Source: Prostheceraeus crozeri (taxonomy: Eukaryota > Platyhelminthes > Polycladida > Euryleptidae). Taken from it: a stretch of 64,000 bases of DNA. The stretch is taken from NCBI GenBank assembly GCA_907163375.1, contig CAJQUW010008748.1, forward strand, positions 310,001 through 374,000, given 5' to 3'. Positions 1 to 64,000 of this stretch are shown in pieces (within the stretch, counting starts at the first letter, position 1; each line of letters begins with the position of its first letter). The notes beneath the pieces were generated by a model, which saw nothing but the letters and a program-made list of their open reading frames with translations, did not search any database and was not told the origin of the DNA. The position numbers and the translations under genes are program-made.

Positions 1-2
1 GT

Positions 3-710
3 AATACGAGAATTTCACACAATGACATTGTTTCACTGCCAATTTTTTTCTCCGCAGGTCTCGAACACAAGCGAAAGCGTGTGGAATGGTGTGAGCAGCA
101 TCTGTCGTGGAGCACAGAGGAATGGCGTCAAGTGATGTGGACGGATGAATCCCGTTTCACTTTGGATTTTCACGATGGTCGCATTAGAGTGCATCGAATG
201 GTTGGTGAGAGGTATTCACCCTGCTGCATATCTGAGCATGACCGCTATGGTGGTGGTAGCGTGATGATCTGGGCCGGTATCTGGTACGGAGGTCGAAATG
301 TCGCAGTCATTGTGAATGGGAACTTGAACGGAGAGCGATATTTATCGAATATCATATCTCCAATCGTCATCCCAACGGTAAATGAACTCAACCTCATATT
401 CCAGGATGACAACGCTCGACCACACAGAGCTCATTGTGTAACAACAGCGATAGTGAGATCTGGAATTCGCATCCTCCATTGGCCTTCACGCTCCCCCGAC
501 CTGTCTCCGATCGAACATGCTTGGGATGAACTTGGTCGGAAAGTGAGAGATGCATATGATCATCCGCCATCAACACTGACAGCTCTTTCAGAGAGACTCA
601 TCGATCAATGGTCATTGCTGGATCAGGAACGGCTTGATCATCTTTGCGACTCGATGCCGATGAGACTTCAAAGCTGCATTTCAGTGCGGGGAGGACATAC
701 TCGGTACTAA
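3..710 (+). CDS. Tc1-family transposase, C-terminal part (5' end outside window)
   Basis: This is the catalytic half of a Tc1/mariner DDE transposase, the enzyme that cuts and pastes its own element at TA sites. The reading frame is open from the window edge to the stop at 708-710, so the N-terminal helix-turn-helix domains lie off the window. Visible motifs in order are WTDES (first Asp), a GGGSVMIWAGI strand, QDDNARPH (second Asp) and SPDLSPIEHAW (Glu). I count 34 residues between the second Asp and the Glu, which gives DD34E, the Tc1 signature. The residues before the first ATG-like codon (FFSAGLEHKRKRVEW) align with the family, so no start codon is needed near 81. The part seen has no internal stop or frameshift and could come from a fairly young copy. 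Whether the whole gene is intact cannot be judged. Confidence 0.85.
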   Translation, partial: NTRISHNDIVSLPIFFSAGLEHKRKRVEWCEQHLSWSTEEWRQVMWTDESRFTLDFHDGRIRVHRMVGERYSPCCISEHDRYGGGSVMIWAGIWYGGRNVAVIVNGNLNGERYLSNIISPIVIPTVNELNLIFQDDNARPHRAHCVTTAIVRSGIRILHWPSRSPDLSPIEHAWDELGRKVRDAYDHPPSTLTALSERLIDQWSLLDQERLDHLCDSMPMRLQSCISVRGGHTRY

Positions 711-778
711 TGTCTCCCATTTATTCAAATACAATGTTTTATATAAAATGCTATCTTATAATTCATGAGTGTGAGTGG

Positions 779-784
779 AATAAA
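779..784 (+). promoter_or_regulatory. polyadenylation signal downstream of Tc1 transposase
   Basis: AATAAA lies about 70 bases after the transposase stop, in the expected orientation. It is a plausible 3' end signal for that transcript, inferred from motif and position only. Confidence 0.4.
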
Positions 785-924
785 GTTCATATATTTGAGT
801 GGAGCATATTTTATTTCAGGCAGTATATAGCTACAACATACATCGAAATTCGACTTTTCGCTTTGTGTTAAGTTAGTGCCACTCACAGAGACCTCACACT
901 GAATACAGACAGTCAGTAAATTTA

Positions 925-1215
925 GATCGTGAGGAGTCGAAAGGTATGAATAATAGTTCCATTTGACGAATTCATAAATAAGAAAAAATTGAGTCCTATA
1001 TATGCACTTTTCACTTGACAGGCCTGCCTGCAATCTGAGGTTCGCGTGTTCGCTGATACGGGACACTTCTGCAATGCGCACGATTGGCCAATCACAAAGG
1101 ATCAAAGGGAGACGAATATCTATATGTCAATCTCTATCGCTTACTACCATTGCAAACAATGGTTGGGATGTCCGCTCTAGACTAACCTACACGCAGATGA
1201 ATCACTGTGGGTGGT
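925..1215 (+). repeat. dispersed repeat, copy 1 (partner at 35330-35630)
   Basis: This stretch aligns along most of its length with 35330-35630 in the same orientation. Shared islands include GACACTTCTGCAATG-like, TTGGCCAATCACA, GAGACGAATATCTAT and TATCGCTTRCTACCATYGCA. Both copies are diverged with small indels. No protein motif or terminal repeat was seen, so the class is unknown. Confidence 0.6.
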
Positions 1216-1534
1216 CCACAATGTGTTACTCAGCTGACCACCGATCAAGTTGATCAAATATTAACAACAAAATATGTGAAGTTTACAATAGTTGTAGATT
1301 CTTGGCTCTGGAAGAGGTATTGTAAGTTCTTCATTACATTTCATAAGAAGTAAGGAAAGTTATGACTTTTTACCAAGTACACATACAAAGTGCCAACACA
1401 CAACCTAGAAATAATTCGCAGCAAGATTAATTTGCTATTGACAGAATATTGCTGGGCTCATAAGGCACTGCTTATCATAATGACGCGAGTCCACGATGAA
1501 ACATTGCTTTCAGTATTCATGTCCTTTAGATTTT

Positions 1535-1795
1535 TGGGCCACCTGATATGAATTAATCCGCATTGAATATCTAAAGAGAATGACAAGTATTAAGTCGATA
1601 AAAGACATCAACACCATTGATTCCCCGACCACGCTCAACTGACCAAGGAATCGAATCGAAGTCCGCAATGAAGACGAGGTCGCACCTTCTTCATTAGACC
1701 AAGTCGACGGTAGAAAATGAATACGAATGAAGGCACACGTCTTTATGTGATATCGACAGCTTATTGTCCTTTTATTAATTAACAAAGTGCTAGCA
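1535..1795 (-). mobile_element. tRNA-derived SINE, diverged monomer
   Basis: On the minus strand this reads as a tRNA-like head with a degenerate A box (TGGTCTAATGAAG) and B box (GATTCGATTCC), followed by a body shared with the tandem copies at 62287-63000. The shared body includes the ATTCCCCGACC and GATATCGACAGC islands on the plus strand. It is clearly older than the 62-kb copies. It also carries the roughly 80 bases upstream of the tRNA head, so those belong to the family unit. It has no coding capacity; such elements are copied by LINE reverse transcriptase. Confidence 0.7.
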
Positions 1796-2652
1796 TTTAA
1801 GATTGTAGTGAAGATTGACAACGAATTTGCACAACAACTAACTTTGCATGGGTCATGATCCATGCTTACCAACTCCTTAATATAGGTCATCTGCAAGTTT
1901 ACTGCGAATTGTGTTTTCAGAGTGCAAGCCTGTACTCGATCTGACATAAGAATATCAAACCTCGACCTTGGACGTCTGGCATTTTTTCGTACATGTCGGG
2001 GTAGACTAATTCTGCCAAACTGACTCTCATATTGTCTAATTTTGTGAACTTTGCATAGTATAACATCCACTTATCATTCCGAACCTTTCTTCTTGATGTA
2101 AAAGTTCTCCTTTCTTCTTGAAATTTCTTGATGTAAAAGTTCAAAATATGCAATATGTTTGATAAGTCTCTCCATTTTCGAATTTAGACGATATTAATTA
2201 ATTCAAACGAAGGCAGGGTACGATTGTTGAATACAACGATCCTGTTATCAAACCGGCATCATCTAAACATGACTGTTGAAAGTGATTTGAGCACTAAGAC
2301 ACTGGAAATTATTTCTTTAGAGAACATTTGATATTATTGTGAGAGGTGGTGGAGTAAGAAAAAAATCTATTTATTTTGTTTGCATTTAAATGGATATTTT
2401 GGGCTATGATTAAAGAAATGAAGTGATTGATCATCTGATGAATGTAATCAAGAAAATGTGAGTCTTGATTTGGCAATCTCTCCCTGAAGTGGTCAGTAAA
2501 ATAATTTATTTTATTGCCTATAAACAACAGGATAAAGGAAATATGGCGTGTCCAATAAAGTTCCGTTCTTTTACGAATTATTCAGCAATCTTCTCTTCGA
2601 TGATCTTTGATAGGTGTTTTGTCTGGTGTTTTGTCGGCCTGAGTGTCAGATA
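1796..2652. other. no gene or recognised element
   Basis: AT-rich sequence. Short open frames exist but show no family motif. Nothing I can support. Confidence 0.5.
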
Positions 2653-2657
2653 CTTGG

Positions 2658-2770
2658 GGCCGTATTAATAAAGCCAGCATTTGCTATAGCATTTCCTAGG
2701 GACAGCGCTAGGCAAGTTGCTACTAGGAGTAACTTGAGCCCCGTATTAATAGAGAAAGCCTAGCGTCAAC
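2658..2770 (+). repeat. left modular terminal repeat
   Basis: Two CCGTATTAATA(A/G)AG boxes about 83 bp apart with TAGCGCTAGG-type palindromes between them. They are inverted relative to 10729-10884. Confidence 0.55.
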
Positions 2771-2899
2771 TCCGGCGCCAGTTAATGCTAGATCAAGTTT
2801 CATTGACGTGCCGATTCAGCGCGCAGCTGCATTCACCACCTGCTCTCACGCCCGGCAATCGAGTCATAGAAATCTGGCAATTCGACGCACATTCCGAGT

Positions 2900-3050
2900 G
2901 AAAATATGTTGAAGCGCGCGCGTTCAGTGTTAACAATACAAATGTGAATGTCGGAGATCAAAGCGGTTTCCTTCATTCCCGCCTTTTAACACCCATCATT
3001 CAAAGATAAAACATCAATGATGACTGCCTTGCTAATGAACGATTGTTAAA
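2900..3050 (+). repeat. direct repeat, left copy (continues at 4712-4800 after Tc1 insertion)
   Basis: Matches 9285-9545 in the same orientation. Shared islands are GCGCGCGTTC, TTAACAATACAA, GAGATCAAAG and AAGATAAAACATCAA. After the Tc1 copy the match resumes with CATGAAATGG(G/T)GCTCATT. The right copy therefore shows the uninterrupted site. Confidence 0.6.
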
Positions 3051-3052
3051 TA

Positions 3053-4709
3053 CAGATTGTTTCATAAAAAATGGATCACCCTTAGACATCGCCTTAACTT
3101 CAACTTTGTCTAACTCCGCCAAACTTGAACGAATTTCTCTGAAATTTGGAAGATATGTCAGTTGTGCTTACTAATATCATTGTTGGAAATTTCAAGCATG
3201 AATATTGAGTTGTTTTCCCGTTATAGATAAAAAAAGTAGTAGATAATTTGATCTTCATTTAGCAATGTTACACAAAATCATACCTCACTCTTATAAAATT
3301 ACATTTGGTTCCTTTGTTATGTAATATGTTGTTCTACAAGCCAAAAGCTATCAAGCAAAACAAAAATAAAGAAAATCGGTCAATCAGAGCCAGTATAGCA
3401 CCACTATTCATCAACAATAATGTAACTGCTACATGTGATTAACTTGACTTCATGTTCCATAGCTTCCTGACTTCGTTGCGGTGGTATTGGCAGCACTCCT
3501 GATTGCTTTCAGCTAGAAATCTATCTCTTACCGGTTGAAAACAATACAAATCACAAATGAACAATAACAAGATCGCATTCACAAAAGGCAAAGTGTCAGC
3601 CTTCTTAGAACTAGGGTTTTCTTTGCGAGTTACAAGCAAGCGACTAAATGTCCCTTACACAAATGTGCATCGATGGCATAATGATGATTTTCGACTCTGT
3701 CGTAAAGAGGGCTCTGGCCGTCCACGCAAAACATCCAAACGTAGAGACCGCCTAATTTTGAGATTTGTTAAAGTTGATCCAAGTCTCTCGTTAACTGAGA
3801 TGGCTGCACTAGACTCGTCTATTTCTAAGTCCACTATTCGTAGAAGACTTATTGAGTCGAATTTCAAGAGCTGTAAGAGGCCCTCTCAGATCGAATTATC
3901 AGATCAGCATACAAAAAGACGTCTCAGATAGGCAATGAGTCATTGTCACTGGCGAAAACAATGGGATCGGGCTGTCTGGTCTGATGAGGCATCAGTCTGT
4001 CTGAAGGATAGTGATGGTCGATTGAGATTATGGATAAAATCTGATCAGGAAATTCCGAGACATTTACATCGTCCCCGGGTACAAGGTGGTGCGACTCTAC
4101 TGATTTGGGCTGGCATTTGGACCAATGACCGCTCTGAACTTCACATACAGCAAGGAACCATGAATTCTGAACGCTATGTGAATGTTTTACGAATGAACAT
4201 TGGCCAAATGACAGATCAACTTGGTGATCCATCGACTTGGTTATTTATGGATGATAATGCTACGTGTCACAGGAGTAGTAGAGTCAACTTATGCAAGTCT
4301 CAATTAGGGCTTAGGACATTATCTTGGCCAGCTCGTTCTCCTGATCTGAATCCCATAGAAAATGTATGGAGTATTCTAAAACGTAACGTTCGTCGTTCAC
4401 TGCTACCTACAGATGGCGTATCACAACTTACGTCACTGTTAAAAAGAGAGTGGAGAAAGTTAGATCAGTCAAAAATCAACGATATCATCGAATCAATGCC
4501 TAGACGAATTGGAAATGTCATTGACAATACGGGTAGGGCCACAAAATATTAGCTTCTTAAGAACCGTTACTGTATCATAGCTTATCGGATTATATAAGGA
4601 CATTTAAATATATTAGGGACATGAAATAACATGAAAAATGCTTTCTGTATCATACTTGTGTTTTATTTAGTCAAATTTTAGGATGATCCACTTTTTATGA
4701 AACGGACTG
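3053..4709 (+). mobile_element. Tc1-like element, copy A (1.66 kb)
   Basis: Bounded by TA (3051-3052 and 4710-4711). The TIRs are about 30 bp, sharing GTTTCATAAAAA(A/G)TGGATCA. Copies B (37321-38464) and C (45572-47153) share the same ends. The related direct repeat near 9430 shows the site without the insertion (TTGAATAATGCATGAAATGG), which confirms the boundaries. It encodes a full-length transposase reading frame broken by one stop. Confidence 0.9.
3557..4552 (+). pseudogene. Tc1 transposase, one in-frame stop (copy A)
   Basis: A 331-codon reading frame starting at an ATG (MNNNKIAFTKGK) and ending 157 bases before the element's right end, the usual Tc1 size. Residues about 1-110 form the paired helix-turn-helix DNA-binding region, with a GRPRKTSKRR hook between its halves. 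The catalytic core follows: VWSDEAS (first Asp), LIWAGIW, FMDDNATCH (second Asp) and SPDLNPIENVW (Glu), with 34 residues between the last two acids (DD34E). The only lesion I see is TAG at 3929-3931, where copy C has TGG (Trp), so this is a single point mutation. Without it the frame runs to the stop at 4552. Activity on its own terminal repeats would be expected of the family; this copy is inferred to be inactive unless the stop is read through. Confidence 0.85.
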
Positions 4710-4909
4710 TACATGAAATGGGGCTCATTTTAATCTCCTGAAGATCTCCTGATCTTCAATATGACATCAGAATGAACTAATTTTGCAAGTTAAGAAAAAA
4801 AGAATACATTCTTCACAGTAAATGAATATGATGACGTCCTTGGCTTGCAGTGTTTAACGTCCTACACGGTGGTCAGGAAAGTCGCGAAAGTTCGAAATAA
4901 ATGGGGGAT

Positions 4910-5737
4910 CGTAGAGTAGGGATATGTAGGTAGAGTGTCGACTCTAAAAAATCTGTATGCAGTGAAAATTTTTATATCAAAAGATTCAGTTTTTTGCGTG
5001 GATTACGTTCCCGTGGTCGAAACAATTATTTGAGCACTTTTGAAAAAAGTCAAAATTTGCCAATTTATATTATTCTCTTAAATAAGTAGTATGAAACACG
5101 TTGGATACCAAAAGGAATGAACATTTGCTAATAATCATCCTAACCGCGGAAATCAAGCTGAGTATCAAGGGAATTTCATGAATTGTATTACAATGGAAGT
5201 CTTCATAAAAAAGTCGCGATCTTGTTAGTGTTTTCTTGGCTGAAATTTCAAGTTTCTAATTCAATTTTCATCTGCATGATTACATGATTCGATCACTAAA
5301 TTCATGTTTCATTTCTGGAATCTGAATAGTGATGTAGAGCCATTTACATCTTTCAAAGTTAAATGAAGTCATGTCTTTGATTATGTAATTTTGCTGTGCA
5401 AGTGGCAGGTTGCCTGTGAAATGATCACGCTTAAGAAAATACTCTTGAGGTCAAGCATGAAAGTAATAGGAAGCCATCGAATTTCTCATTCAACAAACAT
5501 TAAATATCCAAGGCTGTCATGAAAATCTGTGAAATACCATCATTCCTTTTGCATTACAATCATGATCACTCAATTCCTTTGTAATTTCTGCATAACTGCA
5601 AAAATTTGCATATTTCACATTTGGTGACAATTCCACCTGTATATTCCTAGAGTTCATTTAATAAAAACGAAAGTGTATACTCATTGGGGATTTAATAAAT
5701 GCGGAGTTACCACTCTACCTAATATAACTTCTCTATG
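4910..5737 (+). mobile_element. CATAGAGTAGG MITE (hAT-type), copy 1
   Basis: TGGGGGAT flanks both ends (4902-4909 and 5738-5745). The other arm of the host inverted repeat has a single TGGGGGAT, so the insertion and its 8-bp duplication are seen directly. Terminal repeats are C(A/G)TAGAGTAGG-like with a second AGGTAGAGTG block. An 8-bp duplication points to hAT. No coding capacity is seen. Four other copies lie at 21736, 28590, 48519 and 55095. Confidence 0.88.
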
Positions 5738-5745
5738 TGGGGGAT

Positions 5746-6374
5746 GATTTGTTTTGAAAAAATTGGTCTTATTAGAGCAAGAGAAATCATTTAAAAGAAA
5801 TTAGAAAATCTTTCATCGAGCCCATGTCGAGAAAATCGATAACTATTGGAAATCAATAATTTGTGATTTTAGCGCACATATTGAAATTGGGGGTGAACGT
5901 TGGACAACAAATATAAAACTGTGTATTCTTCTGCTAAATTCAGTCACAACTTTTGAAAATTTTATCAAGCCCTTTAGTAGAAAATCGATAATCATCGATT
6001 TGATCGATCCATAATTTTTCTAAATATTGGCAGAAATCGGTAGAAGTTGCTGCAAATAAAAATTGGGCAAACTTGATTGATATCACATAATTATGTTACT
6101 CATCTGCATGCTTGTTGCTTCAGACGCTGAGCTATAGAAATCAATCGAGCCCTTAAGGAGTAAATCGTGTGAATGTTTGACACATGCATTGCATTTATTC
6201 TGTTGGACTAGGCCTATTATGTAACTTTGTCCTCACTATGCCTCCTTAAATACTAATTGGGCGAATTCGATTAACTAACTTTATGTCACTTGAATATTGT
6301 TTTTGTTAAGTACGTACGTTACCTAGAAAATATATCGAGCCCTTACAGATTAAATCATGTGAATGTCTGACAAA
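5746..6374 (+). repeat. left long inverted-repeat arm with four internal modules
   Basis: Reverse complement of 8361-8990. Inside the arm, ATCRAGCCC followed by a short spacer and (A/T)AAATCG recurs near 5814, 5965, 6145 and 6334, at 150-190 bp spacing. The last two units extend into GTGAATGT(T/C)TGACA. Confidence 0.85.
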
Positions 6375-6937
6375 TGGATTGCATTTAGGAATACTGTGTC
6401 AATAGGCCCAATGTCTATTTTTTGGATCTTTAGCAAAGTTATATTCATGCATTTGTTTAATATTTTTTATTAGTCAGCTTCAGTCAGTTTCATTCCTATT
6501 TATTGAGCGTGATCAGCATGTTTTATTATGCGTGAAATAAAACTTAGGATAATTCATACTAATATGTCACTTTGTTCCTTCAATATGAAATGATCAGTTT
6601 ATTGACTTTACCAATGTACATTTTAATGACTTTGCAATGACTTTGTTATTTCTGTTCGCAACGCCACTAATTTGCATTGTTCTTTGTTCCGTGAACGAGT
6701 ATTATTATAATATCAAGTACAATGTAAACAGGTCCCGGTAATGAAAGTCTGATGTCATTTCAAACATCACTGATGATAAAAGACACACACTTTATGATAG
6801 AATATTATTGTAACCCATCTCCCTGTGACCGACAAAAAACATGAAAAGTTACAAATACTACAATGTTGCAAATGTTAAAATTCAACAACAGTTTGTCTCA
6901 ATGCTTGTTCATATCGTGGATTTGAAATATCATTCAA

Positions 6938-7881
6938 TTAACGCTTCATCCAGAATTCCTTTAACGCAACATGAACAGACTCTGATGTGTGTTCTGAGTA
7001 TTGGCCCAACGATTTACCATACCGCCAACAAATTTCGTGAACATGTCGAATCAAGATATGGACTTTCGGAGTGATGCCGATGCCCAAACCCAAGTAGGAA
7101 GTTTCGAACTCTGCAATTTTTTTCTTGGGCGTCAAATCTCAATGCAATTTCGAAACATGAATCGACTACATGACAGAGTTTTCGCAAAGAATCAACAAAA
7201 GGTTCAGGATTTGAATTGGACAAATTGCAGCCAGGGAATCAACATTTTGCAGAAGCTTTCTGCAATCTCCAACGGTAAAATTGTTGCCTCCATGATACCC
7301 AACAGGTTTTAAGATTTGGAAGATTCTGTTAAATGTACCCATCAATAGATGAAGTTCAGGTGGTGGTATGATGCTTAGAATCGGTTCTTCTTCAATCCTG
7401 ACGTTTGATTTAAGTAGCGGTTCGTTGATACAGTTAAACTATGCTTTGCTGTCGCACAAGTTACCTCCTGAGCGGATCCAACATTGATAGTGATGTCTCA
7501 TGTTTTTCAATGTTCTTGTCTTGGCATCAATCTCCCAAGCGCCCGAAGTCCCTTCACAATAACAGTATGGTTGTTGAGAGCCATGAGACCGCATACCACA
7601 CATGATATTTGCAAGTTTTAGATCACTAGCGACTAAGAAGGGAAGTTCATCAAGTCCCTCGATGTTATCCAAACATATTTGCACGTTTCGATATATTTAT
7701 TTCATCTCCGGTACGATTGCAAAGTTGAATAGGCCTTTGACACTTCCTTCCTTAGAGGCAGACAATGATGTCAAGCTATCATCATCTTCTCTGATGATGT
7801 TCAAGCACACTTTGAAGAATCCTTGACCTCCATCAGTGCCCAACTTGAATATGAGTTTACAAAAGATTATTATAATATCTC
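6938..7881 (-). pseudogene. decayed DDE transposase with RAG1/CACTA-supergroup-like motifs
   Basis: Read on the minus strand, one protein is recognisable across several lesions. It begins with KLGTDGGQGFFKVCLNI (candidate first Asp at 7832-7834) and passes a TAA at 7697-7699. It continues with ASDLKLANIMCG, a CYCEGT cysteine pair and RTL..M..HYQCW, then passes a TAG at 7439-7441. It continues with FNCINEPLL and IIPPPELHLLMG, then shifts frame near 7225 into LCHVVDSCFEIALRF. It shifts back near 7130 into ITPKVHILIRHVHEI and GQYSEHTSESVHVALKEFW (candidate Glu). The order of Asp, Cys-x-Cys with an acidic residue, ELH, and HV-x-EI followed by SE..ES resembles the RAG1/Transib/CACTA-Chapaev transposase core. 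The N-terminal region upstream of 7881 is not recognisable. Superfamily assignment is inference; that it is a dead transposase gene I hold with good confidence. Confidence 0.65.
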
Positions 7882-8360
7882 ATTAGTTCCTGAATAGATC
7901 TGATATGTATTGATGCGATCTGATACGATTTGATATGTATTGAGACACCGCATTGTTAGTATCAAACCGCAATTAGCTGATCGAAGTATTCAGTTGACAG
8001 ATGGGGACATGCGTATTTATGCTTAATAGAATGAAAAGCAACAGACCGGTCTAGCTTCGATGGATAATGAGCCATAATGATTCAAAGACTTTTTGGCTGC
8101 AGAACTAACATCACAGCTTGGCTCAAGAGTTTTGCTGATGTTTGTTAAGTAACAACGAAAAGTTGCCAACTAAATTAGGCACGAATGAACACCACATGTC
8201 ATACCCGCAAGAAACAAAGTATAATTGTATATATAACAAAGTGATATATTTATCAGAGGTCGTTTGTACGCAACAATTCAATGCCCCATTAGCATAACAT
8301 GAACTAAAAAATCGCCTATTTAGTACTTGAGGACAGTCATACACAGTAAAATATAGCCCA

Positions 8361-9034
8361 CATGTCAGACATTCACATGATTTAATCTGTAAGGGCTCGA
8401 TATATTTTCTAGGTAACGTACGTACTTAACAAAAACAATATTCATGTGACATAAAGTCAGTTAATCGAATTCGCCCAATTAGTATTTAAGGAGGCATAGT
8501 GAGGACAAAGTTACATAATAGGCCTAGTCCAACAGAATAAATGCAATGCATGTGTCAAACATTCACACGATTTACTCCTTAAGGGCTCGATTGATTTCTA
8601 TAGCTCAGCGTCTGAAGCAACAAGCATGCAGATGAGTAACATAATTATGTGATATCAATCAAGTTTGCCCAATTTTTATTTGCAGCAACTTCTACCGATT
8701 TCTGCCAATATTTAGAAAAATTATGGATCGATCAAATCGATGATTATCGATTTTCTACTAAAGGGCTTGATAAAATTTTCAAAAGTTGTGACTGAATTTA
8801 GCAGAAGAATACACAGTTTTATATTTTGTTGTCCAACGTTCACCCCCAATTTCAATATGTGCGCTAAAATCACAAATTATTGATTTCCAATAGTTATCGA
8901 TTTTCTCGACATGGGCTCGATGAAAGATTTTCTAATTTCTTTTAAATGATTTCTCTTGCTCTAATAAGACCAATTTTTTCAAAACAAATCATCCCCCATT
9001 TTTTCGAACTTTCGCGACCTTCTTGACGACCGTG
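8361..9034 (-). repeat. right long inverted-repeat arm
   Basis: Uninterrupted reverse complement of the left arm, with the same four modules near 8376, 8566, 8741 and 8893. It provides the empty site for the MITE insertion at 4910. Confidence 0.85.
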
Positions 9035-9284
9035 CCTACACAATAGAGTGAAATGCAACGCGAATTTTAACAGTGAACTATTCGTGGTTGAAAGGACAAA
9101 TTTAAGAATTTTAGCCACTTGACATCTCCGCACGTGCATTGAACTCCCAATTATGATTACTGCAATAGCGAATTTAAATTAACTCAACGAATTTTTAAAA
9201 CAATCCCTATAATTTTGCTGGAACAGTAGCGAAAATGTGGAATATAGAAGTCTGCCAATTAGACGCTCAACATCGAGATAAAAT

Positions 9285-9545
9285 TTGTACATGAGCGCGC
9301 GTTCGGCTTTAACAATACAAGGCTGGTTGCCCGAGATCAAAGTTCCGTCTTTCCTGCACGGCTGTTGACACTTGCAATTCAGAGAAGATAAAACATCAAA
9401 TATATAAATCCTCGCTTATGAAAAATGGTTGAATAATGCATGAAATGGTGCTCATTCCAATCGGCATGATCTTCCGATCTTTAATGTAACATAATAATTA
9501 GCTAAATTTGAAAGTGTAGAAACAGTGTAGAATACATTTTTAATA
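9285..9545 (+). repeat. direct repeat, right copy
   Basis: Partner of 2900-3050 plus 4712-4800, same orientation and diverged. It lacks the Tc1 insertion. Confidence 0.55.
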
Positions 9546-10728
9546 ATATGTTGCCAAGTGAGTGACACAACATGTCATGACGCCCACCTACCGCACACGA
9601 TGGAGGAATGGCAGTCCAACTCAATGTGTAGTCTCAGTCTCAGTATTTTGGTAGGTATTAGAAAGTAATTCTTGACAATTGACATCTAACCGTAGTGAGA
9701 TCCTCTCATGCCATGATTGCTCTAATTATGAATTTAAAGTATACGCTAAAATCTGAGAATGAAATATCAGAAAATATTTTTTTGAAAAATCCGAAAATAA
9801 ATCCCTCGAATCGTCTCACTTATTACATTGTGAACAAGTCACTACATATAAATATAATTTGATGTATTATTGTAATTCCTATCTTGAACGTTTTTGATCA
9901 AATCATTAGCAGTGTCAGATGTATTGATTTGGAGTTTTCTTCTTACTCTCTCATTTTCTTCCGTTATTCTGAATTATTTCCGAATTACTTTCTAAAGCCT
10001 TTTGGAGAGAAAAATGTTTGTCAATTTATTGCAAATGCATCTTGATTCTTATCAGGCTACTGAGATAAAAAAATTACAATTCAGTTACTTAGTAATTTTA
10101 AGCACACAATTTCATAATCATGCAAATTTATCAACGATTGTGAATGTCAAGCAATTTGAAATGCGTTTGTAGTGATATTCAAAAATGCGTTTGAGATTCT
10201 AAAATAGCAAACCCACGATTCAGTAAATTCAGTAATATCAGTAATTCAGTAACTATGAAAATCACGGAATTTTTGCACCGCTGTATTATTTCATGCGCCA
10301 GCAATTAGTATCAATGATAATCTATTTTGCCGTCATTAAGTGAAATTCATAAATAGGAATATTGGTTATCTAAATGCTGGAAATAACTATCCATTTATCA
10401 GGACGCCTAATGCAAAAGTGTAATGCATGAGAATGCGTCGCTTAAATTCCATTTTAGCGCAAATTTTATTCAGTTATGGAATAACTTTTATGATTGCAGT
10501 TTGTGATTCGATATGTTTATTCAAATTAAAAAAATCACACACCATCTTGAAGCCAATGCGCTCAACATTGCTATGTTGTAAACATCACATTAGATATCCT
10601 TCAATATTACGCTTAAATATTCAATCTGGCATCATCCCTAGCAAGGTCGAGACCTTGCTATGGAATTTGCCAGATTTTGGACATAGCGCTAGGGTAGTGT
10701 GCTACGGTAGCACTAGGATAGTTACTAT

Positions 10729-10884
10729 CTTTGTTAATACGACAGCCTAGCGCTAGGTCTCAGTCATAGTGCTAGCCTAGCGCTACCCTCTTGCTACCTT
10801 TATTAATACGGAAGTTGCTGCTAGGCTACCACTAGGGTAGAGCTAGGGTAGTGCTAGGCTAGTGCTATCTTTATTAATACGGCC
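10729..10884 (-). repeat. right modular terminal repeat
   Basis: Three CTTT(A/G)TTAATACG boxes at about 70-bp steps, separated by runs of CTAGCGCTAGG and GCTAGGGTAG words. Inverted relative to 2658-2770. Confidence 0.55.
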
Positions 10885-10889
10885 CTTGG

Positions 10890-13800
10890 AATATGTTTAT
10901 CATTAGGGAGATTCGTTTCAAAAGTGAATTTATGAATATTTGCTTCTTTTTATTATCATCTGATTCTCATTACATTATTGTAAAATTCAACGTATATACA
11001 ATAAACTAAATACTACAAGGAATGTCGCTTTTAGTCAAAATTCATAGACATTCACAAAATTTCGGCTGCTTTCAAAATATGCATTGAAAAAACAGACTAG
11101 AAATAATTTGAACTTTTAAAAATTTCTACAAAATGCAACACTATACACCGCATTAATTAATGCCACATCTTTTCAGAATTCAAACATTTCATTTTTATAT
11201 TTGTTCTGAAGCTCATTGGACGAACCATGCACGTTAGCTTGACCCTTGCTTAGATTCGAAAGTGAGACTGGTGGTTGTATTCTTACAGAGTTCGATCATT
11301 CAGCGTTCAACATTGCTCATAGCCAGTAGTCATCAGATTGAAAGCGCCTGCTGAATAGTAGAATAGTGAGAAGTTTTCAAGTGCAGTCAATCTTCAAGGT
11401 AAGGAAATCGAGATATACTTTATTGCGTTAATCTAGATGAAGCTTGTCATCTATTGAGTTCTATGAACAGTATGTCAATTTGAAGCAAAATGATGCAGTT
11501 ATTCTACCCTGTCATAATGCAACATAAAATCTGTTCGTACTCTTATTGTAGCTTCAATATGAAAGGAAGTGTAGCTACACAAGACATTAGTGTAGGTAGG
11601 CTTATGCGTATTTAATTGGAATAACTTTACAAGACTTGACAAATTGCCTTCTTGAGCACTCTTAGATTACCAATTCCACCGCTACACTTCTATGTGTAGG
11701 AAAACGCTGCATGAATTTGGTTGACTTCATCCAACCTATCCAAATAGTCGATGTTCATTGACTTTTTCAATGATTTAAACCAAATGCTTCCAAATTGACT
11801 TCGAATGGTGTGGTCACAAAATGAATATGACAAATTACGTAGAATTGTGTATAAATTACTCTTTCACTTCCATAAAACAACAGTGTCGTGCGAGTATTGC
11901 TAATATCATAAACATTGGATAGAGCACAAAGTTATTACTGAGCAAGCATTAATTGTGCGTATATGGTGCCAAATTGAATATTAGTTCCTACATCATCATG
12001 AAAATAGATAAGACTTATAGTCGTAACTGCTGAAATTGAAGATATTCTGATGCACATAAGCTTATATAGTGGCAATTTGAGTGTAGTAAAATCCACTGCA
12101 TCGATTATAATTATTTTCTATTTAATGATTCTGTGATGCATACTATAAGCTGAATTAGCTCGTCTTTGGCAATGCAGACTAAGTCCTGTAGATCACTATC
12201 AAGTATGTAGTTCATAATCAAAATATATCAATTCACAGAAAGTTTAACTCCGTTCTTTTGGAAATGTGAGTTACAGACGTTCCAAAGGTAGGCCATCACG
12301 ATGCAATATTAAGGAGCACTAAAATCTGCTCGTGTAAAAATTACAGCATCTGAAAATCTTAGCATTTAAAACTTAACTTACTAGCAGGAGATGTTTGATG
12401 CTTTGTTGATTGAAGTGGTCATAAATGCGATTGGCGTGTACGCGCATCTGCGCATGTTTACAGATGAAAAAATTAGGAAATATTTGTTATCTATGCTCGT
12501 AATGCATTACCTCATTAGCCACAAACAACCTTCTTCTATTTAATTCGATTAGACTTTCGTCGAGAAAGTAGCTCGCCATAATAATTGAGAAATCATAATA
12601 GTTTATCAAAAGAGTCTTTGATTCAGTTGATACGTATCAGATTGATGATTTTTGAGTCAAATCAAAGGTTACCTGAGAAGGAACTAATAATTTAGTACGC
12701 AATATTTTCTTCCTATACGATTGAATTCTGTCTGCCAGCAATACGCAGTGTATTAATTAGTTTCAGTCGTACGTCAATCATGCTACGTGTAGAAGTGCAA
12801 TGTAAATTAGAATATTGGTAATTATCCGATAAAATTTCATGTTAAATTATTATTGTCAGTCTCATTTCTGCCTCATATTTTCATTAAAAATCATTTATCA
12901 AAGATATCATCTAGAAAAAACGTGAATTTTAGACAATGGGTAAGTACCAAGACAATGGGAGGCGTATTCGACGCCCGCACAAACATCGCATTTACCAAAG
13001 AAATTGTAAGATAATGAAATAATGTAGTCTGCGTCATTCTCTAAAAAATGGGTGTTGCTTATCTAAATATCAGTTAGTCTGCTGCTTTCTCGCAAGCCCA
13101 TTTTTAATTGCTATAATATGGCAGAGAGAGAGAGAGAAGGAGGACCATGTTCACATGTGAAGTCCAAAATAAAAGGAAAGATTTTCTTGAACTTTCTAGA
13201 CTTTTAATAATCTATAGCAGTGGTGGGCAGCGCGTGGTCCGCCAACTTTTTCATTTCTATAGTGACCACGAACACTATTTGGATCGATGATGATAAATGA
13301 CCCATTTCAGACGTCGATCTTTAGAAGGTGCTCATAAGGTTGAGGGTCTTTTTTAGAATTTGCGAAATCATGAACTAATAGACCTTCTTAATGAGCAATG
13401 TGTCACAAAAATTTGCATTCTAATGTTCAAACCATGTTCCTTTCGTAATGGACATTTTCTCAGCAAGAACGTCAGTGACATCAACTCCGTGAGTTTATGC
13501 TTAGTCACATGGTGCTCGATGCAATGGTCAGCTTGTTTCACTACGCATTCAACCACGCTGTAATTGGCCTATACAGTAATCAGAAATGGAACCGACCGAA
13601 GGTAGGCTTTAATTAATTTTAGCAGAAATGCGCGAATATATCACCAATTATGAGATTTCTTTAATTGAAAAAACTTTTTGACCGACCACTCAGTTTAGCA
13701 AATTTAACTAGTATTTAAATCATTGGTTATTTCATCTGCCACACAAGTTATTACCTAACTTGTTAGTCATTCGATGCATGTTCAATTAATGAAACTGATA

Positions 13801-13916
13801 GGCGGTTTGATGAGCATCGAGCGGGTAATCAAATAGAAAAATTGTGATGTGTAATCAACTGTCGGTACAGCTAATACCAAGCTTAACAACGATTTCGTAT
13901 AACAGAAGTAAATATA
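10890..13916. other. AT-rich stretch without recognised gene
   Basis: No family motif in any frame. It contains a short (GA)n run near 13123-13138. A CAGTGGTGGGCAGCG sequence near 13220 resembles a hAT tip, but no partner end was found. A GTAAGG donor-like site near 11400 has no supporting exon. Confidence 0.5.
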
Positions 13917-13918
13917 TA

Positions 13919-15682
13919 CAGGGTGATTTTTAATTGACGCAAGATTTAAAATTGTTTTTATTTCTACTTAGTCGACATGAAAAATGAAGTATTATACATT
14001 TCTGAACACCTGAAACTGGGGAATTTATGAATATCAAAGCGGTTAAAGCATATATATAATATCCAATTTTTAAGAAATTTTTATATTTTATCTTTGAATT
14101 TCATTACCATTGAATTACTTCATTTCATTGAACTTCCTTTAATCACAACCATAGAAAAATTATTGATATTAGATATGAATAGAAAAGGGTAGCAAGTGAA
14201 AATCAGACGCATTCTATCATCAATCTGATCACACTTCTATTAATTCATTTTGCCTTTGAGATCTTGATGGTGATAATTTCATTGTCATGAACTGTCAATG
14301 AAAAGCATTTGCAAAGCGATCAGTAAGCGATGGAGCTATGAAGCCTCGATGAACAGCGTTTACAGAGCTATCAAGTGTGGAATAAAGGCTTGCAACACAC
14401 GGCACTGTTGTCAAATGATCAAGATGTCTCTGTCTACTGAAACGAGAATTGAATTGATATTCCTGTACGCTCAAAATCATGAAAGTTGCCTTCAAACGGT
14501 ACGTGCGTATAAGACCAAACACAAGTTGCATAGAGATCCATTCGCTGTCACTACGATTCAACGATTAGTGACTCGTTTCAAAGCTACCGGTTCTGTAAAC
14601 GATTCTCCAGGAAAAGGACGTAAAAGTTTAAGAGAAGAGCGCGAAGAAGAAGTGGAAAAGACTGTTGCTGAGATAACGAGTGGCCGCGAAATTCCTTGCT
14701 GTTCCACCCGTGAGATTTCGGAAGCGACTGGATTTTCTCAATCTAATGTGTGGACAGTTCTTCGCAAGCAGTTGAGATGGTATCCCTATCGCACACGTGT
14801 CCATCAAGAAATAACGGATGGCGATAAGGTCCATCGACTTGAATTCGCCAACTAGCTGCTTACGAATGAGGACCTTATCCAACGCATCCTGTGGAGCGAC
14901 GAGGCAAATTTCACGCTTGATGGCAGCATTAATCGGCACAACTGTGTCATATGGAGCCCTAGCCCAGTCAATGTTTTGGTTTCGAAAGGGCTTCATCCTG
15001 AAAAAGTGACTGTCTGGTGTGGCATATCGTCAACATTCGTTTTGCAATCCTATTTCTTTGACTCCAGTCACTGGAAACAATTACCTTGGAATGTTGGAGC
15101 AGCACATGTTGCCACAACTGGATGAGAAGGGAATCAAAAACTCCACTATCCTCCAGCAAGATGGAGCACCGCCCCATTTTCATGGAGACGTGACTAAATT
15201 CTTAAAGGCACATTTCCCCAATGATCGAGTCATTGGAAGAGGGCATTCCATAAGATGGCCAGCAAGATCTCCGGATTTATCCCCTCTCGATTTTTGGTTT
15301 TGGGGGACATTAAAGAGTCGTGTCTTCCACCACAGTCGTCCTTCCACAATGAATCAGCTAATGCACAGAATAGCAGAAGAATGCAACAATATTTCTTCAA
15401 GTGAAATACAAAGTGCCATTGCAAACCTCCTCCTAGGACTGCACCTTGTTGTAGAAAGTGAAGGTGACGTGATTGAACATTTGTTGTAAAGTTTCAATGA
15501 TTTTATGTAATGGAATATAAAAATTTCTTAAAAATTGGAGATTATAGATATGCTTTAACCGCTTTGATATTCATAAATTCCCCAGTTTCAGGTGTTCAGA
15601 AATGTATAATACTTCATTTTTCATGTCGACTAAGTAGAAATAAAAACAATTTTAAATCTTGCGTCAATTAAAAATCACCCTG
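13919..15682 (+). mobile_element. Visitor-like Tc1/mariner element with about 170-bp TIRs
   Basis: TA at 13917-13918 and 15683-15684. Both ends begin CAGGGTGATTTTTAATTGAC. The inverted repeats are near-identical for about 170 bp, far longer than the usual 25-30 bp, and then diverge near 14088 and 15515. The high arm identity suggests a fairly recent insertion or arm conversion. It contains one transposase frame with two breaks. Confidence 0.9.
14415..15489 (+). pseudogene. DDxD Tc1/mariner-type transposase, broken
   Basis: The likely start is the ATG at 14415 or 14424 (MSLSTETRIELI). The first third is the helix-turn-helix region, ending in a STREISEATGFSQSNVWTVL segment and a YPYRTRVHQ linker. 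A TAG at 14853-14855 follows RLEFAN. The same frame continues with ILWSDEANFTLDG (first Asp) and VTVWCGISS. A frameshift near 15060 then moves the rest to ILQQDGAPPHFHGD (second Asp) and ARSPDLSPLDFWFWG (third Asp), ending at 15489. I count 42 residues between the last two Asp. This is one more than in DD41D Visitor-type enzymes, whose GAPPH and PLDFxxWG motifs it shares. Two lesions make it a pseudogene. Confidence 0.85.
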
Positions 15683-15918
15683 TACTATGTATACTAAGTA
15701 TACAATATGTAATCACTCTGCAGCATTCTCATCCTGATGAAATATTGCATAGTGATAATATCATAAGTTGATGTATTCCGTATACCGGAATCGGGTACCT
15801 ATATCAAGCTACCCTACTTAAATATATTTTAGACGAAGATAGATGCTATAGAATATAATCAGCATTTTAGTTTGGAAAAAATACATGACAACTTTCTCTC
15901 ACTTTTTTTCTTTATTAA

Positions 15919-17360
15919 ACCCTATCAGGACCGGGCCCAAATTTTCCATGTTTCGATGGATGAAACATTGTTTGGTAAACTAGATTACTATAGCCTCTTA
16001 TGCCCCTTTTGCATGATTCGAAGACCTTCATACCAAAAATTTAAAATTTGAATTTTCAAATCATTTCATTTTTGAATCTATGTATATTTTTGACTCTTCA
16101 AAAATTGTTCAATACAACTAGAGTATAAGTATAGGCGCTATAAGCAAAACATTCTACGTTTATTTTAGTACCACAAATAGCAATTTGAAAATTGAACGCA
16201 AATAATGTCTTCCATGTATTATTGCATTTTTCTATCTGTAAAAATGTCTCGCTCTAATGACGTAATCGTTATAAAGATACAGCTATAGTACTAACCAAAT
16301 GCAATCTTTCGAATGGTGACATTTATTTTGCATTATTCTGTGGGTTTCATATCTAAAAATTCACATCAAAACTTCATATTTTCACATTTTATAAAATTAC
16401 AAATTTCATTTTAGGTTTATAGCATACCAAACATAGAAATTGATAACAATAAAACCTCTAGAATGGAAGTAAAGCTTCATGCAATACACAATAGTGGCAC
16501 AAAAATCGCACGCATTTTCACTTAGATGCACTCGTCAACGACTGAATCATTGGGTTAGAATCAGTCACATGTATAATTCTAAGCTTTTCATTGGTGTGTC
16601 ATGCCCCAACTTAGTTCCCCCGGATGTGCCGCAACCTTGAGTCAATTTCCATTCTAGTCAACTTCAGATAAACAATCTATTTCTATGATACCAAATATTT
16701 ATCCTTCATTGGTACATATTACCTTATCAGTGATGTAAATATGCAGGCACATGTGAAGAGATCCGGTCGTCATTTTAGTCACACTTCCGTCCACTTTTCG
16801 TCATGATATTCGGTGTAGCTAAACAATATCACGACTAATCATTCCCGTTACATATGTACATGCAGATATATATATGTACATGTACATATCATGTGCAATA
16901 GAAGCTTACATATACTTATTTTGGTGTAGCTCAAAAATACCTCGACAACTCATATCCGGAATAGTATCTGCATGTACATGTAGGCCTGTACTATGCATGC
17001 ATGATACTTGTGCAGGTACATTACATATACAATTGCACATGTACAATGTATACTCACTTTGGGAGATATGATGAATGTGCATGTTGACAATCTTGAATTG
17101 CACATGCATGAATACATATCATACAGTAGCATTATAATCAATGCTTCTCTAAATGAAAGCCATAAATTTTCTAAAAAACACTTTTAAAACTGACCTTACA
17201 GTGAGTCTATCTTGCCCAGACTTTTACTGAAACTTCAACATACATACAAACTAAACGTCACAAAAAAATTAAACTTCTATCTAATTTATTTTGGGATATA
17301 TATATAAAAAGAAGTTGATAGGAGGGGACATTTTGCGCCCCCCCCCCAGTCTTGATAGGG
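15919..17360. mobile_element. non-autonomous piggyBac-like element (MITE)
   Basis: TTAA at 15915-15918 and 17361-17364. The inverted ends share CCCTATCA(G/A)GAC(C/T)GGG, with one extra A after the left TTAA. There is no transposase. The interior has a stretch rich in TACATGTACA and TGCATG words near 16850-17110, and a C-run sits beside the right end. Class is inferred from the TTAA site and CCC termini. Confidence 0.65.
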
Positions 17361-17364
17361 TTAA

Positions 17365-20300
17365 GACATGGATTTATCGTAGATAATCCCTGTCTGAGAC
17401 TCTAATAAAGAACTTTTATGTAAAACAACAATGATCGGGTATTCAAGATTGCTTTGCAATTAGCGTTATGGTAAATTAGGCTAACCGCGCCGTATACTTA
17501 TCAGATCAATTTGAGGATAACCAATAATCATGCCTAGTTTAGAACTATATTCCTATCAGTGAAACGCATCCGTGCAAAGAGTCCTTCATAAACACTATTA
17601 CTGCCTTCTCATCTGAGTAACGCTCTTGGTATATTATTAACCCTACAAGTGAAATATAATACCATAAAGAGGATTTTCCGTTTTCCTATTCTACCTAAAT
17701 AATTTTGATTGGATATGGTAGGCCTGTCTTGATTAGCAATTTTGAAAATTGAAATATCAGCTTCAACATCATTTTTGCAACTGGTACGAAACCAGCCTGC
17801 TTCCGGCCAGGTTGCCGGCAGCCGGAATGGACAGGCCTGAATTTTGACGGCTGCTGGACCGGCCCGAAAAATTCTGCCGTTTTCCATCTCAGATATAAGC
17901 ACATAAAGCAGGTTTCTTATTAAGAAATCCAACCGAATGAGGGCATGTGATATTTATAAGCTAAAGTACTAAAGTACTCTTGCTAAATTTTATTCTCATA
18001 GTATTACACCAATGTAAGTTCTAGAATGACATTATCGTATAACTATCGTTAGTGGAGCCTATGCGCGGTCTTTGAAAGCCATTTATGTTTGGATGAGGTA
18101 ACGTACGCACGCGCAGGCACATGTATGTAGTTTAATAACCAATTCATGCTGCTTTACATTGTACGGAATGTAGGCGGATAGATAAGCTGTACTTACAGGG
18201 CGCTATTTTTCGATGAAATAATGTCATGACATCATACACGTTACCACCAATAATATGGTATTACCATGATTGAATAACATCAGAACATCTTCCATAATAA
18301 GCTAATACTATTAACTTTTCATTGTTCATACAGTTTTTAGAATACAAACTGTGATTCCTTAATAGACAATGCAAAATATGCTGGCAAGGCAAACGAACGA
18401 GTACTTAACCAGTCGCCCTTCTTTAAGTACTGTTGTCCTGGCAAGGCGCGCATTCACGGCGTCATATTTGTAGCATTTGTAGCATTCACTTAAACAAGTT
18501 AACCAGAGTGGTGAGCCATATAAAACAAGTAGGTTTTAAAGCGTCAATCAAACCATCTGCAGAATATCACATCAACTAATTTGAAGCCATTCAAATTAGA
18601 AATTATATTCAATATTGTCACTTTTCTGTAGTTATTTGTCCGATGATTTGTATGCTGGACTTGCTTTTACCCTTTTCATGCCGACGAGGAAGCGATTTGG
18701 CACCCGGTCGCATCCTAGCTGTAAAGCTTTTCAAAGTGAACAGCCTGTCATGCGCTTTCGTGGCCTCAAATGTCAACGTATTCCTCTACATTTTTTCAAA
18801 TTGTTGGATTTGGCGGATTTGGCCCACTGGATGGTCATGTTTATGACCTATTCTATAATGTGCTGTTTTAATATTTCGAATTCTGACGATTCTTGCGAAC
18901 ATCCTCTATGATAACTTTGAATGAAAGGCATCCAGTCTTTCAATGCCGATCTCTTTAATTTGACTCTTAATTTTTAATTGTTTTTAAACTATCAGAGTAC
19001 TTGTTCGATTGCCATGCGCAATATTTACTGAGCATGTACCCTAGCAAGCGCCCAGTCTCCAATAAGCGTCCATGTTGGAAAAGAAACATTTAGTCACCAA
19101 CCAATGTTGAAACATTTAGTGATGTTCACTATGATGCTATCTACAAAGTTGATGGAATCAAAAGATCACATTTTGTTGCCCCCCCCATAGTCAAAAGGAC
19201 CATGAAAACTTCAAACCTTTCATTTAAGCTTAGTAGTAGGCCTATTTAGCTTTATGCGAGCAGATGGACGAATGGAGAAGTCAGGAACTACAATAACGCA
19301 TAAATCAATCGTGGAGGTGGATTTCACTAGAATGTCTTAAATTGGAACTATCACTCACAACTCACTGCAATAAAAATGAATCACTGAACGAGAGAGATAG
19401 CAATTGCTTTTCGAGCAGATTGAGCAATATTCCTGGTGGGCAGAAGCGTTTTGCAAACTCAGTGTAGCTTGAGTAAGTAGCCTATGAAGGACCTTGTGAA
19501 AAATGGTTGCAGACGACAGAAGCAAAGAAAACAATTGTGCAAAGCCTGGAACGTTCACCATCCTTGGAACTTAGTACTTGACTTGAATTGTTGAAGTCGT
19601 CAAGTGTGGAAGAGCGCTCGCTCTTTGGTCGAAGACTGATTATGGTTGAGGAAGAAGATTTGCATGTACATTGTACATGTAGTCAAAATTGATCATCTAG
19701 GGACTTGAAGAGCAATTCATGTTCCAAATAAGCGTGCATGTATTTCATATATCTTCCCTATTATTTTATATTAGTCTTTTGAAATAGATTTGTTCAAGAG
19801 ATGGCATGTACTGTAATTTTGTATGTTCATTAAACTGAATAGGGAAGAGTCGACTAGAGGATGGTTTGCAACATTGAAATATGCGCCCGACGCGCTTGTT
19901 AGAGGTAACACGTTATTTACGTTCTAGCGTCCGTGCTAAAGGGCATCATTTCACTACTTGAAAGCGTCCTTTGTATCCAGATAAGCGCTTTACAACTCCG
20001 AATGGTTATTTGCGCGTTATTTATCTAATTGAACTTTGCTGATGGCTTTCAATAATCCACTGACTTAATTCTAAGGAAGTTGCATTGAGTTTTGAGATTT
20101 ATGCTGGCATGCAACACTTAAATAAAAGTTGCCACGAGTCCACCGCAAATAAATTCATTGACTACTAATTTTAGAAAATGCTCAGGACGATGCATGGGTG
20201 TGCATGAGAGGAAAATGTAAAATACCAGTTGAGCATTGGCATGTTAATGCACAGATGTCACCAGAATGATTGCAGTACATGATTGTTCTAATAATAACTC

Positions 20301-21727
20301 AAGCGGGGCGTTCATTTGCGAGAAACAATCCATTGTACAAGTTGTAGGAGATGAAGATCTTTTGTATCGATAAGACAGAAACTGTATCATTAAATGAACA
20401 TGAGGGAACATTAAGATAAAAGATATCAGACAAAATATTCATCTGAATTGGACGGTTTAGTATTCATACCGCTTATTTTTCAACGTTGCTTTGAATGTAG
20501 TAATTCATCCATGTGAAATTATCTTTGTAACCTGAACTAAGTTTGTGCAATAGATGGTTATTACAATGAATACTACATCAAATTTTATGTGAAAACATTG
20601 TTAGCACATTGTCGATTGTTTTTTCTTCATTAGACATCTTTGATTGGTAAATTTGGCAATAAAAAGGTAGGCTGTTCAATGATAAACATCTTTTATGAAA
20701 ATATCTTAGACAGGTAATCTGATTATTGCTTTTTTCTTCATTAACTGGTGTATAACATGCAACACATAGTTTATGATCATCTCTGGCTAATATAATTGAT
20801 ATCGTGGTAATTATGACAAAAGTATGCGTGGCAATTGCGATAGATTCCAGGTGTTGTAATACCTTGCTCTATACTCAGAATTAAGAGTAGCAATAAATCA
20901 GTGTAAGTCGACTTTCCTCTGTAACCTTATCCATATCAGGCTATGAAGATGGACAGATTTTCCCCTCTCCTGATCTCTCAAAGTATTAGTCAAGATCACA
21001 TGATATTTGGCATATCAAGTGTGTGAATTTTCTAATAATGATATGATCGCTTCTAGAAAATGTTGACATTTTGTCGAATTTTGGCCTTAAATGTCTTTAA
21101 AGCATGTTTCATTCCCATTATGAGACTCCATTTTTCAAATTAGTGCTTCATTTCTAACCAAAATTATCTAATTCATCATTGTGGTTGAATAAATTTATCC
21201 AATTTCTTCCATCTCATTTGAGTAGCACATTATGTACGTCCTTTGATGCTTTATTTACTGCGAGAGGAGATCAAGGCAAGTATAATCAGTAATCCTACTG
21301 AATATTTACGGCTTGATGCTAGAGAAGCGGAAGGGAAGGTTTGCAATGCCTCCAAGAATTGTAGCTGCTGACAGCATGTGTGAGTAAAGTAATTGGCCTT
21401 TGATGTAAATATACAGTACGGCATAGCAAATCGGCGAATAGCACGTTATCAGCATCACAGGTGCTTTATTTCACGAATCAAAAATTCGCTTGTAGCTATC
21501 GATTCATCTAATGTTCAATTACAAGAAGAAGCATTAAAATAGTAAATTTTGGATTTCTAAACTATGGAAGGAAATGTTGTAAAATGCGAGAATAAATATA
21601 CGAAAAAGAAATTGCGACCGCTGTTCTAAAAAGTCAAAAAAATGGACTCTACATCGTCCCCTTGGTGGTACCTGCAGTGGCTTCCACTCCAACTGATAAA
21701 TCTGAAGAATGATATTTTAGCTAAAAT
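17365..21727. other. 4.4 kb without recognised gene or element
   Basis: Open frames such as 18615-18911 show no domain I know. A locally GC-rich patch lies near 17790-17880. Nothing here supports a gene. Confidence 0.5.
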
Positions 21728-21735
21728 GACCGTTC

Positions 21736-22593
21736 CATAGAGTAGGGATATAAGAGGTAGAGTGTCGACTCAAAAAAGTATCTGTATACAGTAAAAAATT
21801 TTATAATGAAAATATTCAGTTTTTTGCGGAGATTACGTTCCTGCGTTCCAAAAAAATTATTTGAACAGTTTTGAAAAAGCTAAATTTTTGCCAATTTATA
21901 TACTACCGACATGACGCCCCTTTATAAGTAGTATGAAACAAGTTGGATATCAATAGGAATGAACATTTGCTAATAAGCATCCTAACTAAGCGGAAATTAA
22001 GGTGATTATCAAGAAAATTTCATGATCCGTATTATAATGGAAGTCTTCATAAAAAAGTCGAGATCTGCTTTTGCTTTCTCGGCTGAGATCTAAAGTTTAT
22101 AATTCAATTTCCATCGGCATGATTTCATGATTCACTAAATTCATGTTTCATTTCTTGAATCTGAATAGTGATGTGGACACATTTACACCTTTCAAAGTTA
22201 AATGAAATCATTGTCTTTGATTATGTGATTTTGGTCTTCCAGTGGCAGGTTGCCTTTGATATGATCACGCTTAAGAAAATAATACTCTTGAGGTTGAGCA
22301 TGAAAGTAATAGGAACATATCGAATTTCTAAATCAACAAACATCTCCAGTCCATCTCCAAGGTTGTCATGACATTGAGAATCTGTAAAATACCATCATCC
22401 CTTCTGCATTACAATTATGATCAGTCAATTCCGTTGTAATTTCCTCAAAACTGCAAAAATTTGCATATCTCACATTTGGTAACAATTACCAACTGTATCC
22501 ATCTCGAGTTCATTTAATAAAATCGAAGCTGCATACACATTGGGGATTTAATAAATGCGGAGTTGCCACTCTACCTAATATACTTACTCTATG
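21736..22593 (+). mobile_element. CATAGAGTAGG MITE (hAT-type), copy 2
   Basis: Flanks GACCGTTC (21728-21735) and GACCGTCC (22594-22601) differ at one base, an aged 8-bp target duplication. Ends are CATAGAGTAGGGATAT and, reversed, CATAGAGTAAGTATAT. The body aligns with copies 1, 3, 4 and 5. No transposase. Confidence 0.9.
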
Positions 22594-22601
22594 GACCGTC
22601 C

Positions 22602-24229
22602 ATTAAAATTTGGGAATGAAAAATGATAATTTGTGATGATTAATGCTATACTAATTCTCCACGTCTCTTTGCATACAGATCCTTAATTTTTTAGTCATTA
22701 TTGTTTTCTTCATTATCCATTGCTATTTTTATTCATGCAATATTATCAATCATTATCTGAGGTTAAATCATGAGGAAGCATTTCTGCCGAACCTTGTTTA
22801 AAGCTTTCATCGTTGTATCATTCCGTGGTTTATGAATGCCTTTGTATATCATTGATATTGGTTGGTTTGATAAAGAACTCATGTATCTTTATTAATTAAG
22901 GCAACATAATCTTCACATCTAAATAAAGTTTGTTACGTTGCTGCCGAAAAGCAAATCACAATATGGCTATAATCAATACAGAGGAGGAAAAATTTTCAAG
23001 TGAAGCTGTATTATCAAGCAATAAAGACAAGATTGGCATACTTAGAAATCAAATATAATATTATAGTTTATGATAGTATGATCCTGATTGCATAGATAAC
23101 TGATAGATTTCCGTGCTATCTTCGACGATTTTAATCTACAGCCTTTGTAGAAATGTGAAGTTCCTTAATCTTAAATGTACGCGTATATGAAAGTTGTCTT
23201 CGAGTATTTCTTTCTGTGTTTTGACCTCAAAGTAGTTCATTTTTCCTAATTATACCAAAATTGCATCCCTTCTTTAGAAAACGATTAAAGCGGATTAAAT
23301 TTATGAAAGTGCGCTACGTTGGTATATCACGGTGTGATTATATCCATGTGTGATTCTCTTGATGTCTAAACTGTTCCAGGAATGATAAGATATCAATGAG
23401 TTTCAGCCCAAGTAAATGTACTCTTAACACTTGTAAAACTGAACTAAAATTCAGCTCATCCGCGCCAAACTAGCAATGCTCCATCTGCAGTTGATGCCTG
23501 ATTAGATATCTTACTCTGATATATGCCTGTATCATTTTGCTTAATAAGAATGATGTCAATTGATATGTCATTAGAACTGTTTTAAAAAGGACTGCTTTAA
23601 AGGACTAAAGCTTTAAGGACTTATCAGTCGTTATCTAGAATAAAATACTAGTATTTATGTATGGGAATGTGAAACTGACCTGCTTTCAAAAAATTAAATG
23701 TTGACTTGAATTCAAAAATCGAATTTTCTATATATCAGCGCTAGAACAGATAATTTTGACCAATGAGATGTTATTTTTAGATTAATATTAAACCACATCA
23801 TCAAAATGAGTTGAGTCATCTGGACGGCCGATTTTGCAATTATTCATGATTTCAGATTTTTTTATGATACGGTAAGCTTATTGTCTGTCGAACTCGTCGC
23901 AAAAGTATCACGAATACATGAAAAAGAATTATTGAAAACAATGAGTAGGTCGTAATGTATAAAATAATCCATCATTATTTCTCTGCTCACAAAACGATAT
24001 TCAACTAGGTGCAACACGTTTTACTTAGCAGTGACTTTGAGCATCAGAAGTAAGAAGTTGATTAAAGTAAAGCTTAAATTGAGATAAAAAATTCGCAGAT
24101 TCACCTCAATCGACTTCTTGCTTTAATAGTATTACGACAAGTGTAAACGGCATCCATATCAGTTACGAACATGTTGTCTTCCGGTCAATTTTGGTTATTG
24201 CATTAGTTTCTAGCACGCAATTTCATCTT
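22602..24229. other. no gene or recognised element
   Basis: AT-rich unique-looking sequence. No domain motif in any frame. Confidence 0.5.
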
Positions 24230-24507
24230 AGTCCGGCAGCCAGAACGAGTTTCTGCAGGGAACGAGGCCGAAAGTGAGACTTTCACAGAATGATGCACAC
24301 CCTATGCCTACTACGAATCTGCACGTCTGCCGAGTTCTAGTGAGTTCCTCTTCTTGCCAGACACAATCAAAGAAAAACACGTAAATCCAATGGGATGCAG
24401 ATTGCAGTTTTGGCTAAAAAGAAATTTTCTATGTTTTCTCTGATTAAACGAAAAGTACAAAGCCCAGAGTCATAATTTTGACATTGAATGTCTTCAAGTC
24501 ATTTCCT
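24230..24507 (+). repeat. single arm of the GCCAGAACGAG foldback family
   Basis: Aligns with the left arm of 57091-57682 and with the reverse of 61912-62122. Shared islands are GCCAGAACGAGTTTCTGCA, GAGACTTTCACAGAATGATG and TGCCGAGTTCTAGT. The second arm is absent here; the Mutator-like element inserted directly at its right border. Confidence 0.75.
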
Positions 24508-24518
24508 TTCAACCCTGA

Positions 24519-25685
24519 CGTGTGTGAAGTTAGCGGAACCACCCAGCGGAACCATTTTTTTGTTATAGCTTAATTCTAATCAAAACAGCTGCTATGTTGT
24601 CAATTTCAGTCTCCTGATTACGAATCTGAGCTCAGATTTTACAAATCCACAGTCATTTTTGAGAAAATCAAGTTTGAAGATAAAAGTGGTTCCGCTGTGA
24701 AGTTAGCGGAACCATCCAGCGGAACCAATTGCTGAGTCTCGTTGATTGACGCAGTAAATCAATTTCTTTTGGTCACTACCCGATCAATTTTGTTGCGCTG
24801 ATCACGAATATGTGCCTCATCTTTCAAAACAATGCAGATTTCACCCGGAAATCTGAATTTCACTTTTTCTGCAAGCTGATTGTGAAGTTAGCGGAACCAT
24901 ATTTTAATACAAAGAATTTCTCAGCAAAATCCATCCTCTCCTACTAATTTGAAGCTCCTAATCACAAATCTGTGATCAGATTTGCAAAACTCGCCCGCAT
25001 TGCAAAGATATTCCTCTATGTGGGTCCGCTGTGAAGTTCGCGGAACCACCTACTCGCATTAAAATTTCAAATTCTAATTTTTGCAGAGAATCACTGCAAT
25101 AGACATACCAAGAGAATGGAATTGCTTCACTGATCACGGTTTGCCGTCCGATTTCATGGGAGGATAAGTACTTGCCGAGAAAAACTGATTTTACGGTTTT
25201 CAAGGATTTCATCGGAATCCGATGGACGAACACTTGTAAACCGTCTTCTTCAAACATCTATCGACTTCAGAGGCACAGCAGCATGCACCGAGAAGGGAAG
25301 CGCACAAGAGCTACTTCCACATTGTGATGGTGCAATAGAATTGTGCTGTAATAAATGATGGTTCGGCTGATCTGGAGAGGGTTGGATTTTGCTGAGATTC
25401 CGATGAAATCCTTGTAGTGATCGGGTAGTGACCAAAAGAAATTGATTTACTGCGTCAATCAACGAGACTCAGCAATTGGTTCCGCTGGATGGTTCCGCTA
25501 ACTTCACAGCGGAACCACTTTTATCTTCAAACTTGATTTTCTCAAAAATGACTGTGGATTTGTAAAATCTGAGCTCAGATTCGTAATCAGGAGACTGAAA
25601 TTGACAACATAGCAGCTGTTTTGATTAGAATTAAGCTATAACAAAAAAATGGTTCCGCTGGGTGGTTCCGCTAACTTCACACACG
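24519..25685. mobile_element. Mutator-like foldback element with 268-bp perfect arms
   Basis: TTCAACCCTG lies at 24508-24517 and 25686-25695, a 10-bp target duplication. The ends begin CGTGTGTGAAGTTAGCGGAA, and I find the arms 24519-24786 and 25418-25685 identical along their full length. The module GTGAAGTTAGCGGAACCA recurs inside the arms and, in broken form, in the loop (near 24880 and 25030). A 9-11 bp duplication with long TIRs points to the Mutator superfamily. The loop has no recognisable transposase, so it is probably mobilised in trans. Perfect arms suggest a recent event. Confidence 0.8.
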
Positions 25686-25695
25686 TTCAACCCTG

Positions 25696-26154
25696 GCCGC
25701 CTGGGAAGAAGTTCATCACAGAAAGATTTTCGATTATTTTTCTAAAGAGATATCAGTTTATTGAATTGCTTTGAGCAAAAGGAAAGTAAGTGAAGGATCA
25801 TAGCATGAAATAGGTTGTCTACACGGAGCCAAATGATGCAGATCAGTTGTCCGGCTTCAGAATTTCTGTGAACTCACGAACAGAAGCCTTGTCCGCCCGT
25901 TTGTCACACTAACCTCATATGATGAAACGTCAGTGTGGTCTAGCCCTCTCAACTTTTCGTTTTGATTTTTTAAACATGTTTATAAAAAATTGAAGTTTCA
26001 TACTCAAATGTGCTATACTCAAATAGCATATTGTTAGGATGCACACAAGAAATCGCTTCCATTTACACCATGAAAATGTTTCAGCTGATTTAAAAGGAAT
26101 GTACTTTGAAATGCCTTCTTCGTTATGCTGTAGATGTGTGGATTCCACCCATTA
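25696..26154. other. no gene or recognised element
   Basis: Short unique-looking gap between two insertions. Nothing recognised. Confidence 0.5.
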
Positions 26155-26156
26155 TA

Positions 26157-26882
26157 CAGTGTCCGCAAAAAGTATAGCTTACGACTCCTACAGCCCTATT
26201 TTATGAATACATGCATGGTTATCAACTCAAAACAAAAACTTGTATATGCTTCGTATTTTTACGTACATGTTAGTACTTCATCTATCTTTTCATTTTGATG
26301 ACCATTTGTAGGCGTTTGGACATTGAGTCAGCCAGCCTTTCAAAATAATCACTCACCAAGTCATTACACCACAGCTTCTTGATTCCATGTATGAGTCGTA
26401 GAACTGACGAGGTATCGGCAGAGGCAATGCAATCTTTCATATAATTCAAGCAATTTTCCATCGGATATAAGTCTACAGAATTCCCAGGCCAATACAGCAC
26501 TTGCATGTCATCTTCACTGAATTCAGTGATGAAAGCATCTTCCACTATTAGATCCAAGTCAGAAGGTGCGATCAGGCGTCCCAAAGAATTCGAACCGCTA
26601 CGATACGCAATTTACTTTGAAAACAGTGAAACACCCAGACAAGATATGGTCCGGCAGATTTTCTGCAGACTTAAATCCGATGGAAAATTGCTTGAATTAT
26701 ATGAAAGATCGCCTTGCCTCCGCCGATACTTTGTCAGTTCCACGACTCATACATGGAATCAAAAGCTGCATATACAAGTTTTTGTTTGAGTTGATTATCA
26801 TGCATGTGTTCATAAAATCGGGGCTGTAGGAGTCGTGAGCTATATACTGTGCTTTTTGTATATGTCGTACTTTTTGACACTG
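26157..26882. mobile_element. palindromic element made of two Tc1-type 3' ends
   Basis: TA at 26155-26156 and 26883-26884. Both outer ends carry CAGTGTC, then ACGACTCCTACAGCCC and an AAAACTTGTATATGC block, in inverted orientation. Each half also holds the C-terminal part of the same transposase reading toward its own end: minus strand on the left, plus strand near 26640-26770 on the right. The unit is therefore an inverted duplication of one element's 3' end. Confidence 0.85.
26282..26584 (-). pseudogene. Tc1-type transposase C-terminal fragment
   Basis: It ends in VLYWPGNSVDLYPMENCLNYMKD, the catalytic-Glu region of Tc1-type enzymes (usual form SPDLNPIEN), followed by the helical tail GIKKLWCNDLVSDYFERLADSM. 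The first two Asp motifs are absent. The mirror half at about 26640-26770 on the plus strand repeats ADLNPMENCLNYMKDRLASADT and then breaks off. Neither half can encode an enzyme. Confidence 0.75.
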
Positions 26883-27054
26883 TAGACTTTGACTTCAGGA
26901 AAAGCCGTGAGATCAGACATGGAATTGACTATGCACCCCAAATTTCCAAGCATCATTTGACGATTTCTGCTGACACGTTATCACTATACTATGTATGTGT
27001 AGCACCAATACATGTATGTTAAGTTATTAGCTTCAGTGTATAAAATCCTCTAAT

Positions 27055-27600
27055 TTTGAGTGCTTGCTCGATGGAAGGAGGCAAAAGTCATCAGAGTCCC
27101 TAACATTGCTTGCGTCGATTGATTTAGGAGCCCAATTGCCAATGGCTGAAGGGAAAGTATTTGGCGCGATAGCTCAGACGTGCAGTACATCCCAGGAAAC
27201 TGATTCCCGTTGTTTAATTGCGCAGAATCACCCTCTACGGTCTTTCGCAAAAAGCAGCTTAAACATCAGCTAGTGAAACCAGGAGGAAGCTTGTTTTCTA
27301 GCAGGGTCTAAAGCATTTGACACACGGCAAGTGGTCGACAGCCTTGCTGAGATCAAAGGCTAATATGGCAACTTTGTCGATATTAGGAGAGTCTGGTTGT
27401 GTGCATGTAGGTTATGGCTTCGACCATTAGGGACGAGACCATATAAATGATTGGCACATGTTGTCTCTGATTTTGGGACCATGGGTTCTGGGATTTTAGT
27501 CAAAACGGGATCATGGTTTGTGGGCAGAGATCTTCAATAACTATCTGCCTTGTTTTTCGGGACTGCTATAACATCGCAAGATTTCCACTGTAGGTCCTGC
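27055..27600 (-). pseudogene. LINE reverse transcriptase remnant
   Basis: On the minus strand, scattered reverse-transcriptase motifs follow in the right order. WKSCDVIAVPK and SLPTNHDPVLTKI (the region before motif A) lie near 27500-27590, AILAFDLSKAVDHLP (motif A, first catalytic Asp) near 27345, and a SDDF box (motif C, usually YADD) near 27085. Stops and frameshifts separate them. The family looks CR1/L2/Jockey-like. The C-terminal part is missing or unrecognisable, so this is an old relic. Confidence 0.65.
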
Positions 27601-27660
27601 TGCCGGTGATACCGAGAGGGGAAAATGATGAAGTGATTGACTCGAAAAGTGTATCCAATA

Positions 27661-28581
27661 AGTGTGAGGATATTCCTCTACCTCCACCAGCTTTTTAATT
27701 CCAAGATTTTTCTGTTGACACATCATGCATTTGCAACACTTGTATTTATATGCCATTTGTCTGTTTCTGAATATTTAATAGGCCTATGCATATTCATTCG
27801 ATAACATCTGAGTGATAGAAGCAATTAATAAGATTGATGTAGATAGATAGTGCATTCATGTCTTAGAATCAGCACATTACTTCCGTTTTACATGTATAAA
27901 GCTTCGGTGATTGGGACGAAGTTTTCCGCCCCATTCCCAACAAATTCAAACCAAATAAATCCTTAGATTACCGTGGGATCATCGTGATAAATTTTACTTT
28001 TTTAAATTTGTTTTTGACCTGATTTTATGCATAAGTGGGCTCTATTTTGCCTTGCAGTGCATATAAATAAATACATACATGCACAATACAGTTTTGCTCT
28101 ATCTCAACAATTTTTCGATCGGCAAGCCTATTAAAACAGCTGCCAAAATTGCACAATGACCATCTTCGCTGTTCTGTACATTGTGAACCGCTCACTACCA
28201 AACACATGCGAAAAACTATGGTGAATATTTTCCATACCCACTCTTTTTGGAATGGATTCACACACCCATTCCTTTTGAATTCCGTTGGGATTTCATCTTC
28301 CACAACAAAGTCTGATTATTTTTGATATCTGAACCAAACACCGGAATTCATTAAAGGCCTTAATCATTCTTTATAGTCTCAACTCTTTAGTAAAAAGTAA
28401 TAGACATTACAGAAACATTATGTTAGATATTTAGCATTAATGCATGGATTTCTCATTTACATATTTTTCACAATTCATGGTTTTTGTGCATCTTTGTATG
28501 TATGTCAATTTTACTTTCAGCTAGTTTCACACTTCATGTGGACTAGGATTAGGATTTACGTAATGTCTGAAGCGCATTTGG
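27661..28581. other. no gene or recognised element
   Basis: No motif in any frame up to the MITE target site at 28582. Confidence 0.5.
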
Positions 28582-29310
28582 GTTGGATAAATAGAATATG
28601 TATAGCAGTTAGAGTGTCGACTCAAAATGGTATCGGCATACAGTGAAACTTTTTATATGAAAAGATTCAGCTTTTTGCGGAAATTACGTTTCTGCGGTCC
28701 AAAAAATTATTTGAGCAGTTTTTAAAAAGCTTCTATTTCTTCTAATTAAGAGTTTTCATTAGAATTTTTTTAATTTTAGTTTTTAAATGTTTGTGAATTA
28801 TTCCTGTGTTTAAATACTACCGACTTGAAGCCACTTTATAAGCAGTATGAAACAAGTTGGATATCAAAAGGAATGAATGTTTGCTAACAACCATTCTAAT
28901 TAATCGGAAATCAAGCTTATTATAAAGGGAATTTCATGAACTGCATTAACCCTTTCACAGCGGCTAATGTATTGAAAAATTATTCTTTCACATGCGGATG
29001 GCTTGCTGTGCGAGTCATAAGAAGTTTTCCTCTCAGTGCGGCATGGCCTGCTCTACGAGCCATAAAATTCAGCGGGAAAACACGTGTTAAAGTGATAAGA
29101 TAATGAAGGACGAAATGTTGATAACTTTGGAGAACATTTTTTTACTTGTGGGCGTATCGGTATCTCTTATCGCAAAACATGTCATTGTCATCCAAACGTT
29201 GACGCGGAAACCCTTTTATCTCAAACAGTGCATTTGCTAATATTTGGCTAATAAACCTGATTTCTTCAGAACTGATTTTTTTCCAACTGAGATTGTGAAC
29301 ACTAACTATT

Positions 29311-31335
29311 ATGTACCGCAAACGATATTCACTGGATCCTACTGTAGAATTGATCTGCCTAAACAGTGACGACGGAATGGATAATGTTAGTGAAAGCGAC
29401 TCTGATGATTCAGATCAGTTTTCTGATCTTGATGACTCCGTCCTACCGCAGTTGACTATGTTGCCGCCCGATCCATCACCTGTTAATTTTACGTCATTCG
29501 CCAAAGCTGATTCTCCACCTATTCTCAAGGATTCTTTCGTGTCCTCCGCTTCCGGCTCCGCTGCCGTTTCTCGCACGACTTCTGCTCAAATTGCCAGTCC
29601 GTGGAAATTTGTCGAAGAGGCGAACGATAGTCGCTCGGAGCTCCCACCCTTTCTCGGTGCCGCAGGTCTTCGAACAACATACGAAGAAACAATGCTGTCA
29701 AACACAAGTGATGTTGACATTTGCAGAAGTGCTCTCAGTTTTTTTATTACGGATGAGTTAATCGAAACACTTGTGCAATTTACAAATATTCGTGCTTCGA
29801 TCTATCTTCAAACAGAAGCTCTAAAGCCCCATTCTCGCTTTAGAAATTGGACGAATTGCTCTTTCGCCGAAATGAAGAAATTCATCGGTATTGTACTGCT
29901 GATGGGCGTCGTGAGGAAGCCTCAACTCACTGACTACTGGAGTACTGATGATTTAGTTTGTACTCCCTTCCTTCACTCCGAATTTTCTCTTACACGAGAT
30001 CGTTTTCTCTTGATTTTACATTTCATTCGATTCGCAAATTATGAAAATCTCGGTGACGAAGAGAATTGTCTTCGTAAGATTCAGCCATTTGTTAACTTGA
30101 TTCGTTCGATTTGTAAGGATGCGTATAGGCAATCTCAGAATGTGACTGTGGACGAGTCTTTACTTTTATATAAAGGTCGGCTGTATTTTAAACAATACAT
30201 ACCGGCGAAGAGAAGGCGCTTCGGAATCAAAATTTATTTTTTATGCGAAAGTGACTCTGGTTTTACATTGAACTTTTCATTTCACACTGTAAAAGCAGAT
30301 CGTGATCAGTTTGCCTCCGCTTGTTCTAGTCTCAGTGTATCGGAGCGAATCGTTGTTTATCTTTGTGATGAACTATTGGATTTAGGATACACTGTTTGGT
30401 GTGATAATTGGTTCAACAGTGTCAGGTTGGCCAATTATTTATTATCAAGAAGAACGCTTTTAGTCGGCACTATTCGTCCGAACCGTGGTGTCCCGCCCAT
30501 GCTTCAGGAGGCCGTGGTAAATGTAAGAGAGACAAAGTTTTTGCGTTCGGACGACTTGCTTCTATCTAAATTTTGTGATAGAAAGTCGTCTGGACAGAAA
30601 ATTGTTTTTATGATTGACACAAAAAACAAAGTTGCTCTTTCCGATTGCCAGCGGGTTATAAAAGGTGGAAAGAGAATAATTTTTTAGAAAGAGTACTACC
30701 ATGTCGGAGTATAATAAATTTATGGGAGGAGCTGATCGTGCTGATCAAATTTTACATACTTATGACGCAACTCGAAAATCATACCGCTGGTTCCATAAAG
30801 TGTGCATACATCTTATTCAACGAATGTGCCTCAATGCCACATTGTTTATTCCATTTACGGGGGCCAGGAAAATTTTCAAAATTTCTTAATGTCATGTGTT
30901 CGTCTCTTTCTGTGTGAAACAGGGGTAGGGAGGCAACCTCCTATACCTCGAAATGCGTCGTGTGCTTCAAACTCGCATTTTCCATCTAAGTTTCAACCAA
31001 GAGGAAATAACATTCATCCGACTAAAAGATGCCGTGTGTGTTATTCACTTGGTAGGATTAAAAAAACTACCGTATTTTGTGATGCCTGTCCAGGAAAACC
31101 GGGACTTTGCATTAGTCCATGTTTTGGCAATTACCGCTCCATATTGCATCCATCCATTAGCTTTCTTCGTTATTGCATGATCAATCTTGAAGATAGTAAA
31201 AGTCAAATATGTGGATTATATATTAAAATTATGTATTTAAAGAAGCTTTCAGTTGCACGAATATTCTCATTTGGGGATTGGAGGGTAGACCTTCAATGTT
31301 TGCTATTTAAAAAGAAAAACTCCGATTTTCTATAA
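29311..31335 (+). pseudogene. piggyBac transposase with two frameshifts
   Basis: It starts at MYRKRYSLDP, with an acidic Ser/Asp-rich N-terminus (residues about 18-45). The catalytic core (DDE_Tnp_1_7) begins near residue 130. NVTVDESLLLYKGR carries the first Asp at residue 281, and TVWCDNWFNSVRLANYL the second at 365. The frame ends at 30687. The next frame carries EYNKFMGGADRADQILHTY (third Asp) and RKSYRWFHKV up to a stop at 30889. The original frame then resumes with the C-terminal cysteine-rich domain (CRVCYSLGRIKKTTVFC, then CFGNY, about 31030-31130). The combined length of roughly 600 residues is normal for the family. Two compensating frameshifts near 30690 and 30890 disable it. The stop at 31335 may lie beyond the original end. 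Confidence 0.9.
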
Positions 31336-31668
31336 CTGAGCAGGAAAGGTGCTGAAATGCATCGTTCGATCTTAAAATATCGGAGTTATTCTATCTAAAT
31401 GACAAACAGTGAACTAGCGGAGGCCTACACTCCAATGCCCTGAATAAAAATATTGCAATTACAATTTGAATTTATCAGCGGCGTAGGGTGCCGTTTTGAA
31501 AAAGGAATTCGAGGAAAATCTGAATATAGGGTGATCCACATACATTATTTCAATCTATTCATATGCAAGCGCTTACATGCAAGACAAGTAATTAATACTA
31601 CTGTACACGGATATGTGCAAAACTTCGCCTTAAATCAAACTATGCTCCGCATACATTTTGCATTGATG

Positions 31669-32512
31669 CAGGGGTCTTCAAAAATTAATTGAACCTCAAT
31701 TAATTGATGTCAATTAATTGATTGCACTGAATTTCATTTATCAATTAATTTATTGTATTCAACTCAATATCAATTAATTGATTGTTTTCATTTCCAATTA
31801 TCAATCAATTGATTGCTGCATGTCCCAATATCAATTGATTGATTGATTCATAATCAATTAATTGGTTCAATTATTTTATCAAGTTTCACTCCATTGTAAT
31901 ATATAGCATTACAATTCACCTAAGATTTTCGCTTCTTCCTGCGCATCCACTGTACAAAATTCATTCTGCTGACTCAATCTGACACCTCTCAACTCTCTGA
32001 TCTACTGCATATTCTTCAACATGATTGCCCTTACTTGTCAAGCTTCGAAAGTCATTATCCATGGACAACTAGATAATATAGGGGGAGGGTCAAAGCTGAG
32101 AGTTCATAAAACGATGATAATTATTGAAATCTGAATCAATAAAATCAGTGAACATCAAAACTATGGGGATGCAAAATGATCATACAATATTAATACCGGC
32201 ATTTTAACTGATTAAAACGAGTTCCAATATGAATACAATTATTCTAGGCTAACTCTATTTTATGAAATATAGGCCTACATGTTTTTCCATTGACTAATTA
32301 ATAATTATCGATCAGTTAATTAATAAATTCTATTATCAATTAATTGATTGTCTGTAATTCCAATTACCAATTAATTGATTGCCCGGGAGTCCAATGCCAA
32401 TTAATTGATTAGTCAAACTTTCAATTAAAATTAATTGATTGGTAAAAATATCAATCACAATTAATTGATTGGACTGAGCAATTTAATTGCAATCAATTTT
32501 TGATGACCCCTG
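31669..32512. mobile_element. hAT-type MITE packed with CAATTAATTGATT repeats
   Basis: CATTGATG flanks both ends (31661-31668 and 32513-32520), a perfect 8-bp duplication. The TIRs are CAGGGGTC(T/A)TCAAAAATT, the CAG start usual for hAT. Two internal blocks (31684-31870 and 32310-32505) repeat CAATTAATTGATT about every 30-40 bp, separated by a non-repetitive centre. No coding capacity. It lies inside the piggyBac. Confidence 0.9.
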
Positions 32513-34457
32513 CATTGATGTAGGCCCGCTATATGCATGCACAGTTGCACATATCAAAAACACTACACATCAACAAATTGAAAAAATTAAATGATGGCTT
32601 GCTTGTGAAGAATTCCATAATTATAATCCAAACATTGAACACATACAAACGTAGATCACGACAACGCTTCTTTACTCTACAAAATTCATCAAAATCATAG
32701 GAATTTTGTTTTGATGAAAGTTCGAAAAACATATTTTTTCAATTACTTTCGAGTAACATTTCATATCAATTTCTTGTTTGTTTTCAAGTACTCCAAACGA
32801 TCTGAGATTTCACACCAAAAGTTGTCAAAGTGTATCTGAATCAACTGAAAGTTGCCCTATTTCAACAACACCATTCAAATTCCTTGGTTGAACAGTGGAT
32901 ATGATAAAGCATCCTCAGCGGTTCTGCATTTGTCTCTGTATAACTGCGTATGATTCCATGATTACACGAATGATGGCAAAAACAGCTGCTTCCCAATTGC
33001 CCCGCATTCTCTATCCCGACAATGTTATTCAGTCCGCCAGGTTGAATAGTAGCCTTATGCTTGTAGCATTGAAGCTGATAGTATAAGCGTCGACACGGTG
33101 TCTTAATTAAGGAGTCTTGCGATAACGCACCTAATATAAGTGCTATTGTTGCTAAATCTTAGAGGAGACGTCCAAGAAACAAGAAGTGGAATCAAAATTA
33201 ACGCTGATTGATATCGTTGCTTTTTACAATAGCTACTTTGGAATCAAACCGAATCACTAAGCCGTAAAACAGTTTGCTATTCATCATTAAAAATCGATGG
33301 AATCAATTCACAACTTAACACAGAAAATAAATAGATATTCAGGGAATGCTGTGAATACTATACCCGCCACGCCACTGGAACTTATTCTTATTATAAAAAT
33401 GTCTATGCAATGAATCCTCTTAGCGAACATTTTAATTTGAGCCTATACAGCCCTACGTATATTTTCACTTTACAGTATGGCGACTTTTTTTTGAGCACTC
33501 TATGTACATTTTATTACTGTGCATATTGGTATAATATATTTTCGGCCATCCTCGCAGTTGACTTCTTCCTTGATTATATTTTAGAAGCGAAGGCGATGAT
33601 GTTGTTGTCATCGACCACGTTTATCCTTCATTCATACATTCTAACGTTTTGATCACTCATTTGTTACTTTGACATTACAATCGACAAACAACAGGAAACA
33701 GGTAAATTCATTAGCGGGAACCTGGTGTACGACGTGGCTTATCGGTGTCTGAGCCGCCGATCAGGCGATATGTGATTAGGACCGAAGGAGATAAGGAGAT
33801 AAGAACGCCTCTGTCGTCAGCCCCTCAATACTGCCGCATAGGACAGAATTTTAAGAAACATCATCGCCGCAACACAGAGAAAGTTTTCGTGGCTCGCTCT
33901 GCGAGCCATGCCGCAGTGAAGGGGTTAAGATGGAAGCCTTCACGAAAAAGTCGAGATCTTATTGTGGTTTCTTGGCTGAAAATTCAAGTTTTTAATTCAA
34001 ATTTCATCGGCATGATTTTTGGACCCAATATCTTTGTGTGGACCCATTTACATATTTTAAAGTTAATTGAAATCATTGTTTTTCATTATGTTACTTTGCT
34101 CTACCATCCAGTGGCAGTTTGCTTGTGATATGATCACGCTTAAGAAAATACTCTTGAGATTGAGCATGAAAGAAATAGGAACCCATCGAATTGCTAATTC
34201 AACAAACATTACCTCTCTCAGCAAGGCTGTCATGACACTGAGGATCAGTAAAATACGATTATTTCTTCCACATTACTGTCATATGATCCGTCAATTCCGT
34301 GGTAATTTCTTCAAAACTCCAAAAGCTTAGCATATCTCACATTTGGTCTGTGTTCACCTCGAGTTCATTTAATAAAATCGAAGCTGTATACACATTGGGG
34401 GATTTAATAAATGCTGAGTTGATACTCTACCTAATATACTTACTCGATGGTTGGATA

Positions 34458-35329
34458 ATCTTATCATTATTACATGACGTCACCGTTTTTATCATTAATT
34501 TCTAACATCTGATATGCGAAAGTCGCTCTTTATGATTCATTTCACAAATGCCGAATACATGCAGCAGCGATGTCGAGATTGCGGAATCGCTACCCCCGCT
34601 GGCATCAAATCTCTGTCCATCAGTATGTCCATGTTTTCACTTCTCCTCGTTCAACCAGTTCAAAACACCTTCAAATTATCTCAAGATTTTCCACAACGAT
34701 TGAAATTCCTTCTCGAGTCATCCACACAGTTGTCTTCATTGCATTGTTTGCCGTCTGTGTTCAAACATAAATAGCTCAAGGAAAAATAACATTTGTATTC
34801 GCAGGGATGAATAAACAAGGGACGAATTCAAACTGAAAGCGATTCCCTTCCTCATTATCGGCTTATCTAAATAGCCCCAGCGTGGTGTGTTTTGCTTATT
34901 CACAACTTCACGCGAGAAATTAAGTCTGTTTTCAGACACTTCTCTGAAGATGCAAGTAAATAAAGCTACAGTTTTCTCATGTTTTGAAGTAATTTATGAA
35001 TGTGATAACAGAGAATTAGTTTTACGAAATCATCAACGATTTTGAAATTGAGCATCGAGATGGCTGACAACCGTGGCTATCTTGAACATTTCGCATTTGT
35101 TGTAGCAATTTCGCACTCACAGAGATAAATTTCCATGTCTGCGTATTTGGATCTACTGTAGATAGAGATGACTTTCCTCAATACTGTTGGTCACGGCTAG
35201 AACTACTAGTCTCGAGGTGCAAGAAGGTCAATTTTCCATTGAACGTAATGCAAATGTAAGCCTGAATTCTGGCGAACCAGAAGTTTGACACCACATAAAA
35301 AGAACATAGCCCTCAAATTTATGTCGTGA
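34458..35329. other. no gene or recognised element
   Basis: Nothing recognised in any frame. Confidence 0.5.
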
Positions 35330-35630
35330 AGAGTCGAGCGATGTAAATAATATTTTCACTTGAAGAATTTATCACGGAGGACTAGAAAGGAAGCATTGGA
35401 GCATGTAATGTCAATGAAATGGCACAATCTGCGGTTAAACAATCTAATTCCGTGGTGTGTTCTCTGTTAAGAGCTACTTCTGCAATGCTTGTGCTTGGCC
35501 AATCACACAAGCCAAAGAGACACGAATATCTATGTCATTTTGTATCGCTTGCTACCATCGCATACAATGGCTGGGGATAGGATTATGTCCAGTGTTAACT
35601 AACCCCACACGCAAGTGAATCTATCTCTGT
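35330..35630 (+). repeat. dispersed repeat, copy 2
   Basis: Diverged partner of 925-1215, same orientation. It lies just left of the inverted-repeat element at 35683. Confidence 0.6.
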
Positions 35631-35783
35631 GATCGCATCCATGCTTCTTCTAGTCCAGGAAATCTATGCAGCTAATTACACTGTAAGCCGCCACAAATAG
35701 CAAGTTTCAAGAGAAAAAATCCCTTTTCAACATATCAAAAAACTAGGAAAATCTTGTTAGTAGAATACCGTAAACTTTCCGCT

Positions 35784-35812
35784 TGACGTCACGAGTCTTC
35801 GAAATATAAATA
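35784..35812 (+). promoter_or_regulatory. CRE plus TATA motif in left arm
   Basis: TGACGTCA (35784-35791) is followed 13 bases later by TATAAATA (35805-35812), a compact promoter-like pair reading inward. It is conserved in the opposite arm, which argues against chance. Function is inferred. Confidence 0.45.
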
Positions 35813-37320
35813 CACGCTTACTCCAATGAAGCAAACTCAACTTTCATCTGTTGACTTGAAATTCTATGCGTTTTCATGATAGAGCAGCTGTTGAAGAGGA
35901 TGTTTTGGTGATAGCAAAATACGCAGATTTTCCCTTGCCATAGGCAAATTTGCATCAATTTACATTTACAGGTACTTCAGAGTGTGTATTGGATGATAAG
36001 TGTGCGGAAACGTGTTTTTGATAGAGATGCTTGAATTTCTACGCATATTCACATGAGAGTATTTGCAAAAATGCTTCGCTTCTTGATGGAAAAAATGAAA
36101 ATTTGTGTCCTAACTTATGCAAATCTTTATCAATTTGCACCATACATGTACCCAGGAAAGTTATCTACACGAAGAGGTTGCATAAGCGCGTTTTCGACCT
36201 AGCGGTTTGAACAGCTATGCGTTTTCACAAGACAGTAGTTGCAGAAAGTAATCGTTTATTCATCATCATCAACATTTTATTAGCCATGGCAAATATATGC
36301 CGTTGGAAAGACGTACAACTACAAGACTGCTTGGATACACTAGCACAGCGCGAATGCACGTGTTAAATAATTTTTAAAATAGTACTGATAGGAAGCACTT
36401 ATCAACATACAACATACTATACGGTTCACACATTGCATTATTGAGCAAAGACACTGGATACACACACAGAGTTAAGACTGATTCGGAAAATTACACAAAA
36501 CATGTGAGGCAAGGGATTTCAGGTGGGTTTGAAAAGCTGACAGGGAACATGATTGTAGGGATGATTAGGGAAGAATGTTTATAATGCCACTTGTGAGGGA
36601 TAAAGGTGCCCGCCGAAAGCGCTCGGATGGCGGATTAGTGGCCTGCATATCTTTAGGCAGCTCATAGTAGGTTTGTCTGAGGTTGTAATTGAGCTGACGT
36701 TGTAAGGGTTTATATAAGATAAAAGCACGGGGACAAGTATCGTTAATCATTTTATAGGCTGTGCTTGCAATGATACGAGCACGACGAACAGACAGCAGCT
36801 CGAGCTTAACCTCATCATAATGAGTCCGACCGAGATGGGTACGGAGCGGCAAGCGCAAAATATATCTGATGGCTATGTTTTGTAGAGATTCAAGCCTGTC
36901 GGACAGTACTTTGCCAATTCCAGCGAAGGCGAGGGATCCATATTCCAGGTGTGGCCGAATTTATGTCTTGTATAGTTGAATGAGGAGATCTTTACAGTAG
37001 GGAATGTTGGAGCACAAAATACGAAAACGCGTAGAGTTCTCTGTTTATTTTGGAGCATATATGTTTGACGTGATTTTCATACTTCAGGTTACTTGTAAGA
37101 ACAATACCAAGATGCATGTGGATTTGAGAGAAAGAAATGAGTTTGTTTTCGAAGGTTATTCCTTTCGGAGCGGGTCTTTTCTTGGACTTGGAGATTAGCA
37201 TAGATACAGTTTTTGTGGTGTTGAACTTCATACCCCATATTTTGGACCATGCATGAATGTCTTGAAGAGATTTGTTGACGTACGCAACTGCCATGACAGG
37301 ATCAGTATGGGAAGCATATA

Positions 37321-38464
37321 CAGATTGTTTCATAAAAAATGGATCACCCTTAAACATCGCCTTAACTTCAACTTTGTCTAACTCCGCCAAACTTGAACGA
37401 ATTTCTCTGAAATTTGGAAGATATGTCAGTTGTACTTACTAATATCATTGTTGGAAATTTCAAGCATGAATATTGAGTTGTTTTCCTGTTATAGATGAAA
37501 AAGTAGTAGATAATTTGATCTTCATTTAGCAATGTTACACAAAATCATACCTCACTCTTATAAAATTACATTTGTTTCCTTTGTTATGTAATATGTTGTT
37601 CTACAAGCCAAAAGCTATCAAGCAAAACAAAAATAAAGAAAATCGGTCAATCAGAGCCAATATAGCACCATTATTCATCAACAATAATGTAACTGCTACA
37701 TGTGATTAACTGGACTTCATGCTCCATAGTTTCCTGACTTCGTTGCGGTGGTGTTGGCAGCACTCCTGATTGCTTTCAGCTAGAAATCTATCTCTCACCG
37801 GTTGAAAACAATACAAAGCACAAATGAACAATAACGAGATCGCATTCACAAAAGGCAAAGTGTCAGCTGGCATTTGGACCAATGGCCGCTTTGAACTTCA
37901 CATACAGCAAGGAACCATGAATTCTGAACGCTATGTGAATGTTTTACGAATGAACATTGGCCAAATGACAGATCAACTTGGTGATCCATCGACTTGGTTA
38001 TTTATGGATGATAATGCTACGTGTCACAGGAGTAGTAGAGTCAACTTATGCAAGTCTCAATTAGGGCTTAGGACATTATCTTGGCCAGCTCGTTCTCCTG
38101 ATCTGAATCCTATAGAAAATGTATGGAGTATTCTAAAACGTAACGTTCGTCGTTCGCTGCTACCTACAGATGGCGTATCACAACTTACGTCACTGTTAAA
38201 GAGAGTGGAGAAAGTTAGATCAGTCAAAAATCAACGATATCATCGAATCAATGCCTAGACGAATTGGTAATGTCATCGACAATAAGGGTAGGGCCACAAA
38301 ATATTGGCTTCTTTAGAACCGTTACTGTATCATAGCTTATCAGATTATATAAGGACATTTAGATATATTAGGGACATGAAATAACCTGAAAAATTCTTTC
38401 TGTATCATACTTATGTTTTATTTAGTCAAATTTTAGGATGATCCACTTTTTATGAAACGGACTG
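37321..38464 (+). mobile_element. Tc1-like element, copy B, internally deleted
   Basis: TA at 37319-37320 and 38465-38466, ends as in copy A. About 0.5 kb corresponding to 3595-4112 of copy A is missing, so the transposase start (MNNNEIAFTKGK) runs straight into GIWTNGRFELHIQ. The element sits inside the LINE's catalytic box. Confidence 0.92.
37824..38258 (+). pseudogene. Tc1 transposase, deleted and frameshifted (copy B)
   Basis: The first 15 residues match copy A. The deletion then removes the DNA-binding domains and the first catalytic Asp. FMDDNATCH and SPDLNPIENVW remain, 34 residues apart between Asp and Glu. A frameshift near 38200 (LLKRVEKVRS in place of LLKREWRKLD) ruins the C-terminus. 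It cannot be active but could still be mobilised through its intact ends. Confidence 0.85.
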
Positions 38465-39105
38465 TATTAATGAATCATCCGCGTATGCCATACACTCAAC
38501 AGGCGGAGAGTTTTTGAAGGGTTTGGAATTAATTAACGGCCATTATGAGAGAGTTAATGAAGAAGGTAAAGAGGGTGGGTGCAAGAACACTGCCCTGAGG
38601 AACACCCGCGGATAGAGGCTTCCATGACGAGAAAGAGTTCCCTACTCTGGTCTGTTGTTGACGATTTGTGAGGTAGTTGGAAATCCATCCATAGAGGTTG
38701 CCACGAATACCTGAGGCCAGTAGTCTGTGGCGCAAGGCCTCGTGTGGAACTGTACCAAAATCATTGGATAAATCCAGAAAGGCAATCGCTTGGCTTTTTC
38801 TCCATGGCTGTAGTCCATTTTTGTTGAAGAAGCGCAACTCATGGTAAAACTCGCAGATTTGTGGCTTAACATGTAGAAATCTGCATCCGTTTGCATTTGC
38901 AGATAGCTATAAGTATTGTGGAACTAGTGACTGAGAAATCTAACCTCTTGGAAAGGACATAATTCAGAAAACATAGCTGATATTGGTGAGAGCCATGTGG
39001 AAGGTAATTGCAGTTAGTGAGACAAAGGTACAGCGCTTTATTTTGACTGACTGCTGCAGATGTCGCAGATCTACATATATCAGCGACTTCATTGGAGCAA
39101 GCGTG

Positions 39106-39136
39106 TATTTATATTTCGAAAAGACTCGTGACGTCA
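39106..39136 (-). promoter_or_regulatory. CRE plus TATA motif in right arm
   Basis: Mirror of 35784-35812: TGACGTCA at 39129-39136 and, on the minus strand, TATAAATA at 39106-39113. It reads inward toward the LINE. Confidence 0.45.
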
Positions 39137-39255
39137 AGCGGAAAGTTCAGAGTGTTCTACTAACAAGATTTTGATACGTTTTGATACGTTCATAAGTAAT
39201 TTTTTCTCTTCAAGATAAACCCACTCTTGAAACCATTGTAATTTGTGGTGGGTTA

Positions 39256-40103
39256 AAAAAATATTGCCTGGACTGTTCGGGTTGTTTGGTGTTTTGTGCT
39301 ATGCTGCCATCATAGAAATCAGATTTGGCGGTGTGTACTTCATTACCACAGAAACCCGACACTGTTCTAAGAGATCAATTGGAATTGCATTTCATTTACG
39401 GTCAGTGTCATTTCTCTCTAAACATAAAATCTCTTTCTGTTGTCCAAACTAGTGCTATTGACTTACAAAGCGCAAAGTCAGATTTCTGTGGCTCTCATAA
39501 TAGAAATACCCAAAAACCGTCAAACTTGGAGAATTTCATATTTTATTTATTCAAGTTTCACCCAACATGATTCAAAGTTGTCTAGATTTTTCACGAGGGG
39601 AGAAAGCACCGAGAAAAACATCAAAATTTTAAAGAAAATTGAACTTTCGGAAGAGCGGCCAAGATATTTAGATTGTGGGGTGAGCTTCGAAGCTTCTGTT
39701 TGTGAGAGACAACCAAAATTGATCTACTCGATTTCCTCGACACAGCGCTTTGCCCTAAAGCACTTTTGCCTATTTTGATTATAAACTTTTACTTTTTGAT
39801 AAAGTTGCAAAACTGACTCGATTTTCAGTCTTGTGAGAGTTGCAGTTGAAAACTAAATAAAGTCTCCTAAAATCCACAAGTCTCGATTTTAGTATTGTGT
39901 CTTCAGTTTGAATCTTAGCAGAGATGTACGTGTTATTGTGCTTATTTTCGCGTCCAGTAAAACGACATTATCGATATACCCAGTAATTATTTTTGTGATA
40001 AAGATGTTCTACATAGTGTATGATGCATTAAATCATTTTAACACATAGCGACGCCGTCAGCAGGAGGTGGTTGGGTTTTGTGATTTTGACCATGTAGGCT
40101 TAC
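39256..40103. other. no gene or recognised element
   Basis: Open frames around 39440-39778 show no known motif. Confidence 0.5.
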
Positions 40104-40255
40104 TGTGAGATATCTCGAGAATATAAGGCCCGAAGTGGCGAATGATGGTTCATTTGGCGCCGACATTTGCATGGATAGTCACATTTCTGACTTTTACACC
40201 AAATATCAACTACTATTCGCCACTTCGTGACTTATATTCTGGAGGTATCACACAG
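40104..40255. repeat. 152-bp palindromic mini-element
   Basis: Arms of about 40 bp: CTGTGAGATATCTCGAGAAT and the following TAAGGCCCGAAGTGGCGAAT mirror the right end with few mismatches. About 70 bp lie between the arms. It looks like a tiny TIR element, but no target duplication is clear. Confidence 0.6.
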
Positions 40256-40629
40256 CAAGCATGCCAATACATAATATGATAATAATTAATGATTTTTACT
40301 TTTCATGCGAAGCAAAACTGCGCGTGATGTAATTCTTTCTTTAGTTTCTTATGAATCTTTCTGTAATTTGTGGACATGTTGCAGCAACAAATAACGTCCG
40401 CATATGATGGCCTCTCACCAATTTCTCTAAAGCTTTCGATGACATCTTCAAGACGTCATATGGGAGAACACAGTACTAAAGGAAATGGAGGAAAATAGCC
40501 GAACACGTCATTGAGGGCAACAACAGGTGGATGATCCGACACCCTCAAAATTAAGTGAAGTAAGTAAGAGCAGAAAAAAATCAAAAAAATTTTACTTAGT
40601 TTAAGATTTACTTAGTCTAAGATTTGTAT

Positions 40630-41336
40630 CAGGGATACGGAATCGGAGTCGCGGCGTCCCATCATTTTTGCTGGAGTCGGAGTCCTATCAAATGATAGGA
40701 CTCCGGCCTATAACTAGACCCGAAATAAAATACAAAGAAATTATTTATTCTCGTGCATAAAGCTATCACTGTCTTGATGTCAACTTTCTCCGTCAAACAA
40801 AAGTACAGAGACACTGCTGCATGCAAAGCTTGTAAAAGTTGAAGGAATGAACCGTGATAGTGAAAAAGGAATTGTCTTTTCATTCGGTGTTTAGTAGAGA
40901 AGACAAAGCCTTCATAGCCTCGATCACACCAACGCACCTAAGGTTACATCGGAGACAAAAGTAAAATATTAGTTTGTTTGAGAACATTACCGCATACCCT
41001 CACGAAAATCGTGTGTGATGGCTCCTCCAAACCGCATACTAAAATCAAAAGTGCAATCAATTTTTTTTGAAGAAGGATGGGGATTTTCCTGCCTGGTAGA
41101 GACTGGAGAAAAACCGTGTCAGGCACACATAAACAAGATGGGAGGATGCATCCAACTGAAAGCGACATTTGATAAACATTCATCGAAAATTATTGATAAT
41201 TGATACAGAAATGATCACTAAAGATAGGTTCAGGTGTAAGCCTTTAATGATCGATGATGTAGGTTACAGTCTTTCAGAAAACTAGGCTGTATATACTTGC
41301 CACCCGGGTTCGAAGTCGGAGTCCTCCGCATCCCTG
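40630..41336. mobile_element. GGAGTC-type hAT MITE, copy 1
   Basis: Ends are CAGGGATACGGAATCGGAGT and, reversed, CAGGGATGCGGAGGACTCCG. The flanks ATTTGTAT (40622-40629) and GTTTGTTT (41337-41344) match at six of eight bases, an aged 8-bp duplication. Near the left end GGAGTCCTATCA and TGATAGGACTCC form a 12-bp stem. The body matches 52077-52806 throughout. No coding capacity. Confidence 0.8.
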
Positions 41337-41383
41337 GTTTGTTTCAATTCTGGTGAATACTGATGCAACTAAATATCCTTATA

Positions 41384-42721
41384 CGAGGCGTGTTCAAATG
41401 AAACCCGTTCGCTATACTGTATTTGTAGAATAGTAGGCAGACAAAATAAAAGCACAATCAATCAGTAACAACTGTATTATTAACATAAAAACAAAAGCAA
41501 CAATCAAAAAAATTCTCCGTTGACTTCCCGGCTCTTGTCCCATGCTTGGGTAGGCGTTGAGTTCCGTCGGCAAAGAAGGACTTTGGCTGTCCTTTGAACC
41601 AATCCCTAACAGCTGTCTTCACTTCTTCGTCTGATCGGAATCGTTGTCCCTTGAGAAACGTCTTCAGGGGACCAAAAATGTGAAAATCACAAGGTGACAG
41701 GTCAGGACTGTATGCAGGGTGTTCCAAAACTTCCCAACGCTTCCTTGTCAATGCGTCAGATGTCGCCTTCGAAACGGGTGGTCTTGCGTTGTCGTGAAAA
41801 AGAATGACACCTGAAGACAAAATACCGGGTCGATTGCTCTTTATCGCTTGGTGAAGCTTGTCCGAAGTCTGGATATACCGCTGCGAATTGATTGTTTCGT
41901 TGGGTTCAAGAAACTCGAGGAGCAGCGGGCCCTGAATATCGAAGAACACCGTGAGCATCACCTTCCCTGCAGATTGTTGCACTCGGAACTTCTTCGGCTT
42001 GGATGAACTTTGATGCTTCCACTGCATGCTGCTCTGCTTCCCTTTCGGCTCGAAATGATGGCACCACGTCTCGTCTCCAGCCACAATGCGACGCAAGAAC
42101 TGCTCATTCTCGGTGTTGTAGCGAGTCAGGTGTTCCAAACTGAGTGTTCTCCGTCTTTCCTTGTGGTCTTCAGTAAGCATTCGAGGCACCCATTGAGAAC
42201 AAACTTTGTGATACTGCAACTTTTCCTTCACGATGGTATGCACTGAGCCAATTGAGACATTGAAGTCATCTGCCAGATCTCGAATGCTTCGTCGACGATC
42301 GGCTCTGACTGCGGTATCGATGGTCTCAGTCAGACTTTCAGTCACCACTTTGTGCGCCTGTCCAGGACGTGGCAAATCAGATGTTTCAGTTCGCCCCTCT
42401 CGAAACTTCCTTGACCACTCTGTCACTGTGGTCTTGAAACAGCTCGATCTCTGTATACTGATGCCATTCTGCGATGGATCTCTGCTGGCATGCATCCTTC
42501 TGCGGGCAGGAATTGAATAACCGCTCTCTGGTCTTCTTTGGACGGACTTTCTACCATGAATGACATTTCATTAACCGTGAACAACAGATACACTTGATGA
42601 ACAAACACATTGTCACGCTGTTATACAGCACTGAATAGTACTCCAAAGGTCTGCTTTGATTAATTGGTCATGCATGAACCCGCTAAGATAAGTCGAACGG
42701 GTTTCATTTGATCACGCCTCG
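41384..42721 (-). mobile_element. mariner element, 1.34 kb
   Basis: TA at 41382-41383 and 42722-42723. The TIRs are CGAGGCGTG(T/A)TCAAATGAAA and continue into CCCGTTCG. Length and layout are those of a complete mariner with one transposase gene on the minus strand. Confidence 0.95.
41458..42566 (-). pseudogene. mariner transposase (DD34D), one frameshift
   Basis: The likely start is the ATG near 42566 (MSFMVESPSKEDQRAVIQFL), followed by GCMPAEIHRRMASVY of the first helix-turn-helix. A frameshift near 42445 moves the rest to the frame containing TVTEWSRKFREGR. In that second frame (345 codons from 42495) come the second DNA-binding helix, the SQWVPRMLTEDHK linker (family form WVPHxL), VAGDETWCHHFEP (first Asp), ILFHDNARPP (second Asp) and AYSPDLSPCDFHIFGPLK (third Asp). 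The last two Asp are 34 residues apart, the mariner signature. The catalytic domain is otherwise open to its stop at 41458, so this is among the least damaged genes in the window. One indel separates it from a full frame. Confidence 0.9.
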
Positions 42722-42723
42722 TA

Positions 42724-45569
42724 GTTCAATTGAGCTGGAAAGTTTTTATGAATTTTCTCCCTGGTATGCCAGTAGTAAATTAAGGAATCCAAATTAGCTC
42801 TAATTTTCCTTTGTTGGCAATTTTTGATAATAAGCTGAAGAATCACTTTCACCTAAGATTACTGTTTGATAGCAAAGACAAAAATGTTGCTGTGGTGAAG
42901 ACAGATTGCGTGTAAAGACTATCTATAATGCTAGAAAGGGATCAGATGGTACGCCACCAAGTTTCCTACAAGGGTAAATCACATTTAATTATATGGCTAA
43001 TAGCCACTTGAATGCGTTGCACTCCAGTTTATCGGAACAGTTTGGCAATTGGACTTTCCCCACACTCTGAGGGTTCGGAGAGAACGTACGCTTATCCAAT
43101 TCGAAAGTACAGTGCATAGTGCATTGTGATCAATTATTGTGATGAGCAATCCTCTGGACGTGTCTTTGCCATGAAGGTTAAAAATATCCGTTGTGAAGCA
43201 AATTTGTTGACAACATTTATTGGATTGGCTCTATTGAATAACTGTAATTAAATGATTGATTTGTGTTAAAATGGGGAAGTAGCTTAATTGACTGATATAC
43301 TATTTTCAATGCCGTCACCATTCACAATCGTAGGAAGAAGATCCCACCCTCACTGATTTGCCTAAATAAGCTTGCTAAACTTATCTTATTCACAAACTGA
43401 AAGGTTTCAGGTTACTTAGTAACCAGGAACTATTTGATGCATTATGTATTTATATGTAATATCTCTACATTACAATACTTTTATATTTCACAGTACAGTA
43501 ATATCTATAATTATTGCTTCCATAACAAAGTTTATGCTTTTCAAAGAGTGCATAAATTTGAAACAGTGCAATAAATAGTCTTTATTTGTCTCCGTGCATG
43601 TATTGGCGATGTCACATCGCTTTATTTGACCTGTAAAGCAGATTGTCTTCCGCGCGAGAGATAATATTTACTCCAATGCACTGGAAGGAGCGTGATCTGT
43701 GCCAATTATAAGTGCTCCTGTTCTGTTTTATTATACATGTAGAATAGATATGTGAATGGATATTTTCACCAATATTGATCAGCCTAAATTTCTATTCAAA
43801 TATTTTTGACAGGGATGGATACTTTACACTTAACTATTCATAAATAATAAATAAAATTAATAATAGTAAATAACTATTATGATAATTTTTAGAACTTTAT
43901 TTTATGCCCTTCTATAGGCGAGCCTTTATATCATTATTAATTCACTTGTTTTGATAATCGATTATCAATACAATTGTGATGCATGAACTTAAGTCTGCGA
44001 TTGTAATAACATTTATCAATATTCACATTCAATTAAGAATACAATTGCTTTTCTTGCAATGGGTCTATGCAAGTCACTATCCAAATTTCTTAATAAGCTA
44101 TTACAACTTGCATAGTATGCTGGCCCATGTGGCCTGATTCATAAAAGTGAAATAGCGGTGAAAAAATTCAAAGTTAGGAATTAGTCTAATCCTATCAAAT
44201 TATTGCAATAAATTGATTGCGTGAACGAAATTAATTGCAACAGATTTTTGCTGGCCCGTCAATGAGCCTTGTTTTCTTATCAATCACTGATGATACACAT
44301 CTTCCTACTGACTGATCTCTCTGAATAGCGCTGGTATAACGCCTATATTGAGTTTCACAGTAGGCCTATGTATGTATTACGAACAAAACATCCCACGTGC
44401 GCTTTAAAATGCAGTATTATCAGTTTCAAACCTACGATCTTTTTAGAAGGCTAGTAATACCAAAGAATTTGCGAATAATCTACCTTATATAAGAGACTAG
44501 AAAATTTCAAAAGCAATTTTTGTAAATAGCATCCAATGGTAATACATACATTTTTGGTAGTGAGTGTGCTGTGTATCAGCCGATTCATCTCATTTCAAAA
44601 AAGTTAAAAATGTTTATGTCCATTGCAGACTAACAATCAATCAATTTACTGAGACCTGCCATTTTGAAGTACAAACTTTCAATTGATCCAATTGGCAGAA
44701 ATTTTGGCAGGAGGTGAAGCTCCACATATTAGGTTGATTTTGAAGAAGCGGTGAGAAACCGAATGCTTCGCCTAGATGAATTTCATTTACGTAAAAGGAA
44801 TCAAGACACGGCTTAGTGACATGCGGATACAGTCGTCGAGATTGAATTTTATGAAATTCATAAATGACATAATGCACGTGCATTGCATAATATTTCTATT
44901 TCAAAAATGCATCAGTATAGCTGCTATACTTCTGCCAAACCCATGTGTTATCCATAACCTCCTTTAGAAGAGTCCGACCATGAATACATAAATGAATTGC
45001 CGCCAATGTCACGTTTAAAACTGTAAACAAATCTTCACAACTTTGCTGCAAGCTGCGATGTTTCATATCTGCACAAACAATGATGACCGCATTAGTTTAT
45101 ACATGAACATTCATTCTAATCCAATACGTGCTTCATTCATTTATCATCAATATGTATGTATTTCCAGATAATTCTCTTTTAACTGAAGGTTTGCAAAACA
45201 GCAAGGATACAGCCGCTCAGTGGAACATCACAAGTTTGATAATGTTAGACCAGAAGTGACTACTGGCACAATGTCTTTGTTATGGCACTACCTCTGACAA
45301 ATTCCGCTCTATCATTAATACTCTATTTGTTTATGCATGAAGGTCCGGTTGTGACCTCATGCGAGCATCGTGACTTTAACATAAATTTTATGCGCGGCCA
45401 TGAGGTTATGATGCAACTTCCAACTCATTATCAGCACAAACATGTTACATAATTCCTTGATATCTGATTGCTTGCTGGTGGGAGATCACGAGACATGAGG
45501 CAAACATATTAAAGCAAGCAGTTACGTAAAATGCGATCAATTATCTCATGCCTTTTAGTGTTGTTTAAT
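42724..45569. other. 2.8 kb without recognised gene or element
   Basis: AT-rich. No domain motif or terminal repeat seen. Confidence 0.5.
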
Positions 45570-45571
45570 TA

Positions 45572-47153
45572 CAGTCCGTTTCATAAAAAGTGGATCATCC
45601 TAAAATTTGACTAAATAAAACATAAGTATGATACAGAAAGCATTTTTCATGTTATTTCATGTCCCTAATATATTCAAATGTCCTTATATAATCTGATAAG
45701 CTATGATACAGTAACGGTTCTTAAGAAGCTAATATTTTGTGGCCCTACCCTTATTGTCAATGACATTACCAGTGACGAAAGTTGTGATACGCCATCTGTA
45801 GGTAGCAGTGAACGACGAACGTTACGTTTTAGAATACTCCATACATTTTCTATGGGATTCAGATCAGGAGAACGAGCTGGCCAAGATAATGTCCTAAGCC
45901 CTAATTGAGACTTGCATAAGTTGACTCTACTACTCCTATGACACGTATGACACATCATCCATAAATAACCAAGTCGATGGATCACCAAGTTGATCTGTCA
46001 TTTGGCCAATGTTCATTCGTAAAACATTCACATAGCGTTCAGAATTCATGGTTCCTTGCTGTATGTGAAGTTCAGAGCGGCCATTGGTCCAAATGCCAGC
46101 CCAAATCAGTAGAGTCGCGCCACCTTGTGCCCGGGGACGATGTAAATGTCTCGGAATTTCCTGATCAGATTTTATCCATAATCTCAATCGACCATCACTA
46201 TCCTTCAGACGGACTGATGCCTCATCAGACCAGACAACCCGATCCCATTGTTTTCGCCAGTGACAATGACTCATTGCCCATCTGAGACGTCTTTTTGTAT
46301 GCTGATCTGATAATTCGATCTGCGAGGGCCTCTTACAGCTCTTGAAATTCTACTCAATAAGTCTTCTACGAATAGTGGACTTAGAAATAGACGAGACTAG
46401 TGCAGCCATCTCAGTTAACGAGAGACTTGGATCAACTTTAACAAATCTCAAAATTAGGCGGTCTCTACGTTTGGATGTTTTGCGTGGACGGCCAGAGCCC
46501 TCTTTACGACAGAGTCGAAAATCATCATTATGCCATCGATGCACATTTGTGTAAGGGACATTTAGTCGCTTGCTTGTAGCTCGCAAAGAAAACCCTAGTT
46601 CTAGCAAGGCTGACACTTTGCCTTTTGTGACTGCGATCTTGTTATTGTTCATTTGTGCTTTGTATTGTTTTCAACCGGTAAGAGATAGATTTCTAGCTGA
46701 AAGCAATCAGGAGTGCTGCCAATACCACCGCAACGAAGTCAGGAAGCTATGGAACATGAAGTCCAGTTAATCACATGTAGCATTTACATTGTTGATGAAT
46801 AATGGTGCTATACTGGATTTGATTGACCGATTTTGTTTATTTTTGTTTTGCTTGATAGCTTTTGGCTTGTAGAACAACATATTACATAACAAAGGAAACA
46901 AATGTAATTTTATAAGAGTGAGGTATGATTTTGTGTAACATTGCTAAATGAAGATCAAATTATCTACTACTTTTTTTATCTATAACAGGAAAACAACTCA
47001 ATATTCATGCTTGAAATTTCCAACAATGATATTAGTAAGCACAACTGACATATCTTCCAAATTTCTGAGAAATTCGTTCAAGTTTGGCGGAGTCAGACAA
47101 AGTTGAAGTTAAGGCGATGTTTAAGGGTGATCCATTTTTTATGAAACAATCTG
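45572..47153 (-). mobile_element. Tc1-like element, copy C (inverted)
   Basis: TA at 45570-45571 and 47154-47155, same ends as copy A but reversed. Small internal deletions shorten it to 1.58 kb. Confidence 0.93.
45729..46652 (-). pseudogene. Tc1 transposase (copy C), stop and deletions
   Basis: Starts MNNNKIAVTKGK at 46652. A TAG replaces a Ser codon of copy A after RRRLIE (near 46350). At the position of copy A's stop this copy keeps Trp (RWAMSHCHW). VWSDEASVRLKD, LIWAGIWTNG and WLFMDD follow, with an indel in the second Asp motif, then SPDLNPIENVW. Near 45775 a deletion of roughly 90-100 bp joins VSQLS to the last residues. The lesions differ from those of A and B, so the copies decayed independently. 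Confidence 0.85.
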
Positions 47154-47155
47154 TA

Positions 47156-48510
47156 TAAATTAAGGTGCTGAATACATATTGGTGTTCTTAGCATCACAAA
47201 ACAGGAAATCGCTGTCGATTGATGCTCGTATCCGTAAACAGTTTCCAAGACACTAAAGAAATGTTTGCATCGTATTATGATTGACAAGAAAATCAAAGAA
47301 AGACATTTAGTCATTTAGTATTCTCATTCTTGATCACGCAACTCAAAAAAGTGCACTTCTATAGACTATGCGGCGATCGAAACTGGAATTAAAAATTTGA
47401 TTTCTAAACGGTCTAAACAGCTCATAATCGATGGATACTACATATTTCAATTAATGAAAATTTGTGGAGCTCTTGTCAACCCGCATATACTGGAACCGCG
47501 ATTACGAATGGATGCGGGCAACGTCTAAAATAGAAACAGATAAGATTCAGAAACATATTTCAATGATACATGCGGATAAGTGTATTTTCCAGCAAACTTG
47601 CTGAACGAGTTAATTGTGCAATATGCAACTCTACTTATGCATTCATCATAATAGAATGAAATTAGATTTCGTTCGAATATAACCACCGCGGTGATAACAA
47701 TAAACAAATAGCCCTATTTGGTACCAGGGCTGGGCGTTAAATTAGAATATTACCCGTGACACATGTGAACCTTCAAGTCGTTTCGCCTACAATTCATAAC
47801 TGGACGCCAAATGTAATATTTTAAGTAGACTAAAAATCGAAAGTCATGCAGCTTAATTTCACATGTGACTGTGTTCAATGCTTCAGGCAGATCTAGCATG
47901 TGACTTGTTGCCAAGGCGATCAGGACCGGTTTTATGGATCCCGGTGGAGAGAAACTTATCATCAAATTCTGATATTTTACAGCAAAGAATTTTTACCTTG
48001 AAAGTACATGGAGGCCTTGTGCAAGCCATGGAAGATGCCTTTAAACCCGTTACTATTTGACATTTTATTTGCTATGTAAAAAAGTCACAGAGAATCATTT
48101 TCCGCTTAAATTTGGATTGACTTCATCTGTTTTCTGAGCTAAATATAGAAAAAAAGTCACATATCTGTAGTTCGAATGCGAAGTAAAAAAAAATAATAAG
48201 CACATAAATTAAATGAAACTTTTTCTGTGATAAATGGACTAATAGACTGATATCAGCCCAGTAAATGCAAGTTTGTGTTGCATGTGCAAATGTAGGCTTG
48301 AATAGTTGCTTTTTCGATTATGTGTAGCCTATACGCGCGCGTGAAGTATATATTCCGTGCAATCGCTATTTTGAGCGGAAATACATCACAGCGCTTTCGA
48401 CTATTTTTCAGTATTAGATTTCAAACAAAGCCATAAAACATTGTGGTGAATTATGCTTTTTCAGACCGTCACATTTAGGTCATCACGTAGCCTACTACCC
48501 CGTTGTGGTA
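47156..48510. other. no gene or recognised element
   Basis: No motif found. CAGGGCTGGGCG near 47726 resembles a hAT tip but has no partner. Confidence 0.5.
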
Positions 48511-48518
48511 TGTCCAAT

Positions 48519-49301
48519 CATAGAGTAGGTATATCAGTTGGAGTGGCAACTCCGCATTTATTCAATCCCCAATGAGTATACACTTTCGATGTTATTGAAT
48601 GAACTCGTGGGGGATACAGGTGGCATTTGTCAACAAATGTGAGATATGCAAATTTTTGCAGTTTTGCAGAAATTACAACGGAATTGACTGATCATGATAC
48701 TATAATGCAGAAGGAAATGATTTTACTTTACAGATCGTCCGTGTCATGACAGCCTTGGAGAGGCAGTGTTTGTTAAATTAGCAACTCGATGACCTGTTCT
48801 TGCTTTCATGCTTGACCTCAAGAGAATCTTCGCAAGCGAGATTATATCAGAAGCAACTTGCCACTGGTAGAGCAAAACAGCAAAATCAAGGACAATGATT
48901 TCAATCAACTTTGAAAGATGTAAATGGGTCTACATCACTATTCAGATTCAGGAAATGAAACATGAATTTAGTGAATCATGAAATCATGCCGATGAAAATT
49001 GAATTGAAAACTTGAAATTCCAGCCATGAAAGTATGAATAATATCGCGACTTTTTCATGAAGACTTTCATTATAATACGGATCATGATATTCCCATGATA
49101 TCCAACTTGCTTTCATACTACTTATATAGGAGAGTCATCTCGGTAGTATATAAATTGGCAAATTTTGACTTTTTTCAAAAGTGCTCAAATAATTGTTTCA
49201 ACGTAATCCACGCAAAAAACTGAATCTTTTCATATAGAAATTTTCGCTGTATACAGATACTTTCTAGAGTCGGCACTTTACCTATATATCCCTACTCTAT
49301 G
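48519..49301 (-). mobile_element. CATAGAGTAGG MITE (hAT-type), copy 4 (inverted)
   Basis: TGTCCAAT lies at 48511-48518 and 49302-49309, a perfect 8-bp duplication. Both ends are exact CATAGAGTAGG. Orientation is opposite to the other four copies. Confidence 0.93.
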
Positions 49302-49309
49302 TGTCCAAT

Positions 49310-51511
49310 TATATTATCATTTAGTTTTGTGCATTCATATGGAGACAATTTGTTGATTTATACTTGATTTTAGTGAAAAATCACACTAAGAAACTTTTGC
49401 TTATTCTCCTTGTTGCGCAAGATTTCTATTTTAATTCATTTTCTTATTATTTCACCTCATGATGTGATGAAATGCGATTTCCACATCACAAATTTCAATG
49501 CCTATGTTAGAGAGTGTCGTGATTGGCGAATAATCGTCATCTTTCATCCTGAGTGATTGTTTCTCACTGGCGAAGCTTATCAGATGGTCGTCGAGTGTGT
49601 ATAGTTACATCATCAATAGCCATGAAACACTCATTGATGACTTTCTCTGATATTATCGTGATAGAGTCATTTTCTTCACGGCGCCATTGATGTACTTAGC
49701 CTACATTCGAGCAAGAAGAAGTAATCCATTTAAAATCTATACAGTTGATTCTTGAGATTCCTTTAGCAATCACAGCTACCATTTTACAAACAAAGTCAAA
49801 CGCAGTCTTCGCATCAAAATTTAAATCATAATTTCAAAAGCTAAAGAATTTGACAGTGCCTAATTAGTGTGCATGCTCACACAGAGACAGAGCTTTGCAT
49901 GCTGCTGCTTTGCCTTAGGCCTTCTTATCAATTTATACTCGAAGAAAAAGTGCACAACTATCAATTTCCCATTAAACATTTCTTCAATTAATAATTTTTG
50001 ATCTATATGTTGGTTAAAAGCTACAGTTAAAAGTTAAAATCTATCTTGTTGGTTTCAAGAGCCGTCACATCTCAGAAAGCACTGTCATAGGCGGACACTC
50101 GCATCAACAAAAAGTTGCGGGGCGAATGAAAGACTTCTATCCCTTCGACTTGAGCCGAATTCGCACTCTGCTGTCACACATCACTCCAACGTTTAGCACT
50201 AGTGCGTATAGAACATATATAATATCAGTCATCGAAATGTCTGATATTTAAGTTAAGTTGCAGATCAACTTAGTACCCTCAATTCTAATCGACAGTGAAA
50301 ATTCAATATCAGAAAAATATGGTCGTAAATAATTTTTATGTAGCTCTTGTGGCTGAAAGGAGGCCTTCTAGTGATTATTAGTTCCGGCGTGAGAGAAAAA
50401 CCGAGGGGGCATCATTTCTCCCACTGAGGCAAGTAGGGCTAACTACAGTGCAATCTGAAAATAACTTTATCAATCAGAGTGTTTTTCGGCAGAAACTTAT
50501 CATCTCAGAGTGCGAAATTTAATTCTAATGGCCGTAAAATATGAGCGCGAAACCTAGAAATTTCGTAGCTCCAGTCGTTTTTTTGGATTTGTGTAGCAGA
50601 AATTCATATTTTACACTTATCTATTAGTGAATTCAACTAATCTTTGTCAAAGAAATACGGCTGTCCACATGCATAATTCAACGATTTACATCATTTACAT
50701 GTGTGACGGTAGAAAACTGAAATTCTAAAAAATAGTGAAAAAACTAAATTAAGATCAATTATTGTAAATATTGAAATTATTAAAAAAAATAAGATATATA
50801 CAATAATAAAAATATATAATAAAAAAATCATATAAAATCCACCGTAATGTTGATTAGAGCTGTTGAACAGCAAATGATGTTCTTTGACAGAGATATGAAG
50901 TTTTGAAAAGAAAGAGGACATTTTCGAAATTGTTACTCTTTCCACCATCCTCAATAATATGTTGTTCAGAATATTTGTCTAGAAGATATGATCTTAAATA
51001 AACGAATTCGACAGCTCAATTTACATGTCTTGATTGATAAATCAGTAATATTGATTGTCATTCCAACCCAGCCTCTTGTAATATAATATCACATGACATC
51101 CATCTCTAAAAGCAATAAAAATGCTGACATTCGAATGACATCAAAGCAGCACACAGATATCAGGAGAAACGATGAATCTGTGCACTGCGAGAACGTGGCG
51201 CATGACAGTAAAAATTCTTTTCAATTATTACATGTTTTTCAAAATAATAACTTGAATGATTATGTCGTCAACATGGGAGGGATCCGTCAAAAGGCAAACG
51301 ACAACCTGTGAGTTGCAAAAAAGAATCATTCCAGTTATTTTATCCAATTGTCTACCAATGCGAAATGCCTTGGGAACATTCCGATACCTAGTAGAAATCA
51401 ACAAAAAATTTATCTTTCTAATAAAATCAACGTAAGAAAATTTGAAAACTGCATTGAAGCATATTTCTGAAATTGAAAGCATGTTGGAATGAATAAACAA
51501 TTCAAAAATTC
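49310..51511. other. 2.2 kb without recognised gene
   Basis: Contains a very AT-rich patch at about 50740-50835. No coding motif. Confidence 0.5.
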
Positions 51512-51765
51512 TGGTGTACGAAAGGTGTACGAGGCCGGGTTGTAGGGTGCTAGGTATGCGGTGTAGGGTACGAGGTCCGGCGTACACGGTACGCGGTGCG
51601 AGGCATGCGGTTGGTGGTAAGAGGTACACACTGGGATGCATGGTACGCGGAACGGTGTACGAGGACGGGTAGCAGGGTACGAGTTTCACTGTACATAGTA
51701 GGCCTACGAGGTACGCGGTACAGGGTACGAGTTACGCGGAATAAGGAACGAGGTTCAGGTACAAA
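51512..51765. repeat. 7-bp minisatellite based on GGTACGM
   Basis: About 250 bp of degenerate heptamers (GGTACGA, GGTACGC, GGTGCGA, GGTACAC and relatives). Seven is not a multiple of three, so every frame of a strand gives similar repetitive peptides (for example RVPRT or YRVRRTS on the minus strand). The long open frames here are a by-product and not genes. Confidence 0.8.
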
Positions 51766-52076
51766 AAAGAATCGATGCTGTCTTTTCATCACTTTGCATT
51801 TTATTTCAATCATCTTGCCTTGTGGTGGACTGTTTTTTACAATATCCAATAAAGATTCTCTGCAGCTATTCATTCTGTGGAAATTATGGAAAAACATGTT
51901 GCTCGATACACAAACAACAAACAAATTGTTAAATAGCAAGTAGAAATAACATTCCATACCCACATTCATCTCCTTTTGCAACAAGTAACCGCGATTGGAG
52001 TCGGGGTTCGGGATATGAGATCACGACCCAAGCACCACTTATTGTTCTGCACGGAGGATGGCGTATACGTAGACAA

Positions 52077-52806
52077 CAGGGGTGCGGAGTCGGAGTCCCG
52101 GAGTCCTATCATTTTTGCTGGAGCCGAAGTCGGAGTCGGAGTCCTATCAAATGATAGGACTCCAGGCTCCGGCCTATAGCTAGACCCTAAACAAAATACA
52201 AGCAAATTATTTATCCTCGTGCATAGCTGTCACTGTCTTGATGTCAACTTCCTCCATCAAACAAAAGTACAGAGACAGTGATGTATGCAAAGCTTGTAAT
52301 AGTTGACGGAATGAACCGTGATAGTGAAAAAAGGATTGTCTTTTCATTCGGTGATTTAGTAGAGAAGACAAGCCTTCCTACATCTAAGGTCACATCAGAG
52401 ACAAAAATGAAATACTAGTTTGTTTGAGAACATTACCTCTTACCCTCACGTTAATCGTGTGTGATGTCTCCTCCAAAGTGCATATTTAAATCGAACAAGC
52501 ACTCATTTTTTTGAAGGATAGGGGATTTTCCTGCCTGGTAGAGACTGGAGAAAAACCGTGTGAAGCACACATCAAGAGGATGGGAGGAGCCTAGTCGCAT
52601 GCATCCAACTTAAAACGACATTTGATAAACTTTCATCGAAAATGATTGATAATTGATACAGCAATGATCACTAAACATAAGTTCAGGTAAGCCTATAATG
52701 AACTGTGCTGTAGGTTACCAGTTCTTTCAAAAAACTAGGCTATATATGCTTGCAACCCCCGGAGTCGGAGTCGGAGTCCTATCAAAATAATGACTCCGCG
52801 TTCCTG
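52077..52806. mobile_element. GGAGTC-type hAT MITE, copy 2
   Basis: Begins CAGGGGTGCGGAGTCGGAGT and ends GGAGTCGGAGTCCTATC...GTTCCTG. The body is a clear full-length match to 40630-41336, including the GGAGTCCTATCA stem. The flanking 8-mers do not match convincingly, so the target duplication has decayed or an end is shifted. Confidence 0.8.
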
Positions 52807-55094
52807 GCTAGTCACATGCATATGGATAGACACACACTCGTTAGTCTATGCAGGAGAACTCAGACAATTGTGTAGAAAGAGCACTTGTCTGGCTTTCTGT
52901 TTAACATTTATCCAGATCCTGGTCAGGCAAGAGATGTGATCGTGGTTGGTGTCTATTTGCAGTTTTATTTGCACCATAGGTGTGTTAACTACTCGTAATT
53001 TTTGATTTCCACAATTAACTATGCTACTGAATGAAGAGTGCAGTTTCATTTTTCCACATATTGCACCCTCATTCTTTTTTTGTTATATCTTGCTTGTATA
53101 TGTGGTGAGAATATATATTTGCATATACAGCATAAAAGTAATGCAATTATTCTAAATGGCTTTCAGATATATAATGGCAAAGAAAAATGTACGTTTGTTA
53201 GATTCGCGATCATTAACGAATACAATAACTTTCAGCACAAATTGAATATTGTGCAATTATCACTTACTTTATCTTGATAAATAAGGTTTCCTAATGATAT
53301 GTCAACGTCATGCAATAAACCAACGTGTCTTACTTAATAATATGATCATAAAATTAATGGGAATTCTCTATCGCAAACCATGCAGTCCGGACATTTTGAG
53401 ATTCGGTGTTCAGTCTGATATTATGGGATGAAGTTATTAGATAACGTTATACAGTTTCAATATTTGAGAAATTCTCGCTAACAATGTTTGAGCAAACATT
53501 CCGACTTAACAAATAACTTCAACAAAGCTGAACGGATTAGCAGAATGATAGACACAATGCTTACTTTATTTCCATTATCCCATAGGTGAAATTGATATAA
53601 GAATTTGATCACGCTTTGCAACCCAAAAATAGCTCTTTTGCAAAAGACACATCAGCATTCAAAAATTGATTTGAACAGGATTCTGTCAGATTTAAATGGT
53701 TTCACACCAACTAGCGGAAAGTCCACTTACCGGAAGTCCACTACTCTCCCAATACTTCGTAAGCAAATTGATGAATTGCAGACTTGGCAATCGGCAAAGA
53801 GATAGTCTTCACTTAAAAAATTCTTGGAATGAACGCTTCGTAAATCGTTCACACCACGAAAGGCTGTTATACCGTTTTGCTTATTCTCATAAAATTTGAT
53901 CGTGAGGTTGATAATTGATTGATTACTAAACTTATTGACTTGATCAGTCAAGACACGTGGCTTAGGAAACAGTATGGTTTGCCTAATTGAATGAACTAAG
54001 TAGTGATTAGAAATTGGTTGCTTCATAGCTGAGCATTTCATGTCGGTACTCGTGTGTCCTCCTGTCATCATTGATTGAGTTGTAAAAATCTTGTGGATCC
54101 CCTTATCGGACGCAAGCGTCAGCAACTGCGACTTGAAGAAATACTGTTGTTTGTGAACAGGTACAGCACGGAGGCAGACAGGCAGATGAGGCGGCCCCGT
54201 CTGCAGAACACAGATTCGAAATCTTCTGCTGACCTCACCGGAGGGAAATGATGACTTACAAAATGACTGAGTATGGGAATAACACAAATTGGAAGTTTGC
54301 CAGTGAACGGATGGGCCGATCTTGATAAAACTTACAAATTCTTGGAGCTAATAGCACCAGCATTCTTTAAAACCCAAACTCGAAAGCGCCAGATTTAATG
54401 CAACAAACAAAGTGTTAATTGAATAAAACTGTAACAAATCTTGTCGAAATTCGAAAAAATATATATCATCTAAGAGCTTAACACGAACCTGATTCATTGG
54501 TGATAATCTTAATTTTCTGCATTCCGTAGTTTCGTCTGCAGGTGTCGGTGAATGAATTGACCAAAAATTCATACTTTTAAGTCTGCTGACCACAACTGAC
54601 CAGACACAACCTAAATGCTCTTCCAATCTAAAGTACTAAACGCAACCTATCACATGATATAAAGTTGATTGAAATTGAGGATCTTCATCATTGAAAATTT
54701 GCGTCAGATATTCTTTTAGCAGCAACTAATTGGTAAAACTTATTGGTATTGAATCTCTTTGCACATTCAACGAGTCTTAAAATCTTTATAACATGATGAA
54801 GCTGAGTGATAGTTTACACTGTGTGTAAATTTTCATTAAAATTTACTTCATATTAAAATCCTGCATTAAGGAAAATGTTTTAATTTCTTTCGTAGGGCCT
54901 ACTGACCACAGCTGACCACTTAAGAAAGCAAAATAAATGCCAAAATAAATAGAGTAGAAGGCCTCATATGATATATCGTTCATTGAAATAGAGCAAGGAC
55001 TTCAACACGAATATTACGTTAGATAGGTTAACTTTGTTTGTGCAATTATTTATGAAACAGTTACATGACATCACAGTTACATGACATCAACACT
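52807..55094. other. 2.3 kb without recognised gene or element
   Basis: Open frames near 53605-54287 lack any known motif. Confidence 0.5.
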
Positions 55095-55930
55095 CATAGA
55101 GTAGGGATATATGGGTAAAGTGTCGACTCTAAAAAGTATCTGTATACAGCGAAAATTTCTATATGAAAAGAATTCAGTTTTTTGCGTGGATTACCTTCCC
55201 GTGGTCGAAACAATTATTTGAGCACTTTTGAAAAAGTCAAAATTTGCCAATTTATATACTACCGAGATGACTCTCCTATATAAGTAGTATGAAAGCAAGT
55301 TGGATATCAAAAGGAATGAATATTTGCTAATAAGCATCCTAACTAAGCGGAAAGCAAGTTGGTCATCATGGGAATATCATGATCCGTATTATAATGAAAG
55401 TCTTTATGAAAAAGTCGCGATATTATTCATACTTTCATGGCTGGAATTTCAAGTTTTCAATTCAATTTTCACGGCAGGATTTCATGATTCACTAAATTCA
55501 TGTTTCATTTCTTGAATCTGAATAGTGATGTGGACCCATTTACATCTTTCAAAGTTGATTGAAATCATTGTCCTTGATTTTGCTGTTTTACTCTACCAGT
55601 GGCAAGTTGCTTCTGATATAATCTCGCTTGCGAAGATTCTCTTGAGGTCAAGCATGAAAGCAAGAACAGGTCATCGAGTTGCTAATTTAACAAACACTAC
55701 CTCTCCAAGGCTGTCATGACACGAAATAATATCATTTTCTTCTGCATTATAGTATCATGATCAGTCAATTCCGTTGTAATTTCTGCAAAACTGCAAAAAT
55801 TTGCATATCTCACATTTGTTGACAAATGCCACCTGTATCCCCCACGAGTTCCTTTAATAAAATCGAAAGTGTATACTCATTGGGGATTGAATAAATGCGG
55901 AGTTACCACTCTACCTAATACACTTGCTCA
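55095..55930 (+). mobile_element. CATAGAGTAGG MITE (hAT-type), copy 5
   Basis: The left end is exact CATAGAGTAGGG. The right end is eroded (CTTGCTCA). Flanks TCAACACT and TCAACGAA agree in the first five bases. The body aligns with the other copies and is closest to copy 4. Confidence 0.85.
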
Positions 55931-56689
55931 TCAACGAAACTAACTGAACATCAAACCAGGAGTTTCATGATGATATCACATGATTATTGCGAAATATTTC
56001 AAGCAAAACATCGAACTTTTGATTTATTGCAATAAGAATAAAATAGATGGCCTGTGAATAAAGAAATGATGCAGTGGTTTCCGCCAGGATGACTGACAGC
56101 ATTTGAAACGATGATGATGGCATAGCCTGGCATTTTCATTTCGACTGATTACGTAAACAAACATTAGGCCGATGTAAGTGCATCGTGAAGCATAGCAAAG
56201 AGAATCGAGCAACAGAAATAATTCATTGAATATCGGTTTAAAGACTTATTTTTATTCTACAGCATATTAAGTTTTTTGCCTCGGAACTTTTCTTCCAACA
56301 CACTCGGATTTTCTCACTTTCACACTAAAACACCAAATCTTCTTCATTTTTGGTAACTTTATTTTGGCCTATAGTCTGCATGCTTTGAATGCAATTGGAA
56401 AGAAGCAATATAGATCGAAGCTACATTTTGAGGTCTATACTGCTTTTTGTTGACTAGCTATGGTGTGATATACGCCGAGCGGTAGGCGAGAATTATGGAG
56501 AGTGTGAATTAGGCAGGAAGGCACTTCTCTAACGCAGGTACATAGATTTGTTAAATTTATCAATTTTCCAGGTTAGTTGTCTTATGTAACGAGTAGCCCC
56601 TGAATATCGGGTGCGGCATTAAGTGGTTGTAGAATGCACTCCGCCCTCCATGTGCCTTCCTGGATAATTTACGCTCTCAACAGATGGCA
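55931..56689. other. no gene or recognised element
   Basis: Nothing recognised. Confidence 0.5.
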
Positions 56690-56800
56690 CGCTGACCAAG
56701 TGGTCAGGGGATATGCTTGCACGTCCTCTAGCGCCAACGTCACTGGTTCGAACCTAGTGACGACTGATATGGTTCAACAGACCGAAGCATGTCTTTAATC
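56690..56800 (+). mobile_element. tRNA-headed SINE with hammerhead-like segment, copy 1
   Basis: TGACCAAGTGG (A-box-like) is followed by GGTTCGAACC (B box), with a T-arm ACTGG/CTAGT stem around TTCGAAC. Directly after the tRNA-like part comes CTGATAT, a GGTT/GACC stem with loop CAACA, then GAA. The order matches copy 2 at 61075-61190 (minus strand). It could also be called a tRNA pseudogene, but the shared non-tRNA tail favours a SINE. Confidence 0.65.
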
Positions 56801-57090
56801 AAGTTTTGCATTCCATTTTTCTAATTCTGTAAATTTATTTAAAACCTAGTCGTCGAGAGTTACCAATACAGCTAATCTAATAGATGAAGATGACATGATA
56901 ATAAAACACTGGTCGCTAATCAACAAAAATTCGGTCTTTCAGATAAATGTCACAAGATTTATTCTGCAGGTGTACCTATCGAATGCAAAACAATCTTAAG
57001 TCTAAAGGTCATACAGCATTTTAAGAAGAATGTCCATTGATAAGGCCTACAACACATGTCCATCTTCATGGAAGCCAGTTGATTGCATTA

Positions 57091-57682
57091 GCCCGGAAGC
57101 CAGAACGAGTTTCTGCACATAACGAGGTCGAAAATGAGACTTTCACAGAATGATGTACACCCCGTAGCTACTACGAATCTGCGTGTCGGCCGAGTTCTAG
57201 TTAGTTCCTCTTCTCGTCAGAGAGGATCAAAGGAAAATACACATTAATCCAATGGGACGCAGATCTCAGTTTTTGGCAAAAATGATTTTTTTGTTTTCTG
57301 TTATCAACTGAAACGTGCTAGCTCTAGAGCCATGATTTTCAGCATGATATGTTTTCAGGTCATTTCTTGTCATTTCATGAACATTCATCTATGGATCTTA
57401 GCACATTCAATTCAGATTTGAAAATGATAGGATACAAACTCAGACAGGAAATGACCTGAAGCACACCATGTCGAAGATTATGGCTCCAGGCTTAGTTAGT
57501 CCTTTTCATTTGATGAGAGAAAATAGAAAATTTCATTTTTGCCAAATACTGCGATCTGTGTCCCATTGGATTAGCAAGTATTTTTCTTTGATCGTGTCTG
57601 ACAAAAGAAATCAGGTACAACTCGGCAGACGCGCAGATTCGTGGTCTCACTCCTTGCAGAAGCTAGATCTGGCTGCCGAACC
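57091..57682. mobile_element. foldback element, GCCAGAACGAG family
   Basis: Two inverted arms of about 200-280 bp (57091-57370 and 57440-57682 reversed) around a short loop. The right arm lacks about 50 bp. The arms share AATCCAATGGGA, CTGCCGAGTT-like and CAGGTCATTTC blocks. Single arms of the family lie at 24230 and 61912. No coding capacity. Confidence 0.75.
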
Positions 57683-58995
57683 ATATGGTCACTAAATGTC
57701 AATTCACTATTGCTCGTCGATGCTCACAATTCATTTTTTATTTCAATCATTAATAGTCACTATAATAAATAGGCTAAATAATTTTCATCAAAGCAATTTC
57801 TATGGTGCTTGTCCTTTTGAAATTTCTAGGATGAGTAAAATAATCATTGTTAATTAAAAAGCTGATTCAGAAAACAGTCTAACAATGTGAGTGAAGAATT
57901 CTTCAAGGGAATATATATTGCGCAATACTTACATCCTACATTAGTATCATGTTGTGAAGGTTTCAGAGTTGTGTACCGGAAACTTCCCAGTGTATTTGAC
58001 AACGTCTACAACTACTGCATGTGTTAGTGACTTGTTTCTTCTTAGACCTCATTTAATACGCATTTGGTACGCTTCTTAGCTGTATCGTAATTCATGCGTC
58101 ATACACCGCAAAATGAATTTTATAGCGCAATTTTATTGTCTGCTAGAGCAATTAAATCACGAACTTCCTGAATAAGTCAATTTCAACCATCTCCAAAACA
58201 TACATTCGATGAAAATTCCTCTGTTGTCATTCACTTCTCTAATGTAAAAAGGAAAACAGCATTATGTAATAGATAATGGATGATTTTGAGGTCAGCCCTT
58301 CTATATGACCGAAATAAATCATCCATGATCAGGGACATGTATAATATAAGATATCTAAGGGACGTTCAACTCCTATACCATGTATTGGACTGGAGGCCAG
58401 TGTTTTTTGGTATATTTGATTAATGGCGGTTGTTTGTGCACATCTGGATAAAACCGTGAAACAAGTTGTAAACAATTATCCAGTACTCTAATGCGCTCAT
58501 TCATGCAGGGAATCTGTTGAGTCAAGAAGTGACTAAAGAATTACAAAACTCCCGCAAGAATTAGCAACTGTCAATAACAGCTGCAGTATCAACTGCTAGT
58601 GATTGAAATTGTTCACCTACGGCGCGTATAGCATCAATGTCTGTTGGTGTGTATTCTGTACATTTTATACATGCCTTGCGAAAATCGATTCAGTAGTGTT
58701 TTTTCGGAGAATTGTAGACTGTTTCTGGAAAAATTTTGATAAAGATTTCCTTTGCTAGAAGCAGTCATGGACTAAGTGATAACTGATCAGTAATGATTTT
58801 AGTTACTGCTACAATCATTGCAGCAATATGTTCCATGCCTTATTCATTGTTAGACAAGTAAAAGACATGATTAAAATCTAAAGAAAATCTACCGATGATG
58901 CTATCAGAAACGAACAAAGAACATATTGAAGCGTCAAAAATTGATAATAATTTGATTGGTATAGCTAATGAAATTAAAGCTGTCGATTCAATGCA

Positions 58996-59502
58996 GGGAG
59001 GCTGACTCGGCATAGTCAAGCCAATGACTTAATACGACGGGCACTCATCTCCGCTGGCATCCCATCGATATTGGAGCCTCAAGGACTGTGTTGAACTGAC
59101 GGTAAAAGGCCAGATGGAACAACGCTCATTCCTTGGGCCAAAAGACGCTCCCTTCTATGGGATTTTACTTGTACCGATTCATTAGTGACGAGTAATCTTC
59201 CACTATCCCACCAAGAGCACGATACTATCGCATCGAAGGCAGAGGAAAGGAAGAGAAAGAAATATGAAGAGCTAGCGGTGGATTATCACTTCTGCCCAAT
59301 AGCTGTGGAAACCATGGGAGCCTTGGGACTGTGCGCTGACCACTTCATCAAGAACGTGGGACAGAAGATTGTTGCTGCAACTGGAGATGACCGTGCAACC
59401 GCCTTCTTGCGACAACGCATAAGCATGGCCATACAGCGTGGCAATGCCATCAGTGTGCTGTCCTATATGCTCAGCTCAAGTGGGATGGCCTTAATGAATT
59501 GA
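58996..59502 (+). pseudogene. LINE polyprotein C-terminal fragment
   Basis: In one frame from about 58996: [28 protein letters not shown], a TGA at 59092-59094, then GKRPDGTTLIPWAKR, LLWDFTCTDSL, KAEERKRKKYEEL, FCPIAVETMGALG, and AFLRQRISMAIQRGNAISVL to the stop at 59502. This is the conserved tail found after the reverse transcriptase of a group of animal LINEs, ending in the IAVQRGNA-type motif. The RPDG followed by WDFT spacing looks like a restriction-enzyme-like nuclease core, which is my inference. The reverse transcriptase itself is absent, so this is a 5'-truncated copy with one stop. Confidence 0.75.
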
Positions 59503-60637
59503 GTGCCCTAATATGACTTTCATTTATCTCTACTTTTTTATGCTTCTTCATCGTCCGTGTAAAACTTTCCTTGAAATAAAAATATATTGTAAGCTAATGA
59601 AAATGCTGAAAGTTAAGCAAGAATCGGTTGAATATCCATCTTTTCGGAAGATCCTTTATCAAGAGTTTGGTGGAAAAGTGAAACCAGTGTTGTCTTTCCA
59701 AGTGCGCCTCCTCGTAATGAGTGGTTACCGATGTTAATATGTTTTTATCTCTTATTAGACATTTCGTGATTATGGAACATCATCTGTGAGGAGGCCTTCA
59801 ATTTACAATCAAACTCCGAGGAACAAATGAAATGTGATTATGATGTCAGTGATTTACAAAATGCGAAGTACATATTGAATAAAAAGCAAACCAAGCGGTG
59901 GTGATTGGTGACTTCCCACGATTTTAAGGTCCTATCATATCGGGCAATTCAGGAACCGCATTGATAAGGATTTAAGTTGATTACGAAATCCGTATAAATT
60001 TCGTCGGTGAATATGAAAACATTCGCTCATCACTGTGATAAAAGTAGCCATCAATTTTCGGTTAATGAAAGTTGAGTAATTCAAGGCCGGAAATAAATCT
60101 CACATGTTACATCGCTTCACTGCTCTTGAATTCTCGAATAAAGTCCACCAGTGGTCCAAATTATTATACAGGCGTAGGTTTTAGATAAGACAGTGGGAAA
60201 ATCAATAAAAATAGAAAGTCACAATTTATTTGAAATTGACTATCGATGATATGCTTGCATGTGTTCATGTACACTGCACAGATTATTCCGACAATGTCCC
60301 TGCAAAACTGGGCCGGGCGTATTGATTAGTATGTACAGCAATCAATTTAGTTGGATTCTGATGTATTTCACAATAAGGAAGTGAATTGTTTAGCATTTGG
60401 TCCATGGTTTTATCCAGATACATACTATCGTCATTAATCAAGATTATCGAAGTCACTGGCCTCCAGTCCAGTACTTGGTATGGAAAATGAAAGCCCCTTA
60501 GATATCTTATAATGCATGATTTTGTAAGACTTTCTATGTCTAGAGGTCAATAAGTTCCACGAAGCAGGTAATTATTTTCCTGATTGAAAATTATTAACCT
60601 GTTGCAGACTTCTATGGAAAAAGTCATGCATTATAAC

Positions 60638-60740
60638 AGATAACGTATAGATTTCCTCGGACATTATTTGTCATAATAACCGCGAGCCTTCGGCTCTCGG
60701 CAATCATGGCAAATAATGACCTCAAATCTATGCATTATCT
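60638..60740. repeat. 103-bp palindrome with GC-rich hairpin
   Basis: Arms of about 49 bp run AGATAACGTATAGATTT...GCGAGCC and mirror AGATAATGCATAGATTT. The centre CCGCGAGCC-TTC-GGCTCTCGG is a 9-bp stem with a 3-base loop (60680-60700). Confidence 0.75.
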
Positions 60741-61074
60741 ATTACATATCAATCATAGATGTCCCTATGCATGCTATAGATATATTTCAGAAGAGGCTAA
60801 TAATTTCCACAATTACCTCTGTACACGGACATCGCTTTTCGGAAAATAAATCTTTATATGTTATATTCAAACTGGGAAAAAATAAAACAGATGAACCAAT
60901 AATCTTGATCCATCCATGACTTGATATAGAGACAATCGATATTGCAGGTGCTGTATTCAACATATCAAGCCAGATTTTGAGGTTTCCAGTGTATTTAATA
61001 GATTGATCAATTGAAGAGACACGATCCAAAATGCTGTAATAAAAAAGAGAAAAACAATATAAAACTTATCAAAT

Positions 61075-61190
61075 CTCAACAGATGTAGCCACCTGGAGAT
61101 GTAATTCGGCCTGCTGGGCCTCATCAGTCGTGGGTAGGTTTGAACCAGTGACTTTGGAGTTAGATGACGTGTAAGCATAGCCTATAACCA
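61075..61190 (-). mobile_element. tRNA-headed SINE with hammerhead-like core, copy 2
   Basis: On the minus strand: CTATGCTTACACGTCATCTA, AGTCACTGGTTCAAACC (B box), then CTGATGA (61121-61127), a GGCC stem with loop CAGCA (61108-61120) and GAA (61105-61107). CTGATGA-stem-GAA is the hammerhead ribozyme core order. Stem III and a cleavable UH site cannot be identified, so self-cleavage is unproven. Confidence 0.6.
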
Positions 61191-61256
61191 TCTGTATTAG
61201 CCAGAAAGGATAATTAGAAAACAGAACTTGATGACATATAACATGTTTTGGCCTTT

Positions 61257-61803
61257 AAGGCCGTATTACACCACCAACGTGTACGTGTTATGTGCTATGT
61301 GTTGCGTGTTACGCTTCGAGCACCGTATGAAATGCAAACACGTATCACCATCAAACACAAGCCGTATCACATCACCTACGTGTTAAATGTAGTAGTAATT
61401 GTTGCGGTTTGAACGTCGTGTGAAACGCAAGCATGTGCATTGTACATGTAGGCTATCCATGTAAGAAGTTATTTCACTGCAACGTCATAACAAAGATGTC
61501 TATGAATAGTATGATAAAGAATTCTCTATCATAGTATTCATAGATCTTCCTGGTCAAAACTGTCACATGCAATTAGATTGTCTCTAGTTGAACATTTTTC
61601 AACTTCTGCGTTTTGACAGCTACAGTCACATTTCATAATAGTTTATGACATTTCATTCCTGTCATCGTGTTACATGTTCATGTACGTGTTTAACTGTTAC
61701 CTTCTGCGCTTCAAATTTCACCATATATATGAATAGTTTATTAACCTATATAGGTCACTTTGAACACGCGACACGTAACACGTAGGTTATGTGATACGGC
61801 CTT
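61257..61803. mobile_element. GGCCGTATTACAC MITE
   Basis: TIRs AAGGCCGTAT(T/C)ACA(C/T) continue into AACC(T/A)ACGTGT. Subterminal ACGTGT/ACACGT words recur many times. The target duplication is unclear, so the superfamily is open. No coding capacity. Confidence 0.7.
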
Positions 61804-61911
61804 TATTGTGACGAAAAATGAGTCTTCATATAAATTAAGTTTAATTAAGAAAACGTCAGCAACAGTTTCAGAAAATTTCTGTTTAGTAATATGCTCATTT
61901 AATCAGAAAAA

Positions 61912-62122
61912 ATCTCTGAAAATCTTGTTTTTGCCGAAAACTTCAATCTGGTTCCTATTAGATTAACTTGTTCTTTCTTTGATCCTGTCTGACAAGAAGA
62001 GAACGTGGGTAGAGTTCGGCAGACCAGTGGATTCGTAGTTACAATGTGTACATTATTCTGTGGAGGTATCATCTTCGGTCTCGTTCCCTGCAGATGCTCG
62101 TCTCGTGGTCTGATTACGTGGC
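61912..62122 (-). repeat. single arm of the GCCAGAACGAG foldback family
   Basis: Reverse complement of the 24230 and 57091 arms, more diverged (shared CTGCAGGGAACGAG, ATGTACA and GATCAAAGAAAGA-like blocks). Confidence 0.65.
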
Positions 62123-62286
62123 ATATTGTCTGACGCTGGCGCACATCTTTGCCTGGCAATTTGATCTAACTTTTATTTCCTTGGTGTGCTCATTTGATTA
62201 TTTGAATGATGCATTTCATTTAGAGGCTAGCAACAGATTCCATTAAAATTTCACAAAATCATATGATTCATTACTGGTTGTTTAAA

Positions 62287-63000
62287 TTGACAACAAAGGT
62301 CTGTCGTAATTCATTGAATATCGAAAGAGAATGACAGCTATTAAGTCAATACAAGACACCAACACCCTTGATTCCCCGACCGCACTCGCCTGACCTAGGA
62401 ATCGAACCGAAGTCCGCGGTGGAGACGAGCTCGCACCTTCTTCAAAGTCATCTCTAATGATATCGACAGCATATTTGTCTATCATTATTATTGACAGAAC
62501 GCAGCGTTCATATTGTAGCGAGAAGCATATCAGCATGTCATACATACTACGTCACAGTGTAGAGTGTTGACAAAGGTCTATCGTAATCATTGACAGCTAT
62601 TAAGTCAATACAAGACACCAACACCCTTGATTCCCCGACCGCACTCGCCTGACCTAGGAATCGAACCGAAGTCCGCGGTGGAGACGAGCTCGCACCTTCT
62701 TCACTAGGCCACGCTGACGGTTCAAAAGGAATGCGAGTGAAGGCAGAAGTCATCTCTAAGTGATATCGACAGCATATTGTCCTATTATTATTGACAGAAC
62801 GCTAACAGCGTTCATATTGTAGCGAGACAGCATATCAGCATGTCATACGACTACGTCACAGTGTAGATTGACAACAAAGGTCTGTCGTAATTCATTGAAT
62901 ATCGAAAGAGAATGACAGCTATTAAATCAATACAAGACACCAACACCCTTGATTCCCCGACCGCACTCGCCTGACCTAGGAATCGAACCGAAGTCCGCGG
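62287..63000 (-). mobile_element. tandem tRNA-derived SINE (about 2.5 units) with 12-bp target duplication
   Basis: TGGTTGTTTAAA lies at 62275-62286 and 63001-63012, so the array entered as one insertion. On the minus strand each unit has an A box (GTGGCCTAGTGAAG) and a perfect B box (GGTTCGATTCC), then a body ending CTTTGTTGTCAA. Unit starts near 62293, 62574 and 62875 give a period of about 300 bp. Unit 1 lacks about 45 bp over the A box, unit 2 lacks about 22 bp of the body, and unit 3 is cut inside the tRNA-like region. Identity between units is high. A GAACGCT-AAC-AGCGTTC hairpin lies in the linker. Confidence 0.85.
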
Positions 63001-63012
63001 TGGTTGTTTAAA

Positions 63013-64000
63013 GGAACTTTGCATGGATTGTTGAATCATTTTAAGCATATAAGAAACATTTGAAGATTAGGGATGTCAAGTTACTATTCAAAGGATTTTG
63101 TTGATATTCTGACTAGCAGAAGTTAACCTTTTCCTTAGATTTGATATTATCAGCAGCCAATATATACAAGTAGGCAATAAAAACTTTAAGCAGACAAAAT
63201 ATCAGACAGCGAAAGGGAAAATTCAATTTTCTCATCACGTAAATGTTTCTCTTATACCGTAGATATACCATCTTGCAAAAGCGATGAAATGTCATTTGAC
63301 ACGAGTATTGACATTCATCATCGATGGCATTTCTATTTTGACTCATCGGTGAATAAGCTTTTGATGAAAAGAATTAATGTTAGCAACAAGTGTGATAAAA
63401 ATGCATCTTACAAAAGTCGTAACTGATTGACTAACTACCACTTTTTGACTTTGAAAAATTACAATTGGTCCATGGCCTTGAAAACTTATCAGACCAAATG
63501 ATCAACCACTGGTCATCTCTACGAAATAACAGAAAATGCATTGGTGCTAAAATATATTGATTGTCTCTCTGAATGATGACATGTGATGAAATCGAGCAAA
63601 ACCATGTAGGACTACACTCGGTAAAGAAGAGATCATGGTTTATTTCAGTTTTTTGAATGAGTAAAATGCATTCGACTTGCTGTTATGCGACTACTTGCAC
63701 ATCACGATTCTCTCTTTTGAAATTGTGTAACATACCCTCAGAAACTCCTCTAATGAAAAATACTTGCAGCATTTTCAAGGTAAGATAAATTGTGGCTCAG
63801 TTATATAATGTACAATGTATAGTGCATGCACGTCGTACGCTGGCACCGTACCGCCTAAGAATCGTCATCTCAAACTCAGGCTACATCGGCAGGGACAATC
63901 AAAAATTTATAGAAATAACGGACGTATGTGCCAATGTGGGACAGTTATAGAAGTCCTATTGATTCGAAACATGTGCAAATTATTCAACGAAAGAAAACTT
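63013..64000. other. no gene or recognised element
   Basis: Nothing recognised up to the window edge. Confidence 0.5.

Follow-up and report, generated by a model that had tools for sequence, protein, structure and literature searches.

The window analysed here, 64,000 nucleotides of contig CAJQUW010008748.1 from the polyclad flatworm Prostheceraeus crozeri (assembly GCA_907163375.1, positions 310,001 to 374,000), contains a stretch, 4865-9034, that is one DNA transposon, bounded on inspection of the sequence by CACGG...CCGTG (Table 1). Its terminal sequences, CACGGTGGTC and CACGGTCGTC, both start with CAC, and a copy of CCTA lies immediately outside each of them. Both features had been claimed in an earlier note on this DNA and both are present, the 4-bp length of the duplication being read from one copy only. 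The long terminal inverted repeats (TIRs) described in the same note exist as inverted arms, each near 690 bp once a nested insert is removed, but the left arm is not continuous, because it is split by a MITE that had been overlooked. The 8-bp duplication TGGGGGAT on both sides of this insert and BLAST matches (75-84% identity) in five further stretches of the window show that it is a separate element.

Table 1. Features of the transposon and of the MITE family that interrupts it (positions in the window)
Feature	Position	Strand	Remarks
Transposon	4865-9034		CACGG...CCGTG
Target site duplication CCTA, left	4861-4864		same as 9035-9038
Target site duplication CCTA, right	9035-9038		same as 4861-4864
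Left TIR, outer tip	4865-4909	+	CACGGTGG...GGGGGAT; aligned to 8991-9034
Right TIR, outer tip	8991-9034	-	ends CCGTG; aligned to 4865-4909
Nested MITE	4910-5737		828 bp; starts CGTAGAG, ends CTCTATG; from junctions and BLAST matches
8-bp duplication around nested MITE	4902-4909, 5738-5745		TGGGGGAT
Inner left arm	5738-6386	+	modules ATC(G/A)AGCCC...AAATC(G/A) at 5815, 5964, 6144, 6334
Inner right arm	8349-8998	-	four modules, starting 114, 264, 444, 634 bases from the tip; each ATC(G/A)AGCCC, then a stretch with AAATC(G/A)
Transposase relic, one frame	6860-7876	-	six stops
Stop codons in relic frame	7699-7697, 7441-7439, 7168-7166, 7141-7139, 6940-6938, 6877-6875	-	
GTDGGQG, presumed first catalytic Asp region	7820-7840	-	equivalence to RAG1 ESCDGMGD by eye
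Presumed second Asp (DLKL) to second Cys	7556-7624	-	gapless RAG1 match
PPPELHLLMG, LH motif	7337-7366	-	relic residues 171-180
H(4)H and presumed catalytic Glu block, HILIRHVHEICWRYGKSLGQYSEHTSES	6977-7060	-	best gapless match to 3jbw_A
Nested-MITE match	21738-22593		BLAST
Nested-MITE match	28592-28948		BLAST
Nested-MITE match	33930-34449		BLAST
Nested-MITE match	48519-49299	-	BLAST
Nested-MITE match	55094-55920		BLAST

Between the arms, the minus strand carries a transposase relic in one frame with six stop codons, the last of which may be the natural end of the frame. Over the same stretch the other minus-strand frames hold 20 and 24 stops and the plus-strand frames 14, 16 and 20, and in first-order Markov simulations (n=2000) the best of three frames averaged 15 stops, with six or fewer in 0.15% of cases. 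Given how few stops this frame has relative to the others and to the simulations, it was once coding and is dead today. The earlier note had pieced the protein together from joined minus-strand segments, which turns out to be unneeded: GTDGGQG, CYCEGT, PPPELHLLMG, HVHEI and SEHTSES all sit in this one frame without a frameshift. Introns were considered as an explanation of the stops and set aside, since conserved-looking blocks run on in the same frame on both sides of them, a judgement that leans on presumed animal relatives. The motifs PPPELHLL and G-x-WSEQ-x-SES presumably also occur in predicted proteins from cnidarians and further animals and, if this is right, the relic belongs to a widespread family. 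No N-terminal part of the transposase is recognisable, no Chapa zinc finger was recognised by eye in the three frames upstream of the relic, and single-sequence structure prediction of the relic was unusable (mean pLDDT 36.9).

A presumed acidic triad can be picked out in the relic, consisting of the D of GTDGG, placed by eye, and the D of DLKL and E of TSES, placed by alignment to RAG1. An LH motif is present as PPPELHLLMG, and the first Asp precedes LH as it does in RAG1, again by eye. The H(4)H motif, HILIRH from relic residue 273, aligns to RAG1 HKTLAH, and the spacing from Asp to the second Cys is the same in the relic and RAG1. What had been taken for a Cys-x-x-Cys is not one: CYC is Cys-x-Cys, and the codons of this broken copy give Y-C-Y-C opposite the C-x-x-C of RAG1, such that RAG1's first Cys faces a Tyr, the second Cys is kept and C(2)C is absent.

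As a reference for sequence comparison we built a profile from the PDB chains 3jbw_A and 4wwx_B (RAG1) and 6pqn_A (Transib), which we take to be zebrafish RAG1, mouse RAG1 and Helicoverpa Transib, respectively; over the compared stretch 4wwx_B agrees with 5zdz_A, a chain named mouse RAG1. With hhalign the relic reached 31.3 against this profile (E 0.0018, calculated for a single comparison). In a first set of controls 200 shuffles scored 24.5 or less and the reversed relic 17.4, and in a second set 400 shuffles scored 23.1 or less and five other transposase pieces from the window 10.5-18.8. The signal is located in residues 263-339, which score 31.0 alone, and residues 1-262 score 13.9, which is shuffle level and no signal. 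The kinship with the RAG1/Transib core that had been proposed from motifs thus stands for the C-terminal catalytic block, but not for the rest of the frame. Alignments to single sequences were weak, at 23.2 (E 0.023), 22.1 (0.033) and, for Transib, 15.6 (0.25), so Transib alone gives nothing. When the profile was searched with hmmsearch against 1157 sequences from the window (1156 stop-to-stop pieces of at least 30 residues and the whole relic), rank 1 (E 0.0021) was the relic's own C-terminal piece, identified by index, followed by the whole relic (0.027) and a third sequence at 0.25. When 23-residue pieces were paired without gaps, the H(4)H block came first of 124581 pairs for 3jbw_A; for 4wwx_B it came fourth, below three unrelated pairs, and the stretch from Asp to Cys came 26th of 123313. 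For Transib neither block made the top four at this length, and with pieces of 36 residues the H(4)H block ranked 4 of 96976.

Our preferred reading, to which we give a probability of about 0.78, is that this is a dead cut-and-paste transposon that belongs by descent to the CACTA-Mirage-Chapaev-Transib/RAG1 supergroup and has Chapaev-like ends. CMC was reportedly defined by Yuan and Wessler in 2011. As the CMC/CMCT criterion is worded in the passages available from PMC12730594, C(2)C and H(3-4)H lie between the second D and the last E. In this interval the relic, a broken copy, has H(4)H and no C(2)C, and we hence file it as a probable member of the supergroup by descent, not a proven one. The earlier note had named Chapaev as a possibility, and Chapaev is indeed the best-fitting lineage, though not proven. 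Four of the five hallmarks listed in the available passages of PMC4079192 (a 3-4-bp duplication, CAC/GTG ends, C(2)C, LH and H(4)H) are found here, whereas C(2)C is not, and no Pfam or relevant PDB match backs the assignment. Chapaev as described in the excerpts at hand (PMC4079192, PMC4411706) also shares a Transib/RAG1-related core with the relic. By the same published descriptions the relic differs in having Y-C-Y-C for C(2)C, no recognised Chapa domain and modular arms of ~690 bp. The Chapaev passages available from PMC3630058, PMC6004678, PMC4298943 and PMC5718144 contained nothing deciding the placement.

It is also possible, although we lean against it, that the relic falls within the supergroup yet outside Chapaev, coming instead from a CNEST-like clade, Mirage or an unnamed lineage, an explanation that overlaps with our preferred one. 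The absent C(2)C would fit such an origin, and, according to the parts of PMC12810828 at hand, CNEST has a CMC-type core and ends that start CACGG like those of the relic, in a clade sister to Chapaev and Mirage that includes unclassified animal transposases. By that partial account, CNEST differs from the relic in its 2-bp TA duplications and 33-bp inverted repeats, against CCTA and arms of ~690 bp here. Since C(2)C is lacking and a clade with CACGG ends exists, we refrain from placing the relic in Chapaev.

We consider it unlikely that the C-terminal match arose by chance or convergence and that the relic descends from a DDE superfamily unrelated to this one but likewise with CAC ends. One might suspect as much from a signal that is limited to residues 263-339 and rests on three sequences, with no Pfam family matched by the relic up to E 10 and phmmer hits in the PDB limited to a pair of unrelated ribonuclease P chains (E 1.4 and 1.5). 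But none of the shuffles in either control set reached the relic's score, the stretch from Asp-x-Lys to Cys is sixth among the 124581 pairs for one RAG1 (3jbw_A), the order of the first Asp and LH follows RAG1 by eye, and the ends and duplication fit the supergroup independently.

Searches for relatives covered the window and collections of viral and prokaryotic contigs. BLAST found no second copy of the element within the 64 kb, and a pattern of the element ends had no match in the collections scanned. Pattern searches for relatives in viral contigs gave 21 matches, none confirmed; the PPPELHL pattern occurred there in 6 stretches (best tblastn E 0.13), and an HV-x-E...SE pattern occurred in 2 viral contigs and 1 genome contig, with no tblastn match up to E 1. 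The motif strings of the relic had no match in a literature search.

A long shot is that the element comes from a lineage, so far undescribed, that lies between Chapaev and Transib/RAG1 and in which a RAG-type core was combined with fold-back-style arms of four subterminal modules, their likeness maintained by inter-arm conversion. Galileo and Tetris also have long inverted arms, but are listed elsewhere than the relic, in the P superfamily and Foldback, respectively. The arms of Galileo and Tetris have a modular make-up. Close kinship with the RAG1 ancestor, of the ProtoRAG/TransibSU type, is highly improbable: the left end, CACGGTG, agrees with the CACAGTG heptamer at 6 of 7 positions and the right end at 5 of 7, but the duplication is 4 bp where Transibs typically make one of 5 bp (PMC4411706, in the passages available), and the best nonamer at six RSS-like spacings scores 5/9, a value that, out of 5000 random stretches of the window, 1143 equalled and another 388 surpassed. 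Inside the element there is no open frame of at least 120 residues, stop to stop, and hence no candidate for a RAG2-like partner. With Transib/RAG1 (6pqn_A, 3jbw_A, 4wwx_B) the relic shares H(4)H and the catalytic-Glu block, as well as RAG1's spacing from Asp-x-Lys to Cys; overall similarity is weak, the duplication is not 5 bp and there is no nonamer. Nothing found places the relic specially near RAG1, the best nonamer match of its ends being no better than that of random window DNA. Relics of the supergroup add points to the tree that gave rise to the V(D)J recombinase, the enzyme of antibody-gene recombination in vertebrates, and although one broken copy cannot order its branches, this one is useful as a probe for intact relatives.

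Returning to a supergroup member with Chapaev-like ends, the anatomy fits cut-and-paste by a DDE enzyme of that supergroup with a 4-bp stagger, where the cutting chemistry would be that of its relatives. The living transposase would have attached to the CAC-starting ends and, probably, to the repeated arm modules, which look like putative subterminal binding sites. The element would have been excised and then inserted with a 4-bp stagger to leave the CCTA duplication. Its coding frame has since gathered stop codons, and a small MITE with 8-bp duplications inserted into the left arm. The two arms are not equally alike along their length. Over 45 columns the outer tips show 3 substitutions and 1 gap (86% over 42 ungapped), whereas the inner arms form two blocks that are 98% and 100% complementary, and BLAST gives 99.5% identity over 636 columns (left part 5738-6372). 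Counted as changes, the tips have 4 in 45 columns against 3 in 628 for the inner arms up to 6372 (Fisher p 0.0005), or 9 in 642 when the inner arm is extended to 6386 (Fisher p 0.007). That the inner arms are far more alike than the tips hints at homogenisation of the former through inter-arm conversion, or at their fresh remaking by fold-back duplication. The alternative is that the asymmetry of the tips was inherited. Near-identical inner arms beside diverged tips offer a small testable case of conversion in long-inverted-repeat arms.

The nested MITE belongs to a family (the CATAGAG MITEs) whose copies at 21738-22593, 48519-49299 and 55094-55920 are 78-84% identical to it. Two copies are themselves flanked by an 8-bp duplication, which is GACCGTTC/GACCGTCC (one mismatch) in one case and ATTGGACA (exact) in the other. 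Duplications of 8 bp are what hAT elements make. The matches at 28592-28948 and 33930-34449 are probably two halves of one copy, as their outer flanks both carry GTTGGATA; over 28592-34449 this copy is apparently split by a piggyBac-type element, with TTAA at 28946 and 33925 and ends CCCTTTCACAG / CAGTGAAGGGG. Within the piggyBac-type insert lie a transposase frame (29299-30687; Pfam DDE_Tnp_1_7, E 9.9e-54) and tandem repeats of ~30 bases rich in CAATTAATTGAT (31683-31850 and 32325-32471). Rfam, at gathering scores, had no match in the whole window, and the window has matches to Tc1/mariner, piggyBac-type and reverse transcriptase proteins, which mark it as eukaryotic DNA, probably from an animal. 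Tc1-type transposase frames at 3539-4552, 37806-38258 and 45936-46349 are very similar by eye, with a Pfam DDE_3 match at 3932-4549. Overlapping open frames with repetitive-looking translations occupy 51228-52020 (51228-51731 and 51550-52020 on the minus strand, 51554-51943 on the plus strand), and a mariner-type transposase frame of 369 residues (41458-42567, minus strand; Pfam Transposase_1, E 9.7e-19) is still open.
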